Assembly: GCA_905234175.1 (NCBI GenBank)
Contig: CAJOGX010000003.1
Coordinates: 1-64,000, forward strand
Source of the DNA: an uncultured Selenomonadaceae bacterium
GTDB lineage: Bacteria; Bacillota; Negativicutes; Selenomonadales; Selenomonadaceae
DNA: 64,000 bases
Direction: 5' to 3'
Shown here: positions 1 to 64,000 of the stretch, piece by piece
Position numbering within the stretch: the first letter of the stretch is position 1
Layout: each line of letters starts with the position of its first letter
Program-made: the position numbers and the translations under genes
The notes under the pieces: model-generated
Seen by the model: the letters and a program-made list of their open reading frames with translations, nothing else
Databases searched by the model: none
What the model was told of the DNA's origin: nothing

Positions 1-20
1 AAAAAATTTATCGTGCGGAA

Positions 21-1490
21 TTATTTTTTCGAGCTTTTGAGTTCCTGAAGTTTCGGACCCATGATACGCTTGTAGGCCTCAACGCCAGGCTGATTGAACG
101 CGTCGACGTTAGCAAGTTCGCCTTCGTAAGCGACGGACATCGCCAGAAGGTAAAGGAGTTCGCCGAGGTGGTATTCGTTGAGTTCGGGCAGCGTGAAGCA
201 GGCGTTGAAGCGCTTGTTGGAGCTGAGCGCGTCGGCGTTGGACTGGCGGGCAACTTCGAGCGCCTCGCTCATTGTGACGCCGGAAATGTCAGCGAGCTTT
301 TTGACTTCGGGGAACGCGTTCGGGATAACGAGGTCGTCTTCCCACTTCGCAACCTTAATGAACTGAACGACTTTATCGAGCGCGCCTTCCTGGTGCTGCT
401 GCGTCTGCGAATGCATGTCAGTGGTGCCGACAGCGACGAGCGGCGTGCGGCCGTAGCAAACTTCCTTGCCGTCCTTGTCGAACTGCTTGCCAAGCGATTC
501 CGCCAGAAGCTGAATGTACCATTCGCTGAGGGACTTCAGGTAGTCGCCGTAGGGCATCATGACTTCGATATTGCGTCCGTGTTTCTGGTACGCCGCGAAT
601 TTCAGCGCCGCGTTAAGCATTGCCGGATTTTCAAAAAGATTTTCGTTCTTGCACGCCTCGTCCATATCGCGCGCGCCTTCGAGGAATTTTTCAATGTTCA
701 TACCGATAACGGCGGCGGTTATCAGACCGACTTCGCAGAAAACGCTGAAGCGACCGCCAACGCCGTCGGGAACTGCGAACTGCGGCCAGCCCTTGTCAAT
801 CGCCAGCTGTTTGAGCAGAGTTTTCTTTTCCTCGTTGGGGTCGGTTACGGCGACGACTTCAACTTCAATGTTCTGCGCTTTCTGGAGCGCGTCATAAATC
901 ACCATGAAATTGCTCATCGTGTCGAGCGTGCCGCCGGATTTTGAAATACAAATCAGGCAGACTTTGAGCGGGCGTTTCTCGTGCGTCTTAGCGACGAAGG
1001 ACATCGCCTTCAGGTGGTTGATAATGTCAGCCGTCCTGCGCGAATCGATATTCTGACCGCTGAAATAAACTTTCGGGAGGCCGTTGCGCTGCTCTTTCGT
1101 CTTAGCGTTCCAAAATTCGCCGCAGAAAATATCGAACAGAACCTTGTTGCCGAGGAAGGAGCCGCCAATGCCGAGCGAAACAACCACGTCGATATTGTTG
1201 CGCAGGTGGCGCGTGAACTCGTGGAGCTTGCGAATGCTGGCGGGCGAATTGAGGTGGAGCTTGCTGTTTTCTTCGGTGACGTACGGCAGCTTGGAGAAGT
1301 AAACTTTTTCGGGCGAGCCGTCTTTGGAAAGGTGCGCCTTGATGAAACCGCTCTCGCGCATGACTTTCATGGCTTCGTGAGCCTTTTTCAAATCTGCCGC
1401 GTAACTGTCGAGGTCGGCCTTCGTAACTTTGCCTTCGCCGAAAAGATTATCGTAATCGAACGTGAAACCGGATTTTAAAACCAATGCCAT
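21..1490 (-). CDS. pgi: glucose-6-phosphate isomerase
   Basis: 489 aa ORF with PGI motifs (VVVSLGIGGSFLGNK, GGRFSVFCEVGL, QQHQEGALDKV); ATG start; next to phosphohexomutase genes. Confidence 0.95.
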   Translation of the reverse strand: MALVLKSGFTFDYDNLFGEGKVTKADLDSYAADLKKAHEAMKVMRESGFIKAHLSKDGSPEKVYFSKLPYVTEENSKLHLNSPASIRKLHEFTRHLRNNIDVVVSLGIGGSFLGNKVLFDIFCGEFWNAKTKEQRNGLPKVYFSGQNIDSRRTADIINHLKAMSFVAKTHEKRPLKVCLICISKSGGTLDTMSNFMVIYDALQKAQNIEVEVVAVTDPNEEKKTLLKQLAIDKGWPQFAVPDGVGGRFSVFCEVGLITAAVIGMNIEKFLEGARDMDEACKNENLFENPAMLNAALKFAAYQKHGRNIEVMMPYGDYLKSLSEWYIQLLAESLGKQFDKDGKEVCYGRTPLVAVGTTDMHSQTQQHQEGALDKVVQFIKVAKWEDDLVIPNAFPEVKKLADISGVTMSEALEVARQSNADALSSNKRFNACFTLPELNEYHLGELLYLLAMSVAYEGELANVDAFNQPGVEAYKRIMGPKLQELKSSKK

Positions 1491-1509
1491 TGAGCAAATC
1501 CCCTTTCAA

Positions 1510-3126
1510 TCAAACAACGGAGGCAACGATATCCTGCGCTTCTTTCTGAATCTGCGCGAGGTGCTCAGCACTGACGAAACTTTCCGCGTAAACTTTGCAC
1601 ATATCTTCGGTGCCGGAAGGACGCGCCGCGAACCAGCCGTTTTTGGTGACGACTTTCAGGCCGCCGATTGAAGCGCCGTTGCCAGGAGCTTTAGTGAATT
1701 TTTCGGTGATTGGGTCGCCGGCGAGCGTGTCAGCCTTGAGATTTTCGGGCGAAAGTTTTCCGAGCGCGGATTTCTGTTCGGGCGTCGCGGGAGTGTCTTT
1801 GCGCGCGTAGTAGAACGTGCCAAATTTGTCGGTGAGTTCCTTGTGATGTTCGGAAGGATTTTTGCCGGTCTTGGCGGTAATTTCGACGGCGAGCAAATCC
1901 ATAATAATGCCGTCCTTGTCGGTCGTCCAGACGCTGGCGTCTTTGCAGAGGAAGGACGCGCCCGCAGATTCTTCGCCGCCGAAGCCCATGGAGCCGTCGA
2001 ACAGCCCGTCAACGAACCACTTGAAACCGACGGGAACTTCGCAGAGTTTGCGCCCAATGTCAGCCGCAACTTTATCGATAAGCGAACTTGAGACCAAAGT
2101 TTTGCCTACCATAGCGTCCTTGCTCCAGCCGTCGCGGTGCGTGAACAGGTAGCGAATTGCAACCGCCAGATAATGATTCGGATTCATCAGACCCTGTGGC
2201 GTAACAATTCCGTGGCGGTCGTAGTCGGTGTCGTTGCCGAACGCAATGTCGTACTGGTCTTTCAGCGCGATAAGGTTAGCCATAGCGAACGGCGAAGAGC
2301 AGTCCATACGAATTTTGCCGTCGTGGTCGGGCGGCATGAAACTGAACGTGTAGTCGATGTTGGGGTTGACGACGTTGATCGGCTTTTTGATTTTGTAAAC
2401 TTCGTTGATAAGATCCCAGTAGAAAATACCGGAGCCGCCGAGCGGGTCAGCGCCGACGTTGAGGCCGGAATTAACAACGGCGTCCATGTCGATAACGCGG
2501 CTGAGCCCTTTGACGTAGGGGAGCATGTAATCCATGAAGTGCACGTTGTCCATTTTGACGGCGCGCTCGAAGGGAACGCGTTTGACGATTTTGTCGACGC
2601 CGGCTTTGATAATTTCGTTGGCGCGGTTCTGAATTTTGGTGGTAGTTTCAGCGCTGGCGGGGCCGCCGGTCGTGGGGTCGTACTTAATGCCGCCGTCAGT
2701 CGGGGGGTTGTGCGACGGCGTGATAACGATACCGTCAGCCTTTTTGGCTTCCTTGCGCTCGTAGTTGTGCTCAAGAATTATGCGGGAAACGACGGGCGTG
2801 GGGACGGGTTTGAAATCTTCCTGCAGAATAATTTCGACGTTGTTGGCGGCGAGAACTTCTACGCAGGAACGGAGCGCGGGCTCGGAAAGGGCGTGGGTGT
2901 CGGCGCCAATGTACAAAGGCCCCGTGACGCCTTCGGTCGCGCGGTGCTCAGCGACTGCCTGCGCGATAGCGAGAATGTGCGTTTCGTTGAAGCTGTGGAG
3001 TTTGGAACTGCCTCTGTGGCCGGACGTGCCGAACGCGACGCCCTGCGTTTTATTTTCAGGGTCCGGCGCAAGGGTATAGTAATCGCTGATTAAAGACGGG
3101 AGATTGACGACGGTTTTCTTCTCCAT
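1510..3126 (-). CDS. pgm: phosphoglucomutase (alpha-D-glucose phosphate-specific)
   Basis: [56 protein letters not shown] and RPSGTED motifs. Confidence 0.93.
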
Positions 3127-3189
3127 TAAAAAATCCTCCTCTGATTTAAAAGTTATGCACGCGCTCAGATTCGAGCGACCTTGACAAAT

Positions 3190-4554
3190 TCAGCCGCGAA
3201 TAATCGCTAAAAGTTCATCGCGCTTAGTTTCCATTAATTTTCTATCGCCGCGCGCCTCGACGTTCAGACGAATGTACGGTTCAGTTTGAGAGCCGCGCAG
3301 GTTGAAGCGCCAGTTTTCAAAGTTGACGCTGACGCCGTCAGTTTTATCGACGACGCCGGCTTTACCGTAGATTTTTTCAATCTTATCCATGAGTTCCTGA
3401 ACTTTTTCGACGCCGGAAACTTTGGTGTTAATTTCGCCGGAAACGGGATAGCTGGCGATTTTGTCTGCCATAATTTCGGAAAGAGTTTTATCGGTCTGGC
3501 TGAGGACTTCCAAAACCAGAAGCCAGGGAATCATTCCGCTGTCGCAGAAATAAAAATCGCGGAAATAGTGGTGCGACGCCATTTCGCCGCCGTAAATCGC
3601 ATTTTCCCTGCGCAGAACGTCCTTCATGTAAGAATGACCCGACCGGCAGATAATCGCCTTGCCGCCGAGCCTTTCGACGACTTCAAGCGTGCTGAGGTAG
3701 GCGCGGGGCTCGTAGATAATTTTTTCGCCAGGATTTTTCCTGAGGAACGACTCCGCCAGAAAGCCAATAAGGTAGCAGCCTTCGATAAAGCCGCCCTTTT
3801 CGTCGAAGAGGAAACAGCGGTCGAAATCGCCGTCGAAGGCAATTCCGCAGTCGGCGCCGTTTTCTACGACAGCATTGGCGGTAACCGCGCGCGAATCCTG
3901 CAGCAGCGGATTGGGGACGCCGTTCGGGAAAAATCCGTTGGTGTTGTTATAAATTTTTATAATTTCAAACGGCAGGAATTTTTCCAGCTCGTTGATAATC
4001 GGACCCGCCGAGCCGTTGCCGGTATTGATGACGATTTTGAACGGCTTGAACTTTTTAACGTCGACGTAGCTAAGCAGGCGCCTGATGTAGTCGTGAAAAA
4101 TATCGAGGCGGTAAATCGTGCCGGTCGCCTTTCTGAAAGACCAGTCGCGCGTTTCGTCCTCAACGGCGGCTTTAATGTCGAGCAGGCCGGTTTTCGGTGA
4201 AATCGGAATGACATTTTTCCGCACGAATTTCATGCCGTTATATTCCTTAGGATTGTGCGAAGCGGTGACCATAATTCCACCGTCGAGTTCTTTGAAGCCG
4301 GTCGCGAAATAAATCATCTCGGTGCCGCACTGCCCAATATCGTAAACGTCGCAGCCCGCCTCAGTCAGTCCGCGCGTGAGAGCGTCGCAGATTGTCGGTC
4401 CCGTCAGACGGATATCGTGCCCGACGGCAACTTTTTTCGCGCTGAAAAGTTCTGGGAAAACCCTGCCAACGCGGTAGGCGAGTTCCTGGTTAACGCTTTC
4501 GGGATAAATTCCGCGAATGTCGTACGCGCCGAACCCCGAAGTATTAACAGCCAT
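3190..4554 (-). CDS. phosphomannomutase/phosphoglucomutase
   Basis: FGAYDIRGIYP, TASHNPKEYNGMK, FDGDFDRCFLFD, GGEMASHHYF motifs; ManB/AlgC-type. Confidence 0.9.
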   Translation of the reverse strand: MAVNTSGFGAYDIRGIYPESVNQELAYRVGRVFPELFSAKKVAVGHDIRLTGPTICDALTRGLTEAGCDVYDIGQCGTEMIYFATGFKELDGGIMVTASHNPKEYNGMKFVRKNVIPISPKTGLLDIKAAVEDETRDWSFRKATGTIYRLDIFHDYIRRLLSYVDVKKFKPFKIVINTGNGSAGPIINELEKFLPFEIIKIYNNTNGFFPNGVPNPLLQDSRAVTANAVVENGADCGIAFDGDFDRCFLFDEKGGFIEGCYLIGFLAESFLRKNPGEKIIYEPRAYLSTLEVVERLGGKAIICRSGHSYMKDVLRRENAIYGGEMASHHYFRDFYFCDSGMIPWLLVLEVLSQTDKTLSEIMADKIASYPVSGEINTKVSGVEKVQELMDKIEKIYGKAGVVDKTDGVSVNFENWRFNLRGSQTEPYIRLNVEARGDRKLMETKRDELLAIIRG

Positions 4555-4658
4555 TTTTCCACGCCCCTTTCCATTTCCAATTTTGTTTAACCTATTCTAC
4601 GTGCTGAAAATTTTTCCTTTCAAATTGCCAGAAAATTTTTAATGAACTTTTGCTGAAA

Positions 4659-4688
4659 TTGACGCCGCCGGTTCGTTCGTAGTACAAT
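4659..4688 (+). promoter_or_regulatory. sigma70-type promoter upstream of the DUF488 gene
   Basis: TTGACG (4659-4664), 18-nt spacer, TACAAT (4683-4688); SD GCAGGAGGTGAT follows before the GTG at 4717. Confidence 0.7.
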
Positions 4689-4716
4689 CGGAAAAAAATC
4701 TGCAGGAGGTGATTTT

Positions 4717-5187
4717 GTGGCTAAGAAGGAGACGCCGCCCGCTAAAATTTTTACGATTGGCTTTACGAAAAAGAGCGCCGAAACTTTTTTTGAAACGCTC
4801 GAACGCAACGGGATTACCGACGTTATCGACGTGCGACTCTACGCTAACACGCAGTTCGCCGGTTTCGCCAAGGCGCCGGACTTGAAATTTTTCTTAAGGC
4901 GCGTCAGTTCGATTGAGTACCGGCACGATTTGAAACTTGCGCCGACGGAGGAAATTTTTAAATCTTATCAGCAGCAAATTATTTCGTGGGCGGATTACGA
5001 AAAACTTTTCGCGCAGGTTATGAAGGAGCGGCACATTGAGTCGCACATTCTGCGGAACTATTCCAGCTCGCCGGAAGTTCGATACTGCCTTTTGTGCGCG
5101 GAAGTCAGCCCCGCGAATTGTCACCGGCGGCTTGTAGCGGAAAAGTTCGCCGAAATTTTTGAGCGAATGGAGATTGTGCACCTGTGA
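4717..5187 (+). CDS. DUF488 family protein
   Basis: FTIGFTKKSAETFFETL N-terminus and LLCAEVSPANCHRRLVAEKF C-terminal signature; GTG start after strong SD. Confidence 0.85.
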   Translation: MAKKETPPAKIFTIGFTKKSAETFFETLERNGITDVIDVRLYANTQFAGFAKAPDLKFFLRRVSSIEYRHDLKLAPTEEIFKSYQQQIISWADYEKLFAQVMKERHIESHILRNYSSSPEVRYCLLCAEVSPANCHRRLVAEKFAEIFERMEIVHL

Positions 5188-5837
5188 AAAAAATTATCGT
5201 GGTACTTGCGAAGAGCGCCAAGGCTGGGAATTTTTGCGTTGCCGGAATTGAGCTGGGCAGCAACAACTGGATTCGTCCCGTCACGAGCGACGAGGAAATT
5301 CAGGGCGCAGTGCCCGCCGCCGCGCTTACCTGCGAAGACAAAACCGAAATTCAGCCGCTGGATTTGGTGCAGATTGAGTTCACGGAAAAAGCCGCCGGTG
5401 AAGTTCAGCCGGAAAATTTTTATTTCGCCGGTACGTGGAAAAAGTTCGGGCACTGGAGTCTGAGCGAGTTTGAAAAATATTGCGGGCTTGACCGCGCGGA
5501 TTTTATTTTCTACAACGATTCGCGCAGGCTTGAACCGGAGGCGCTGAGCAGTTTCGCGCGGCACAAGTCTCTATTGATTCTGCCGATTGAAAATATTTCG
5601 CTAAAGGCTGAGCAGTTCGATGACGGCGTTAAATTCCGCGCCAGCTTTAACTACAACGGCACGCGCTACGAAAATTTTGCCGTGGGCGATATTGCTCTGT
5701 GCGAGAAAATTTCTGGCCGAGGCTCTGGCGAAATTTTTATTGCGGAGCGCGCGGTTGCGACTTTCAGCCTGACTAATCCGTTTAAGGACGGGAAAAGCTA
5801 CAAAGTTTTAGCTCAGCTTTGGAGCCAGAGCGTCTGA
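5184..5837 (+). CDS. dual OB-domain-like protein
   Basis: 217 aa; GTG start overlaps the stop of the DUF488 gene (GTGA); repeated beta-rich halves typical of dual OB proteins paired with DUF488. Confidence 0.6.
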   Translation: MKKIIVVLAKSAKAGNFCVAGIELGSNNWIRPVTSDEEIQGAVPAAALTCEDKTEIQPLDLVQIEFTEKAAGEVQPENFYFAGTWKKFGHWSLSEFEKYCGLDRADFIFYNDSRRLEPEALSSFARHKSLLILPIENISLKAEQFDDGVKFRASFNYNGTRYENFAVGDIALCEKISGRGSGEIFIAERAVATFSLTNPFKDGKSYKVLAQLWSQSV

Positions 5838-7636
5838 TATTTTTCCATTTGCTGGAGGGCGTGCCGGAGTATCGAATGATGAAGGTCTGGGCGCTCTCTT
5901 ATTATTTCTTCCATTTTCGTCAGCGGCACCAGCATAAGCGTGGCTTTTTCGGTCAGCACTTCGGCGGAGATTATTGCGCGGCGTTTCTGCAGGAAAACCG
6001 TTTCGTTGAGCCAGCCGCCCGCCTTAACGATATCGAGCGTGTTGAACCAGCCGTCGCCGGTTTCCAAATTCCGTGCGATTTTCCCTTCGACGACGAACAC
6101 CAGATTTTTATCGAGCGTGTCGCCGGAAAGCCTGTCGCCTTCAAAGCGCGTGAGAATTTTGGCGTCGCTGAAAAGTTGCGCCGTGCCGACCTTTTCGCCC
6201 TGCAGAATTTTGTTTTTGGAAACGAAATCCGCAATAATTTTCTTTTCATCCTGCCGCTGAAACTGCGCAACGCTTTCCAGTCCGATGAAAATCTGATCCT
6301 TTAAATTTTCCATGAACTCCTTGAAAGGCGCATTCCAGTAAACCAGCATTCGCCGCAAAACCAGAGCGTAAGTTTCTGCCAGCCGCTCGCCAGCGTCGAG
6401 GAAAAACTGATTTCCGTCGTACTGGAACGTCACCGACAAATTTTTCTCCGTGTACTGGAAATAGACGCCGAGTTTCATGCGCTGCGCGTCCCAGAAATTC
6501 CGCGCGACGATTATCCCTTCCGGCGCCGACTGCACCTGCGAATAAAATTTTTCTTCCGCCTTGAAGTCCAGAAAACTCAGGAAGTGGTCGAAAAGTTTGC
6601 CCCTGCGCGAAGTTTGCTTTTGCTCCTCTGCCCAATCGAACGAGCTGTATGGCTGCGAAACTACCAGTTGCTTAAACTGCTGCCCGACGAGATTTTCAAG
6701 CGTGGCGCCCCAGTCGCTTTTAAGGCGCACCGGCATAAGATTCAGCGCGAATTTCCCGTTGGCGCTGGTTTTTGAAACGAGCTGGCAGAAAATTGTATCG
6801 CTGGAATTGTTCATTGCCTGCAGTAAAAATCCCCACGCCGTCTGCAGCGCAACCATCAGCATCGCGCGGCTCCCCTGCGTCCGTACGCGCAAATCCGACA
6901 AAATTTCAGCGGGAATTTTCATGCGGTAAGCCTGTTCGCGGTACTCGCCGGAAATTTCCTTAGCGTAGGGAACTTTCGGCAGCGGCGGCAAATTTTTCAG
7001 CACTTCCAGCCAGTAATCCCGCACGCGCATTTCCATATAAGTCGTCTGAGAAATTGACGGCGGCGGGCTGATTTTCTTGTACTTTACGCCGTCTAGTACC
7101 GCGCTGAAAAAATTATTGTCGCTGAATCTGTCGGCAATCAGCTGAGACATCGTAACCAGCACGGCGGCTTCGTTCGGCGCGGTCTGAAAAACCGAAAAGC
7201 GAATCAGATAATCGCGTTGAAGGTCGAAACCCTTGCGGCGATCTGCCTCCATGATTTTCGTCAAAGTTTCGTCGAGTTCGTCGCCGTCGAGCCTGAGCAT
7301 ACGGAAAATAATTTCCGAAAGAGTGGTATGCTTCTCGAAAATAACTTTGACGGTACGTGTTCCGACGTTGCAGAAATTCGCGCGAAAATTTTCGTCCTCC
7401 TCAAGCAGGCTGTTGACGGCGCGGTTAAACTGTATCGGCTTAATTTCGCCGCGAACTTTGTACAGAGTCTGAACGCAGAAATGCGGCGACGCAAAAGTTT
7501 TCCGCTCAAAAAACTGCGCCTCGTCCGCCGTGATCTCGCGAATCTTCGTAATTTTGTTCGCGCTGTATCCGGAATCCGTTACGATTTTCCCGTAGACCTG
7601 TTCCAGAACGCTTTTTTCATTTGGTTTGAGTTCCAA
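5813..7636 (-). CDS. NRPS condensation-domain-like protein fused to a C-terminal cyclic-nucleotide-binding-like domain
   Basis: Condensation-like fold signatures (N-terminal QTLYKVRGEIKPIQFNRAVNSLLEEDENFRANF, MSQLIADRFSDNNFF at the HHxxxDG site, FDHFLSFLDF). C-terminus LVFVVEGKIARN..DIVKAGGWLNETVFLQKRRAIISAEVLTEKATLMLVPLTKMEEIIRERP resembles a Crp-type cNMP domain. Start moved from 7735 to TTG 7636 on SD placement. Confidence 0.7.
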   Translation of the reverse strand: MELKPNEKSVLEQVYGKIVTDSGYSANKITKIREITADEAQFFERKTFASPHFCVQTLYKVRGEIKPIQFNRAVNSLLEEDENFRANFCNVGTRTVKVIFEKHTTLSEIIFRMLRLDGDELDETLTKIMEADRRKGFDLQRDYLIRFSVFQTAPNEAAVLVTMSQLIADRFSDNNFFSAVLDGVKYKKISPPPSISQTTYMEMRVRDYWLEVLKNLPPLPKVPYAKEISGEYREQAYRMKIPAEILSDLRVRTQGSRAMLMVALQTAWGFLLQAMNNSSDTIFCQLVSKTSANGKFALNLMPVRLKSDWGATLENLVGQQFKQLVVSQPYSSFDWAEEQKQTSRRGKLFDHFLSFLDFKAEEKFYSQVQSAPEGIIVARNFWDAQRMKLGVYFQYTEKNLSVTFQYDGNQFFLDAGERLAETYALVLRRMLVYWNAPFKEFMENLKDQIFIGLESVAQFQRQDEKKIIADFVSKNKILQGEKVGTAQLFSDAKILTRFEGDRLSGDTLDKNLVFVVEGKIARNLETGDGWFNTLDIVKAGGWLNETVFLQKRRAIISAEVLTEKATLMLVPLTKMEEIIRERPDLHHSILRHALQQMEKYQTLWLQS

Positions 7637-7763
7637 AGTCAACACTTCCTTTCGGCGTAGAAATTCGCCGCGCGTGCGGAAAATCTTTCTTTTTGTCAAG
7701 GGCAGGAAATTTTCAGCCGCGTCAAGAATTATCATTTAAAAATTTGCAAAGGAGATGTTCGTT

Positions 7764-9191
7764 GTGGGATTTATCAAAGCGGCGCTTGAAGCGGCCAGTG
7801 GAGTTTTGGGCGACCAGTGGAAGGAATATTTTTACTGCGACAGCCTCAGCGCGGATATTTTGGTTGCGAAGGGGCACCGTCGGACGCGGCGCGGCAGTTC
7901 CAATTCCGGCGACGATAACATTATTACTCAGGGCTCAATCGTGGCGGTCAATAACGGCCAGTGCATGATGGTTGTCGAAAACGGCAAGGTTGTCGACTAC
8001 ATTGCCGAGCCTGGCGAATACAAATACGACCGTGGCACCGAGCCTTCGCTTTTCTCCGGCGGCGACCTCGCGGTCAACATTCAGGAAATTTTTTTCCAGA
8101 TTGGCAAGCGCTTCACCTTCGGCGGCGATACCGGCAAGGATCAGCGCGTTTACTACTTCAACACGAAAGAAATCGTCGGCAACAAGTACGGCACGCCCAC
8201 GCCAATTCCGTTCCGCGTCGTCGATAACAATATCGGCTTGGACGTTGACATTTCGATTAAATGTTTCGGCTCCTACAGCTACAAAATCGTCAACCCCGTG
8301 CTTTTCTACACGAACGTCTGCGGCAACGTCAGCGACACGTACAACCGCTCGGAAATTGATACGCAGCTGAAAACCGAGCTCATGACTGCGCTTCAGCCCG
8401 CCTTCGCAAAAATTTCCGAAATGGGAATCCGTTACAGCGCGCTCCCTGCGCACACCGTGGAAATTGCCGACGCGCTAAACGAAATCCTCAGCAAAAAGTG
8501 GGGCGACCTGCGCGGCATTCAGGTCGTTTCCTTCGGCGTCTCGAACGTCAGCGCCAACGAAGAAGATGTCGCTATGATTAAGGAAATGCAGCGTACCGGC
8601 GCGCTCAGAAATCCCGCGATGGCGGCGGCGCATATCACTAACGCGCAGGCAGCGGCTATGCAGACGGCGGCGGGTAACACGGCGGGCGCGGCGATTGGCT
8701 TCATGGGAATGAACATGGCGCAAAACGCTGGCGGGCTCAACGCGAATAATCTTTTCGCTATCGCGCAGCAGCAACAGGCTCAGCAAATGCAACAGCAACA
8801 AACTCAGCAGCAAACTCCGCCGCCACCTCCTCCGCAGGCAACCGGCTGGAAGTGCGAACACTGCGGGCACGAAGGCAATACCGGAAAATTCTGCGCGAAC
8901 TGCGGAAGTCCCAAAGTTGCGGAAAAACCTTCCGGCTGGAAGTGCGAACACTGCGGGCACGAAGGCAATACCGGCAAATTCTGTTCCGAGTGCGGCAAGC
9001 CCCAGGCTCCTGCGCACGCTGATACCTGGACTTGTCTGAAGTGCGGTCACAGCGGCAATACCGGCAAATTCTGCGCAGACTGCGGCGCGCCAAAAGATTC
9101 TGCGCCGTCGAACCAGTGGACTTGCCCAGACTGCGGCACCGTCAACAAGGGCAGACGTTTTTGCGCAGAGTGCGGCAAGCCCAGACCGTAA
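7764..9191 (+). CDS. SPFH/virion-core-like protein with four C-terminal zinc ribbons (YdjI-like)
   Basis: N-terminal SPFH-like region, Q/P-rich linker, four CxxC...CxxC ribbons. ATG 7755 lies directly after the AAGGAG SD, so GTG 7764 is preferred. Confidence 0.82.
   Translation: MGFIKAALEAASGVLGDQWKEYFYCDSLSADILVAKGHRRTRRGSSNSGDDNIITQGSIVAVNNGQCMMVVENGKVVDYIAEPGEYKYDRGTEPSLFSGGDLAVNIQEIFFQIGKRFTFGGDTGKDQRVYYFNTKEIVGNKYGTPTPIPFRVVDNNIGLDVDISIKCFGSYSYKIVNPVLFYTNVCGNVSDTYNRSEIDTQLKTELMTALQPAFAKISEMGIRYSALPAHTVEIADALNEILSKKWGDLRGIQVVSFGVSNVSANEEDVAMIKEMQRTGALRNPAMAAAHITNAQAAAMQTAAGNTAGAAIGFMGMNMAQNAGGLNANNLFAIAQQQQAQQMQQQQTQQQTPPPPPPQATGWKCEHCGHEGNTGKFCANCGSPKVAEKPSGWKCEHCGHEGNTGKFCSECGKPQAPAHADTWTCLKCGHSGNTGKFCADCGAPKDSAPSNQWTCPDCGTVNKGRRFCAECGKPRP
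8842..9190 (+). repeat. intragenic 90-nt tandem repeat encoding zinc ribbons (4 units)
   Basis: Units 1 and 2 share an identical 43-nt block (8842-8884 and 8932-8974); WKCEHCGHEGNTGKFC repeated, then two diverged units. Confidence 0.9.
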
Positions 9192-9240
9192 CCATAACAC
9201 CGGAATGAATTTTATTAATTGAAACCGGAGGTTTTGTAAT

Positions 9241-10338
9241 ATGGCTGAATCCGTCAGTTACAAGTGCCCGAACTGCGGCGCGCCGCTGAGTTTTCTTCCT
9301 GGCAAAAAAACCGTCACCTGCGAATACTGCGGCACGGAATTTGAAGTCGCCGCTATCGAGGAAATGTTCGCCGGTAAGCTTGAACTCGCCGCTCGGACTG
9401 AGGAGGCGCAAAATTCCAGCTGGGACATCGCCGGCGCCGGTGAAAACTGGACGCCCGCCGAAGTTTCCAACCTCAAAGCGCTTACCTGCTCAAGCTGCGG
9501 CGCGGAACTCGTCTGCGACGAAAATACAATGGCGACCGAGTGCGTTTACTGCGGCAACCCGACCATGATTCCCAAGCGCTTCGACGGCAAACTCAAGCCC
9601 GATTACGTTATCCCGTTCAAAAAAACCAAGGCGGACGCCGTTGCCGCGCTCAAAAAGTTTTACGAGGGTCACTACCTCCTTCCCGACAATTTCACCGCCA
9701 ACAACCGCGTCGAGGCGATTCAGCCAATGTACGTGCCTTTCTGGCTCTTCGATTCCTCAGTCAATGCGCACGCCGAGTTTAAAGCCGCGCGCCGCCGCCG
9801 CTACGATTCCGGCAACATGATCGTTACTGAAACGCAGGTTTACAACTGCCAGCGCGCCGCCAGAATGAGCTTCGAGAAAATTCCCGCTGACGGCTCCAAA
9901 AAAATGAACGACGCTTACATGGAAAGTATCGAGCCCTTCAACTACGCCGAGCTCGTGCCGTTCAGTACCGCTTACCTTACCGGCTACCTCGCTGACAAGT
10001 ACGACGTGGCCGCTGAAACCTGCGCGCCGCGCGCCGATAAACGCGTGGAAAACAGCGCTATCGACGTGCTCCAAAGTACCGTCAAAAATTTCGACACCGT
10101 TGAAATGCAAAACGCCGCCGTCGTCAAGGAAGTCGGCAAGGTCATTTACGCGCTTGTCCCCGTCTGGATTCTCACTACGCGCTACGAGGACAAGCCCTAT
10201 ACTTTCATGATGAACGGGCAGACCGGCAAAGTCGTCGGCAGCCTGCCCTACGACAGCGGCAAGGCGTTCCGCTACACCGCGCTGGCGTCGATTGCGTCCA
10301 TGCCCGTTATTTATTTCGTTGCGAGACTTTTTCTGTGA
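9241..10338 (+). CDS. TFIIB-type zinc-ribbon membrane protein (YdjG-like)
   Basis: YKCPNCGAPLSF...TCEYCGTEFEV plus second ribbon LTCSSCGAEL..ECVYCGNP; C-terminal hydrophobic segment. Confidence 0.82.
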   Translation: MAESVSYKCPNCGAPLSFLPGKKTVTCEYCGTEFEVAAIEEMFAGKLELAARTEEAQNSSWDIAGAGENWTPAEVSNLKALTCSSCGAELVCDENTMATECVYCGNPTMIPKRFDGKLKPDYVIPFKKTKADAVAALKKFYEGHYLLPDNFTANNRVEAIQPMYVPFWLFDSSVNAHAEFKAARRRRYDSGNMIVTETQVYNCQRAARMSFEKIPADGSKKMNDAYMESIEPFNYAELVPFSTAYLTGYLADKYDVAAETCAPRADKRVENSAIDVLQSTVKNFDTVEMQNAAVVKEVGKVIYALVPVWILTTRYEDKPYTFMMNGQTGKVVGSLPYDSGKAFRYTALASIASMPVIYFVARLFL

Positions 10339-10350
10339 GGAGGCGCGCCC

Positions 10351-11127
10351 GTGATTAAAAAATTCTGCGCGATTCTTATTTTTATCTTCGCCGCAAGCTT
10401 CGGAACTTCAAACGCCGCGCCTTCCAATGAAAAAATTCTCGACGCGCCAGTTTTCGACAACACCGGTTCGCTCAGCGCCGCCGAAATTAAAAATCTTACC
10501 GAGAAAATCCGCGCGATTGAGCAGAAACACGGCGTCAAAATCGGCGTCGAATTTCTCAACACGATTGGCAACGCCAGCATTGACACAGCCGCGCGCTCAT
10601 TGCTCGAACAGCACTACAGCGGCGCGCAAAACGGCGGGATTATTTTCCTCGTCGACATGGGAGGGCGCAACTGGTATATCGCAACTGATTCTCGCATGAG
10701 AAATTTCATTCCGAACGTCAGCGACATAACCGGCGGCGTCGAACAAAATCTCCGCAGCGGCGATTATTTTGGCGCGTGCTCAAGCTACATTGACGCCGTC
10801 GACAAAAGTTTGACCTACTACGCGCAAAATGGCTCGGCTTATGACCCCAACGCTGGCTTCAGTCCTCTGGCGGCGGTTGTCGCGGTTATCGGCGGGCTCT
10901 GTTTCGGAATGGCGGTTCGTTCGTGGCTTATCGGCTCGATGACAAACGTCCGGCACGCGGCGGCGGCTATGGACTACCTCAAGCGCGAAACTGTCAAGTT
11001 CCAAATCCAGCGCGATACGTACCTTTTCACGAACGTCGAGCGCAGACCTAAACCCAGCGGCGGTGGCGGTGGTCACGGAGGCGGTGGACGTGGCGGAAGT
11101 GGCGGCGGTGCAGGAGGTAGTTTCTAA
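10351..11127 (+). CDS. TPM-domain membrane protein (YgcG/YdjH-like)
   Basis: Signal peptide, TPM-like core (VFDNTGSLSAAEIKNLTEKIRAIEQKHGVKIGVEFL..GIIFLVDMGGRNWYIATDS), TM helix, Gly-rich tail GGGGGHGGGGRGGSGGG. Confidence 0.85.
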   Translation: MIKKFCAILIFIFAASFGTSNAAPSNEKILDAPVFDNTGSLSAAEIKNLTEKIRAIEQKHGVKIGVEFLNTIGNASIDTAARSLLEQHYSGAQNGGIIFLVDMGGRNWYIATDSRMRNFIPNVSDITGGVEQNLRSGDYFGACSSYIDAVDKSLTYYAQNGSAYDPNAGFSPLAAVVAVIGGLCFGMAVRSWLIGSMTNVRHAAAAMDYLKRETVKFQIQRDTYLFTNVERRPKPSGGGGGHGGGGRGGSGGGAGGSF

Positions 11128-11957
11128 TGCTGATTGACGAAAAATATCTTGAGCAAAAGTGGCAATCGCTCACAATACAGGACAATTTTATTTTCAGCCG
11201 CGTTATGGAGGAAAATCCAGATTTGTGCCGGCAGATGATTGAAATGATTCTGAACGTGAAAATTCTCAGACTGGATTATCCTGAGCGCGAAAAAACTATC
11301 GAGAGCCGACTTGACAGCAAGGGCATTCGCCTTGACGTTTACGTTGAGGACGAAGGCGGCGAGCGCTCCTTTGATTTGGAAATGCAAATCTGCGACAGCG
11401 CTTACCTCGCGAAAAGGATTCGCTACTACCAGGGCTTGATTGACGTGGACAGACTCAAGCGCGGGCAGCACTACGGCAAACTGAATGAGTCGTATATAAT
11501 TTTTATCTGCCCGTTCGACCATTTCCGCAGGGGGCGGCACATGTACACTTTTCGCAAACACTGCTCGCAGGATCCGACGATTCTCCTCGGCGACGGCACC
11601 GTCAAAGTTTTTCTGAATACCAAAGGCACGCTCGACGACGTAAGCGCCGAAATTAAAAATCTGCTCGAATACATAGACAAAAATATCGTCGCCGACGAGT
11701 TCGTGGAAAAGTTGAACACAGCCGTCCGTGACGTAAAATCTATGAGGAAAGCGAGGCTGGATTACATGACGCTTGAAATGTATGTTATGGAACGCGAAAT
11801 GAAAAGCGAAGAACGCGGCTTCAAACAGGGAATTGAACAGGGAATTGAACAAGTCGCGCTGAAAATGCTTCGCAAAGGGAAATCTCTCGACGAAATCAGC
11901 GACCTTACCGAAGTTCCGATTAAAAGGCTCAAAGAGCTTGCGGAAAATCCTGACTGA
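11127..11957 (+). CDS. Rpn family recombination-promoting nuclease / PD-(D/E)XK nuclease family transposase-like protein
   Basis: ESRLDSKGIRLDVYVEDEGGERSFDLEMQI nuclease core, YYQGLIDVDRLKRGQHY, EQGIEQGIEQ tail; start overlaps previous stop (TAATG). Confidence 0.88.
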   Translation: MLIDEKYLEQKWQSLTIQDNFIFSRVMEENPDLCRQMIEMILNVKILRLDYPEREKTIESRLDSKGIRLDVYVEDEGGERSFDLEMQICDSAYLAKRIRYYQGLIDVDRLKRGQHYGKLNESYIIFICPFDHFRRGRHMYTFRKHCSQDPTILLGDGTVKVFLNTKGTLDDVSAEIKNLLEYIDKNIVADEFVEKLNTAVRDVKSMRKARLDYMTLEMYVMEREMKSEERGFKQGIEQGIEQVALKMLRKGKSLDEISDLTEVPIKRLKELAENPD

Positions 11958-11973
11958 AGCGAGGCTAAATTTT

Positions 11974-12906
11974 ATGCACCGCAGAAAATTTTTATCGTTG
12001 CTGGCGGCTGGATTTTTCACGGCAGTTTTTACCGGCTGCGGCGAAACTTCCAAAGCTGGCACTATAACTAAAGTGGACGGTGGAAATTTTTCATTGGAAG
12101 ATTTTAAATTGAACAGCGGCTACAAAATGCCACGGCTCGGACTTGGTACGTGGACGCTCGACGACGCTCAGGCTGAAGCTTGCGTTTACCACGCGCTGAA
12201 AGTTGGTTACCGGCTAATTGATACCGCGCGCTATTACGGCAACGAAAAAGGCGTCGGTGCTGGCGTCCGCAAAGCCATAGCCGACGGAATTGCCGCGCGC
12301 GAAGAAATTTTCGTCACCAGCAAAATCATGCCTGGCAATTACAACCGCCCCGACAGCGCTATTGACAGCTCGCTCGCCGCGCTGGATATTGGCTACGTCG
12401 ATTTGATGCTGATTCACCAGCCTGGCTCGAATGATGAAAATGTTTACAAGGCGCTGGAACGCGGCGTCAGCGCTGGCAAAATCCGTTCGATTGGAATTTC
12501 AAACTACTACACGCCGCGCGACTTCGACCGAATCAGAAATATCGCCGAGATTGTTCCCGCCGTCGTGCAGAACGAAAATCATCCGCTCTACCAAAATAAT
12601 TCCCTGCGCGACTACGTGAAAAAGTTCGGCGCCGTCGTAGAATCCTGGTACCCTTTCGGCGGGCGCGGCAACACGCAGAAAATTTTGGGCGACGCTACTA
12701 TAACTAAAATTTCTACTGAGCACGGAAAAACTCCGGCGCAAATCGTCATTCGCTGGCACCTGCAGGAAGGTTACGCCGTAATTCCAGGCTCGAAAAATCC
12801 CGCGCACATTTCCGAGAACTTCGACGTTTTCGATTTTGAACTTTCGCAGGAAGATATGCAGAAAATCCGCGCGCTGAACAGGAACCGGCGCTTTGAAAAC
12901 TGGTGA
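11974..12906 (+). CDS. aldo/keto reductase with N-terminal twin-arginine-like lipoprotein signal
   Basis: GLGTWTLDDAQAEACVYHALKVGYRLIDTARYYGNE; N-terminus MHRRKFLSLLAAGFFTAVFTGCG. Start moved from 11938 (TTG inside upstream gene) to ATG 11974. Confidence 0.88.
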   Translation: MHRRKFLSLLAAGFFTAVFTGCGETSKAGTITKVDGGNFSLEDFKLNSGYKMPRLGLGTWTLDDAQAEACVYHALKVGYRLIDTARYYGNEKGVGAGVRKAIADGIAAREEIFVTSKIMPGNYNRPDSAIDSSLAALDIGYVDLMLIHQPGSNDENVYKALERGVSAGKIRSIGISNYYTPRDFDRIRNIAEIVPAVVQNENHPLYQNNSLRDYVKKFGAVVESWYPFGGRGNTQKILGDATITKISTEHGKTPAQIVIRWHLQEGYAVIPGSKNPAHISENFDVFDFELSQEDMQKIRALNRNRRFENW

Positions 12907-12909
12907 GCT

Positions 12910-13554
12910 ATGGCGGAAATAAAACTCAAAAATAAAGCCGTCAACTTCGACCGGCTGAAAAATTTCGGCTTTGTCGACGGGCGGTACGAAAAAAATATTT
13001 GCGGCGACCAGTTCAAACTGACGCTGACCGTCGCGCAGGACGGCAGGATTTTTTCCAGCGTCACCGACAATCTTTCCGGCGAAGAATACGTTCTGCACCT
13101 CGTGGAAAATTCCGTCGGCAGTTACGTCGGCGCCGTTCGCGCGGATTATGACGCCGTGGTTTCAGATTTTATCGAGGCGTGTTGCGAATCGAATATTTTC
13201 CGTGGCGAGCTGACGCGGCGGCTGATTGAATACGTACGCGAAACTTACGGCGGCGAGCTGGAATTTCTGTGGGAAAATTTGCCGGACGCAGCGATTTGGC
13301 GGCGCAACGACACGCAGAAATGGTACGGCGTGCTCATGGTTATTCCTGAACGCAAACTCGGAATTGACTCGGAAAAAATTGTCGACGTGGTAAATCTGCG
13401 CGGCGACGCGGTTGCGCTGGCGGACGGCGTGAAAATTTTTCCTGGCTGGCACATGAATAAAAAAAGCTGGATAACGCTCAAGCTTGACGGCTCGGCGGAG
13501 TTCGAGGAAATTTGCCGCTGTTTAGACGAAAGTTTCAGCCGCGCCGTAAAATAA
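12910..13554 (+). CDS. MmcQ/YjbR family DNA-binding-like protein
   Basis: C-terminal DAAIWRRNDTQKWYGVLMVI...KIFPGWHMNKKSWITLKLDG typical of MmcQ/YjbR. Confidence 0.8.
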   Translation: MAEIKLKNKAVNFDRLKNFGFVDGRYEKNICGDQFKLTLTVAQDGRIFSSVTDNLSGEEYVLHLVENSVGSYVGAVRADYDAVVSDFIEACCESNIFRGELTRRLIEYVRETYGGELEFLWENLPDAAIWRRNDTQKWYGVLMVIPERKLGIDSEKIVDVVNLRGDAVALADGVKIFPGWHMNKKSWITLKLDGSAEFEEICRCLDESFSRAVK

Positions 13555-13572
13555 ATTTTTAGGAGACCGCCA

Positions 13573-14250
13573 ATGAAAAAAGTCAAAATCGTAGCCGCGC
13601 TGCTGATCGTGGCGCTGTTCGCCGTCGTGCACCTTATCGCGCCGGAATTTCTGCCAGAAATTTTCGCGCTGCTAAAACGCGGCGACATCGTAGAAACGGC
13701 GGAGTACATCAAAAGTTACGGCTCACTGGCGGTTGTGTTCAGTTTTCTTTTGACGCTCTTCGTGAACGCGCTGGGCTTCCCGCCGGCGATAATTTTTTCC
13801 ACGGCGAACACGCTGATTTTCGGGATTTTCTGGGGCATCGTCATTTCGGTTGCGGCGGAAACAGTCGGCGTCACGATAAGCTTTCTGTTGTTCAGATTTT
13901 TCTTCCGCGACCTCGCCGAGAAAACTATCGCTAAGAGCAAATTCCTCAGTTCGATTGACAAGTACAGCTCGAAAAAAGGTTTCATCGTCATGCTGATTGC
14001 GCGAATGGTGCCGTACCTGCCGAGCGGCCTTCTGAACGCGGTGGGCGCGCTGAGTTCGCTTAGCCTGCGCGATTATTTTCTGGCGTCACTGATTGGAAAA
14101 TTCCCGTCGACCGGCATTGAAGCGATAATCGGGCACGACGCAATTACGCAGCAGGAAGACCCGACGCGCATAATCGTCACGATAATTTTTGCGGTTGTGC
14201 TGATTGTCGGCGCGCTGTGGTACGAAAGAAAGCACGTGCACCGCTCATGA
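13573..14250 (+). CDS. TVP38/TMEM64 family membrane protein
   Basis: LGFPPAIIFSTANTLIFGIFWGIVISVAAETVGVTISFLLFRF and MLIARMVPYLPSGLLNAVGALS motifs, multiple TM helices. Confidence 0.85.
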   Translation: MKKVKIVAALLIVALFAVVHLIAPEFLPEIFALLKRGDIVETAEYIKSYGSLAVVFSFLLTLFVNALGFPPAIIFSTANTLIFGIFWGIVISVAAETVGVTISFLLFRFFFRDLAEKTIAKSKFLSSIDKYSSKKGFIVMLIARMVPYLPSGLLNAVGALSSLSLRDYFLASLIGKFPSTGIEAIIGHDAITQQEDPTRIIVTIIFAVVLIVGALWYERKHVHRS

Positions 14251-15407
14251 ACTTCCTGGCAAAAATTTTCGCGCTGTTCAAGGCTAAGCCGGAAACTCAC
14301 GCGCCGCAGGACGGTTACAGCGCATTGACGGCGGCTAAATTTTTCCGGCAGATTGTCACGGCGGATTCTCGAACTTCGCGAACGGTTATGTGGAACTCCG
14401 ACGCGCCGCTGGAAAATGTCAAACTGGAATACAGAATGGTCGGCGAGGACGCGGCGCATTTTGCTGACGTTGCCGCCGATTTTTTTCGCGGGAATTTCAT
14501 TTACAGTTGCGCGCTGGAAAGTCTCAAGCCGGAAAGTTTGTATCAGTACCGCCTTGTTGTCGGCGAGGCGGCCAGCGACTGGCGGAATTTGCGTACGGCG
14601 GGCGACGGCGAATTTGAAATGCTGGTCTTCAGCGACAGCCAGAGCTTTGACTACAAGACGTGGCACCGAACGGCTGAAACGGCGCATAGAAATTATCCTG
14701 ACGCTGAAATTTTCGCGGTGAACGGCGACTTCACGGACAACGGGCAGGATTTTTTGCAGTGGCGCGAGTGGTACGCGGAGGCGGAAAATCTCCTGCGCGA
14801 CAGGATTTTGGTGCCGGTCATGGGGAATCACGAGTGCTACGACGAGAACTGGGGTATTTGCCAGCCGAGCGGCTATCTGAAAAATTTCGCGCTGCCGTCG
14901 AACGACATCAGAGACTTCGGCGGGTATTTTTATGCGTTTGACTACGGCGCGGCGCACTTTTTCGTTTTGAACACGCAGCTGAACGAGCTGAGCAGTTTCA
15001 AAGCCAGCCTTGACGAGTTGCAGGAGTACTGGTTTCGCTGGAACGCCGCCACTAACCGGCCGTGGCGAATCGTTTTCATGCACAAATCGGTTTACAATCG
15101 TTCGCTGAGCGGCTTCGTCGAAGAGGCGGAAAATTATTTCATGCGGCTGTTTGACGAGCTGGAAATTGATTTGGTGCTGACGGGGCACCTGCACACGTAC
15201 AAAAACGCTGGGAAATTTTTTGCGCAAAAAAAATCCGAGCGCGGCACGCATTACGTTTTATGCGGGCGTTCGGGTGACCACAAATATAATCGCGAGCCGG
15301 AATCTTACCTCGCGCTGAAAGTTCGCGCGGACTCGATTTTGATAACCTGTCGCGCGGCTAACGGCAAAATTTTAGACCAGTTCGCGCTGAAAAAATTCAA
15401 TCGTTAG
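14247..15407 (+). CDS. metallophosphoesterase (purple acid phosphatase-like, N-terminal Fn3-like domain)
   Basis: FSDSQSFD, VNGDFTDNG, GNHECYDEN, GHLHTYKN motifs; ATG overlaps previous stop (ATGA), replacing the GTG at 14217. Confidence 0.87.
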   Translation: MNFLAKIFALFKAKPETHAPQDGYSALTAAKFFRQIVTADSRTSRTVMWNSDAPLENVKLEYRMVGEDAAHFADVAADFFRGNFIYSCALESLKPESLYQYRLVVGEAASDWRNLRTAGDGEFEMLVFSDSQSFDYKTWHRTAETAHRNYPDAEIFAVNGDFTDNGQDFLQWREWYAEAENLLRDRILVPVMGNHECYDENWGICQPSGYLKNFALPSNDIRDFGGYFYAFDYGAAHFFVLNTQLNELSSFKASLDELQEYWFRWNAATNRPWRIVFMHKSVYNRSLSGFVEEAENYFMRLFDELEIDLVLTGHLHTYKNAGKFFAQKKSERGTHYVLCGRSGDHKYNREPESYLALKVRADSILITCRAANGKILDQFALKKFNR

Positions 15408-16008
15408 TTTCGTTATCGTCAGCGTCGTCGCCAGGGAGCGGCAGTTTGTACAGCGGGAAATCTTCGGGCTTGAGCCTGGAATCTTTAGCGCTGAGCTTAC
15501 CGCGCGAGCGGCGAATCATCCAGTCGTTGTTCTGCTTCGCCCAAATGAGAATTTCGCGGTAGAATTTGCAGGCGACCTCGGTGCCGGTGAAGTCGGAGAG
15601 CTTGACGGGCTTGCCGGAAGTGTCGCTGTCGAGCTCGGTGAAAGTGTTGTCGATGTCGGCGCGGCGCGTAACCTGCACGGTATTGTTTTTCAAATCGAAC
15701 TGGAGATAATCCGCGCGGCCGGCGAGAATGTTGTAACCGCGCGTGGATTTATTGTTCCAGCGGCGTTTCTGCACCACGTCCTTAATCTGAACTTCGTCGT
15801 AAGTGCAAATCGTGGGGACAACCAGCGTGTTCAAATCGAGCGTGCCGTCGAGCTTGACCTTGTAGCCGCACACCTGATAGTTGAAATAGTAATTGCCGCG
15901 CGGCGTCGACTGAACCCATTTGTAAACTTCGTCGGGAACTTTTACCGGCGCCGCCAAAGCCACGGCGGGGAAAATTATCAGCAGCAGCGCGATTAAAAAT
16001 TTTTTCAT
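15397..16008 (-). CDS. secreted hypothetical protein
   Basis: Signal peptide MKKFLIALLLIIFPAVALAA; ATG at 16008 chosen over 16098, which would overlap metA. Confidence 0.7.
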   Translation of the reverse strand: MKKFLIALLLIIFPAVALAAPVKVPDEVYKWVQSTPRGNYYFNYQVCGYKVKLDGTLDLNTLVVPTICTYDEVQIKDVVQKRRWNNKSTRGYNILAGRADYLQFDLKNNTVQVTRRADIDNTFTELDSDTSGKPVKLSDFTGTEVACKFYREILIWAKQNNDWMIRRSRGKLSAKDSRLKPEDFPLYKLPLPGDDADDNETND

Positions 16009-16018
16009 TGGCGTTACC

Positions 16019-16936
16019 TCAACCGATAGAATCAATTTCGTAGGGCGTTTCCTGATACACGTAATAGTTGAGCCAGTTGGCGAAAAGCAAATGCGCAACG
16101 CTCCGCCAGCGGACGACGGGCTCCAGCGCAGGATTATCGTCTGGGAAATAATTTTGCGGCACGTGCGGATTCAAACCGGCGCGCAAATCCCGCTCGTATT
16201 CATTTTTCAGAGTGTAAGGATCGTACTCGGCGTGCCCCGTTATGAAAAACTGGCGCCGCTCAAGATTCGCAACGATGTAAACGCCAACGTCGTTGGACTC
16301 AGCGAGAATTTTCAGCGCGGGAACTTTTTCAATGTCAGCGCGCAGGGTGTCGGTGTTGCGCGAATGCGGCACGAAAAATTCGTCGTCGAAGCCGCGAAAA
16401 AGTTTCTCGAACTTCACGCAAAGCCGGTGCCTGTACACGCCGGAAAATTTTTTGTCCATGATAACTTTAGGTATACCGTAATGGTAATACAATCCCGCCT
16501 GCGCGCCCCAGCAAATGTGGAACGTCGACCAGACATGCGATTTGCTCCACTCCATAATTTCCGTCAGCTCCTGCCAGTACGCAACTTCCTCAAATTCCAG
16601 AAATTCCAGCGGCGCGCCAGTTATAATAAATCCGTCATATTTTTTGTGCCTGACGTCCTTGAACGTGCCGTAAAATTCTGTGAGGTACTCGCTGGGCGTG
16701 TGCGTCGGTTTATAAGTTGCGGTGTAGATAAAGTCAACTTCGACCTGCAGCGGCGTGTTGCCGAGGAGGCGTAGCAGCTGAGTTTCCGTGACAGATTTTA
16801 TCGGCATGAGATTCAGTATCAAAATTTTCAGCGGGCGAATGTCCTGCGAATAGGCGCGGGCGGCGTTCATCACGAAAATGTTTTCGCCTTCCAAAACGTT
16901 CGTCGCCGGCAGATTGTTCGGGATTTTGATTGGCAA
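16019..16936 (-). CDS. metA: homoserine O-acyltransferase (MetA family)
   Basis: [71 protein letters not shown] at 16936 follows AAAGGA with normal spacing and gives the typical N-terminus. Confidence 0.93.
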
Positions 16937-17014
16937 TGTTATCAGTCCTTTCGGCAAAAATATTCGGCGGCTGAATTTTTATTCCTGCAGAAAAATTTTA
17001 CGGCGCAGGGGCGA

Positions 17015-17043
17015 TTGACATTGCTGGCGATTGATTTTATAAT
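17015..17043 (+). promoter_or_regulatory. consensus sigma70 promoter for the OadA-like gene
   Basis: TTGACA (17015-17020), 17-nt spacer, TATAAT (17038-17043); both hexamers perfect. Confidence 0.9.
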
Positions 17044-17091
17044 TTCTGCAGAATAATTTTCGCACAATTTTTTCCAAGGGAGAGTGTAAAG

Positions 17092-18531
17092 ATGGCGGAA
17101 AAGAAAAAAGTTAAGATAATGGAAACCGTCCTGCGCGACGGGCACCAGTCGCTTTGCGCAACGCGAATGCGCTATCGTCAGATGGAACCGATGCTCGCGA
17201 GCCTCGACGAAATTGGCTACAAGGCGCTGGAAGCGTGGGGCGGCGCGACGTTCGATACATGTTTGAGATTTCTGGACGAAGACCCGTGGGAACGCCTCGA
17301 CAAGCTCAAGGCAAATCTTAAAAAGACGCCGATTCAAATGCTCCTGCGCGGGCAGAATCTGCTCGGCTACAACCACTATTCCAACGACGTGGTAGAAAAA
17401 TTCGTGCTCTGCGCCGCTAAGCACGGCATTGGCGTCTTCCGCATTTTCGACGCGCTCAACGACATTAACAACCTCAAAGTTGCGATTAAGGCCGCGCTCG
17501 AAGCGCCCGAAAAGCCCGAAGTTCAGGGCTGCCTCGTCTACACAATCAGCCCCGTCCACGGCAACGACAAATTCGTTGAACTTGCCGTCGAACTCAAAAA
17601 GCTCGGCTGCCATTCCATTTGCATTAAAGATATGTCCGGTCTGCTCGCGCCGTACGTCGCCTACGACCTTGTGACGAAACTCAAAGCCGCGCTCGGCGAT
17701 ACGCCCGTTGAACTGCACACGCACTGCACGTCCGGTTTCGGGCACGCAACTTATATCAAAGCGATTGAAGCCGGCGTCGATATTATTGACTGCGCGCTGT
17801 CGCCGTTCTCATGCGATACCAGCCAGCCCTGCACCGAAACGATTCTCGCCATGTTTGAAGGCAGCAAGCACGAAGAAGTTGACATTCCCGCTGTGGTTGT
17901 CAACGCCCGCGACGAATCCAAACCGCTCGACCGGCAGGCGCTTACGCCTATCGCCAAACATTTCCTCGGCGTCAAGGCGGAACTTATCAAAGAGTTCGGG
18001 CTCAAGGGCTACTTCGACGTGAATCCCAACGTCCTCGATTTCCAGATTCCTGGCGGTATGCTTTCCAACCTCACCAATCAGCTCAAGGAAGCCGGTATGG
18101 AAGACAAATATCAGGATCTGCTCGACGAAATGCCGCGCGTTCGCAAAGACGCCGGTTATCCGCCGCTCGTCACGCCGTCCAGCCAGATCGTCGGCACCAT
18201 GGCTACTTACAACGTCGCTTACGGCCGCTACGTCGCCGCCCCGAAGGAGTTCAAAGACCTCTGCCGTGGCAAATTCGGCAAGACGCCCGTGCCCGTCGAC
18301 CGCGATTTCATTATCAACACGCTGAAAATTCCCGCCGACCAGATTATCGAAGACTGCTCCGTTGAAGACGCCAAGGCTGAAACTTTCGACCAGTTCAAGG
18401 CTGAAATTATCGAGAAAGGTTTCCTTAATCCGACTGATGAGGACGTTCTCAGCTACGCGCTCTTCCCGCAGGTCGCCGAGGAATTTTTCAAGAAGCACTA
18501 CACGCAGGTCACCGCTTACAAGCGCCAATAA
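17092..18531 (+). CDS. oadA: oxaloacetate decarboxylase alpha / transcarboxylase 5S-like carboxyltransferase subunit without biotinyl domain
   Basis: ETVLRDGHQSLCATRMR, EAWGGATFDTCLRFLDEDPWERL, CIKDMSGLLAPY, ELHTHCTSGFGHATYIKAIEAGVDIIDCALSPFSCDTSQP; ends at 479 aa with no biotin-lipoyl tail. Confidence 0.88.
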   Translation: MAEKKKVKIMETVLRDGHQSLCATRMRYRQMEPMLASLDEIGYKALEAWGGATFDTCLRFLDEDPWERLDKLKANLKKTPIQMLLRGQNLLGYNHYSNDVVEKFVLCAAKHGIGVFRIFDALNDINNLKVAIKAALEAPEKPEVQGCLVYTISPVHGNDKFVELAVELKKLGCHSICIKDMSGLLAPYVAYDLVTKLKAALGDTPVELHTHCTSGFGHATYIKAIEAGVDIIDCALSPFSCDTSQPCTETILAMFEGSKHEEVDIPAVVVNARDESKPLDRQALTPIAKHFLGVKAELIKEFGLKGYFDVNPNVLDFQIPGGMLSNLTNQLKEAGMEDKYQDLLDEMPRVRKDAGYPPLVTPSSQIVGTMATYNVAYGRYVAAPKEFKDLCRGKFGKTPVPVDRDFIINTLKIPADQIIEDCSVEDAKAETFDQFKAEIIEKGFLNPTDEDVLSYALFPQVAEEFFKKHYTQVTAYKRQ

Positions 18532-18567
18532 TTTCGCAGGGTACGTGTTAAATATATAAATAAAAAG

Positions 18568-18600
18568 TCTCCCGTTGCATTTCGTAGCGGGAGATTTTAA
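18568..18600 (+). terminator. intrinsic terminator after the OadA-like gene
   Basis: TCTCCCG (18568-18574) pairs with CGGGAGA (18588-18594), followed by TTTT; A-tract upstream suggests bidirectional use. Confidence 0.75.
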
Positions 18601-18615
18601 GTTTGCGGAAATTTT

Positions 18616-19035
18616 TTAAACTGTAATTATTCCAGCGCGATAGCCGGCTTTGTTAATGGCGTCGCGCAGAATTTCATCTGGAATTTCTTTACTGAGACCA
18701 GCCTGCGCCGACTGCTTTTCCAAACTTGCCGCCGCAACCTGCACGCCGTCAACTTTTTCCAGCGCGCGGACGACATTCGCCACGCAGTGTTCGCAGGTCA
18801 TGCCGTCCACGTCAATCGTCCGGCGAATGCTGAACTTCGCAATTTTCTCGACGCGCGCCCTGTAACTGTTATCCAGCGCCCTTTGCATTTCAGATTTTTT
18901 CAGCGCGCAGCCTTCGCAGGAACCACCGCCGGAATCGCAGCACGCCGCTTCGCCTTTGAAAAACGCTCTGTAAATAACTCTGAGCCCGTTGCCCAGCGCC
19001 AGCGCTATCAAAATTCCAAGTACAACCGTCGCCAT
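18616..19035 (-). CDS. FeoB-associated Cys-rich membrane protein fused to a heavy-metal-associated (HMA) domain
   Basis: N-terminus MATVVLGILIALALGNGLRVIYRAFFKGEAACCDSGGGSCEGC then VDGMTCEHCVANVVRALEKVDGVQ; directly downstream of feoB. Confidence 0.78.
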   Translation of the reverse strand: MATVVLGILIALALGNGLRVIYRAFFKGEAACCDSGGGSCEGCALKKSEMQRALDNSYRARVEKIAKFSIRRTIDVDGMTCEHCVANVVRALEKVDGVQVAAASLEKQSAQAGLSKEIPDEILRDAINKAGYRAGIITV

Positions 19036-19047
19036 AAAAATCGCCTC

Positions 19048-20949
19048 TTATTGGAAACCGAGCAGCCGTCCGACCTGATAAACCAGCAGCGCCGCCACCC
19101 ACGCAACCGCGCACGTGTACAGGAACGCGAACGCCATCCACTTCCAGCTCTGCGCTTCCTTTTTAATCGTGCCGAGCGCCGTGACGCAGGGCGAATAAAG
19201 CTGCGTGAAAACCATGAACGCCAGCGCCGACAGCGGCGTGAACGCCGTCGCCATTCCCGTCGTCATCAAAACATCTGCCGTGCCTTCGGCGTCGTCCGTG
19301 TCAACCGCCTCTTCGTCCGCGCCGTACAAAATTCCAATCGTCGAGACAACCGCTTCCTTCGCAAGCACGCCCGTCACAACCGCCGCGCCAGCTTCCCACG
19401 TGTCAAAGCCCTGCGGCGCAAAAATCGTCGCCGTCGCCGAGCCTATTCCCGCCAGATAGCTTTCGCTCATTTCGTCCGTCATTCCGTCCGAATTGAAACT
19501 GCTCAGGAACCAAATCGCTACCGACATCGCGAAAATTATCGTGCCCGCTTTAACCAGATAGCCCTTGCCTTTTTCCCACGTTTCCAGCAAAACCGTTTTG
19601 AGATCCGGCATTCTGTACGGCGGCAGTTCGAGCAGGAACGTCGATTCGCGCCCTTTGAACGCCGTTTCGCCCAAAACTTTCGCCATGATTATCGCCGTCG
19701 CCAGTCCGAGGAAGTACATCGCGAAAACGATATTCGCCACGTTGTCAGGGAAGAACATCGCCGCGAAAAGTGCGATTATCGGAACCTTCGCGCTGCACGT
19801 CAGGAACGGCGTGATTAAAATCGAAATCATTCTGTCTTTGTGCGTGTCCAAAGTCCGCGCGCCCATTATCGCCGGTACGCCGCAGCCGTAACCCATAATC
19901 AGCGGCATAATTCCTTTGCCCGTCAAGCCGACGCGCCTCATTATCGGATCCATTACGAACGCCACGCGCGCCATGTAGCCCGTCCCGTCAAGGAAGCTCA
20001 GGCACAGGAACAGCGTGAAAATCAGCGGCACGAAACTCAGCACGCTGCCGACGCCAACGATTATTCCGTCCGAAACCAGCGACTGCATCCAGTCCGCGAC
20101 GCCTGCCGCCGCCATTACCTCCGCCGCCCACGGCGCTACCGTTTCTTCAAAAAATGCGCCGAGCAAATCCGCCAGCGGCTGCCCGACCCACTCGAATGCG
20201 ATTTGGAACAGCAGGTAGAACATCGCCACCATTATCGGCAGCGCCAAAAATCCGTTCGCCAGATACGAATCCAGCTTTTCCGTCAGCCCCTTGTCCGCCA
20301 CGTTCAGCGTAACCGCCGCGTTCATGACTTTATCAATGAAATCGTACCGCGCCGTTATAATTTCTTCGTCAATTTTTTCCTGCGATTCGCCGCTGGCTTT
20401 TATCTGATTAATCCTGTCCAAATGCTCCTGAAAAATTTTGCTCGGCTGATAGTTCGCCATGCGCGTATTCGTGAAAACGTCGAGCAGAACTTTGACGCTC
20501 TTGTTATCGCGCCCGACCGTGCTCGTCACCGGCATTCCAAAAATTTCTTCGAGCTTGGACTCGTTGATTTTAATCCCGTGACGCTCCGCCTCGTCCATCA
20601 TGTTCAGATTCAGAATCAGCGGAATACCGTTTTCCATGAGCTGGACGGTCAGAAACAAATTCCGCGAAATGTTAGACGCGTCGATAATGTTTACAACGAT
20701 GTCGGGCTTGTTTTCGGCAAAGTAATCGCTGACGACCTGTTCCTCCTGCGAACGCGCGTTGATTGAGTACGTGCCAGGAAGGTCGACGACGGAAATTTTT
20801 CTGCCCTTGTACTCGATGAGCCCAACTTTTTTGTCGACGGTCACGCCAGGCCAGTTGCCGATTTTCTGGCGCGCGCCGGTCAGTTCGTTAAAAATCGTCG
20901 ACTTGCCGGTATTGGGGTTGCCGGTCAAGGCTACGGAAATTGCAGGCAT
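19048..20949 (-). CDS. feoB: ferrous iron transport protein B
   Basis: GNPNTGKSTIFNELTG, NWPGVTVDKKVG, DLPGTYS, GYGCGVPAIMGARTL; ATG 20949 preferred on SD. Confidence 0.95.
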   Translation of the reverse strand: MPAISVALTGNPNTGKSTIFNELTGARQKIGNWPGVTVDKKVGLIEYKGRKISVVDLPGTYSINARSQEEQVVSDYFAENKPDIVVNIIDASNISRNLFLTVQLMENGIPLILNLNMMDEAERHGIKINESKLEEIFGMPVTSTVGRDNKSVKVLLDVFTNTRMANYQPSKIFQEHLDRINQIKASGESQEKIDEEIITARYDFIDKVMNAAVTLNVADKGLTEKLDSYLANGFLALPIMVAMFYLLFQIAFEWVGQPLADLLGAFFEETVAPWAAEVMAAAGVADWMQSLVSDGIIVGVGSVLSFVPLIFTLFLCLSFLDGTGYMARVAFVMDPIMRRVGLTGKGIMPLIMGYGCGVPAIMGARTLDTHKDRMISILITPFLTCSAKVPIIALFAAMFFPDNVANIVFAMYFLGLATAIIMAKVLGETAFKGRESTFLLELPPYRMPDLKTVLLETWEKGKGYLVKAGTIIFAMSVAIWFLSSFNSDGMTDEMSESYLAGIGSATATIFAPQGFDTWEAGAAVVTGVLAKEAVVSTIGILYGADEEAVDTDDAEGTADVLMTTGMATAFTPLSALAFMVFTQLYSPCVTALGTIKKEAQSWKWMAFAFLYTCAVAWVAALLVYQVGRLLGFQ

Positions 20950-20960
20950 AATCTCACTCC

Positions 20961-21185
20961 TCACTTCAGCTGCGTAACTTGAATGCTTGCGGCGTCGTCC
21001 CTGCGCATTGCCAGATTGTACGAGCGCAGTCTAATCGCGATTGGGTCTCCGAGCGGTGCCGAGTTCAAAATTTCTACGCGCGTCCCTGGTATCAGCCCCA
21101 TTGTCATGAGCCGCTGTTTCAGCGCCGATTCGCCAAGCGCGTCGATTCGGACGACCATTCCTGGCTGTGTATCTTTCAGCGTCAT
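20961..21185 (-). CDS. feoA: ferrous iron transport protein A
   Basis: MTLKDTQPGMVVRIDALGESALKQRLMTMGLIPGTRVEILNSAPLGDPIAIRLRSYNLAMRRDDA; upstream of feoB. Confidence 0.9.
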   Translation of the reverse strand: MTLKDTQPGMVVRIDALGESALKQRLMTMGLIPGTRVEILNSAPLGDPIAIRLRSYNLAMRRDDAASIQVTQLK

Positions 21186-21229
21186 TTGCCTCAGTTCCTT
21201 TCCAAAAATGTTTATCAATCTTAATTGGA

Positions 21230-21258
21230 ATTATAAACTGTTTGAAAAACTTTATCAA
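21230..21258 (-). promoter_or_regulatory. sigma70-type promoter for the feo operon
   Basis: On minus strand TTGATA (21258-21253), 17-nt spacer, TATAAT (21235-21230). Confidence 0.75.
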
Positions 21259-21270
21259 GTAATTCTTTGC

Positions 21271-21317
21271 GCAAAAAAAAATTCCTGCCACATTTCTGCA
21301 GCGGGAAAAAAATTTTT
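21271..21317 (-). terminator. intrinsic terminator after the SbcC-like gene
   Basis: TTCCTGC...GCGGGAA stem flanked by A/T tracts on both sides. Confidence 0.65.
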
Positions 21318-21319
21318 AT

Positions 21320-23896
21320 TCAGCTGACGAATCTGGCGGTACTGCCGGTCTTAGTTTTGGTGACTTCGAGGCGGACGGGCACGCGGTTTTTCAGCGCGTC
21401 GACGTGGGAAATTATACCGACGAGGCGACCGCCTTCCTGCAAATCCATAAGCGCGCTCATCGCAATATCGAGCGTTTCGCTGTCGAGGGAGCCGAAGCCT
21501 TCGTCGATAAAAATCGTGTCGAGCTTGATACCGCCGGAAGTATTTTTGACAACCGCCGCCAGCCCCAGCGCAAGGCTGAGCGACGCCAGAAAAGATTCGC
21601 CGCCGGAAAGGGTTTCGACAGCGCGGGCGGTGCCGTTGTAGGCGTCGAGAATTTCAAGGTTGAGCCCTTCGAGTTTGCGGCGCGTCATGGCATTTTTTTC
21701 GCCGCGAAATCTGTAGCGGCCGCCGCTCATTCTGTCCAGGCGCTCGTTGGCTTCGGAAATCACGTCGGAGAAAATTGCGTCGAGGTAGTAGCGCTGGAAG
21801 TCGAGTTTGGATCTGGCGCCGTTCGCGACTTCGGAGAGCCGGTTCCAGATTTGAAAATTTTTCTCGGCGGCGGAAAGTTCGGCGTTGAGTTTGACGAGTC
21901 TGGCAGAAATTTCATTGAGGCGGCGGAGATTATTTTCGAGCGTGGCGGTTTCGGCGACAGATTTGTTATAGGCGTCCTGCGCGAAATTTTTCTGAGCGTT
22001 CAGGGCGGGAAGGTCGGGCTTGACTTTACCTTCGACGGCAGAGGCGGCGTCGGTGAGAATTTTTTCGGCGGCCTGAACTTTACCGGCGGCGGCGGCGTTC
22101 CTGTTGCTCAGCGTCTGGAAATTTTTCTGGGCGGCGTTCCAGCTGGCGTCGAGATTTTTTTTGAGCGACAGTTTAGCGCTGAGGTCGGCGGCAACTTTCT
22201 GCGGATTGTCGAGGTACTGCGGGAGAATCTGGCTGGCGGTTGCCGTGACGATACCGCGAAGATTTTCAGCGGCGGCGGTTTTGAGCTGCAAATCTTTTTC
22301 GGCGGCGCTTGCGTTATCGGTTACCTGCGCAGTGAGTTCCTGCCCGCGCGTCAGCCTTTTGCGGCAGTCCTGCAAATCGTCCGCGCGTTTTTTAGCGGCG
22401 TCAAAAATTTTTTTAGCGGCGTCAAGTTCAGGAACGTCGTCGAATTTTTTAAGATTTTCGCGTTGGGATTCGAGATTCGCGCTGGTTTTGGCGAAGGAAT
22501 TGCTGGCGGCGGTGAAATCCTGCTCGGCGTTTTCAATTTCTTCGTCGGCAGGGATATTTTCCTCGGTGAAGGCGGGCGATGGGTGATGGATTGAGCCGCA
22601 AACGGGGCAGGGTTCGCCGTCTTTGAGAGTTTGCGCCAGTTTGGCGGCGATACAAAGTTTCTGCAGAGCCTGCAGGCTTTCGAGTTTAATTTTCGCGGCT
22701 TTAAAAATTTTCTGAGCCAGCGCCAAATCCTTTTCGAGCCGCGCGATTTTATCAAGACAATCCTGGCGCGCCTGCGAATCTTTCAGTTTCTGAGCAGCGG
22801 CAACAAAATCGGCGTCAGCGCCGCGCAGATTTTCTTCCTTGCGCTTCAAATCGTCGAGGCGTTTTTCGTAATTTTTAACGTCGGCTTTAAGGCGGTTCAA
22901 AGTTTCCTGCGCACTGCGTTCACTTTTTTCGGCGGCGGCGAGCTTATTTTTCTTGAGGTCTAGTTCAGCGAGGGCGTCGCGGATTTTCTGAATGTCCGCA
23001 ATTTCGAGTTCAAGGGCGCGGCGGGCGGATTCCTCAGCGTTGCGGGCGTCGTACTCGGTTTTGGCGGCGGCGAAGTCAGCGGAAATTTTTTCAAGTTCGA
23101 GTTTAGCGGCGCGCAGATTATTTTGAGCGGTCGCGCAGGCGTCGAACTGCTCGGCGAGGCGTTCACCGGCGGCTAAATTTTTAACGGCGCTGTTCAAATC
23201 TGTCTCACGCCGAGCGAGAATTTTTTTAGCGGCGGCGAGATTTTCAGCCAGAATTTCAGCATCGAGGCTGCCGAGTTCGCGGGCGCTGTCAGCCAAAATT
23301 TTCTGCTGCGTAGAAAGTTCGTCGCAAATTTTCCTGGCGGCGCCTGCCTTATCCTTGAGCCGGCTTTCAATCAGCGCGTAGAAATCTGCGTCGAAAATTG
23401 TACTGAGCACGTCGCCGCGTTCGCGCGCATTCGCCGTGAGAAATTTCCTGAAGTTGCCCTGCGGAAGTACGACAACCTGACGAAACTGCTTAATCTCGAA
23501 GCCGAGAATATCCTTAACACGGTCGTCGACTTCGGCGTAGCTGGCGGTCAGAAGTTTGCCGTTCAGAAAAAGTTCGGCGCCGCGTTTAGTTTTAGCGTCG
23601 AGGGCTGGGCGGCGTCGGACTGTGTAAAATTTGTCGTCGATTGCAAATTCAAACTCGACTTCGGTCACGGCGCTGGGAGCGGCCTGCGTCGCGCGGAGCA
23701 TTTTATCGCTGCGTTCGCCGCCGGAGCTGTCGCCGTAGAGCGCGTAGCAAATCGCGTCAAGAATCGAAGTTTTACCGGCGCCGGTTTCCCCGTGAATCAG
23801 AAAAAAATTTTCGCCGGAAAGTCCCGCGTCGAAGTCCAGCGCAACGGTTTTTGCGTAGGGACCGAATGCCGTCATTTTCAGTTTAACTGGTCGCAA
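21320..23896 (-). CDS. sbcC: SbcC-like SMC-family exonuclease ATPase subunit
   Basis: N-terminus RPVKLKMTAFGPYAKTVALDF, Walker A IHGETGAGKTSILDAICYALYG, coiled coil with CPVCGS zinc hook, C-terminal LSGGESFLASLSLALGLA. TTG 23896 follows AGGAGG; the 24049 start would run into rpmB. Confidence 0.88.
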   Translation of the reverse strand: MRPVKLKMTAFGPYAKTVALDFDAGLSGENFFLIHGETGAGKTSILDAICYALYGDSSGGERSDKMLRATQAAPSAVTEVEFEFAIDDKFYTVRRRPALDAKTKRGAELFLNGKLLTASYAEVDDRVKDILGFEIKQFRQVVVLPQGNFRKFLTANARERGDVLSTIFDADFYALIESRLKDKAGAARKICDELSTQQKILADSARELGSLDAEILAENLAAAKKILARRETDLNSAVKNLAAGERLAEQFDACATAQNNLRAAKLELEKISADFAAAKTEYDARNAEESARRALELEIADIQKIRDALAELDLKKNKLAAAEKSERSAQETLNRLKADVKNYEKRLDDLKRKEENLRGADADFVAAAQKLKDSQARQDCLDKIARLEKDLALAQKIFKAAKIKLESLQALQKLCIAAKLAQTLKDGEPCPVCGSIHHPSPAFTEENIPADEEIENAEQDFTAASNSFAKTSANLESQRENLKKFDDVPELDAAKKIFDAAKKRADDLQDCRKRLTRGQELTAQVTDNASAAEKDLQLKTAAAENLRGIVTATASQILPQYLDNPQKVAADLSAKLSLKKNLDASWNAAQKNFQTLSNRNAAAAGKVQAAEKILTDAASAVEGKVKPDLPALNAQKNFAQDAYNKSVAETATLENNLRRLNEISARLVKLNAELSAAEKNFQIWNRLSEVANGARSKLDFQRYYLDAIFSDVISEANERLDRMSGGRYRFRGEKNAMTRRKLEGLNLEILDAYNGTARAVETLSGGESFLASLSLALGLAAVVKNTSGGIKLDTIFIDEGFGSLDSETLDIAMSALMDLQEGGRLVGIISHVDALKNRVPVRLEVTKTKTGSTARFVS

Positions 23897-23921
23897 AATT
23901 ATTCCTCCTGTAAAAAAAAAT

Positions 23922-23950
23922 TTGCAAATTGAAAAATCCTGTGCTATACT
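23922..23950 (+). promoter_or_regulatory. sigma70-type promoter for rpmB
   Basis: TTGCAA (23922-23927), 17-nt spacer, TATACT (23945-23950). Confidence 0.7.
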
Positions 23951-23983
23951 GTTGAAGTTGTTTTTTGAAGGGAGTGAAATTTC

Positions 23984-24175
23984 ATGTCCGCTTATTGCGA
24001 GATTTGCCATAAAGGTACGATGTCGGGAATGAACGTTAGCCATTCGCATTTGAAGACGAAGCGCAAGTGGAAGCCGAATATTCAGCGCGTGCGTGCGATT
24101 GTCGACGGCGAAATCAAGCGCGTCAACGTCTGCACTCGCTGCCTCCGCTCAGGAAAAGTCAATCGTGCGATTTGA
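23984..24175 (+). CDS. rpmB: 50S ribosomal protein L28
   Basis: MSAYCEICHKGTMSGMNVSHSHLKTKRKWKPNIQRVRA, CTRCLRSGKV. Confidence 0.96.
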   Translation: MSAYCEICHKGTMSGMNVSHSHLKTKRKWKPNIQRVRAIVDGEIKRVNVCTRCLRSGKVNRAI

Positions 24176-24200
24176 ATCAGCGTCGTTCCCGAAAAAAAAT

Positions 24201-24237
24201 TCCTCGGTCACAAAGCGTGGCTGAGGATTTTTTGTTT
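24201..24237 (+). terminator. intrinsic terminator after rpmB
   Basis: TCCTCGGTCAC...GTGGCTGAGGA hairpin followed by a T-rich tract. Confidence 0.75.
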
Positions 24238-25832
24238 TAATGCAAATTTATGCGCGCCTCGAACATGCGGTTCCAGGGAAATTCGACGTGCAGTCTCGTA
24301 ATGATACCGACTTCCGGCAGATTTTTGTGCAGGAAATCAATCATCAGCTGGCTGCTCCAATCCGCCGCCGAATATTTTTTACGGTCGAGCGACTCATAAA
24401 AGCCGTCGCCTTTGAGCCAGTTCAGCCGCGTCGCAACCGCCTGCCGAATGTTGGACTGATACGCCCAGTCGTCAAGGTAGCGCGTCAAAAGAAGACGGCG
24501 CCGGTCTCTGTCGGAAGTTTTGAGCGCCAGAATCCCTTCGCTGAGCGCAAAGCCGGTCGAGTTCGTGGCGGTATTCCAGCCGGCGTAGGCGTGAAGTTTG
24601 AAAAGCAGGTCGCGATTTTTCAGCTGTTCCATGAGCGCATTATCAGCGCCGTTCGTGTAGGCAACGTCCGCAACCGCAACTTTCAGCCCGTAGTTCACGT
24701 AACTTTCCACGAGATTGGCGAAAATGTCAGTGCCGGCGCGCGGGCGCGTGGTATTGGTTGGCTGATTCGCCTCGCGCGTACTTCCCTCAAGATTCGTGTT
24801 CACCGCCAGCACGAAATTCGCAGCGTCGGCAAATTCGACACGCCTGGCGCCAACCGCCAGCAGTTCCGCGTTAATCGAAGTGTCCAGCGACTCGTCGGAA
24901 TAAGTTGGAATTGTCTCGCCGCCGGTGCCGGAATTATACTCGACGAAAACCAGCGGCACGATTTGCGTGTAGTCGTTGATAGCGCGCGTGAGCAGCATTA
25001 GCCCAATTTCGTCGATACCGGCGAGCGTCAGATATTTACTTTTGTCGATACCGGCGCCGTAAGCCGCCAGCTTCCTGCCTTCCATGTGCGTCTGAGAAAA
25101 AGGCGCGTTGTCGTCGCGTCCCAGCAGGAGGCAGGTGAAAACATTTTCCTTGGCAAGGTCGATTAACTTTTCGTTCGCCGCAAAATTTTTTTCGCGCCGC
25201 CTGCTCCAGTCATCGAAGGCACGCGCAGGAATCAGTTTCCGCAGAAAATTAATTTCCTTCGTTTCGCGCTGCGTCAGACCTTCCAGCTCGAATTTATCCC
25301 TGAGCGCGGTGTAGCGAAAAATATTGGCGCCGTAGTTGCGGTAATAATCGGGCTCGCCGTAGCCGGACGCGATGCCAGTGCGCGGCGTGCGCATAACCGA
25401 GCTGAAAACGTAGAGCGGAAGTTTCTTATGACGGGCGCGAAATTCCTTAAAAAGTTCCGCGCGCTCAAGAATAATCTGCCTGTCGTAGTTGTGCTTGCGC
25501 GAGGCGACGAGGCTGCCGTAGAGCAGGGCGTCAGACGAAACTACCGCCGCGCGAACGTCGCTTTTAACGTTCCTTTCCAGCCATTCCCAGAGCCGGTCGG
25601 GGTTGCCGAGGTCGTCGCGGCTGCCAAGAATTTCCTTCGGCGGCACGATAATTTTGTAGCCCGCCTTCTCAACGACAGCAACGGTCTGCTCGTCGGAAAT
25701 CGGGCGGTTGTCATGCGGAATGTATAGAATTTTTTCCGACGAAGTCTTTTTTTTAGCTTCGGCGTCGGGCGCCGCTGTCAAAAATAAAATCAGGCTCAGC
25801 GCGACGCCCAGAATTTTCAACGCCTTCTTCAA
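24237..25832 (-). CDS. DUF4127 family protein with signal peptide
   Basis: KILYIPHDNRPISDEQTVAVVEKAGYKIIVPP..LGNPDRLWEWL..DALLYGSLVASRKH; TTG 25832 after AGGAGG chosen over 25886. Confidence 0.85.
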   Translation of the reverse strand: MKKALKILGVALSLILFLTAAPDAEAKKKTSSEKILYIPHDNRPISDEQTVAVVEKAGYKIIVPPKEILGSRDDLGNPDRLWEWLERNVKSDVRAAVVSSDALLYGSLVASRKHNYDRQIILERAELFKEFRARHKKLPLYVFSSVMRTPRTGIASGYGEPDYYRNYGANIFRYTALRDKFELEGLTQRETKEINFLRKLIPARAFDDWSRRREKNFAANEKLIDLAKENVFTCLLLGRDDNAPFSQTHMEGRKLAAYGAGIDKSKYLTLAGIDEIGLMLLTRAINDYTQIVPLVFVEYNSGTGGETIPTYSDESLDTSINAELLAVGARRVEFADAANFVLAVNTNLEGSTREANQPTNTTRPRAGTDIFANLVESYVNYGLKVAVADVAYTNGADNALMEQLKNRDLLFKLHAYAGWNTATNSTGFALSEGILALKTSDRDRRRLLLTRYLDDWAYQSNIRQAVATRLNWLKGDGFYESLDRKKYSAADWSSQLMIDFLHKNLPEVGIITRLHVEFPWNRMFEARINLH

Positions 25833-25849
25833 AAATATTCCTCCTGCCA

Positions 25850-26530
25850 CTAATGCGTTTTCCTCGCCGCGCGCACGTCGCCCCACAAATCCCGCGCCTT
25901 ATCGTAAACCCTCGGCTCGCGGTTTCGCAAATCCTGGTCGCTGATAATTCGCGAAAGGTACTGCGTGCACTTGTCGAACAGCCCCAGCCGGTAGTAAATC
26001 GCGCCGATGACGTATAAAACGTTGCCGTCGCTCATTCCGTCGACGGGGTATCGCTCCACGCTCAGCGAACGGTCATAAAATTCCGCCGCCTTGAGCATGT
26101 ATTCCTCCTCCTTTTTGTGGTCTTCGTTAAAGCGGTACATCCACGCCAGATTTAAATTCAGCGTTGCGCGCTTGCACGGCGAACCGTTAATCAAATCCTG
26201 GTACGCAAGCGCCAGCTGATACGAGGCAACGGCGTCTGGGAAAGTTCGCGTTTCGGAAAATTCTATGTCGAAGTGCCTGCGTTGAAGGAAATCCCAAATC
26301 GCCGCGCGCTGCTTTTTGGGCAGTACCGACGTGAAAGTTTTTTCGTCCGCTGCGAAGCCGCAGTTTTCGCAAATCCAAATTTTGTAATAGTACGGATTGA
26401 AATTTTTATAGTGTACGCATAAATCTTCGTCGCGCTTTTCGACGACCAGCCGCGAACGTGTTTTGACCACGCGCGTAATTTCGTAGCAGATCGGGCACAT
26501 TTTTTCCACCACGAAAGTATAATCGACCAT
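25850..26530 (-). CDS. DUF2225 domain protein
   Basis: CPICYEITRVVKTRSRLVVEKRDEDLCVHYKNFNPYYYKIWICENCGFAADEKTF; TPR-like tail. Confidence 0.85.
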   Translation of the reverse strand: MVDYTFVVEKMCPICYEITRVVKTRSRLVVEKRDEDLCVHYKNFNPYYYKIWICENCGFAADEKTFTSVLPKKQRAAIWDFLQRRHFDIEFSETRTFPDAVASYQLALAYQDLINGSPCKRATLNLNLAWMYRFNEDHKKEEEYMLKAAEFYDRSLSVERYPVDGMSDGNVLYVIGAIYYRLGLFDKCTQYLSRIISDQDLRNREPRVYDKARDLWGDVRAARKTH

Positions 26531-26549
26531 TCCCAGGACTCCCTTGATT

Positions 26550-29500
26550 TTACCGCAGATACTTATTGCAAAGCGCCTTCAATTTGCCAGCCTCGGCCTC
26601 AAGCTGATAATCTGGCTTCAGGCGCCAGCCCCAGTTCGTACCGACGGTGCCAGGCGTATTCATTCTGGCGCGGCTGTCGAGTTTCAAAACGTCCTGCATG
26701 GGAATAATCGCGAATCTGGAATCTGAGGCGTAGGCAAACTCGATAAGTTTTTGGCAAACGTCGTCGGGGCGGCGGGCGTCAGCGCCAAGGAGCGCGGCAA
26801 TCGTCGGCTTGCTGAGGTTGTCCACGTCTTCCATGAACCAGCCAACCGCCGTGTTGTTGTCGTGCGTGCCGGTATAAGCCACGCTGTTTTCCGGCGCCAC
26901 AAAGCCAATGCGCCCGTCCTCGTTGAAGTGCAACTCGAACTGCAGAATTTTCATGCCAGGGAACCCGCAATCCTGCCGGAGCTGTTCGACTTCGTTGGTG
27001 ATAAAGCCCAAATCCTCCGCCACAATCTGCGCGTCGCCAATTTCCTTTTTAATCTCGTCGAAAAACGGCTTGCCTGGCCCCTTAATCCATTTACCGTTGA
27101 CAGCATTTTCCGCGTCGCCGTCAACTTCCCAGTACGCCTCAAAGCCTCGGAAATGGTCAATGCGCACAATGTCAAACTGCTCGAAAAGCCGCTTGAACCG
27201 CAACTTCCACCACGAATATTTTTGCGCCTTCATTTCGTCCCAGTCGTACTGCGGATTCCCCCAGAGCTGTCCGGTCGGGCTGAAATAATCCGGCGGCACG
27301 CCCGCAACTTTTTTCGGCAGACCTTCCTCGTCCAGCTTGAACAGTTTCTGATTTGCCCACGCGTCCGCGCTGTCCGCCGAAACGAATATCGGCATATCGC
27401 CAAGAATCTGCACGCCGCGTTCCCGTGCGTAGCTGTGCACTTTCTGCCACTGCGTTTCAAAAATGTACTGCTCGAACTCCACGCAGAAAATTTCGTCCGC
27501 CATCTTTTTCCTGAGCGACGCCAGCGTCCGCTTATCGCGCTGCTTAATTTTCGCGTCCCACTCAATCCAGTAGCCGTCGTTATTTTTCCGCTTGAGCGCC
27601 GCGAACAACGCGTAATCTTCCAGCCAGTAAAATTCTTTCGCGCGGAACTTTTCAAAGTCAGCCTTCAAATTTTCGTCCGCCGCCAGCCGCGCCCTGAAGT
27701 TTTTGAACGCAGCTTTCAGCGCCGCCAGTTTCATCGGTATCACGCGCGTGAAATCTACTCTCGCCGCGTTGCTCAGCTCTTTCGGGATTTTTATATCCGC
27801 CTCCGTCAGCAGACCCCGCGCAATTAAATCGTCCAGCGAAATCAGCATTGGGTTGCCCGCGAACGCCGACGGCGACTGGTACGGCGAATCTCCGAAGCCC
27901 ACGGGATTAACCGGCAGCATTTGCCAAATCGTCTGCCCCGCCGCCTTCAGGTAGTCTATGAACTCGAACGCCTCGCGCCCAAAGTCGCCAATCCCATACT
28001 TCGACGGCAGACTCGTCGGGTGCAGTAAAATTCCCGCGCGCCGGTCGTAATTTTTCTTCGGCGGCAGGTGGTGCAGTAAAACCCCCTGCAGCGGCTCCAG
28101 CTTGAAATTCACCCGCCCGCGCGTTACAGGATAATGGTGGCGCTGATTTTTCTCGTCGAACGCGTCCACGAAAACGCCGTTGGCAAAGTCGCTCACGTCA
28201 AAGGAAACTTCCCGCGCCTCGTACCGCGAACGATTGAACGCCGCAAGGAATATATCATTTTTCGCGTCGTGGTCGAAAATATCCCGCCCGTTGCGAATAA
28301 CCCGCGCATAAGCAAAAATGTCGTCGTACGAAGGCAGCGGCAGAAATTCGCCCGTCTGCAAAACCAGATTTTCATTCCGAATCGCGATATATTTTTTGTA
28401 CGTCTCAAAAAGTTCCTTATCGCCGCCGCCCCACGGATACGGCCGCCGATTAGTCGGGTCTTTGAAACCCTGCATTCCGAGTTCGTCGCCGTAATAAATG
28501 CACGGCACGCCTGGATAAGTCATCTGCCAGAGCGCCGCCATTTTCAAACGCGCCTTGCCGAGCTTTTCGCCTTCAGCGTCGAGCCGGAACCGCGCCTGCT
28601 CAATCGCCGGCATTCTGTCATAGTACGGCGCCTCTCCGAAAACCGTCACCGGTCTCATTATGTCGTGACTCGACAGCAGATTCATCATCGCGTAGAAATT
28701 TTCCTTCGGATAATTTTCGCGCAGGCTTTCCATTCGCCGCATGCAGAGCCTGCCGTCGATTTTCCCCAGAATGAAATCGAACAAATGCGTGCGCCACGGA
28801 TAATTCATCGCCGAATCCATTTCGTAGCCGCAAAGGTACTGCCGCTGGACGCCGTAAGCAACCTTATTCGACGCGTCTTCCCAGACCTCGCCAATCATTA
28901 CGGCTTCGGGATTTGTTTTCTTGAGCTCAGCGAAAAACAGCTGCGAAAATTCCGCCGGAAGTTCGTCAATCACGTCGAGCCGCCAGCCCATAATTCCTTC
29001 GCGCATCCAGTGGTGCAAAACGCTGTCGCTGTCCCGAATGATAAAATCCATATACGACGGCGTAGTTTCGCGGACGTTCGGGAGCGTCGGGAAATTCCAC
29101 CAGCTTTCGTAGTCGGTCGGATAATTTCTGAAACTGTACCACTCGTAGAACGGGGACGATTTGGACTGGTACGCGCCAATAGAATTGTAGGCGCCGTTGC
29201 GGTTGAAATAAATGCTATTGGAGCCGGTGTGGCTGAAAACGCCGTCGATAATGACGCTGATACCTTTTTCGCGCGCCGCGTCAATCAGGTGGCGGAACTC
29301 TTCGTTTGTGCCGAGAATCGGGTCAACCTTGTGATAGTTGCCGGTATCATAGTGGTGGTTGCTCTCGGACTCGAAGACGGGATTGAAATAAATCACGGAA
29401 ATGCCAAGTTCGCGCAGGTAATCGAGCTTGCTCTCGACGCCGCGAAAGTTCCCGCCGTAAAAATCGTACGCAACAATTTCGTTGGTGTCAACGTCCTTGT

Positions 29501-30026
29501 AGTAGCAGGGCTCATCGCTCCAGCTGGCGTGGTAAACGGCGCCGCGCTTTTCGATAATTTCGTTGCCCGCGCGACAGAATCTGTCTGGGAAAATCTGATA
29601 CATGACGGAATGTTTGAACCAGTCGGGAGTTTTGGCGCCCTTCTGATAGACGGTGATTTGGAAGGCGGGCGGCGCGTAGTCGGTGTAAAGCTGCCCGACG
29701 CCGCCGAGCTGTTCGGGGTTGTTGCCGTAATAGTACGTGCGGTCGGCGGTGACGATTATAAAATAATACCAGATAAGCCCGCCCTTTTCCGGCATGGTAA
29801 TTTCAAGCGAATAAAATTTTTCCTGCGCAGTTTCGGGGTCGCGCGTAGTGAGGTTGGACCATTTTTCGCCGGTGCCGTCGCTCCACGTGTGCAATAAAAC
29901 CTGCCGAACAATTTCAGTGGTTTTTATGCGGATACCGAGGCGAAGCTGACTGCCGGCCTCAGACGCGCCGACCGTTGAGCGGTAATAAATATTTTGCGAA
30001 TTGTGCTCGACGTTGCTGTTGTCCAT
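26550..30026 (-). CDS. fusion of GH13 alpha-glucan hydrolase and 4-alpha-glucanotransferase (GH77)
   Basis: GH13 motifs VIIDGVFSHTG, GWRLDVIDELP, GEVW, LLSSHD; then MalQ motifs RAGILLHPTSLPSKYGIGDFG, DMPIFVSADSADAW, RIDHFRGFEAYWEV, VAEDLGFIT, YTGTHDNNTAVGW. ATG 30026 preferred. Confidence 0.93.
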   Translation of the reverse strand: MDNSNVEHNSQNIYYRSTVGASEAGSQLRLGIRIKTTEIVRQVLLHTWSDGTGEKWSNLTTRDPETAQEKFYSLEITMPEKGGLIWYYFIIVTADRTYYYGNNPEQLGGVGQLYTDYAPPAFQITVYQKGAKTPDWFKHSVMYQIFPDRFCRAGNEIIEKRGAVYHASWSDEPCYYKDVDTNEIVAYDFYGGNFRGVESKLDYLRELGISVIYFNPVFESESNHHYDTGNYHKVDPILGTNEEFRHLIDAAREKGISVIIDGVFSHTGSNSIYFNRNGAYNSIGAYQSKSSPFYEWYSFRNYPTDYESWWNFPTLPNVRETTPSYMDFIIRDSDSVLHHWMREGIMGWRLDVIDELPAEFSQLFFAELKKTNPEAVMIGEVWEDASNKVAYGVQRQYLCGYEMDSAMNYPWRTHLFDFILGKIDGRLCMRRMESLRENYPKENFYAMMNLLSSHDIMRPVTVFGEAPYYDRMPAIEQARFRLDAEGEKLGKARLKMAALWQMTYPGVPCIYYGDELGMQGFKDPTNRRPYPWGGGDKELFETYKKYIAIRNENLVLQTGEFLPLPSYDDIFAYARVIRNGRDIFDHDAKNDIFLAAFNRSRYEAREVSFDVSDFANGVFVDAFDEKNQRHHYPVTRGRVNFKLEPLQGVLLHHLPPKKNYDRRAGILLHPTSLPSKYGIGDFGREAFEFIDYLKAAGQTIWQMLPVNPVGFGDSPYQSPSAFAGNPMLISLDDLIARGLLTEADIKIPKELSNAARVDFTRVIPMKLAALKAAFKNFRARLAADENLKADFEKFRAKEFYWLEDYALFAALKRKNNDGYWIEWDAKIKQRDKRTLASLRKKMADEIFCVEFEQYIFETQWQKVHSYARERGVQILGDMPIFVSADSADAWANQKLFKLDEEGLPKKVAGVPPDYFSPTGQLWGNPQYDWDEMKAQKYSWWKLRFKRLFEQFDIVRIDHFRGFEAYWEVDGDAENAVNGKWIKGPGKPFFDEIKKEIGDAQIVAEDLGFITNEVEQLRQDCGFPGMKILQFELHFNEDGRIGFVAPENSVAYTGTHDNNTAVGWFMEDVDNLSKPTIAALLGADARRPDDVCQKLIEFAYASDSRFAIIPMQDVLKLDSRARMNTPGTVGTNWGWRLKPDYQLEAEAGKLKALCNKYLR

Positions 30027-30045
30027 AAAATCATCTCCTAAAATT

Positions 30046-31371
30046 TTAATCGTGCTCGTACTCGTCAAAAGTTTTCAGCAGATTCAGTGCGTACTGCAGG
30101 TTGACGAACTCGCGCCAGGCGTTAGGGTCATACACGCGGAAGGCGTTTTGAATCTGCGGAATCAGCTGTAAGCAGCCCTTGCGAATGTCGTCGACAACGG
30201 GATAATCCAGCGGCAAAATTTTCGGCAGCTCCGCCAGCAACAGCCTCACGTCCGCCAGAGAAATTTGCGTGTAAAGCGTTCTGTGAATTGCGTTGAGCGC
30301 GGCTTCCTCGAAAAAGTTTCCGGCGGTTTCGTCAAACATGACTTCGCGCAGGTGCGAGGCGAGCGCGCGGCACGTCAGAAATGTTTCCAGCTTGCCCGCG
30401 AAAAAGTTCACCGGCATCGTTTTTATCAGCGTCGGGAAAAGATTTTGCACCAGCGCGTTGGCAAGAAGTGGATAATTTATCGGCTTGCTGGCGGCAACGC
30501 TCTCAAGAATGCTCTGCCCGAAAGGCGCCACGACTGAACGGCGGGCGGCGCGGTACTTCAAAATCCCGTCGTCGAAAACGTCGTTGCGGTCTTCCTCGTT
30601 GAATTTTTCAATCTTGTAAATGTTGTGGTAGGCGTCGGCAGTACCGCGCTCGACTTTTTTAAAATATTCTTCGCGGGACTTGACGCTGTAATGATTCATG
30701 ACAATTTTTTCAACGGTCGGCGGATTGTTATGGAAAATCGGAACGACACCGCCATTTTCGTTGACTGCGTGGAACCCTTCAAAGTAGGCGGCAAAGTGCG
30801 GGTTGTAGAAAAAATTAATCTTGCGCGGGTCGGCAATCGTGCTTACGTGAGCGTTGCCTCCAGGCAGGCCGGTATTCGGCAGCGGCGGAATATATTCGTC
30901 GGAAGCGTGACGCGTAAATCTTTCAAGGACGCCGCGAGAATAATCAGCAGTCTCCTGATAATTTGAACCGAAATTGTGAAGATTAGCCGCCAGCGCCGCC
31001 GCCTGCGGTTTGTCTCTCAAAACTTCGTCGACAACCTCAACGATGGTCTTGTTATTTTTCGGGAAAACAAATTCGTCGGCGTCAATGAAAGTCATGTACC
31101 GGCAAAAAAATCTGAAGTTCTGCACCGCCTCGTTGTACGCCTCGTACTGGCGCGCCTTGCCAGGGTAAAAAGTGTACGTCACAATTTCTTTGTCAATGTA
31201 CGGCTGCAAAACTCCTCTGAGGTTGTCGGGGCTGTCGTTGTCGTAAATGTAAAAGTGGTCGACGCCCGCCAGAAGGTGATAATCCAGCCACTCCTTTGCG
31301 TAGGGCGCCTCGTTCTTCATAATCGCGACCACTGCCAAATCGTACAGGAACAAATTTTTATCAACTGCCAT
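30046..31371 (-). CDS. GT92/DUF23-like glycosyltransferase, copy A
   Basis: LAVVAIMKNEAPYAKEWLDYHLLAGVDHFYIYDNDSPD...RYMTFIDADEFVFP; ATG start. Confidence 0.82.
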   Translation of the reverse strand: MAVDKNLFLYDLAVVAIMKNEAPYAKEWLDYHLLAGVDHFYIYDNDSPDNLRGVLQPYIDKEIVTYTFYPGKARQYEAYNEAVQNFRFFCRYMTFIDADEFVFPKNNKTIVEVVDEVLRDKPQAAALAANLHNFGSNYQETADYSRGVLERFTRHASDEYIPPLPNTGLPGGNAHVSTIADPRKINFFYNPHFAAYFEGFHAVNENGGVVPIFHNNPPTVEKIVMNHYSVKSREEYFKKVERGTADAYHNIYKIEKFNEEDRNDVFDDGILKYRAARRSVVAPFGQSILESVAASKPINYPLLANALVQNLFPTLIKTMPVNFFAGKLETFLTCRALASHLREVMFDETAGNFFEEAALNAIHRTLYTQISLADVRLLLAELPKILPLDYPVVDDIRKGCLQLIPQIQNAFRVYDPNAWREFVNLQYALNLLKTFDEYEHD

Positions 31372-31380
31372 GAATTTTCC

Positions 31381-32658
31381 TCACTCCCTGTCGAACGCCT
31401 TCAGCAAATCCTTCGTGTACCGCCAGCGGATAACCTGCCGGAACTTTTGCGAATCGAAGAGCTGATAGGATTTTGAAATACATTCCTCGATAATTTTTAT
31501 GCAGGCACGGCGGATATTTTTCACGGCGGGATACTTCAGACGCAGAATTTCCGGAAGCTCGCTCAGCAACAGTTCAAAATCTGGGAACGAAAAATTTTGC
31601 TTGAGCGCGCCGTTAAGCCACAGCAGCGAAAATTCCTCCGCCGAAATTTCTCCGAAACGCAGCTGAAACTTTCTGCTGAGCGCAAGGCAAATCAGATATG
31701 TTTCAATTTTACCTTCCTGCGGCAAATTTTTCAAATCACTCGTCAGCGCCCGAATCAGCGCTTCGACGGCGCGATTATTACGCTCCTCGTCAGTTTCGTG
31801 CCTTAGCTCCAGACCCGCGCGAAAATTTCTGTAGCGTAAAATTTCATCGTCAAATTCCTCGTTGCGGTCGAAGTAGCTGAAATCGTCCGACAGGTAAACC
31901 GCGTCATTGCCGTCCGCCGCGCCGCGTTTGAGTTTCTGCAGGTACTCCGCGCGAGACTTCACGAAATAATGATTGACAGAAATTCTGTCCGCCGTCATCG
32001 CGGGGTTATCGTAGGCGTCGAGCCTTTCGCCGTGCTCGCTGACTTTGAATTTGCCCAAAATAAAATCGCAGGTGTGCCCGTTCACGACGTAATTCACGGC
32101 GCGCGGATTCACAATCTGCTTGACGTAAAAATTTCCAATATCGAAAACGTGAGCGGCGTCCACCCACTTGACGGTTTTCCAGTCGCGCGGAGCCCGCCGC
32201 GTAAACCTTTCCAGAACGCCGCGCGAATAGTCCGCCTCCGCCTCCCCGTTGGAGCCGAAGTAAAACATATTCATTCCGAGCGCCGCCGCGTCAGGATTTT
32301 CCGCAAAAATTTCGTCTGCCGCCTCCACGATACTCCTGTTACCGCGCGGCAAAATAAATTCGTCGCCGTCAATAAACGCCATGTACCGGCAGAAAAATCT
32401 GTAACGCTGAACCGCGTCATTATACGCCTCGTACTGGCGCGCCCTGCCAGCGTAGGGAATGTGCGTCACAAAACCGCGCTCAACGTACGGCTCCAAAATT
32501 TTTTTCTGCGCGTCCGAATCCTCGTTATCATAAATGTAAAAGTGCTCGACGCCAGCCAGAAGGTGATAATCCAGCCACTCGCGCAGGTACGGCGCCTCGT
32601 TCTTCATAATCGCGACCACTGCCAAATCGTACAGGAACAAATTTTTATCGACCGCCAA
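31381..32658 (-). CDS. GT92/DUF23-like glycosyltransferase, copy B
   Basis: Paralog of copy A; first 24 residues identical (MAVDKNLFLYDLAVVAIMKNEAPY); TTG start. Confidence 0.82.
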   Translation of the reverse strand: MAVDKNLFLYDLAVVAIMKNEAPYLREWLDYHLLAGVEHFYIYDNEDSDAQKKILEPYVERGFVTHIPYAGRARQYEAYNDAVQRYRFFCRYMAFIDGDEFILPRGNRSIVEAADEIFAENPDAAALGMNMFYFGSNGEAEADYSRGVLERFTRRAPRDWKTVKWVDAAHVFDIGNFYVKQIVNPRAVNYVVNGHTCDFILGKFKVSEHGERLDAYDNPAMTADRISVNHYFVKSRAEYLQKLKRGAADGNDAVYLSDDFSYFDRNEEFDDEILRYRNFRAGLELRHETDEERNNRAVEALIRALTSDLKNLPQEGKIETYLICLALSRKFQLRFGEISAEEFSLLWLNGALKQNFSFPDFELLLSELPEILRLKYPAVKNIRRACIKIIEECISKSYQLFDSQKFRQVIRWRYTKDLLKAFDRE

Positions 32659-32663
32659 TGAAT

Positions 32664-33869
32664 TTACCTCCAGTACTTGCCTTCGTTCAGCGCATTTTTT
32701 ATCAGCAGCAGCCCGTCATTGTCAAGTATCGGCTTGCGGATATACCCGCGCACCGAAGAATTTGTGACGCTGTGAATTATCGTCGGGTCGTTCGAGTTCG
32801 TCATAATTATCACGGGCATTCCTCTCAGCTTCGGGTCTTTGCGAATGAATGCCAGAATTTTCAAGCCGTCCATGAACGACATGTCCAGGCTGACAAGCAC
32901 CAAATCCACATCGTTATCCTGCAAAATCCAGAGTCCTTCGACGCCGTTCGACGCCGTGAGAATCTCGCAGGAAAAATTTTTTGAAACCGTATTTTTTTCC
33001 AGCTCCAAATCGGCAATATCGTCGTCGATAATCAAAATCTTGAAAATCGTGCGCGAAGTAAATTCTATCGCCTCCGCCAGCAAAACTTTATTCACGCGCT
33101 CAATCAGATTTTTCGGGTCAAACGGCTTGTTGATATAATCGAGCGCGCCCAGCAAAATCCCGCGCGAAATATTTTCTTTTTTCGCCTGCACGGTCGTCAT
33201 CATCACTTTTACATTTTTGCACAGATTATCTTCGCGGACGCTCCTCAGAATCGACATTCCTTCATAATTGTTTGAAACTGCGTCGTCCAGAAGCAGCAGC
33301 CGCGTTTTCAATCCGTGCATGATATTCATCGCCTTAATCTGATTATTCGCGGCGGAAATTTTGAAAGTCGGCATTCCCATTTCAAGAATGTGTTTGGTCA
33401 TATTCAAATTCAAATCGTCAGCGTCGACAATGAGAATGACGTTATCAGATTTGACTGCGGCGGCCTCTTCCTGAATGATTCGCTTTTTGTAATCGTTGCG
33501 CTCGCCCTGAAGTTTTGCTTCATTCCTGAGCGTCGCAAGGCAATCCGGACAATAAATTCCGTTAAGAATTTTTTTTCCGCACCTGCCGCAGGGGTGATAA
33601 ACGCCATTTTTAAAAGTCTGCGCGGCCTTGGACATATCGCGAATTGTTTTTTTGGAAATGCCAAGGTTGTTGATAATTTCGGAATCCGTGGCGCCTGGGT
33701 GAGCCCTGACATAATCCCTTACCGCGTTTCGCTGATTAATCTCGCTTCTGTCCTGATAAGCACCGGCAGGAGCCACGGCAGAACAAATTCCGCAAAGCCT
33801 GTCGCTGGGTCTGCCGCTGAAAGTCCTTCCGCACCGTGGACAAACTTTGCGCTCGACAGTTAGAGCCAT
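32664..33869 (-). CDS. zinc-ribbon/HTH protein with two receiver (REC) domains
   Basis: N-terminal CPRCGR..CGIC, HTH PGATDSEIINNLGISKKTIRDM, second ribbon CGRCGKKILNGIYCPDC, then REC domains starting VILIVDADD and ILIIDDD. Confidence 0.8.
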   Translation of the reverse strand: MALTVERKVCPRCGRTFSGRPSDRLCGICSAVAPAGAYQDRSEINQRNAVRDYVRAHPGATDSEIINNLGISKKTIRDMSKAAQTFKNGVYHPCGRCGKKILNGIYCPDCLATLRNEAKLQGERNDYKKRIIQEEAAAVKSDNVILIVDADDLNLNMTKHILEMGMPTFKISAANNQIKAMNIMHGLKTRLLLLDDAVSNNYEGMSILRSVREDNLCKNVKVMMTTVQAKKENISRGILLGALDYINKPFDPKNLIERVNKVLLAEAIEFTSRTIFKILIIDDDIADLELEKNTVSKNFSCEILTASNGVEGLWILQDNDVDLVLVSLDMSFMDGLKILAFIRKDPKLRGMPVIIMTNSNDPTIIHSVTNSSVRGYIRKPILDNDGLLLIKNALNEGKYWR

Positions 33870-33898
33870 AAAACATACCTCCGATGCGATACGTAGTT

Positions 33899-33934
33899 AA
33901 AAAAAAGTCCGACGAGGAAAATTGCTCGCCGGAC
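33899..33934 (-). terminator. intrinsic terminator after glgA
   Basis: GTCCGACGAG...CTCGCCGGAC stem (one mismatch), T-tract on the minus strand. Confidence 0.75.
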
Positions 33935-33954
33935 CAACGACGCTGACGCGGAAA

Positions 33955-35403
33955 TTATTTCTGCATCAGTTTTTCATAGAGTTCTTTGTATTCGCGGGCA
34001 GATTCCGTCCAGCTGTAGTCGCTGTTCATTGCGTTGGAAACGATTTGCAGCCAGATTTCAAAATTGCCGTAAGTGCTGAGCGCGCGCTTGAGTGCGTACA
34101 TCATTTCGTGGGCGTTGTAGTTGGAAAAGACGAAGCCGTTGCCTTCCTTTTCGTACTTGTCGTACTGGCGGACGGTATCTTTCAGGCCGCCGGTTTCACG
34201 AACGACAGGAGCCGCGCCGTAACGCATTGCGATAAGCTGACCAATTCCGCAGGGCTCATAATTCGACGGCATAAGGAAAATGTCGGAGGCGCCGTAAATT
34301 CTCTGCGCGAGTTCGTTCGAGAAATAAATATTGGCGGAAACTTTCTGCGGGAAGCGCCACTGCAGCCCTTTGAACCAGTCTTCGTAAACTTTATCGCCGG
34401 TGCCGAGCAGGACAAACTGGAAGTCTTCGTGCTGAAGGAGTTCGTCCATCATTCTGACGACGAGGTCGAGACCCTTCGCGGCGACGAGGCGCGTAACCAT
34501 TGAGACCACAGGAGTTTTGCGCGCCTGCGGAAGCCCCAGAAGTTCCTGCAGCTTAACTTTGTTGTCGCCCTTGCGCTCGAAGGCGTTGAAGGCGTCGGAA
34601 TTGTCGTACTGCACGAAAAGATTTTTATCAGTGGCGGGGTTATAAACGTCGTAGTCGATACCGTTGACGATGCCGTAAAGGTCGTCCTTGCGCGCGCGGA
34701 GCAGGCCGTCAAGATGTTCGCCGAAGTATTCGTACTGAATTTCCTGCGCGTAGGTTTTGCTGACGGTAGAAACGTAGTCGGCGTAAATTATGCCGCCCTT
34801 CATGAAGTTTACCGCGTCATAAAATTCGAGGTCGCCGTTGTTGAAATATTTCCAGTCGAGCCCGAGCACGTCGCCCATGATATTTTTGCCGAAAACGCCC
34901 TGGTACTTCAGATTGTGAATCGTATAGATTGTCTTGATTTTTTCGTAGCGTTCGTCGCCCTGGTGTTCGAGTTTGAGGAAAACGGGAACTAAAGCGCTCT
35001 GCCAGTCGTTGCAGTTGATAACGTCGGGGAAAAAGTCAATCGCTGGCAGGCAGTTCAGAATTGCGCGGGCGAAGAAGGAAAATCTCTCGGCGTCGTCGTC
35101 ATAGCCGTAAAGCCCTTCGCGGTAAAAATATTCTTCGTTGTCAACGAAATAAAACGTCACGCCGTCAATTTCGTATTTGTCAATGCCGACGTACTTCGTG
35201 CGCCAGGAAACAGGAATCGTGCCGTCGTAAACGTGTTCCATTCCGTTGCGGTATTCTTCCCTGATTTTGCTGAATTTCGGCAGGATAACGCGAACGTCAA
35301 CGCCCTGCTGTTTAAGAGCCTTCGGGAGCGAGCCAGCAACGTCTGCCAGACCGCCGGTTTTTACAAAGGGATTCGCTTCCGATGCTACATAGAGAACTTT
35401 CAT
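33955..35403 (-). CDS. glgA: glycogen synthase
   Basis: MKVLYVASEANPFVKTGGLADVAGSLPKAL, PVVSMVTRLVAAKGLDLV, MPSNYEPCGIGQLIAMRYGAAPVVRETGGLKDTV. Confidence 0.96.
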   Translation of the reverse strand: MKVLYVASEANPFVKTGGLADVAGSLPKALKQQGVDVRVILPKFSKIREEYRNGMEHVYDGTIPVSWRTKYVGIDKYEIDGVTFYFVDNEEYFYREGLYGYDDDAERFSFFARAILNCLPAIDFFPDVINCNDWQSALVPVFLKLEHQGDERYEKIKTIYTIHNLKYQGVFGKNIMGDVLGLDWKYFNNGDLEFYDAVNFMKGGIIYADYVSTVSKTYAQEIQYEYFGEHLDGLLRARKDDLYGIVNGIDYDVYNPATDKNLFVQYDNSDAFNAFERKGDNKVKLQELLGLPQARKTPVVSMVTRLVAAKGLDLVVRMMDELLQHEDFQFVLLGTGDKVYEDWFKGLQWRFPQKVSANIYFSNELAQRIYGASDIFLMPSNYEPCGIGQLIAMRYGAAPVVRETGGLKDTVRQYDKYEKEGNGFVFSNYNAHEMMYALKRALSTYGNFEIWLQIVSNAMNSDYSWTESAREYKELYEKLMQK

Positions 35404-35502
35404 AAATTACCCCTCCATTATCATTGACACTTTCCCGCGCGAAACGGCGGGCTTAGTTTGGTTTTCAAAAAATTGGGCGATACCAGTTGCATATCCGCTA
35501 GC

Positions 35503-35531
35503 ACTATAGCAGGTAGTTTGAATTTAGTCAA
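35503..35531 (-). promoter_or_regulatory. sigma70-type promoter for glgA
   Basis: Minus strand TTGACT (35531-35526), 17-nt spacer, TATAGT (35508-35503), extended -10 TGC. Confidence 0.8.
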
Positions 35532-35610
35532 CCAATTTTAATTTTCGGCAGAGCGGCAGAGACCAGCGCAAATTTTTCAACGCGCCAGTTTCTGCCGCCA
35601 GGTTCGACAA

Positions 35611-35850
35611 TTAGTTTTCGTTGGAGCGGCGGTTAGGTTCTTCGCCGACCGCGAATTTTTTAGTTTTGCCCGCCTCGCGTTTAGCGCGCGTTAAGGCTTT
35701 CTGTTCCTCGGTGAGTTTTGGACGTCCGCGCCTGCGTTTCGGTTCCTCCGCCGCCTCTTCCAGTTCAATCGATTCAATCACGTTGCCCGCCTCAATCACT
35801 TCGACTGACGATACAAAGTTCAGCGACTCCAGAATTTCAAGCGTTGACAT
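35611..35850 (-). CDS. small charged protein with AT-hook-like RRRGRPK motif
   Basis: 79 aa MSTLEILESLNF..EEAAEEPKRRRGRPKLTEEQKALTRAKREAGK; ATG at 35850 overlaps the glgB 3' end; no strong SD. Confidence 0.55.
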   Translation of the reverse strand: MSTLEILESLNFVSSVEVIEAGNVIESIELEEAAEEPKRRRGRPKLTEEQKALTRAKREAGKTKKFAVGEEPNRRSNEN

Positions 35851-37768
35851 TATCGCGCTTCGGCTTGAGGTAAATCGTAGCGAGCGGCGGAACTCTGATT
35901 TCAATGGACTGCCCGCGATTGTGCCAGGCAACGTCCTGCGTCATGAGGTCGCCTTCGTTTTTGACGCCGCTGCCGCCAAATTCTTCGAGGTCGGAATTGA
36001 AAACTTCGACGTAAGCGCCCTTATCCGGCACGCCGATTCTGTAGCCGACGCGCACTTCCGGCGTGAAGTTGCACACGGCGATAATGTAATCTTTGGGGTC
36101 CTTCGCCTTGCGGATAAAGGAAACGACGCTGTTATCGTTGTCGTTCGGGTCAATCCACTGGAAGCCGTTCCAATCGAAGTCAATCTGCCAGAAAGCGGGA
36201 TTGTCGCAGTAGAATTTATTGAGCGCCTGCGAATATTTCTGCATCTGCGCATGCTTTTCGTACTGCTCGACGAGGTGCCAGTCAAGGCTGTCGTTTTCGT
36301 TCCACTCGATAAACTGTCCATATTCGCCGCCCATGAACAGGAGTTTCTTGCCAGGGTGCGCCATCCAGTAGCCGAAGAAGCCGCGCAGTCCCGCAAATTT
36401 CTGCCAGTAATCGCCAGGCATTTTCTCAATCAGCGAGCATTTCCCGTGAACAACTTCGTCGTGAGAAAGCGGCAGGATAAAGTTTTCGCTGAAGGCGTAC
36501 ATAAACGAGAAAGTAACTTTGTCGTGGTTCCACTTGCGGTAAATCGGGTCGAGGCTGACGTATTTGAGCATGTCATTCATCCAGCCCATGTTCCACTTGT
36601 AATTGAAGCCGAGTCCGCCGAGGTAGACCGGCTTGGAAATCAGCGGCCAGTCGGTAGATTCTTCCGCCATCATCAGCGCGTTGGGGTTGTACTTGAACAC
36701 GGTTTCGTTGAGCTTTTTAATGAAGTCAATCGCCTCAAGGTTGCCGGTGTCGCCGTACTTATTGGGCGTCCATTCGCCTTCCTCGCGCCCGAAATTCAGG
36801 TAGAGCATATTTGCCACGCCGTCAATTCTCAGACCGTCAATGTGATATTCCTCGAACCAGAAAAGCGCGTTGGAAATAAGGAAGCTGTGCACTTCGGTTC
36901 TGCCGTAGTCGAAATTAATCGTGCCCCAGCCTTTGTTATTGGCGAGCTGCGGGTTGTCGGATTCGTAAAGATTCGTGCCGTCAAATTCGCGCAGACCTTC
37001 ATTGTTTTTGCAGAAGTGGCCAGGCACCCAGTCCATGATAACGCCGATACCGTTTTTGTGCGCGGTCTCAACGAAGTAGCGGAAGTCGTCGGGTTCGCCG
37101 TAGCGGCTGGTAACCGCATAATAGCCGGTCGTCTGGTAGCCCCACGAGCCGTCGAACGGGTGTTCAGTCAGCGGCATGAACTCGATATGCGTGTAGTTCA
37201 TTTTCTTGACGTAGGGAACGAGCCTCTCCGCCAGTTCGCGGTAGCTGAGATAAACGTCGTCAACGTCGCTGTTGCCCTGTCCCTTGCGCTGCCAGGAGCC
37301 GGCGTGCGCCTCGTAAATAACCATCGGGCGGCTGTAGGAAGACTCTTTGGACTTCGCCTCCATGTATTCGCCGTCGCCCCACTGGTACTTCGTCATGTCG
37401 TAAAGGCGCGAAGCTGTGTGCGGTTTCTTTTCCGCGTAGAAGCCGTAGGGGTCAGCTTTGAGAATGTGCGGACCGCCCCACTGCGGTTCGATAGCGTATT
37501 TGTAGGTATCGCCAGGCTTGAGCCCTTCGATAAAAGTTTCCCACGTTTCGCCGTCGCCGAGACGAATCATTTTGTGAACGCGCGTATCCCAGTTGTTGAA
37601 GTCGCCGACGACGCTCACGGATTTAGCGTTTTTCGCCCAGACTGCAAAGCGCACGCCCTTTTTGCCGTCACGCTCCACAAAGTGCGCGCCGAGCATTTCG
37701 TACGCGCGGAAATTGGTGCCCTGGTGGAATAAATAGAGATCATACTCGCTGAGTTCTGAAGTTTTCAC
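35837..37768 (-). CDS. glgB: 1,4-alpha-glucan branching enzyme
   Basis: VRFAVWAKNAKSVSVVGDFNNWD, GVIMDWVPGHF, GLRIDGVANMLY, MMAEESTDWP, LPLSHDEVVHGK; GTG start after GGAGG. Confidence 0.95.
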   Translation of the reverse strand: MKTSELSEYDLYLFHQGTNFRAYEMLGAHFVERDGKKGVRFAVWAKNAKSVSVVGDFNNWDTRVHKMIRLGDGETWETFIEGLKPGDTYKYAIEPQWGGPHILKADPYGFYAEKKPHTASRLYDMTKYQWGDGEYMEAKSKESSYSRPMVIYEAHAGSWQRKGQGNSDVDDVYLSYRELAERLVPYVKKMNYTHIEFMPLTEHPFDGSWGYQTTGYYAVTSRYGEPDDFRYFVETAHKNGIGVIMDWVPGHFCKNNEGLREFDGTNLYESDNPQLANNKGWGTINFDYGRTEVHSFLISNALFWFEEYHIDGLRIDGVANMLYLNFGREEGEWTPNKYGDTGNLEAIDFIKKLNETVFKYNPNALMMAEESTDWPLISKPVYLGGLGFNYKWNMGWMNDMLKYVSLDPIYRKWNHDKVTFSFMYAFSENFILPLSHDEVVHGKCSLIEKMPGDYWQKFAGLRGFFGYWMAHPGKKLLFMGGEYGQFIEWNENDSLDWHLVEQYEKHAQMQKYSQALNKFYCDNPAFWQIDFDWNGFQWIDPNDNDNSVVSFIRKAKDPKDYIIAVCNFTPEVRVGYRIGVPDKGAYVEVFNSDLEEFGGSGVKNEGDLMTQDVAWHNRGQSIEIRVPPLATIYLKPKRDNVNA

Positions 37769-37792
37769 AGAGTCACGCCTCCTTAGATTTGT

Positions 37793-40255
37793 TTACTGAA
37801 TTTTACAAGGGACAATGCCCCAAATTTCGTCCGCGTATTCGTCAATCGTGCGGTCGGACGAGAAACGCGCGGAGTTCGCAATGTTAATCGCGGCAGATTT
37901 GAGCCAGCCGTAATGGTCGCTGTAGCGCGCGTAAATTTCCTCGTGCGCGTCGATATACGCGTTGAAATCCTTGAGAATGAAAAATTCGTCGCCGCCCTGA
38001 ATAAGATAATCGCGCAGGGACTGGAAATTCCCGTAAGTGCCGTCGGTCAGCTTATTCACGACGAGCTTGACATTTTCGTTGCTGTTGTATTCCTGCCACG
38101 CGTTGTATTCGCCGGTTTCGTAGAAACGCAAAACTTCGCCAGCCTTCAAGCCGAAAATTACAATGTTATCGTCGCCGACAGCCTCGCGAATTTCAACGTT
38201 AGCGCCGTCGAGCGTTCCGAGCGTAATCGCGCCGTTCATCATGAATTTCATATTACCTGTGCCGCTGGCTTCCTTGGACGCGGTAGAAATCTGCTCAGAA
38301 ACGTCCGCCGCAGGGTAGACAATTTCGCCAATCGAGACGCCGAAGTTTTCGATAAAGACAACCTTCAGCCTGCCGTTAATCGATTCGTCATTGTTAATTT
38401 TCGCCGCAACGGCAAGAATCAGCCGAATCGTTTCCTTCGCGATAAAGTAGCCAGGCGCCGCCTTCCCGCCGAAGAAATAAGTTGTCGCGGGCGGCTTGTA
38501 GCTGGGGTCGGTTTTGAGCTTTTCGTATTGCCACATGATGTGCAGAATGTTCATGAGCTGGCGCTTGTAGGAATGAATGCGCTTAACCTGAATGTCGAAA
38601 ATCGTGTCGGGGTCAACTTCAATGTTGTTGTGCTTCTTGACGTACTCGGCGAGCGCAACTTTACGCAGGTGCTTAATTTCGTGGAGCGCGTCAAGAACTT
38701 TTCTTTCGTCCACGGCTTCATTGAAGAGGTCGAGCTGTTCGGGGTGACGGTGCCAGATACGACTGCCGATAGTCGCGTCGATAAGGTCAGCGAGTTCGGG
38801 ATTGGCTCCCATGAGCCAGCGGCGGTGCGTGATACCGTTGGTTTTGTTGTTGAACATGCGCGGCCAGTATTCGTAGAAATCGTGGAGCGTGGTGGACTTG
38901 AGAATTTCCGAATGAATCCGCGCGACGCCGTTGACTGAGTGACTGCCGACGATAGCCAGGCGCGCCATATGAACTTCGCCGTTTTCGATAATGGACATTG
39001 CGCGAAGTTTCTCGACGTTGTTTGGGTAGCGCGCACGGACGTATTCAACGTGGCGGCGGTTAATTTCGTCGATAATCATGTAAATGCGCGGCAGGAGAGT
39101 TTTGAACATGTCAACCGGCCAGCGCTCCAAAGCCTCCGGCATAATCGTATGGTTCGTGTAGCCGAGCGTGTTGCGCGTGATAACCCACGCCTCGTTCCAT
39201 TCGAGTTCGTATTCGTCGACGAAAAGGCGCATGAGCTCAGCGACGCAAAGCGCGGGGTGCGTGTCATTGATGTGGATAGCGACTTTCTTATCGAACTCGC
39301 GAATGTTGAAGCCGGTGCGGACGAAGTGGCGGACGATACTTTGAACGCCGGCGGAAACGAGGAAGTATTCCTGAATCAGCCGCATGCGCTTGCCTTCGTT
39401 TGAACTGTCGTCGGGGTAGAGGTACTGCGTGATAGACTCGACGAAGTTGCGGTAATCGTTTTTCGCCTTCAGCTGTTCGTGCGTCAACATACCGTAATCG
39501 GAAAAGTCGCGATTGACTTCGGCGTTCCAGAGGCGTAGAGTGTTGACGGTTTTGTTATGGTAGCCGACAATCGGCACGTCGTAGGGAACCGCCATGACAA
39601 CCATAGCGTTTTCGTGCACGAGTTTCAAACTGCCGTCGGGCCGCTGCTGCATGTAAGCGTTGCCGTTGAACTTGACGTTAATCGCCTTGTCGGGCTTGCG
39701 GTATTCCCACGCGAAACCGTCGCGGAGCCAGTTGTCAGGAATTTCAACCTGCTGACCGCGAATAATTTTCTGCTCGAAAAGCCCGTACTGGTAGCGGATA
39801 CTGCAGCCGTGCCCAGGCAGACGGTGCGCCGCCATGGAGTCGATAAAGCACGCCGCAAGCCGACCGAGACCGCCGTTGCCGAGCCCCGCGTCCGGCTCTT
39901 CCTCTATCGCGTCGTCAAGATTCAAATTCAAATCTTCCATGACTTCGCGGACTGCTTCGTCAATGCCGAGGTTGATTAAGTTGGATTTTAAAAGCCGCCC
40001 CATCAAAAACTCAATCGAAAAATAGTAAACCTGCTTAACCTGGCGGTCCATGTACGCCTTGTTAGTTCTAATCCAGTTTTCGGAAATGATTTGCTTTGCC
40101 ACGGCGGCGACGGTCTTGTAAATGTCGCTCATTGGCAGTTCGGAGATGTCGCGTCCAAACATGATATGCGCGGAACTGATAAACCGGTTTTTAAGATTTT
40201 CCTTGAGTTTCTCATATTCCTTGCTGACTGCGGCCTTTGCGATTTCTTTTGCCAA
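37793..40255 (-). CDS. glgP: glycogen/starch/alpha-glucan phosphorylase
   Basis: EPDAGLGNGGLGRLAACFIDSMA, HINDTHPALCVAELMR, EASGTGNMKFMMNGAITLGTLDGANVEI; TTG 40255 after AAAGGAGG chosen over 40408. Confidence 0.95.
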   Translation of the reverse strand: MAKEIAKAAVSKEYEKLKENLKNRFISSAHIMFGRDISELPMSDIYKTVAAVAKQIISENWIRTNKAYMDRQVKQVYYFSIEFLMGRLLKSNLINLGIDEAVREVMEDLNLNLDDAIEEEPDAGLGNGGLGRLAACFIDSMAAHRLPGHGCSIRYQYGLFEQKIIRGQQVEIPDNWLRDGFAWEYRKPDKAINVKFNGNAYMQQRPDGSLKLVHENAMVVMAVPYDVPIVGYHNKTVNTLRLWNAEVNRDFSDYGMLTHEQLKAKNDYRNFVESITQYLYPDDSSNEGKRMRLIQEYFLVSAGVQSIVRHFVRTGFNIREFDKKVAIHINDTHPALCVAELMRLFVDEYELEWNEAWVITRNTLGYTNHTIMPEALERWPVDMFKTLLPRIYMIIDEINRRHVEYVRARYPNNVEKLRAMSIIENGEVHMARLAIVGSHSVNGVARIHSEILKSTTLHDFYEYWPRMFNNKTNGITHRRWLMGANPELADLIDATIGSRIWHRHPEQLDLFNEAVDERKVLDALHEIKHLRKVALAEYVKKHNNIEVDPDTIFDIQVKRIHSYKRQLMNILHIMWQYEKLKTDPSYKPPATTYFFGGKAAPGYFIAKETIRLILAVAAKINNDESINGRLKVVFIENFGVSIGEIVYPAADVSEQISTASKEASGTGNMKFMMNGAITLGTLDGANVEIREAVGDDNIVIFGLKAGEVLRFYETGEYNAWQEYNSNENVKLVVNKLTDGTYGNFQSLRDYLIQGGDEFFILKDFNAYIDAHEEIYARYSDHYGWLKSAAINIANSARFSSDRTIDEYADEIWGIVPCKIQ

Positions 40256-40463
40256 GCAAGAACCCTCCTTTAAAAATATAATCTGTCGCCGCATACCTGA
40301 GGTAGAGAACGATGCGAGCGAATTATCCAAAATCACAGAAACGGCGAATTTCCACAGCCGAGCCAAATATTTCTCGCCGGTAAAAATCCGCCGCTCTGTT
40401 TTTATCACTGCTTATTCAATTTGTAACGCGAGCTGTGTCGCTTTTGCCGAAATTCGTGCTGAT

Positions 40464-41573
40464 TTAAATTCTTGCGTTCTTAGTAATAATGTACGGGAAC
40501 GTCTCGACGCCTTTCACCCAGCGATTCTTCGTAATTATAACGTTTTTGTCGCAGATGATATTTTCGACGCGGGCGCCTTCCTCAACGTCGCAGCGCTGCA
40601 TAAGAATGGAATCTTTAACGACAGCGCCCTTGCCGACTTTGACGCCACGGAAGAGAATGCTGTTTTCGACTCTGCCGCGAATGATACAGCCGTTGGCGAC
40701 GAGCGAATTTTTAACTTCGGCGGTGTCTTTGTACTGAACGGGAACTTCGTCTTTGACCTTCGTGAAAATCGGGCGGTCGTGGTTCATGAACAGTTCGCCC
40801 CAGACTTCGGGATTAAGGCAGTCGCGGTTGGCTTTGTAATAAGCGGCGGTGGAGTTAATGCGGGCGACGTAGCCTTTGTGTTCGTAGGCGGAAATTTTCT
40901 GTTCCCTGGCGTGGCGCATGATACCGTCGATAAGGAAATCCTGGCCGCCGCGCTCGTAGGTCGAACGAACGATATAAGCGAAAGTCGGAACCGGCATGAG
41001 GTACGCGCTGAGCACGACTTTGGAGCCTTTCGGCGCGCCGTTCGATTCACAAATGTCAGTAACGTTGCAGGCGTCGTCAGTCTGAATGGAAATCGTGTGA
41101 CCTTCCTTGTCTTCGTCGACGGTCTTGTAAATCATGGTAATATCGGTGCCGCTCTTTTTGTGGAACGCGAGCACGTCGGCGAAATCGATATTGTAAACGT
41201 AGCTGGCGTTGACGAAAAGGACGTAGCGTTTGTCGCTGAGTTCAGCGAAATCGAGGTTTGCATAAATATCTTTAAGGTCGCCTTTGCGCGCGTCAGTGCC
41301 AGGCAGCGCGGCGGGCAGGTACGTCAGGCCGTCGCGGCGGCGTGCCAAATCCCAGTCCTTGCCGGAACGAATGTGATCCAAAATCGCGCGGGAATAATCC
41401 GGCAGCATGAGTCCGACCGTGTTGATTCCCGAATTAATCATATTTGAAAGAGAGAAGTCGACGACGCGATAACGTCCCGCGAAGGGCAGCGCCTCTACCG
41501 CGCGGGTCGCCGCGAGCTCTCTGAGCAATTCATTACTTTCCTGAAGATTTACAATCCCCACTACTGTTTTCAA
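40464..41573 (-). CDS. glgD: glucose-1-phosphate adenylyltransferase subunit GlgD
   Basis: GlgC-like but with degenerate N-terminus (LPFAGRYRVVDFSLSNMINSGI); TTG start; next to glgC. Confidence 0.93.
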   Translation of the reverse strand: MKTVVGIVNLQESNELLRELAATRAVEALPFAGRYRVVDFSLSNMINSGINTVGLMLPDYSRAILDHIRSGKDWDLARRRDGLTYLPAALPGTDARKGDLKDIYANLDFAELSDKRYVLFVNASYVYNIDFADVLAFHKKSGTDITMIYKTVDEDKEGHTISIQTDDACNVTDICESNGAPKGSKVVLSAYLMPVPTFAYIVRSTYERGGQDFLIDGIMRHAREQKISAYEHKGYVARINSTAAYYKANRDCLNPEVWGELFMNHDRPIFTKVKDEVPVQYKDTAEVKNSLVANGCIIRGRVENSILFRGVKVGKGAVVKDSILMQRCDVEEGARVENIICDKNVIITKNRWVKGVETFPYIITKNARI

Positions 41574-41646
41574 TGCAGAGCACCTCCTATGTTAAGTGGC
41601 TTGCGAATTTTTTTCAGTTAAAATTTTTGCGGTAAACGCGGTTCAA

Positions 41647-42777
41647 TCAGCCGACGACTTCGCCTTCAGCGATAACGGAAATTTCGCCTTCCTTGCCTTC
41701 GACTTTCGCGCCAGGCTTAATTGTAACGTCCTGCGCGAGGATAGCGTAATTGACAACCGCGCCGTCTTCGATTTTCGCGCCAGGGAAAATGACGGAATTG
41801 GTGACCTTAGCGCCCTTGCCGACGCTTGCGCCCGGGAAAATCACGGAATGTTCGACTTCGCCGAGAATCTTAGCGCCTTCGCTAATCATTGCGCGCTTAA
41901 CCGAGCCTTCGGGGCCGATATAGTGCGGCGGCATGGACGGGTTGGAGGAATAAATTTTCCAGTCGCCGTTGAGTTCAAAGGGCGGCGTATCCTGCAGCAA
42001 ATCCATATTCGCGAGCCAGAGGCTTTCAATCGTGCCGACATCTTTCCAGTAGCCGTCGAACGCGTAAGAGAACATGCGCGCGCCGTCGTTGAGCATTTTC
42101 GGAATCAGGTCGTTGCCGAAGTCGTGGCTGGAACTTTCGTTTACGCCGTCTTCTTCCAAATATTTCTTGAGGAATTTCGCCGTGAAAATGTAAATGCCCA
42201 TGGAGGCGAGGTTGGATTTAGGTTCTTTCGGTTTTTCCTGGAATTCGGTAATGCGTCCGGTTGCCTTATCAGTCGCCATGATACCGAAGCGCGGCGCCTC
42301 TTCCCACGGAACTTCAAAAACGCCAATCGTCGCGTCCGCATTGTTCGCCTTGTGCGCGTCGAGCATCCACGCATAATTCATCGTGTAAATGTGGTCGCCG
42401 GAAAGAATGATAATGTATTCGGGGTCGACGAGGTCAATGAAATTCAGATTCTGATAAACGGCGTCAGCCGTACCGCGATACCAGTCAGCGGATTTTTCGC
42501 GTGCGTAGGGCGGAAGAATGAAAAGGCCGCCGCCAGCGCGATCCAAATCCCACGGCGCGCCGTTGCCGAGATAGGACGTGAGTTCGAGCGGTTTATACTG
42601 CGTGCAAATCGCAACCGTCGTTATGCCGGAATTGGTGCAGTTAGAAATTGGAAAGTCGATAATACGATACTTGCCGCCGAAAGGCACTGCCGGTTTCGCG
42701 ACGGTTTTCGTGAGAGCTTTCAGGCGAGAGCCTTGACCGCCCGCGAGAATAATTCCCAGAAACTCTGTTTTCCTCAT
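41647..42777 (-). CDS. glgC: glucose-1-phosphate adenylyltransferase
   Basis: [59 protein letters not shown]. Confidence 0.96.
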
Positions 42778-42950
42778 GTGAAGGAACCCCCCTTAACGAT
42801 AGATACAAACTTCGACAGAAATACTACAAACCTTAGAATCGCCGATTATAACTTTATCTTCAAAACAATTTCTACGTGCCTGCCAAAAATCCTGCCGAAA
42901 ATTTCAGAAAAAGATTTATTAATTTTTAATGAAAACCGCGCGCCTCAAAA

Positions 42951-42992
42951 TAAAAAAAAGCCGCCGCAGATTTTTCCGCAACGGTTTTTTTT
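42951..42992 (-). terminator. intrinsic terminator after the MutS-like gene
   Basis: Minus strand CCGTTGC...GCGGCGG stem with A-tract before and T-tract after. Confidence 0.6.
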
Positions 42993-44772
42993 AATCGCTG
43001 ATAATCCCCGCCATTCTGAGCAGAAATTTCGCGTTGGTAGTAGTGCAGCGCCCTTCGCGGAGCTTGAAATCGAACTTAATCTGTCCGTCCTCGTAATATT
43101 CCTGGAAATGCGCGTTGGAAATTTCGACGCCGTTCACCGCAGTCATGTTGCACAAATCGAAATCGTGCGTCGTGACGAGCGTAATATTTCGCGCGTTCGT
43201 CAGCCGCTTAATCGCCTCGCGCGCGCCGTAAATCCTGTCGCCCTCGTTCGTGCCCTTGAAAATTTCGTCGATACAAATCAGCATCGGCAAATTTTCCTCG
43301 CTGTATTCAATCATGCTCTTAATCCGCAAAAGTTCCGCGTAGAAAGTCGACAGACCCTGACTTATGTCATCGTTGACGCGAATCGAAGTGAAAATCGCCA
43401 GCCGACTGACGGAAAATTCCTCCGCGCAAACCGGCGCGCCCGCGTACGCCAAAAGCACAGCGCTCGCCAAAGTTCTAATCCAGGTCGTCTTGCCGGACAT
43501 ATTCGCGCCCGTGATAATCGTCGTGCCCGCGCGAAGGTCAACGCTGTTGGCAACGGCTTTCTTATCAGCAATCAAAAGGCTGGTCAAATTTTTTGCGTAA
43601 ATCCTCGGCTTCGGCTCGTCTAAAAGCGTCGGGAAACAGTACGTCGTTCGCGTCTGCCCAATCGACGCCAGCGAAATCAGAACTTCCACTTCCGACCACG
43701 CTTCAATCCACTTTCGCAGGTGCCGCGACGCCGTGATTCGCCAGCTAAGAAACGCCGCCGCGCAGAAAAAGTCCAGCAGGAACAGCGCGTTCCCTAAAAT
43801 GTAAACCACAGGATTTTTGCGCGCGTTCACGACCGAAACTATCAGCGCCAGCATTTTCAGTTTTTGCGCCGCCGAAACTTCATGCGTCAGCGCGTCCCGC
43901 ACTTCCCGCAGGCTCGACGAACTGAAATCCGTCGTTTCCAGCCGCTCGAAAATTCCCTGATAAAGCCGCAGCTCCTTCGACAGCATTTTCAGCGGTTTAA
44001 GAAGTTCCGAAGTCCGCCGCATAAACGCGAACGCGACCAGCAGCGAGAACAGCGGCACGAGCGGCAGCAGCATTGGGTCCAAAATTGCGCGCCACGTCAG
44101 AAAAAGCTGAATCAGAAAAAGCGGCAGCGGCAGGAACCGCAGGTACAAAATTTTTTCCGTGTGCGGCTGAACTTCCTCGACCGCGTGAATCAGCTCCGTC
44201 GTGTCGTGGTTGTTCGGCATGAGCCGCGCGAACGCCTCCAGGTCAAGCGATAGCCGCGGCCGCTGTAAAAGTTCCGCGACGCCGTGCTGTCTCCTTCGTA
44301 CCGCGAAAAAATCTTCCGGCGGCATGGGCGAAAGTGCCCGCGCTAATCTGTCCCGCCCGCGCTTCGTCCGCGCCGCGCATATGTATTGGAAAATCGAGCC
44401 CGCTCCAAAAATGTACAGGTCAACGTCCTGCGGCGTGTCGCTCTTCAGGTACGCGCTGCCGTCGTTTGAGCGCTTGCGCCACGTCCCGCGCGCCCGCACT
44501 ATGTACGAGTTCAAAACGTTCAGCCGCGAAGTTAAAAATTTCTGCCGCTGCTTAACTTCGTCGTGGTAGCTCACCAGCCGCAGAAATATCAGCAGCAAAA
44601 CCACCGCGCCCCAATATCCATGGCTGTAGTAATCGTAGCCAATCGCAAAGCTCGCGCACATCGCCAGAAAAACGCCGGTGCGCGCCCAGCTGACTTTTTT
44701 TTCGCGCCGGTAAAGACCTTTCTGCTCCGTCAAATCAATTTCGCGCTCGTTGTCGTAAAAAGCCCTGTTCAA
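42991..44772 (-). CDS. membrane-anchored MutS-like ATPase
   Basis: Two N-terminal hydrophobic segments; TTIITGANMSGKTTWIRTLASAVLLAYAGAPVCAE, LICIDEIFKGTNEGDRI, LVTTHDFDLC; no mismatch-recognition domain; TTG overlaps SDR stop (TTGA). Confidence 0.88.
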   Translation of the reverse strand: MNRAFYDNEREIDLTEQKGLYRREKKVSWARTGVFLAMCASFAIGYDYYSHGYWGAVVLLLIFLRLVSYHDEVKQRQKFLTSRLNVLNSYIVRARGTWRKRSNDGSAYLKSDTPQDVDLYIFGAGSIFQYICAARTKRGRDRLARALSPMPPEDFFAVRRRQHGVAELLQRPRLSLDLEAFARLMPNNHDTTELIHAVEEVQPHTEKILYLRFLPLPLFLIQLFLTWRAILDPMLLPLVPLFSLLVAFAFMRRTSELLKPLKMLSKELRLYQGIFERLETTDFSSSSLREVRDALTHEVSAAQKLKMLALIVSVVNARKNPVVYILGNALFLLDFFCAAAFLSWRITASRHLRKWIEAWSEVEVLISLASIGQTRTTYCFPTLLDEPKPRIYAKNLTSLLIADKKAVANSVDLRAGTTIITGANMSGKTTWIRTLASAVLLAYAGAPVCAEEFSVSRLAIFTSIRVNDDISQGLSTFYAELLRIKSMIEYSEENLPMLICIDEIFKGTNEGDRIYGAREAIKRLTNARNITLVTTHDFDLCNMTAVNGVEISNAHFQEYYEDGQIKFDFKLREGRCTTTNAKFLLRMAGIISD

Positions 44773-45482
44773 GAAAAACCTCCGTCCACTACAAAATTCG
44801 CGCCGGTTATAAATTTCGCGCGGTCGCTCAGCAGAAAAAGAATCACGCCCGCCGCGTCCTCAACTTCCCCGCGCGGTATCCCCGAAATTTCCGCGTCAAC
44901 ATTCTGCGTCATGCGCGTGCCGGAAATAAATCCGAGCGTGACGCTGTTCAGACGAATATTTTTTTCAGCGAGTTCGAGCGCCGCCGTGCGAATGTACGTT
45001 TCCGCCGCAGATTTCGTCGCCGCGTAGCTCGCCAGACTTTTCTGAGCCCTGTGCGCGCTGACTGAAGATATCAGCACCTGCGCGAAACTTTCAGCGCGAA
45101 ACTTTTTCCTGCAGAAAATTTTTATGAGATTTGCAACGGCGAAAAAGTTCACGTTCATCAGCTTCGACGCCGCGTCCGCGTCCCAGACGTTCACCGGCAA
45201 AATCGCAGCCGCGCCCGCCGAGTGTACCGCGCCGTCAAATTTCCCGTGCTCCGACACAAATTCCGCCAAAACTTTTTCTGCCGCGTCGAACTGCGTCACG
45301 TCCAAAATTCGCGGCTGCCACGCCTGCCCAAATTTTTCAAGTTCGTCATCTGGGAAGTGCCGCGCCACGCCCAAAACTTTCGCGCCAGCCTCAAGCAGTT
45401 CCCGCGCGACTTCCCTGCCAATTCCGCTCGACGCGCCGGTTACTAAAAAATTCTGCCCGCTGAAATTAAACGTGACGTTCAT
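44769..45482 (-). CDS. SDR family oxidoreductase (FabG-like ketoreductase)
   Basis: VTGASSGIGREVARELLEAGAKV, HSAGAA, SSVSAHRAQKSLASYAATKSA, C-terminal ITGANFVVDGGFS. Confidence 0.9.
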   Translation of the reverse strand: MNVTFNFSGQNFLVTGASSGIGREVARELLEAGAKVLGVARHFPDDELEKFGQAWQPRILDVTQFDAAEKVLAEFVSEHGKFDGAVHSAGAAAILPVNVWDADAASKLMNVNFFAVANLIKIFCRKKFRAESFAQVLISSVSAHRAQKSLASYAATKSAAETYIRTAALELAEKNIRLNSVTLGFISGTRMTQNVDAEISGIPRGEVEDAAGVILFLLSDRAKFITGANFVVDGGFS

Positions 45483-45691
45483 TGCGTAACAATCTCGTAT
45501 AAATCACGAACAGTCACGACTTCCTGAAGTTCCGCGCGCCGTAAAGTTTTATCGTACTCAAGATTGACCATCGTCAGCACGCTGATCACGCTCAGCGAAT
45601 CCCAGTCGGGAATGTCAGCGATTTTCGTTTCCGGCGTGATTTCCGCCTCGGTGTCAATCGTCTCGGCGAATTTTTTGATAAAGTTTTCCAT
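45479..45691 (-). CDS. acyl carrier protein
   Basis: 70 aa; IPDWDSLSVISVLTMV phosphopantetheine site; ATG 45691 after GAGGAGG. Confidence 0.9.
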   Translation of the reverse strand: MENFIKKFAETIDTEAEITPETKIADIPDWDSLSVISVLTMVNLEYDKTLRRAELQEVVTVRDLYEIVTQ

Positions 45692-45702
45692 GAGCGTCCT
45701 CC

Positions 45703-46758
45703 TCAAATTTCAAGCGGCGGGAAAATTTCCGTTTCGTGCAGGTCTACGACGCCCGCCGCGCACGCTAAGCCCGTGCCAAAGCCGCACGCTAAAACTCTCC
45801 GCAGATTTTCATTTTTTCCGGCGTACAAAGTCGACAGCATGAGCGGGATTGACGCGCAGGTTGTGTTGCCGGTTTTCTGCGCCCCAAACGGCATTTTCGC
45901 TTCGTCGACGCCGATTTTCCGCGCCAGATATTTTAAAATCAGCGCGTTCGCCTGGTGCATTGCGAATAAATCTATCGCGTCCAGACTCAAATCCAGCGCG
46001 CCCAAAGTTTCCGCAACCAGCGCCCTGACGCTCTTCATGACGAAATTCATCACGCCCATTCCGTCCATGTGTACATCTTCGAGCGTGTGCCCGTTGCCGT
46101 TTTCGTCGTAGCTCCAAACGTCCGTCACGCCAGGTTTGTGCGGAGTTTTGAACGCGCCAGCCGGAATTACGAGTCTGTCAAGATTTTCGCCCTCGGTGTG
46201 AAACGCAAAAATCGACGGCGCAGAATTTTTAGCGGCAGTCAAAAGCGTTGCGGAACTGCCGTCGCCAAGAACCATTCGCGTCGCCTTGTCTTCCGTGCTG
46301 ACTTTTTTCGTAATCGAATCGCCCGCGCAGAAAAGCACGTTCCGACAGTAACCACTCTCAATCAGCAACGACGCCACGAATAAGCCGTACACGTAGCCCG
46401 CGCAGCCGTAATTTATGTCCAGCGCCAGCGCGTGATTCGGCACGCCCAAGACCGCCTGCATTTCCGCCGAAGTGTGCGGCAAAATGTAATTCGGCGTTTC
46501 CGTCACGAAAATTATTCCGTCAATTTCCGCCGGCTCAACAATTCCTGAGCTGAAAATTTTCCGCGCGGCCTCCACGCAGTAATCCGCCGAAGTTTTTCCG
46601 TCCGGCGTCACGCTAAGTTCGCTGATTTGTGTCGACTTGATAATTTTTCTGACGGCTTCCGCGCCGAATTTTTCTCCCAGCGTCGACAGCACCAGCTTTT
46701 CCTTAGGCAGCGCGGTCGCTATCGCCGAGATTTTCACGCCTGTAAAAATTTTTCCCAT
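45703..46758 (-). CDS. beta-ketoacyl-ACP synthase III-like (KASIII)
   Basis: Cys in NYGCAGYVYG, His in FAMHQANALILKYLA, Asn in GNTTCASIPLML; ATG 46758 preferred. Confidence 0.9.
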   Translation of the reverse strand: MGKIFTGVKISAIATALPKEKLVLSTLGEKFGAEAVRKIIKSTQISELSVTPDGKTSADYCVEAARKIFSSGIVEPAEIDGIIFVTETPNYILPHTSAEMQAVLGVPNHALALDINYGCAGYVYGLFVASLLIESGYCRNVLFCAGDSITKKVSTEDKATRMVLGDGSSATLLTAAKNSAPSIFAFHTEGENLDRLVIPAGAFKTPHKPGVTDVWSYDENGNGHTLEDVHMDGMGVMNFVMKSVRALVAETLGALDLSLDAIDLFAMHQANALILKYLARKIGVDEAKMPFGAQKTGNTTCASIPLMLSTLYAGKNENLRRVLACGFGTGLACAAGVVDLHETEIFPPLEI

Positions 46759-46759
46759 G

Positions 46760-47386
46760 TCAAAACTCCCTGCCAGGCACGCCAACCACGAAAGCTTCAG
46801 CCTGCGTATCGCGCGCAACGAAACTGTTCGCCGAAACCTGACTGCCGCGCCCAAGATTTTTTCGCGGACTAATCGCGGCGTTGGAGCCAATGAAACATTC
46901 CGCGCCGATTTTAGCAAAGCCGCCAATCGAAACGTTCGGGCATAGCACGCTGTACGCGCCAATTTCCACGTCGTGCCCGACCGCCGCGCAGGCGTTCACC
47001 AGACAAAAATCGCCAAGCTTCGTGTTCGTCGAAACAACCGCCTTCCAGCTGATTATCACGCCCACGCCAAAATTCACGAACCGCGCAACCGACGCCGAAG
47101 GGTGAATCACGTTTACAAAGTTCGCGCCGTTCGCCCGCAGAATTTCCGCAACCTTTTTCCGACCGGCAACGTCGCCAATCGCATTCACGGCAAATTCGTC
47201 CGCGCGAAATTTATAACCGGCAATCGTCCCGACAATTTCAGCGCCCGCGCGAATTTCAGGATAATCGTCCAGCGCGGTTGGAACGTCCGAGAGAAATCCC
47301 GCCACGCGAAATTCCGGCATGTCCAAAAGCATTTCGTAGACTTCGCGCCCAAAGCCGCCCGCGCCCGCTATCAGCAAATTTTTCAT
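46760..47386 (-). CDS. NeuD/PglD-like sugar O/N-acyltransferase
   Basis: MKNLLIAGAGGFGREVYEML..VIHPSASVA, left-handed beta-helix hexapeptide pattern, VVGVPGREF tail; ATG overlaps upstream stop (ATGA). Confidence 0.87.
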   Translation of the reverse strand: MKNLLIAGAGGFGREVYEMLLDMPEFRVAGFLSDVPTALDDYPEIRAGAEIVGTIAGYKFRADEFAVNAIGDVAGRKKVAEILRANGANFVNVIHPSASVARFVNFGVGVIISWKAVVSTNTKLGDFCLVNACAAVGHDVEIGAYSVLCPNVSIGGFAKIGAECFIGSNAAISPRKNLGRGSQVSANSFVARDTQAEAFVVGVPGREF

Positions 47387-48177
47387 CTGTACGGTTTCGC
47401 CTTCCAATACTCCACAAATTTTTCCGAGAACGCCCAGTCCCCGCGCAAATCTTTCGCCAGAAATTCCTGCCAGCGCCGCTCGTCTTTGAACATCAGCCAC
47501 ATTCGCGCGCCGACGTTATACGCGCAGCCGCAGAATCCGTACTGCCCATACAAAATTTGCATGGATTTATTCGTGAAGAACGTGCAGTGCGGCGGCAGGA
47601 AGTAGAACCAGTTCGCGTCGCGCGGGACTTCCTCAGCTATCAACGTGTGCAGCAGGAATACGCCGTCCGGCTTGAGCAGCCGCAGAATTTTTTCTACGTC
47701 GCGCCGCCCGATTAAGTGTTCAAAGACCGAGCACGTCATGACCGCACCAAATTCCGTCGGCGAAACTTTCTGCAGGTATTCCGGCTTCGTCATGAACTCA
47801 TCGAATTTTTCTACGACCGGCGCCGCTAATTTTTCGTTGACGAAATCCGCCAGCTTGCCGTCGCCGCAGCCGTAGTCTAAAAATCTCTCGTCAGCGCGAA
47901 AAATTTTCTGTTCGTAAAGCTCGCAAATCAAATCCGCCTGCCGGTGCAGGCGCTCAAGCCAGCGCGGGTCGGCGTCGCAGTTTTCCGTACCCTGATAAGC
48001 CTCGTGGCACTCCAGATTCAGCGCCCGCCACTGAGCTTCCGGCATTTCGTACAGCGTGCGGGAAATCACCAGCCCGCAGTATGCGCAGCGGTCATACTGG
48101 CAGCGGTCTAAATTTTTCAGCCGGAAATCTTTTTCGAGGAACGGCTCAAGCTCCCCGCCACAAATGAAACAGTTCAA
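47383..48177 (-). CDS. class I SAM-dependent methyltransferase with N-terminal zinc-binding-like Cys cluster
   Basis: CFICGGELEPF..CQYDRCAYCGLVIS, FLDYGCGDGKLADF, SVFEHLIGRRDVEKILRLLKPDGVFLLHT; TTG 48177 after AGGGGG. Confidence 0.83.
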   Translation of the reverse strand: MNCFICGGELEPFLEKDFRLKNLDRCQYDRCAYCGLVISRTLYEMPEAQWRALNLECHEAYQGTENCDADPRWLERLHRQADLICELYEQKIFRADERFLDYGCGDGKLADFVNEKLAAPVVEKFDEFMTKPEYLQKVSPTEFGAVMTCSVFEHLIGRRDVEKILRLLKPDGVFLLHTLIAEEVPRDANWFYFLPPHCTFFTNKSMQILYGQYGFCGCAYNVGARMWLMFKDERRWQEFLAKDLRGDWAFSEKFVEYWKAKPYR

Positions 48178-48188
48178 AAATTTTCCCC

Positions 48189-48968
48189 CTAGCGTTTGAC
48201 GGCAACGGGCACAATCACGCTGTCGCCGCCGGAATTTGTAAAAGTATCCGCCGCCACGTCGAAAATTTTCCCAACGGTCTCGGCAGTCAGAATTTTTTTC
48301 GGTTCGCCGCACGCAAAGACGCCGCTGTTTTTGATAACGATAACTTCATCGGCGTAGGCGCGCACGTGGTTTATGTCGTGGAGCACGGCGATAATCGTCA
48401 TGTCGAAATTTTTGTTGACGGCGCTGATAATTTCCATGACTTCGAGCTGGTGAGCGATGTCAAGGTAAGTCGTGGGCTCGTCGAGCAAAAGAATCTGCGG
48501 ACGTTGCGCCAGAGTCATAGCGAGCCAGGCGCGCTGCCTTTCGCCACCAGAAAGTGAGGCAACCTGCCGCGTTTCAAAATCAGTCAGCCGCGTGACTTCG
48601 AGCGCCCAGTTGACAGCGTCGGAATCTTCCTTTGAGTCGCCGCTGAAAAATTTTCTGTGCGGAAATCTGCCGAAAGCCGCCAGCTGTCGTACCGTAGTAT
48701 CCTGCGGAGCTTCGCGTTCCTGCGGGAGTATCGCCATGACCTGCGCGAGTTTTTTTCTGCCGAGAGTTTTCACGTCGACGCCGTCAAGTCTAACCGCGCC
48801 GGTAAAATTTTCGTTGAGCAGACACAGCGCCTTCAGCAAAGTTGACTTGCCCGCGCCGTTGGGACCGATAATCGCCGTGCGTTTCTGTTCGCGAAAGGCG
48901 TAAGTTACGTCGCGCAGAATTTTTTTCCCGCCGAGTTCGACGCTGAGATTTTCCGCCGCCAGTTTCAT
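48189..48968 (-). CDS. ABC transporter ATP-binding protein, FecE/FhuC-like
   Basis: AIIGPNGAGKSTLLKAL, SLSGGERQRAWLAMTLAQRPQILLLDEPTTYLDIAHQLEVM, AVLHDINHVRAYADEVIVI; ATG overlaps CAP gene stop (ATGA). Confidence 0.9.
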   Translation of the reverse strand: MKLAAENLSVELGGKKILRDVTYAFREQKRTAIIGPNGAGKSTLLKALCLLNENFTGAVRLDGVDVKTLGRKKLAQVMAILPQEREAPQDTTVRQLAAFGRFPHRKFFSGDSKEDSDAVNWALEVTRLTDFETRQVASLSGGERQRAWLAMTLAQRPQILLLDEPTTYLDIAHQLEVMEIISAVNKNFDMTIIAVLHDINHVRAYADEVIVIKNSGVFACGEPKKILTAETVGKIFDVAADTFTNSGGDSVIVPVAVKR

Positions 48969-49438
48969 TTCAGCCGGAAAAACTGCGCCCAGTAATGCTT
49001 GTACTTCAAATTCGGCATGTACAGATAGCCGACGCCGAGTTCGCGGAATTTCGGGTTCATAATATTTTCGCGGTGGCTGGGCGAGTTCATCCACGCCTCG
49101 ACGACTTCCCTGCTTGAGCGCTGACCGGCGGCAATGTTCTCGCCAACCATTCTGTACGGCCTGGCGACGGCGGTAAAGCACGAAGTTCCATTGGGGCGCG
49201 TGTGCGAAAATCTGCGGGTAATTTCCTTCGCGCGGACTTGAGCGTAGCGGTTCAAATCGCTGGCGAGTTTCAGCGGCTGTAAATGCTCCCTGCGCCGCTC
49301 GAGGTTCACCAGTTCCAAAACTTCCTGCGCGAAATTCTGCGAAACCGCCGCGTCCTCTTTCCACGCCGACGCCGCGTAGACGTTCGACGCAAATAAAAAG
49401 AAAGCTGCCAGAATCAGCAGCGAAAAAAATTTTTTCAT
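48965..49438 (-). CDS. secreted CAP (SCP-like) domain protein
   Basis: Signal peptide MKKFFSLLILAAFFLFASNVYA; ELVNLERRREHLQPLKLASDLNRYAQVRAKEI..SHTRPNGTS..GENIAAGQRSSREVVEAWMNSPSHRENIMNP. Confidence 0.92.
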   Translation of the reverse strand: MKKFFSLLILAAFFLFASNVYAASAWKEDAAVSQNFAQEVLELVNLERRREHLQPLKLASDLNRYAQVRAKEITRRFSHTRPNGTSCFTAVARPYRMVGENIAAGQRSSREVVEAWMNSPSHRENIMNPKFRELGVGYLYMPNLKYKHYWAQFFRLK

Positions 49439-49463
49439 TAATAATGCTCCCAAATTTATCGAG

Positions 49464-49476
49464 TGCGATTGGCGCG
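49464..49476. repeat. partial duplication of the tRNA-Arg 3' end (att-like), copy outside the tRNA
   Basis: TGCGATTGGCGCG identical to 49548-49560; extended match TGCGATTGGCGCG[AT/GC]TCG. Confidence 0.7.
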
Positions 49477-49480
49477 ATTC

Positions 49481-49512
49481 GTTTCAATCCCTGCGCTCCT
49501 TGCGGAGTGCAC
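49481..49512 (-). other. single CRISPR-repeat-like element (type I-C-like)
   Basis: Minus strand GTGCACTCCGCAAGGAGCGCAGGGATTGAAAC: 7-bp hairpin and GGATTGAAAC 3' end as in type I-C repeats; only one copy. Confidence 0.4.
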
Positions 49513-49544
49513 CTTCAATCACTACACAAGGCACGTGATTGAAG
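49513..49544. repeat. perfect 10-bp inverted repeat next to tRNA-Arg
   Basis: CTTCAATCAC (49513-49522), 12-nt loop, GTGATTGAAG (49535-49544); no T-tract. Confidence 0.85.
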
Positions 49545-49548
49545 CAAT

Positions 49549-49620
49549 GCGATTGGCGCGGCTCGAACGCGCGACCCACTGCTTAGGAGGCAGTTGCTCT
49601 ATCCACTGAGCTACAACCGC
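49549..49620 (-). tRNA. tRNA-Arg (anticodon CCT)
   Basis: GCGGTTG acceptor, D-arm GCTCAGTGGATAGAGC, anticodon arm ACTGC-CTCCTAA-GCAGT, T-arm GCGCGTTCGAGCCGCGC, CAATCGC; CCA not encoded. Confidence 0.95.
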
Positions 49621-49665
49621 TTAAATTGAATTTTACCACGCCAATAATATTTTTGCAAGCAGTTT

Positions 49666-52600
49666 TTATTTCGGTCTGAAAACTTTGTAAGCCGCCGCGT
49701 ACATTGTCGGCAAAACCAGAAGCGTCAGCACCGTCGCGACGATTAACCCACCGGCAATCGCTACCGCCATAGGCCCCCACAAATTGCTCGGCATGAGCGG
49801 AATCATTCCCAGAACCGACGCCGCCGCCGTCAGCATTATCGGGCGGAACCGCAAAATCGCTGAGTCTATCACCGCGTCCCACGGCGTTTCCCCGTCCGCC
49901 AAATGTTTCTGTATCTGGTCGATTAAAATTACCGAGTTGCGGATTATCATTCCCGACAACGCCAAAACTCCAACGTCCGCCACGAAGCCCAGCGCCTTGT
50001 CCGTCAAAAGCATTGCCCACGTCACGCCAATCAGTCCCATCGGCGCCGTCAACAGCGTCAGCAGCATTTGTTTCGCGTCCCGCAGCTGGAACATCAAAAG
50101 CGTCATGATTATGAAAATCATCGCCGGTACCGGCACGACTAAAAATCCCAGTGAATCTTTACTGTTTTCCAGCGAGCCGTCAACTTCAATGCTGTAGCCG
50201 AAGGGAAGTTTCTCGCGCAGATCTTTCGTGGCGTCGAAGGCTTTCTGCGTAGCGTCGTTCGCCGTGCCTGTTTTAATTTCCGCCTGAACGGTTATCGTCG
50301 GACGCAAATTCCGCCGCTTAATCAGCCCGTCTTCCGCGTCGTAGGAAATTTTCGCAATCTGCTCAAGCGGAACGTAGCCGCTGCCAATGTACACCGGCAA
50401 ATTTTTCAGCCGCGACAAATCCTGCCTGCCCTCCGCCGAAATTCTGAAGTCAATGTCAATCGTGCGGTCGCCCGTGTAAAACTGCGCCGCCGTCGCGCCG
50501 GTAATTTCCGTGTAAAGATTCTGCGCAACGCTCTGGTTCGTCAGACCCAGCGCCCGAATTTTGTCCTGGTCAAGCTCAAGGTGCACGATTTTACTTTTTT
50601 CAAGCCAGTCCAAATGCACGTCTAAATTATTCGGGTCGGCGGCGACAATTTTTTCAACTTCCTGCGCGATTTTCTTAACTTCGTCCACGTCGTAGCCCGA
50701 AACTCTCAGCATCACAGGATAATCCGCCGGAGGTCCCATTGGAATAAATTTAATGTGACTGCGAACGTTCGGGAAGTTTTCCGCAAGCTCCTCACGCAGC
50801 GCCTCCGTCAGAAATTCCCGCGCGTCAATGTCCTTCGCAACTATTATGAACTGCGTAAAATTATCCCGCGCCAAAACGGGGTTTGCCGTCAGCACGAAAC
50901 GCGGCGCGCCCTTCCCCACGTAGTACGAGTAGTTGGAAATTTTTTCGGCGTGCTGGTTTAAAAATTCCGCCAGCCGCTCCGCCTCCGCCTGCGACGCCGC
51001 CATTGACGCCCCTTCCCGTAAATCCAAATCCACGAGAATTTCCGGCCTCAGCGACGGCGGGAAAAATTCCTGCCTGACGAATCTCAGCGCGAAAAGTGAA
51101 ATCGCGAATACCGCAACCGTCGCCGTCAAAACCAAAACTCTGTGATTCAAAAACCATTCCAGTACGCGCCGGAAAATTTTGTAGAACCGGCTCTGGTACG
51201 GGTCAACCGGCTCGCCCTCCCTGCCGACGCGGATTAAATGAAAACCGTACAGCGGCGCCACCATTACCGAAACTATCCACGACAAAACCAGTGCGATACT
51301 CATCACCGGAAACAGCGCCTTGCAAAATTCGCTCGCCAGGCCATGCGAAAACGCCACGGGGACAAATCCTGCGCAGGTTATCAGCGTGCCCGTCAGCATT
51401 GGTTTCGCCGTCGCCTCGAACGCGTAGCACGCCGCCTCGAATCTACCGTAGCCCGCCTCAAGTTTCACGCTCATCATTTCCACGGCAATTATCGCGTCGT
51501 CAACTAAAAGCCCCAGCGAAATTATCAGCGCGCCCAGCGAAACTTTGTGCAGGTCAATTCCAAAAAACAACATCGCGCAGAAAACTCCGGCTAAAACCAG
51601 CGGTATGCAGCCCGCCACGACAAGCCCCGAACGAAAGCCCAGCGATAAAAAACTCACTGACAGCACGATTATTATTGCGATTATCAGCGTTTCGATGAAC
51701 TCGCCGATTGAATCTCTGACGACTTCCGGCTGGTCGGAAACTTCGTGCAGTTCCAAACCCACCGGCAAATTTTTCTGCACGCCCGCTATCAGCGCGTCCA
51801 AATTTTCTCCCAGCTCCAGAATGTTCCCGCCGTTTTCCATTGAAACCGCTATGCCTATCGCCGGTTCGTCGCCAAAGAACATTTTCGGTTCCGCCGGTTC
51901 CACGAAACGCCGCTCGACTTTCGCAATGTCCGCCAGCCGGAAAATTCGCCCGCCTGCGTTTATCGGCAGATTTTTTATCGAGTCTACCGCGTCGAAAATT
52001 CCCGTCACGCGCAGATAAACGTTGTCCGACGAAGTTTCGACCTCGCCCGCCGGTGTCATTTGATTCTGAGCCTGCAGTACCGAAATTATTAACTGCGGAC
52101 TGATTCCCAGTTCCGCCAATTTTTCCTGCGCGATTTCCACGTAAATTTTTTCCGGCTGCACGCCAATCAGTTCGACTTTCTGGACGCTGGGGAGGTTCAA
52201 AATCATCTGCCGGATATTTTCCGCCTGCTGGCGCATTTCCTCATAAGAAAAGCCGTCGCCCGTCAGCGCTAAGACCGAGCCGAAAACGTCATCAAAGCGG
52301 TCGTTGTAGTACGGGCCGTAGACGCCGCTGGGAAAGTCGCGCTTAACGTCTTCGCAGAAATTTCGCACGTCGCGCCACGTCGGACGAATTACCGCCTCGT
52401 CAATATCGTCCAGCAAATGCACATAAATTATCGTCGTACCAGCGCGCGTCTCGCTCTTGATATTTTTCAAACCTGGCGTATCCTGCAGCTTTTTTTCCAG
52501 CTTGTCCGTGACCTGCAACGCCATTTGCTCGGCCGTTGCGCCTGGCCACACCGCCGTTATGACCATTTGCCTTATCGTGAAATTCGGGTCTTCCATGCGC

Positions 52601-52701
52601 CCCAACCGGAAGTACGACGCCACGCCGCCTATCACTATCACGATGATGAAATACCAGACGAGCCCCGTGTTTTTCAGCGAAAGTTCCGTGAGGTTTCTCA
52701 T
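49666..52701 (-). CDS. RND family efflux transporter permease
   Basis: 1011 aa; DPNFTIRQMVITAVWPGATAEQMALQVTDKLEKKLQ, LGLLVDDAIIAVEMM, ALSGMIIRNSVILIDQI. Confidence 0.93.
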   Translation of the reverse strand: MRNLTELSLKNTGLVWYFIIVIVIGGVASYFRLGRMEDPNFTIRQMVITAVWPGATAEQMALQVTDKLEKKLQDTPGLKNIKSETRAGTTIIYVHLLDDIDEAVIRPTWRDVRNFCEDVKRDFPSGVYGPYYNDRFDDVFGSVLALTGDGFSYEEMRQQAENIRQMILNLPSVQKVELIGVQPEKIYVEIAQEKLAELGISPQLIISVLQAQNQMTPAGEVETSSDNVYLRVTGIFDAVDSIKNLPINAGGRIFRLADIAKVERRFVEPAEPKMFFGDEPAIGIAVSMENGGNILELGENLDALIAGVQKNLPVGLELHEVSDQPEVVRDSIGEFIETLIIAIIIVLSVSFLSLGFRSGLVVAGCIPLVLAGVFCAMLFFGIDLHKVSLGALIISLGLLVDDAIIAVEMMSVKLEAGYGRFEAACYAFEATAKPMLTGTLITCAGFVPVAFSHGLASEFCKALFPVMSIALVLSWIVSVMVAPLYGFHLIRVGREGEPVDPYQSRFYKIFRRVLEWFLNHRVLVLTATVAVFAISLFALRFVRQEFFPPSLRPEILVDLDLREGASMAASQAEAERLAEFLNQHAEKISNYSYYVGKGAPRFVLTANPVLARDNFTQFIIVAKDIDAREFLTEALREELAENFPNVRSHIKFIPMGPPADYPVMLRVSGYDVDEVKKIAQEVEKIVAADPNNLDVHLDWLEKSKIVHLELDQDKIRALGLTNQSVAQNLYTEITGATAAQFYTGDRTIDIDFRISAEGRQDLSRLKNLPVYIGSGYVPLEQIAKISYDAEDGLIKRRNLRPTITVQAEIKTGTANDATQKAFDATKDLREKLPFGYSIEVDGSLENSKDSLGFLVVPVPAMIFIIMTLLMFQLRDAKQMLLTLLTAPMGLIGVTWAMLLTDKALGFVADVGVLALSGMIIRNSVILIDQIQKHLADGETPWDAVIDSAILRFRPIMLTAAASVLGMIPLMPSNLWGPMAVAIAGGLIVATVLTLLVLPTMYAAAYKVFRPK

Positions 52702-53762
52702 AAGCCGCCAGCCTCCGTCCGAACTTTTTGCCCTTCGCTAAGTTTGTGCACGCCCGCCGTTACAACTACTTCGCCAGCTTTCAGGCCGCGCACGAAAACT
52801 TCATTGTCGCCGAACTGCTGAACGGTTACTTCGCGCAGATTTACCACGTCATTTTCGACAACCCAGACCTTCGGCGTTGAGCCGGTTTGATAAATCGCTG
52901 ACAGCGGAAGTTTCGAGACGCCAACAAGATTCGTTGCGGTTTCCGAGAGCGCCGCGCTTGCCGTCATTCCCAGCTGTAAGCCCGCCGGTGGATTTGGCAG
53001 CGAAATTCTGACGCGGTACGTCCGCGCCGCTGAATCTGCGATTGGCGAAACTTCACGCACGACGCCGGTAACTGTTTCCGCGTTCGCCCAGAAGGAAATT
53101 TCCGCGCGCCGTCCGAGTTCGACTTCCGGCAGTTTATTTTCCGGCACGTTTATTTCAACTTCAAGTTCGCCGGTTTGAATGAGCGTCGCCACGGTTTGCC
53201 CCGCCGCCACGACTTGCCCAGCCTCCGCGTATATCGCCGAAATTACGCCGTCGAAGTCCGCAACCAGATTCGTGTAGTCAAGCGCGTTTTGCGACTGAGC
53301 GGCGACGGCTTTGGCGTTCTCGTAGGCGGCAACCGCTGCCGTGTAGCTCGCCTGGTACTGGTCTAAAACTGCGGCGGCAACTGCGTCGGCTTTGTAAAGT
53401 TCGCGGTAACGCTCCAGATTTGAGCGCGCCAGTTCCATTTGCGCCCGCGTCGATTTTATCTGCGCCTCCGCCTGATTCATCTGCTGAGATACGTCGCGCG
53501 GGTTTATCGTCATCAAAACATCGCCAGCCCGTACCGCCGAGCCAACTTCCACGTTCCTGCTCATAATCTGCCCGATAACCTGAAACGCCAGATTCGTTTC
53601 GTAGCGCCCGCGAACGACGCCGGCATAAATATTTTCCGAAACAATTTCAGCTGCGCCCGCGCGAATGGTTTTTACCAGCGGCGGCTTTTCCTCAGAAACT
53701 TTTTCTGAACCGCAGCCGCTAAACAAAAATACCGCCAGCAAAATTAAAATCAGCCGCGTCAT
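52698..53762 (-). CDS. RND efflux periplasmic adaptor lipoprotein (MFP)
   Basis: Lipobox FSGCG; biotinyl-lipoyl-like halves and beta-barrel typical of HlyD/AcrA; overlaps permease start. Confidence 0.92.
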   Translation of the reverse strand: MTRLILILLAVFLFSGCGSEKVSEEKPPLVKTIRAGAAEIVSENIYAGVVRGRYETNLAFQVIGQIMSRNVEVGSAVRAGDVLMTINPRDVSQQMNQAEAQIKSTRAQMELARSNLERYRELYKADAVAAAVLDQYQASYTAAVAAYENAKAVAAQSQNALDYTNLVADFDGVISAIYAEAGQVVAAGQTVATLIQTGELEVEINVPENKLPEVELGRRAEISFWANAETVTGVVREVSPIADSAARTYRVRISLPNPPAGLQLGMTASAALSETATNLVGVSKLPLSAIYQTGSTPKVWVVENDVVNLREVTVQQFGDNEVFVRGLKAGEVVVTAGVHKLSEGQKVRTEAGGL

Positions 53763-53780
53763 AAATTTTCACCGCCCTTT

Positions 53781-53818
53781 TGCAAAAAAAACCGTCGCGC
53801 AGGATTTGCACGGCGGCT
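53781..53818 (-). terminator. possible intrinsic terminator after the EF-G-like gene
   Basis: CCGTCG...CGGCGG hairpin with T-tract on the minus strand. Confidence 0.5.
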
Positions 53819-53842
53819 GTGGATTTTATTTTCAGTCGGAAA

Positions 53843-55903
53843 TTATTTATCTTCGTTCGCCTTTTTATTTTCTTCGATAATTTTTTCCGCGAGCTTGTCA
53901 GGCATCGGGTCGTAGTGCGAGAACTTGAGGCTGTAAGAGCCGCGCCCCTGCGTCTGCGAACGCAAATCAGTGGCGTATTTGTAAAGTTCGGACGCCGGAA
54001 TAAGCGCCTTGACTTCGGTCATTCCCTTGCCCTTCGGATCCATGCCGAGAATTTTGCCTCGCTTGGAATTGAGCTTGCCAATGATGTCGCCCATGTATTC
54101 GCTGGGAACGAGCACGGTAATTTCGTCGATAGGCTCAAGCAAAATCGGCTCGGCGGCGAGAATGCCTTTCCTGATAGCGATAGCGGTCGCCATTTTGAAC
54201 GCGGCTTCGCTGGAGTCGACGGGGTGATAGCTGCCGTCGTAGAGGTTGACGCTGACGTTTACGACGGGGTAGCCCGCGATAATTCCGTCTGCAAGCGTTT
54301 CATTGGTGCCCTTTTCAACGGCGGGGAAGTACTGGCGCGGGACGCTGCCGCCGAAAATCGATTCGCTGAACTTGTTACCGAACTCGTTGCCGTCGCCGTC
54401 TTTGTTCGGGCCAATTTTCAGCCAGACATCGCCGTACTGCCCGTGACCGCCGGACTGTTTCTTATGCTTGCCCTGCACTTCGACGGACTTGCGAATAGTT
54501 TCGCGGTAGTCAACGCGCGGTTCGCCCAAAACCATCTGCACGCCGAATTTGCGCTGAATTTTGTCGCCGAGAATGTCAAGGTGAACTTCGCCGATACCGC
54601 TGAGAATCGTCTGGCGGGTGGCGGGGTCTTTGACGAGCTTAATCGTGGGGTCTTCGTCCTGCTGGCGGGTGATAGCGCCGATAACTTTATCGTCTTCGCC
54701 CTTTTTCGCGGAGCTGACCGCCATAGCGAGCATTGGCTCAGGATAATTTATTCGTTCGTACTTAATCGCGGCGCCCTTTTCGCAAAGCGTGTCGCAGGTC
54801 TTGGCGTTGGCGAGCTTGGACGTGATAACGATATCGCCGGCGTGCGCCACGTCAACATTAATCTGCTTTTTGCCCTGCATGGTGAAGAGTCCGCTGATAC
54901 GCTCGGTGCCCTCGGAATTGTCGCCGATAAGCTGATAGTTGCCGTCCGCCTTCATATCGCCGGAGAAAACGCGAATGTAGGACATGCGGCCGACGAACGG
55001 GTCAACGAGCGTTTTCCAGATTTGTCCGCTGAACGCGTCAGACATTTTGCGCTCAATCAGGTCGCCGGAATTTGGGTCGGTGCCGGTGCGGTTTCTGTAA
55101 TCGGGCGCGGGCAGGTACTGTACGACGTTATCCAAAAGTTTGTCGACGCCGATATTCTGGAGCGCGGAGCCCACGAAGACGGGGAAAACTTTCGCCTGCC
55201 GGACGCCTTCAGCCAGCGCGTCAGCGATTTGCTTTTCGTCAAGGTTGTCAGTGTCGCCTTCGAGATATTTTTCCATAAGCTCATCGTTGTACTCGGCGAT
55301 AATGTCAAGCATTTCGAGGCGCTCATTTTCAACTTCGTCCGCCAAATCCGCAGGCACGTCGCCGGAATTAATCAAATCGACAACGCCCTTGAACGAATCT
55401 TCTTTACCAATCGGAATCTGAACGGGGACGGCGCTGTTACCGAATTTCGCGCGAATGTCGTCGAGAGTTTTGCGGAAGTCGGCGTGCTCACGATCCATTT
55501 TGTTAATAAAAATCGCGCGGGGCAGGTTGAGATTTTCAGCGAGCGCCCAGGCTTTTTCAGTCTCAACTTCGACGCCGGCGTTTGCAGCGACGATAATCAG
55601 AGCGGCGTCAGCGGCGTACATCGCGCCCATGACTTCCGCGACGAAATCTGGGTAGCCAGGCGTGTCAATGAAATTTATTTTGTAATTTTTCCACTCGGTG
55701 ACGGCGAGCGAATCGCCAATCGTCATTTTGCGCTTAGTTTCTTCGGCTTCGTAATCGAGCACGCTGGTGCCGTCGTCGACCTTGCCAATGCGCTTGACCG
55801 CGCCGCTATTGAAAAGACAGGCGTCGAGCAGGCTGGTTTTGCCGGTCTTGCCGTGCCCCGCAACCGCCACGTTTCTGATAAATTCGCTTGCGTAATCCTT
55901 CAT
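53843..55903 (-). CDS. elongation factor G paralog (EF-G2-like)
   Basis: AGHGKTGKTSLLDACLF, DTPGYPDFVAEV, NKMDREHADF; G1 and effector region (DYEAEETKRKMTI) differ from canonical EF-G. Confidence 0.9.
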   Translation of the reverse strand: MKDYASEFIRNVAVAGHGKTGKTSLLDACLFNSGAVKRIGKVDDGTSVLDYEAEETKRKMTIGDSLAVTEWKNYKINFIDTPGYPDFVAEVMGAMYAADAALIIVAANAGVEVETEKAWALAENLNLPRAIFINKMDREHADFRKTLDDIRAKFGNSAVPVQIPIGKEDSFKGVVDLINSGDVPADLADEVENERLEMLDIIAEYNDELMEKYLEGDTDNLDEKQIADALAEGVRQAKVFPVFVGSALQNIGVDKLLDNVVQYLPAPDYRNRTGTDPNSGDLIERKMSDAFSGQIWKTLVDPFVGRMSYIRVFSGDMKADGNYQLIGDNSEGTERISGLFTMQGKKQINVDVAHAGDIVITSKLANAKTCDTLCEKGAAIKYERINYPEPMLAMAVSSAKKGEDDKVIGAITRQQDEDPTIKLVKDPATRQTILSGIGEVHLDILGDKIQRKFGVQMVLGEPRVDYRETIRKSVEVQGKHKKQSGGHGQYGDVWLKIGPNKDGDGNEFGNKFSESIFGGSVPRQYFPAVEKGTNETLADGIIAGYPVVNVSVNLYDGSYHPVDSSEAAFKMATAIAIRKGILAAEPILLEPIDEITVLVPSEYMGDIIGKLNSKRGKILGMDPKGKGMTEVKALIPASELYKYATDLRSQTQGRGSYSLKFSHYDPMPDKLAEKIIEENKKANEDK

Positions 55904-56046
55904 TCAAAAGTTACCTCCCATAAAAAATCTACGTAATATTTCTAGGAAATTCGCGTTTATCCTGCCGCGCCGCCGTTTGAAAAATTTTGCTTGCGTTTTG
56001 AGGGATTTGGTGTAAAATAAGTGAAAATTTTTCGGGAGGGATTTTC

Positions 56047-57168
56047 GTGATAATCGGCGTGTCGAAGGAAATCAAGAATAACGAGAACCGCGTTGGCCTG
56101 ACGCCGGCGGGCACTGAGGCACTCGTCAAAGCTGGGCACAAAGTTCTGGTTGAGCAGAGCGCGGGCGTTGGCAGCGGTTTCAGCGACGAAAATTATTCTG
56201 CGGTCGGCGGCGAAATTGTTGCGGACAAGGCAGAAATTTTCAATCGCGCGGAAATGATTGTCAAGGTCAAGGAGCCGCTCGAATCTGAGTACGGACTTTT
56301 CCACGAAGGGCAGATTCTGTTCACGTACCTGCACCTTGCGCCGGAGCCCGCGCTTACCAAAGCTTTGCTGGACAAAAAAGTTACCGGCATTGCTTACGAA
56401 ACTGTTGTCGGGCGCGACGGAAAAAGTTTGCCGCTTCTTGCGCCGATGAGCGAAATTGCCGGACGCATGGCGGTACAGATTGGCGCGCATTTCCTTGAAA
56501 GTCGCTACGGCGGGCGCGGCGTCCTCCTCGGCGGAGTCAGCGGCGTTGCGGCGGGGCAGGTTGTTATTGTCGGCGGCGGGATTGTCGGTACGAACGCGGC
56601 GAAAATGGCTGTCGGACTCGGCGCGCGCGTCACCGTTATCGATTTGTCGATTGACAGGCTGCGCTACCTCGACGATATTTTTGGCGGCAGAATTTGTACC
56701 GTCATGTCGAACAGCTACAACATTGCGGAATGGACGCGGCAGGCTGATTTGCTCGTTGGCGCTGTGCTGATTCCTGGCGCGAAAACTCCAAAGCTCGTCA
56801 CGGAAAAAATGGTCAGCGAAATGAAACGCGGCTCGGTTATCGTCGACGTGGCGATTGACCAGGGCGGCTCGGTCGAAACCTGCGACAAGGTTACCACGCA
56901 CGACAACCCTACGTTTGAAAAATTCGGCGTGATTCATTATTCCGTTGCGAATATTCCTGGCGCAGTTGCAAGAACTTCGACGCTCGCGCTGACGAATGCG
57001 ACGCTGCCATACGCGCTGAAAATCGCCGACGACGGCTGGAAGGCGGCCTGCGCGAAAGACGCCGGACTTGCGAAGGGCTTGAGCACAATCAGCGGGAAAG
57101 TTACGAATAAGCCCGTTGCTGAGGCGCTCGGACTTGAATACACCGACGTGGCGGAGTTCCTGAAATAA
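56047..57168 (+). CDS. ald: alanine dehydrogenase
   Basis: [49 protein letters not shown] start after GGGAGGG. Confidence 0.95.
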
Positions 57169-57173
57169 AAATT

Positions 57174-57201
57174 TTGCCCTCCCAGAAATTTATGCTATAA
57201 T
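57174..57201 (+). promoter_or_regulatory. promoter for the AGCS symporter inside nested inverted repeats
   Basis: TTGCCC (57174-57179), 16-nt spacer, TATAAT (57196-57201) with extended -10 TGC. Confidence 0.7.
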
Positions 57202-57231
57202 AAATTTATAACATAACTGGGAGGTTTTTTT

Positions 57232-58662
57232 ATGGAAGCTCTGCACGGAATCATAAACAGCGTCAACGACGTGCTCTGGACGTACATTATAATCGCGGCG
57301 CTGCTTGGCTCCGGCGTCATTTACACACTGCGGACGAAATTTGTACAGCTGCGAATGCTCGGCGAAATGTTTCGGCTGATTTTTAGTAGCGCGGGCGCGA
57401 AAACTACCGGCAGGGAAATCAGCGGCTTTCAGGCTTTCTGCGTGTCAACGGCGTCGCGCGTGGGCGTCGGGAATATTGCGGGCGTCGCCATTGCAATTGT
57501 CAGCGGCGGGCCTGGCGCGGTGTTCTGGATGTGGGTAATCGCCTTCATTGGCTGTGCGACGGGTTTTGTTGAGAGCACGCTGGCGCAGATTTACAAACTT
57601 CCGCGCGGCGAAGGCAGTTTCCACGGCGGCCCCGCGTACTACATTAAAAATGCGCTCCACCAGCCAGCTGTCGCAAAACTTTTCGCAATTCTAATTTCCG
57701 TGACGTTCGGGCTGATTTATGTTTCGGTGCAGGCGAACACAATCGTTCAGTCGGTCGAAGCGGCGTTCGGAATCGAGCGGGCAATTACGGCGGTGGCGAT
57801 TGCAATTTTGACGGCGGCGGTAATTTTCGGCGGCGTGACGCGAATCGCAAAGTTCAAGGAAATGCTCGTGCCGACGATGGCGGGAGTTTATTTGTTATCG
57901 GCAGCGGTAATCGTCGTTATGAACATTTCGGAAGTGCCGACGATGTTCGCGCTGATAATTCACGACGCGTTCAGCCCGCAGGCGGCGGTTGGCGGAGGCT
58001 TCGGCGCAGTTTTCATGACGGGCGTGCGGCGCGGATTATTTTCCAACGAGGCGGGCGAAGGCTCAGTTCCCAACGCGGCGGCTACGGCTTCGGGCAGGCA
58101 CCCAGTGCGGCAGGGTCTGATTCAGTCTTTCGGCGTGTACGTCGACACGTGGCTTGTCTGCTCGGCGACGGCGTTTTCGGTTTTGCTGACGAATCAGTAT
58201 ACGATTGGCGGGAACGTAACCGGCGTGGTACTCGTGCAAAATTCGCTGGCGAGCGTCTACGGAACTTACGCCCCGCACATTCTGGCGCTGCTGGTTTTCA
58301 TGTTCGCCTTCAGCTCAATCGTCGGTAATTACTACTACGGCGAAGTCAACATTGCCTTTTTCGAGGGCGACGAATCCGGAATTTTGCCCAGCGCCATTGC
58401 CAGGCACGCGATGAATATTTTCAGACTCGGCGTCGTGGCTATGGTTTTGTTCGGCAGTTTCGCGGAACTCGGTCTCGTCTGGGACAGCGCGGATTTATTC
58501 ATGGGAATTTTGTGCGTCACGAATCTCTACGCAATTGCGCGGCTCGGCAAGTACGCTTTCATTGCGCTTGACGACTACATTGCGCAGAGGAAACGCGGCG
58601 TCGAAGAGCCGGTCTTCGATAAAAAAATTCTCCCCAATAAAGACGGCATTCACGCCTGGTAA
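57232..58662 (+). CDS. alanine/glycine:cation symporter (AGCS family)
   Basis: STASRVGVGNIAGVAIAIVSGGPGAVFWMW, GGPAYYIKNAL, RRGLFSNEAGEGSVPNAAATA. Confidence 0.93.
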   Translation: MEALHGIINSVNDVLWTYIIIAALLGSGVIYTLRTKFVQLRMLGEMFRLIFSSAGAKTTGREISGFQAFCVSTASRVGVGNIAGVAIAIVSGGPGAVFWMWVIAFIGCATGFVESTLAQIYKLPRGEGSFHGGPAYYIKNALHQPAVAKLFAILISVTFGLIYVSVQANTIVQSVEAAFGIERAITAVAIAILTAAVIFGGVTRIAKFKEMLVPTMAGVYLLSAAVIVVMNISEVPTMFALIIHDAFSPQAAVGGGFGAVFMTGVRRGLFSNEAGEGSVPNAAATASGRHPVRQGLIQSFGVYVDTWLVCSATAFSVLLTNQYTIGGNVTGVVLVQNSLASVYGTYAPHILALLVFMFAFSSIVGNYYYGEVNIAFFEGDESGILPSAIARHAMNIFRLGVVAMVLFGSFAELGLVWDSADLFMGILCVTNLYAIARLGKYAFIALDDYIAQRKRGVEEPVFDKKILPNKDGIHAW

Positions 58663-58681
58663 AATTTTTCGGCAAACTAAA

Positions 58682-58717
58682 ACCCTGAGGAGTTGCGGTT
58701 CCACAGGGTCTTTTTTT
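58682..58717 (+). terminator. intrinsic terminator after the AGCS symporter
   Basis: ACCCTG...CAGGGT stem followed by TTTTTTT. Confidence 0.7.
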
Positions 58718-58720
58718 ATT

Positions 58721-59095
58721 TCAATCTGGATAATACGTCACGCAGGAACTTGGCGACTCGTAGACGCGAATTGCGCTGAGTTTCGTCGTGCCGCTGAAAA
58801 TTTCCGTCGCCGCCAGCCTGTCAAAAATTACCTTAGCGAGATTTTCCGCCGTCGGGCTCCTGTCGACAAACGGCGGGATTTCGTTCAAATATCTGTGGTC
58901 GAACTCGTCAAGAATTTTGTTGAGCTCGCCTTTTAAGTCCTTGAAGTCGATTAAAATTTCCAGCTCGTTAAGTTCCCTGCCCTGCGCGACCGCCTCGATA
59001 ATCCAGCTGTGCCCGTGCAACCGCGCGCATTTGCCAGGGTAGTTGTGCAAAAAATGCGCCGCCTCAAATGCAGATTTAACCGTCAGTTCGTACAT
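58721..59095 (-). CDS. queD: 6-carboxytetrahydropterin synthase
   Basis: FEAAHFLHNYPGKCARLHGHSW, MIDFKDLK-like LIDFKDLKGEL, FDHRYLNEIPPF, PTAENLAKVIFD; ATG 59095. Confidence 0.92.
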   Translation of the reverse strand: MYELTVKSAFEAAHFLHNYPGKCARLHGHSWIIEAVAQGRELNELEILIDFKDLKGELNKILDEFDHRYLNEIPPFVDRSPTAENLAKVIFDRLAATEIFSGTTKLSAIRVYESPSSCVTYYPD

Positions 59096-60011
59096 AGCCT
59101 TTCGCCTCCAAAAATTTTTCAACGTTCCTGCCCATAATCATTTTGCCGCGAAGATTCTGGTGCAGACCGTCCGGCGTGAAAACCGCGCGAAGTTCGCCAG
59201 AATTATCTTCCAGCCCCGCCGCAAAGTCGAAGCCGCCATTTTCCAAAATCCAGCGATTAACTTTCGCGCGCTCGGACTTCCAATCCCTGTCGGTAAGGTT
59301 AATCCCGCGCCCGCTGATAATTTTCGCGTTCATTGGCGTCAGCGTCCCAAGGTACGGCGTAATTCCGTTCGCTAAACATTTTTCGCACAGGATTTCCAGG
59401 TTGGCAATAACTTCCTCCGCCGACGCGCCGCCGCGAATATCGTTGACGCCGCCAATAATCAGCAGAACTTCCGGCTGAAACGGCAGAACGTCGCTCTCGA
59501 AACGCTCAATCATCATCGCCGTGGTATCGCCGCTGCGCCCGATATTTTTCACTGGAATTTCGCAGAAAGTTTCCCACTGGCAACTGAGCTGCCCCGCCGG
59601 TATGAAATTCGCGCCGCCGTGCGTTATGCTGTCGCCCAGCGCGGCAAATGTTACCGGCGCCGTCACGCTGAAATATTTCCGCTCCGACCAGTCGCTCAGC
59701 GGTTTTTTATTTTTGTCTACCGCCCGCACCCGCCAGAAATATTCGCCGACTTCCACGAACGGTTTCTGCTCAGTCATGTAGCTCAAAGCTTCCGTGTTCG
59801 GCATGTCCCGCACGATTTTCCCGCGCGAGTCCAAAACCTGAATCTGATAAAATTCCGCGCCCACTACCGGCGCCCACGAATACGTCGGATAAACCGGCGC
59901 GAACGCCATTTGTTCAAATTCCGTCGTCGGATTTGGCGTCTCGCATTTGAATTTTGCCTCCGCCGGTACGAAAAACATCAGCGCCATTAAAACCGCCGCT
60001 AAAAATTTCAA
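59076..60011 (-). CDS. secreted SGNH/GDSL hydrolase with N-terminal Fn3-like domain
   Basis: FAALGDSITHGG, GRSGDTT, IIGGVNDIRGG, DGLHQN; signal peptide. Confidence 0.87.
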   Translation of the reverse strand: MKFLAAVLMALMFFVPAEAKFKCETPNPTTEFEQMAFAPVYPTYSWAPVVGAEFYQIQVLDSRGKIVRDMPNTEALSYMTEQKPFVEVGEYFWRVRAVDKNKKPLSDWSERKYFSVTAPVTFAALGDSITHGGANFIPAGQLSCQWETFCEIPVKNIGRSGDTTAMMIERFESDVLPFQPEVLLIIGGVNDIRGGASAEEVIANLEILCEKCLANGITPYLGTLTPMNAKIISGRGINLTDRDWKSERAKVNRWILENGGFDFAAGLEDNSGELRAVFTPDGLHQNLRGKMIMGRNVEKFLEAKGYVRTDG

Positions 60012-60078
60012 ATTCGCTACCCCCTACAAAAAAAGCGAAGGCCTTGCAACCTCCGCCAAAAATTTTCGCGCTGAAATT

Positions 60079-61146
60079 TCACTCGGCCGCCTCGATAAAG
60101 CCGAATTTATCTTCGACCTCGCCGGTGTGAATGCCTTCGATGTAGTCGTACATTTTCTGCGTGAAGTCGCCGATTTTGCCGCCGTTAATGACGTACTCCT
60201 TGCCCTTGTATTCGAGCAGACCGACGGGCGAAATGACCGCCGCCGTGCCGGAGCCGAAAACTTCTTCGAGCGTGCCGTTATCGTGCGCCGCTATAACCTC
60301 GTCGATAGAAATTTTGCGCTCAACGACCGGATAGCCCCAGTCCGCCGCAATTTGATTGACCGTGCGCCGCGTAATGCCGTCAAGAATCGAAGTCTGGAGC
60401 TTAGGCGAAGGCGAAACAATCTCGCCGTTAATCTTGAACAGAATGTTCATCGAGCCGACTTCCTCAATGTACTTGCGCTCAACGCCGTCCAGCCAGAGAA
60501 CCTGGTCGTAATTTTTTTCGTGCGCTACCAAACCGGCGTGCAGACTTGCGGCGTAATTAGCAGGAGTTTTAGCCGCGCCCAGCCCGCCACGCACCGCGCG
60601 AACGTATTTATCTTCCACCATGATTTTAACCGGCGAAAAACCGTGCGCGTAGTAGGCGGCGACCGGCGAAAGGATTATCAGGAATTTGTAAGTTTTGGCG
60701 ACGTTCACGCCGAGGAAATTGTCCGTGGCGAATACAAACGGGCGAATGTACAGGCTCTGCCCCTTTTCCGTCGGTATCCAGTCGCGCTCGGTGTAGATTA
60801 ATTTTTTCAGACCGGCGAGCATAACGTCGAACGGCAGCTCAGGAATGTCAAGGATTTTCGCCGAAACGTTTATGCGCTGAAGGTGCGTGCTGGCGCGGAA
60901 AATTACCGGCTTGCCGTTGTGCTTGTAAGCTTTCAGCCCGTCGAAAATCGCCTGCCCGTAGTGGAGCGTCGTGTTCGCGGGGCTGATTGACATATTTTCA
61001 TAGGGAACAATTTTAGGGTCGTGCCAGCCGTCCGTCGGATTGTAATTCATCTCGAACATGTAATCGGTGAAGTGCGTGCCGAAGCCAATTTTTGAAACGT
61101 CGGGCTTGGCCTTGAGCGTCTTCGCCTCAACAAATTTAATCTCCAT
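60079..61146 (-). CDS. ilvE: branched-chain amino acid aminotransferase
   Basis: FGTHFTDYMFEM, YGQAIFDGLKAY, AANYAASL-like NYAASLHAGLVAHEKNYDQVLWLDGVERKYIEEVGSMNI, EVFGSGTAAVISPVG. Confidence 0.94.
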   Translation of the reverse strand: MEIKFVEAKTLKAKPDVSKIGFGTHFTDYMFEMNYNPTDGWHDPKIVPYENMSISPANTTLHYGQAIFDGLKAYKHNGKPVIFRASTHLQRINVSAKILDIPELPFDVMLAGLKKLIYTERDWIPTEKGQSLYIRPFVFATDNFLGVNVAKTYKFLIILSPVAAYYAHGFSPVKIMVEDKYVRAVRGGLGAAKTPANYAASLHAGLVAHEKNYDQVLWLDGVERKYIEEVGSMNILFKINGEIVSPSPKLQTSILDGITRRTVNQIAADWGYPVVERKISIDEVIAAHDNGTLEEVFGSGTAAVISPVGLLEYKGKEYVINGGKIGDFTQKMYDYIEGIHTGEVEDKFGFIEAAE

Positions 61147-61161
61147 TACAAAATTTCCCCC

Positions 61162-62247
61162 TTAGTTGCGTTTGACGTTGTCGCCGTAAATCGTCTTGAA
61201 GTCGTCGCGCATCGAAATCGTAATCCAGCCGTTCTGCTGCGAAAGTTTAGCGCAGTTCGCCGCCTTGGAAGGGCTGCCGAGTTCGCGGTCGGTATCGTCA
61301 CAGAGCACCATGAACGAAAGACTTTTGTACTTGTTGTTGGTAATCGTGTAGTTCAACATCGCGGTATCGCCGCCAGAATTTCCGAACGCCAAAACCGGCT
61401 GCTTGCCAATTTCCTGCGCGATATTCAGCACCTTGTTTTCCTTGACGTTCTTCATGATAAACTGACCGCGAATCAGATAATCGCTGCGCGTGAAGTTGTA
61501 ATCGAGCCCGTCCTTATTCCCCTGGTTCGCCGCGAGAAATTCGGCGTCAGTGCCAATTATATTGTTCGGCCTGATTTTCAGCAGGTCGCCCGCCAAAATT
61601 CTGAGAATCGGTCTGTCGGTGCCGGAAACAATGTAAACCGTGAAGTCGTTCGCCTGCAGATACTTTACAACTTCGACCATCGGCAGATAAAAACTTTCGC
61701 CGTAGCGCAGGTTGCTCAGACCTTCGACGGGTTTAACCATGAAATTTTTGACGTAAGTTTCAAACTCGGCGCTGGTCATTCCCGCGAAAACTGACTCCTG
61801 CGACATAGCCTGGCGCCTATCCATATCTTTCGGGAACTGCCCCGTCGGAAAGTGTCCCGCGCGAATTTCAGATTCAACGAGTTCCGCGTAAGTCCTGTCG
61901 GCTTCCGAGGGAACGTAAGTGCTGTCGTAGAGCGCGCGGTCAAGGTACATCATCCACTCGAAGTAGCACGGCGCCGTTTCGCAAATCAGCGTGCCGTCCA
62001 AATCGAAAACCGCAATTCTGTCCTCAACCGGAATGAAATTCGGGCTGCGCCTGTTCGTAACTTCCTTGACGTAATTTTTCAGCGCGGTGACAGACTCAGC
62101 TTTTTTGTTCCAATATTGAAAGTTGCCGCTTTTTTTAACCTGAATCGCCGAAATTTCCTTGCGGGACATCGCCTCAGCGTCGATAGAAAAAGTTCCGAGC
62201 GCCAGCATTCCCGCTAAAATTCCAGCCAAAAATTTTTTCGTCTTCAT
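61162..62247 (-). CDS. secreted HAD-family phosphatase, copy A
   Basis: Signal peptide; IAVFDLDGTLICETAP; LAFGNSGGDTAML. Confidence 0.87.
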   Translation of the reverse strand: MKTKKFLAGILAGMLALGTFSIDAEAMSRKEISAIQVKKSGNFQYWNKKAESVTALKNYVKEVTNRRSPNFIPVEDRIAVFDLDGTLICETAPCYFEWMMYLDRALYDSTYVPSEADRTYAELVESEIRAGHFPTGQFPKDMDRRQAMSQESVFAGMTSAEFETYVKNFMVKPVEGLSNLRYGESFYLPMVEVVKYLQANDFTVYIVSGTDRPILRILAGDLLKIRPNNIIGTDAEFLAANQGNKDGLDYNFTRSDYLIRGQFIMKNVKENKVLNIAQEIGKQPVLAFGNSGGDTAMLNYTITNNKYKSLSFMVLCDDTDRELGSPSKAANCAKLSQQNGWITISMRDDFKTIYGDNVKRN

Positions 62248-62250
62248 AAA

Positions 62251-63330
62251 TTAATTACTCCTCCTGACGTTATAGCCGTAAATCGTTTTGAACTCGTCGC
62301 GCATTGAAATCGTATTCCAGCCGCGTCTCGTCGCGAAAGCCTTGTCACTTTCAGCCCGTTTCAAATTTCCAAGTTCGCGTTCAACATCGTCGCAGAGCAC
62401 ATAGAAAGCCGCGCAGTTATATTTATTATTCTGCAGCGTGTATTCGAGCATACCGCTATCGCCGCTGGAATTTCCGAACGCCAGCACGGGCTTCTTGCCA
62501 ATGTGATTCAGAATGGAAAAAATCTTGACGGTCTTGCCGTTTTCGTTAATCGGTTCGCCGGAAATTACAATTTTTTCCCTGTAGCGGTCGAAAATGTGAG
62601 CGGCGGGCTTGTCCTTGCCCATGTTCGTCGAAGTGAAATTGAAATCCGAGCCAATAATTCTGTCGGGGCGAATCGGGAGAATGTCGCCGACAATTTCGCG
62701 CGTAGTGTCAACGCCGCACGCCGAGTCAATGTACACCGCGAAGCCGTTGTTGTCAAGGTACGACATAATTTCAATCATCGGCAGATAAAAAGCCTCGCCG
62801 CGCGTGAGATTCGTCAGGCCGGTTTCGGGGTCGTTCATGAAATTACGGACGTACGCGCGGTACTCTTCAGGCGTCATTCCCTCGTACGCCTTCGTCAGAT
62901 ATTCGAACAGCTGCTTATTTTCGGCGGCGGTAATGCCGGTCTTGTTGAAAATTTTCGGCCGGATTTTCTCAGCGAACCTGCGCATTTTTTTAGTCGGCGT
63001 ATAGGAAGGATCATTCAGCGCGCGGTGAAAAAACATCGTCTCCTGGAAATAGAGCGGCGCCGTTTCGCAGTAGAAAGTTCCGTCCATGTCGAACGTCGCA
63101 ATTCTGTCTTCCGGCGGAATGTAGTACGGGCTCATAGGGTCAATCGCGTTTTCCACGAACTCAATAATTTTCTGCTTCGTCGGAGAATCGTCGTTCCAGT
63201 ACTGGAAGTCGCGCGCAGTTTCTACGTGAATTGCCGCAATTTCAGCGCGCGACGCTGCCTGCGCTCCGCCCAAACTTCCGAACGCCAGCAGCCCCGCCAG
63301 AATCCCCGTCAGAATTTTTTTCGCCTTCAT
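62251..63330 (-). CDS. secreted HAD-family phosphatase, copy B
   Basis: Signal peptide; IATFDMDGTFYCETAP; LAFGNSSGDSGML; ATG 63330. Confidence 0.87.
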   Translation of the reverse strand: MKAKKILTGILAGLLAFGSLGGAQAASRAEIAAIHVETARDFQYWNDDSPTKQKIIEFVENAIDPMSPYYIPPEDRIATFDMDGTFYCETAPLYFQETMFFHRALNDPSYTPTKKMRRFAEKIRPKIFNKTGITAAENKQLFEYLTKAYEGMTPEEYRAYVRNFMNDPETGLTNLTRGEAFYLPMIEIMSYLDNNGFAVYIDSACGVDTTREIVGDILPIRPDRIIGSDFNFTSTNMGKDKPAAHIFDRYREKIVISGEPINENGKTVKIFSILNHIGKKPVLAFGNSSGDSGMLEYTLQNNKYNCAAFYVLCDDVERELGNLKRAESDKAFATRRGWNTISMRDEFKTIYGYNVRRSN

Positions 63331-63346
63331 GAAAACATCTCCCAAT

Positions 63347-64000
63347 CTAAAAATTATTTCGCGCGGTCTCTAAAATTTTCGCGCAGTTAATCGACGCGTT
63401 CAGCGTCATAATTTCGCTCTCAGTTTTGCCCGCTTCAAGGCAGTCCACGAAATGGCTAATCTCTCCAAAAAAATCGTCGACGACGTAAGGCGCCGTGAAA
63501 GTCTTATCGCCGAGCGTCATGACTTGCGGGCGGTGAAGTTCCTCGACGACAATTTTCCCGCGCACGCCGTGAAGAATCGCCTGCCTGGGCTTTTTCCTGT
63601 CGAACGCGCATTCAAGTTTACCAGCCCTGCCGCCGAAATTCAAATCCGCGTTAACGTAGTAATCAATCCCGCCGGAAATTTTCGCCGAAATTTTGTTGAC
63701 GCCGGTAACTTCGCCGAGAAAATCTTCGAGCCAGCTGGCGCAGTAAATCCCCACGTCGAGCAGCGCGCCGCCCTGCCCAGGCTGACTGTGATAAGTTTTG
63801 CCGGTGAGCTCCATTAAATTGCACAGGCTTGTTTCGACGCGCTGAATTTCGCCAATTTCCGCCAGCGCAGATTTAATTTTCGGGTACAGCGGCACGAAGC
63901 GCGGTTTCATCGCCTCCATGAAAAGTTTTTTCTCAGCGCGCGCAACTTCGGCAATTTCCAGCATTTCAGCCAGATTCAGCGTGGCGGGCTTTTCGCACAG
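63347..64000 (-). CDS. Gfo/Idh/MocA family oxidoreductase, truncated by window edge
   Basis: Frame stays open to the edge: LCEKPATLNLAEMLEIAEVARAEKKLFMEAMKPRF; GGALLDVGIYCASWLEDFLG. Confidence 0.88.
   Translation of the reverse strand: MCEKPATLNLAEMLEIAEVARAEKKLFMEAMKPRFVPLYPKIKSALAEIGEIQRVETSLCNLMELTGKTYHSQPGQGGALLDVGIYCASWLEDFLGEVTGVNKISAKISGGIDYYVNADLNFGGRAGKLECAFDRKKPRQAILHGVRGKIVVEELHRPQVMTLGDKTFTAPYVVDDFFGEISHFVDCLEAGKTESEIMTLNASINCAKILETARNNF

Follow-up and report, generated by a model that had tools for sequence, protein, structure and literature searches.

The block of eight minus-strand genes at 42991-49438 consists of three units lying side by side: a CAP-ABC pair, a methyltransferase-NeuD-KASIII-ACP-SDR set, and a membrane MutS-like ATPase. 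The middle unit is a known kind of sugar-acylation gene set, to which five of the eight genes belong, and this cassette probably produces a short hydroxy-acyl group for transfer to a surface sugar. The three units share a location only in two related species, and the CAP-ABC pair and the MutS-like gene are unrelated to the acyl module. As a whole, the locus is likely to be a lineage-specific join of these units in which the one at 45.5-48.2 kb serves as a nucleotide-sugar acylation cassette. Gene content, catalytic residues, family membership and two recurrent linkages, the set with glycan genes and the methyltransferase family with flagellar genes, were all computed.

Gene content and layout of the locus

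The window, which is the whole stretch of 64,000 nucleotides that was analysed, was subjected to an ORF check, and all eight ORFs were present. The features of the region are as follows.

42961-42984, minus strand: terminator-like hairpin 3' of the MutS-like gene, with a 10-pair stem and then a T run
42991-44772, minus strand: membrane MutS-domain-V ATPase, 593 aa, TTG start, MutS_V at 419-578
44769-45482, minus strand: SDR-family 3-oxoacyl-ACP reductase-like enzyme, 237 aa, Pfam/NCBIfam SDR, Y153 kept
45479-45691, minus strand: acyl carrier protein (ACP), 70 aa, Ser32, weak NCBIfam ACP matches
45703-46758, minus strand: KASIII-type ketoacyl-ACP synthase, 351 aa, profile match, catalytic C119/H268/N298
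46760-47386, minus strand: NeuD/PglB/VioB family sugar N-acyltransferase, 208 aa, TIGR03570 (NeuD_NnaD)
47383-48177, minus strand: SAM methyltransferase, 264 aa, N-terminal CxxC...CxxC motif, TTG start, Methyltransf_23
48189-48968, minus strand: FecE/FhuC-type ABC importer ATPase, 259 aa, NCBIfam FecE best at 254 bits
48965-49438, minus strand: CAP-superfamily secreted protein (YkwD-like), 157 aa, Pfam CAP 7e-22
49548-49620, minus strand: tRNA-Arg (CCT), just upstream of the CAP gene

The eight genes, their order, their junctions and the gaps of about 11 nt described in the first-pass annotation were confirmed by direct reading of the sequence, and the families by Pfam and NCBIfam. The CAP and ABC genes overlap in ATGA, the methyltransferase/NeuD and ACP/SDR junctions are also ATGA, NeuD passes to KASIII through TGA-C-ATG, and the SDR/MutS junction is TTGA, while 11-nt gaps separate ABC from the methyltransferase and KASIII from ACP. 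The eight genes and both flanks stand in the same order in G034, the nearest relative (tblastn), so the arrangement is no assembly artefact. By simple gene calls, a spacing of 15 nt or less occurs in 15 of the 35 other same-strand pairs of the window and in 39 of 76 at other loci of the same genome; close spacing is thus common in this genome, and at the locus it is weak evidence of shared function. Taken together, terminator-like hairpin matches in the region did not exceed the frequency seen in shuffled sequence. The simple gene caller missed the window NeuD and some genes in other genomes, so that the relatives' gene lists used for the neighbours of the MutS-like gene, the CAP-ABC pair and the methyltransferase homologues, and for some glycan clusters, are approximate; linkage statements rest on tblastn where given (the G034 order, the KASIII loci of the genus and the 80-locus survey).

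Enzymes of the acyl module and proposed pathway

The catalytic residues first noted for KASIII (Cys/His/Asn, here C119/H268/N298), ACP (S32) and the SDR (Y153) are indeed kept, as is the GHD motif of NeuD. NeuD scored 169.9 bits against TIGR03570, above the cut-off of 160.8, in a full-length match over residues 3-206, and its best PDB match was VioB 7txp (2e-21 over 1-206). Its G137-H138-D139 is invariant across 10 homologues, with His138 the putative catalytic residue in the hexapeptide region. No Pfam match was obtained for the window ACP; its G034 orthologue, 94% identical, passes Pfam PP-binding. The predicted fold of the methyltransferase (pLDDT 82) lies nearest the dTDP-sugar C-3' methyltransferases TcaB9 and KijD1, and at the position aligned with its TTG start G034 has ATG.

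In the pathway that we propose, KASIII would use acetyl-CoA and malonyl-ACP, carried on the dedicated small ACP, to form acetoacetyl-ACP, which the SDR would convert to 3-hydroxybutyryl-ACP. The NeuD/VioB-family enzyme would then N-acylate a nucleotide-linked amino-dideoxy sugar with the 3-hydroxybutyryl group, and the methyltransferase would add a methyl group to that sugar. The decorated sugar may be destined for a flagellin glycan or an exported surface polysaccharide. The exact acyl group, acceptor, methyl position and final glycan are inferred, the acyl product not being legible from sequence.

Comparison with the Pseudomonas viosamine island

In P. syringae, work with mutants has established that flagellin bears N-(3-hydroxybutyryl)-2-O-methyl-viosamine, and the acylated sugar is gone when the reductase or VioB is lost (PMC3927599). 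The island responsible (vioA, vioB, vioT, vioM, vioS, vioR and acp) holds the same enzyme set as the window: KASIII, ACP, ketoreductase, NeuD/VioB acyltransferase and methyltransferase. The window KASIII, SDR and NeuD share 34-37% identity with their counterparts in the Pseudomonas viosamine islands (36% for NeuD and VioB, 35% for the SDR and VioR), and a short 31% match was found for ACP, all of these falling in one window operon. The window KASIII, at 34% identity to VioS, is homologous to it and belongs to another clade. Orthology with VioS had been expected but was not borne out by a KASIII tree: VioS of Pseudomonas joins (100/100) the vioA-linked KASIII proteins from other members of the genus, and the one in the window clusters with those adjoining FdtA/DegT or a NeuB cluster. 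No BLAST similarity was found between the window methyltransferase and VioM. The operon also differs from the island in being without VioA and VioT. The VioA homologue is at another locus; a search with VioT returned generic GT2 domains only, the best match in the window's own genome being a glycosyltransferase adjoining FdtA, and no dedicated glycosyltransferase was identified.

Recurrence of the module in the genus and beyond

NeuD, ACP, KASIII, SDR and methyltransferase occur together in G022, G004, G011 and G002 of the same genus; G006 has NeuD-ACP-KASIII-SDR without a separate methyltransferase, and its Wzt bears a C-terminal methyltransferase domain. These modules adjoin Glf, GT2 and/or Wzm/Wzt with Wzt_C. 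They share the five-gene set with the window, the methyltransferases being 48-50% and the NeuD proteins 36-37% identical, but the window set lies between the CAP-ABC pair and the MutS-like gene and has none of Glf, GT2, Wzm and Wzt as a neighbour, and its KASIII falls in another clade. A search for Wzm found none in the window's own genome or G034, both incomplete (the former about 82% complete). Homologues of the methyltransferase adjoin flagellar genes in G020, G021 and G023, and a VioA-like aminotransferase in G020 and G012.

The neighbourhoods of KASIII were surveyed within 4 kb at 80 genome loci from many phyla, the Pseudomonas viosamine islands among them. ACP was found at 54 of the 80 loci, an SDR at 63 and NeuD at 34, and all three together at 27. 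The co-occurrence raised in the first-pass annotation held for KASIII, ACP, SDR and NeuD but not for the MutS-like gene: CAP and MutS of the window type were near KASIII at one locus only, the G034 record itself. Outside the species pair, the nearest KASIII in the genome scan (50%) was in a NeuB-type cluster of UBA2897 (Selenomonadaceae); there ACP and SDR adjoin KASIII as in the window, but NeuB, a CTP transferase, an AMP-ligase and an aminoglycoside-NAT-like acyltransferase lie alongside. The earlier suggestion of glycan acylation is thus supported, the module recurring with glycan export genes in the genus, and its KASIII with NeuD, ACP and SDR in many phyla. A limited literature search gave nothing directly useful on 3-hydroxybutyryl O-antigen genetics or Selenomonas flagellin glycans.

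Acceptor, acyl donor and the role of KASIII

The window's own genome carries a flagellin gene, an RmlA-like gene and an RmlB gene above cut-off. The RmlA/RmlB contig, which is not that of the window, also encodes a DegT with 49% identity to VioA of Pseudomonas, against 27-29% for the two other strong DegTs of this genome. Because RmlA, RmlB and this VioA homologue are present, a dTDP-4-amino-4,6-dideoxyhexose such as viosamine is the favoured acceptor. A dTDP-3-amino-3,6-dideoxyhexose (Fuc3N/Qui3N type), with the cassette otherwise working alike, is a less probable choice; in its favour, the same genome has a GT2-FdtA-DegT cluster (FdtA 8e-50) in which no acyltransferase was seen, and in G025 homologues of its FdtA and DegT (74-77%) directly adjoin an ACP, an SDR and a KASIII of the same clade as that of the window. 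However, the acyltransferase neighbouring the G025 genes is a GNAT, not NeuD, and QdtC, a 3-amino enzyme, is a far weaker match to the window NeuD (8e-4). The NeuD, VioB, PglD and PerB enzymes with solved structures use 4-amino sugars as acceptors.

Acetyl-CoA is the donor of most characterised NeuD, PglD and VioB enzymes, and the window NeuD might merely acetylate while KASIII, ACP and SDR supply an acyl group to something else, for example a small secreted metabolite. We consider this rather improbable, since NeuD adjoins KASIII, ACP and SDR in many phyla and the P. syringae sugar is lost with either the reductase or VioB (PMC3927599). In contrast to the TIGR03570 family, the window enzyme would be expected to take acyl-ACP rather than acetyl-CoA as its donor.

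That KASIII is a housekeeping FabH in a fatty-acid synthesis operon is highly improbable. It is the sole KASIII found in its genome, and no tested genome of the genus has a FabH above cut-off, but it scores 165.9 bits against a cut-off of 292 (TIGR00747), its close orthologue occurs in G034 only, other fatty-acid synthesis genes are absent beside it, and NeuD and the methyltransferase do not fit such an operon. G007 and G032 (89% and 96% complete) are without any KASIII, so the genus appears to begin fatty acids without one.

The CAP-ABC pair and the MutS-like ATPase

The CAP-ABC pair stands apart from the acyl module in G004 and G006, both of them other species of the genus. The ABC ATPase gene is near-core in the genus and lies 3' of a FecCD permease in G017 and G035; in the window's own genome the single FecCD above cut-off sits on another contig, away from the ABC gene.

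The MutS-like gene is also near-core: 32 of the 36 genomes of the genus have it at an identity of 59% or more, and its neighbours differ in almost every genome. No gene of the acyl module was linked to it in 22 other loci, and it is equally coupled to unrelated genes (spacing of -4 to an OppF-like gene in G006, and -1 in G009). We judge that it is not part of the acyl module. Mismatch-repair MutS (TIGR01070, 105 against a cut-off of 642 bits), MutS2 (TIGR01069, 69 against 400) and the KamC reactivase ATPase (NF052383, 110 against 300) were each rejected as identities for the protein, in which a Pfam search found MutS_V and nothing beyond domain V. A limited literature search yielded nothing directly useful on membrane MutS homologues.

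It had been suggested that the MutS-like and ABC ATPases could make the eight genes an undescribed system. Such a single system, in which the FecE-like and MutS-like ATPases act on the acylated product, would agree with the close spacing and with the full set kept in G034, but it is extremely unlikely given the module-free loci of both neighbouring units, the one KASIII locus in 80 with CAP and MutS, and the short spacing common in this genome. The grounds that the first-pass annotation named for giving up the eight-gene system largely apply: the units are unlinked in relatives, and there is a characterised flagellin-glycan cluster that the central set resembles (PMC3927599). We give equally little credence to the idea that in the two-species lineage the cassette is cotranscribed with, and functionally tied to, the MutS-like and iron-type importer ATPases as a regulated surface-glycan modification. 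The CAP-ABC pair and the MutS-like gene share with the cassette only a location and perhaps a transcript.

Significance

The tempting link between glycan acylation and the MutS-like ATPase is removed as wrong, and a near-core membrane MutS-like protein with ever-varying neighbours becomes a question separate from glycan acylation. The acylation set itself is an exchangeable cassette inside one genus, and amino-sugar acylation by KASIII, ACP, reductase and NeuD, known from Pseudomonas flagellin, is extended to rumen Selenomonadaceae.

Gene organization and composition of the block

Eight minus-strand genes were read from the window sequence between 49438 and 42991, in the order CAP, FecE-type ABC ATPase, methyltransferase, NeuD/VioB acyltransferase, KASIII, ACP, SDR and MutS-like ATPase. 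The gene junctions of the coupled operon proposed in the first-pass annotation were borne out as read, and about half of the same-strand gene pairs elsewhere in the genome are equally tight, so the spacing of the block is not special. A promoter-like site upstream of the tRNA-Arg that precedes CAP and a terminator-like hairpin after the MutS-like gene are pattern matches only. KASIII keeps its catalytic Cys119, His268 and Asn298, the ACP its DSL serine, the SDR its YxxxK tyrosine, and the NeuD enzyme its GHD.

The nearest relative, G034, retains all eight genes, at identities of 77-95%, as well as both flanks, and the full block is retained by no other member of the genus. The block is therefore a composite, in which, within a single small lineage, a cassette of the central five genes (methyltransferase to SDR) has come to lie with unrelated genes on either side. 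The MutS-like and ABC ATPases, earlier suggested to belong to an undescribed eight-gene system, are near-core in the genus and unlinked to the cassette in relatives other than G034, which leaves that system unsupported.

42991-44772, minus strand: MutS-like near-core membrane protein, C-terminal MutS domain V, conserved N-terminus FYDNEREIDL (loci L069, L070, L075, L078-L097)
48189-48968, minus strand: FecE-like ATPase
G000:C7:80383-81291, another contig of the window genome: FecCD permease, far from the ATPase here; adjacent in genomes G017 and G035, where a FecCD-like permease gene is followed by the ATPase gene

Of 36 same-genus genomes, 32 carry the MutS-like gene at an identity of at least 59%. 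No cassette genes lie beside it at the 22 other loci examined; its neighbours vary from nearly every locus to the next, and at some loci it overlaps an unrelated gene by the same 1-4 nt. Between this gene and glgC at locus L078, G034 carries an extra 316 aa ORF with a start that is GIY-YIG-like by eye. CAP and the ABC ATPase are paired, with no cassette alongside, in G004 and G006. Since only one FecCD in the window genome scores over the cut-off, and lies on another contig, we infer that the simplest role for the ABC ATPase is as the ATPase component of that importer, separated from its permease.

Recurrence of the acylation cassette

All five cassette genes occur together in the same-genus genomes G022, G004, G011 and G002, and G006 has NeuD, ACP, KASIII and SDR together without a free-standing methyltransferase. 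These copies adjoin UDP-galactopyranose mutase, a family-2 glycosyltransferase and/or Wzm/Wzt with a Wzt_C domain. The Wzt of G006 (L237:4961-7042) has a methyltransferase domain fused at its C-terminal end, which agrees with methylation of an exported glycan. G033 holds a decayed module with a broken KASIII copy (L065:8709-10591). Methyltransferase homologues adjoin flagellar genes in G020, G021 and G023, and a VioA-like aminotransferase in G020 and G012. At 30046-32658 the window also contains two tandem paralogues, glycosyltransferase-like in appearance, with near-identical N-termini (MAVDKNLFLYDLAVVAIMKNEAPY).

A public genome scan counted neighbours within 4 kb on the same strand for the best 80 KASIII relatives, from many phyla: ACP adjoined 54, SDR 63, NeuD 34, and all three 27 of the 80. 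Because ordinary FabH genes also have SDR and ACP neighbours, the specificity lies in the linkage to NeuD. CAP and MutS adjoined KASIII solely in the G034 record among these 80. In Selenomonadaceae UBA2897 (locus L099), KASIII-ACP-SDR is joined with NeuB, a CTP transferase, an AMP-ligase and an aminoglycoside-NAT-like gene; an acylated nonulosonate is a possible product. The earlier inference of glycan acylation is supported by recurrence of the set beside glycan export genes and by the NeuD linkage across phyla, and the central set is a recurring cassette for sugar acylation, ordinary in kind but well defined.

Proposed pathway and acceptor

The same enzyme set in P. syringae yields dTDP-N-(3-hydroxybutyryl)-2-O-methyl-viosamine for flagellin; deletion of vioR removes the sugar, and deletion of vioM the methyl group (PMC3927599). 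By analogy, KASIII and ACP would form acetoacetyl-ACP, the SDR would reduce it, NeuD/VioB would move the reduced acyl group onto an amino sugar, and the methyltransferase would provide the methylation step. The best solved relative of the NeuD enzyme is VioB. The predicted methyltransferase fold is nearest the dTDP-sugar C-3' methyltransferases TcaB9 and KijD1 (TM 0.56 by query length), which favours a nucleotide-sugar substrate and no particular methyl position. RmlA-like and RmlB enzymes are encoded in the window genome, as is a DegT enzyme with 49% identity to Pseudomonas VioA. This VioA-like gene is directly followed by a DUF3298 gene here and in G034, but in G006 and G004 a VioS-like KASIII lies ahead of the DUF3298 gene. 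The window genome and G034, each with a completeness of only about 80%, may thus have lost an original VioS partner.

The window genome also has a GT2-FdtA-DegT cluster without an acyltransferase inside, which makes a 3-amino sugar a serious contender as the acceptor. In a 32-row tree the window KASIII groups with KASIII adjoining FdtA/DegT or a NeuB cluster, and Pseudomonas VioS with the KASIII that is linked to vioA in the genus; given this separate grouping, the window enzyme was rejected as a VioS orthologue. It was also rejected as a housekeeping FabH. No FabH above the TIGR00747 cut-off was found in the tested genus genomes (G000, the window genome, and G034, G003, G006, G007, G022 and G032), nor KASIII of any kind in G007 and G032; fatty-acid initiation in the genus may proceed without KASIII.

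Membership of a viosamine island is not claimed, given a KASIII that is no VioS orthologue, searches for VioM and VioT homologues that found none, and the rival 3-amino acceptor; what is claimed is that the cassette works like such an island.
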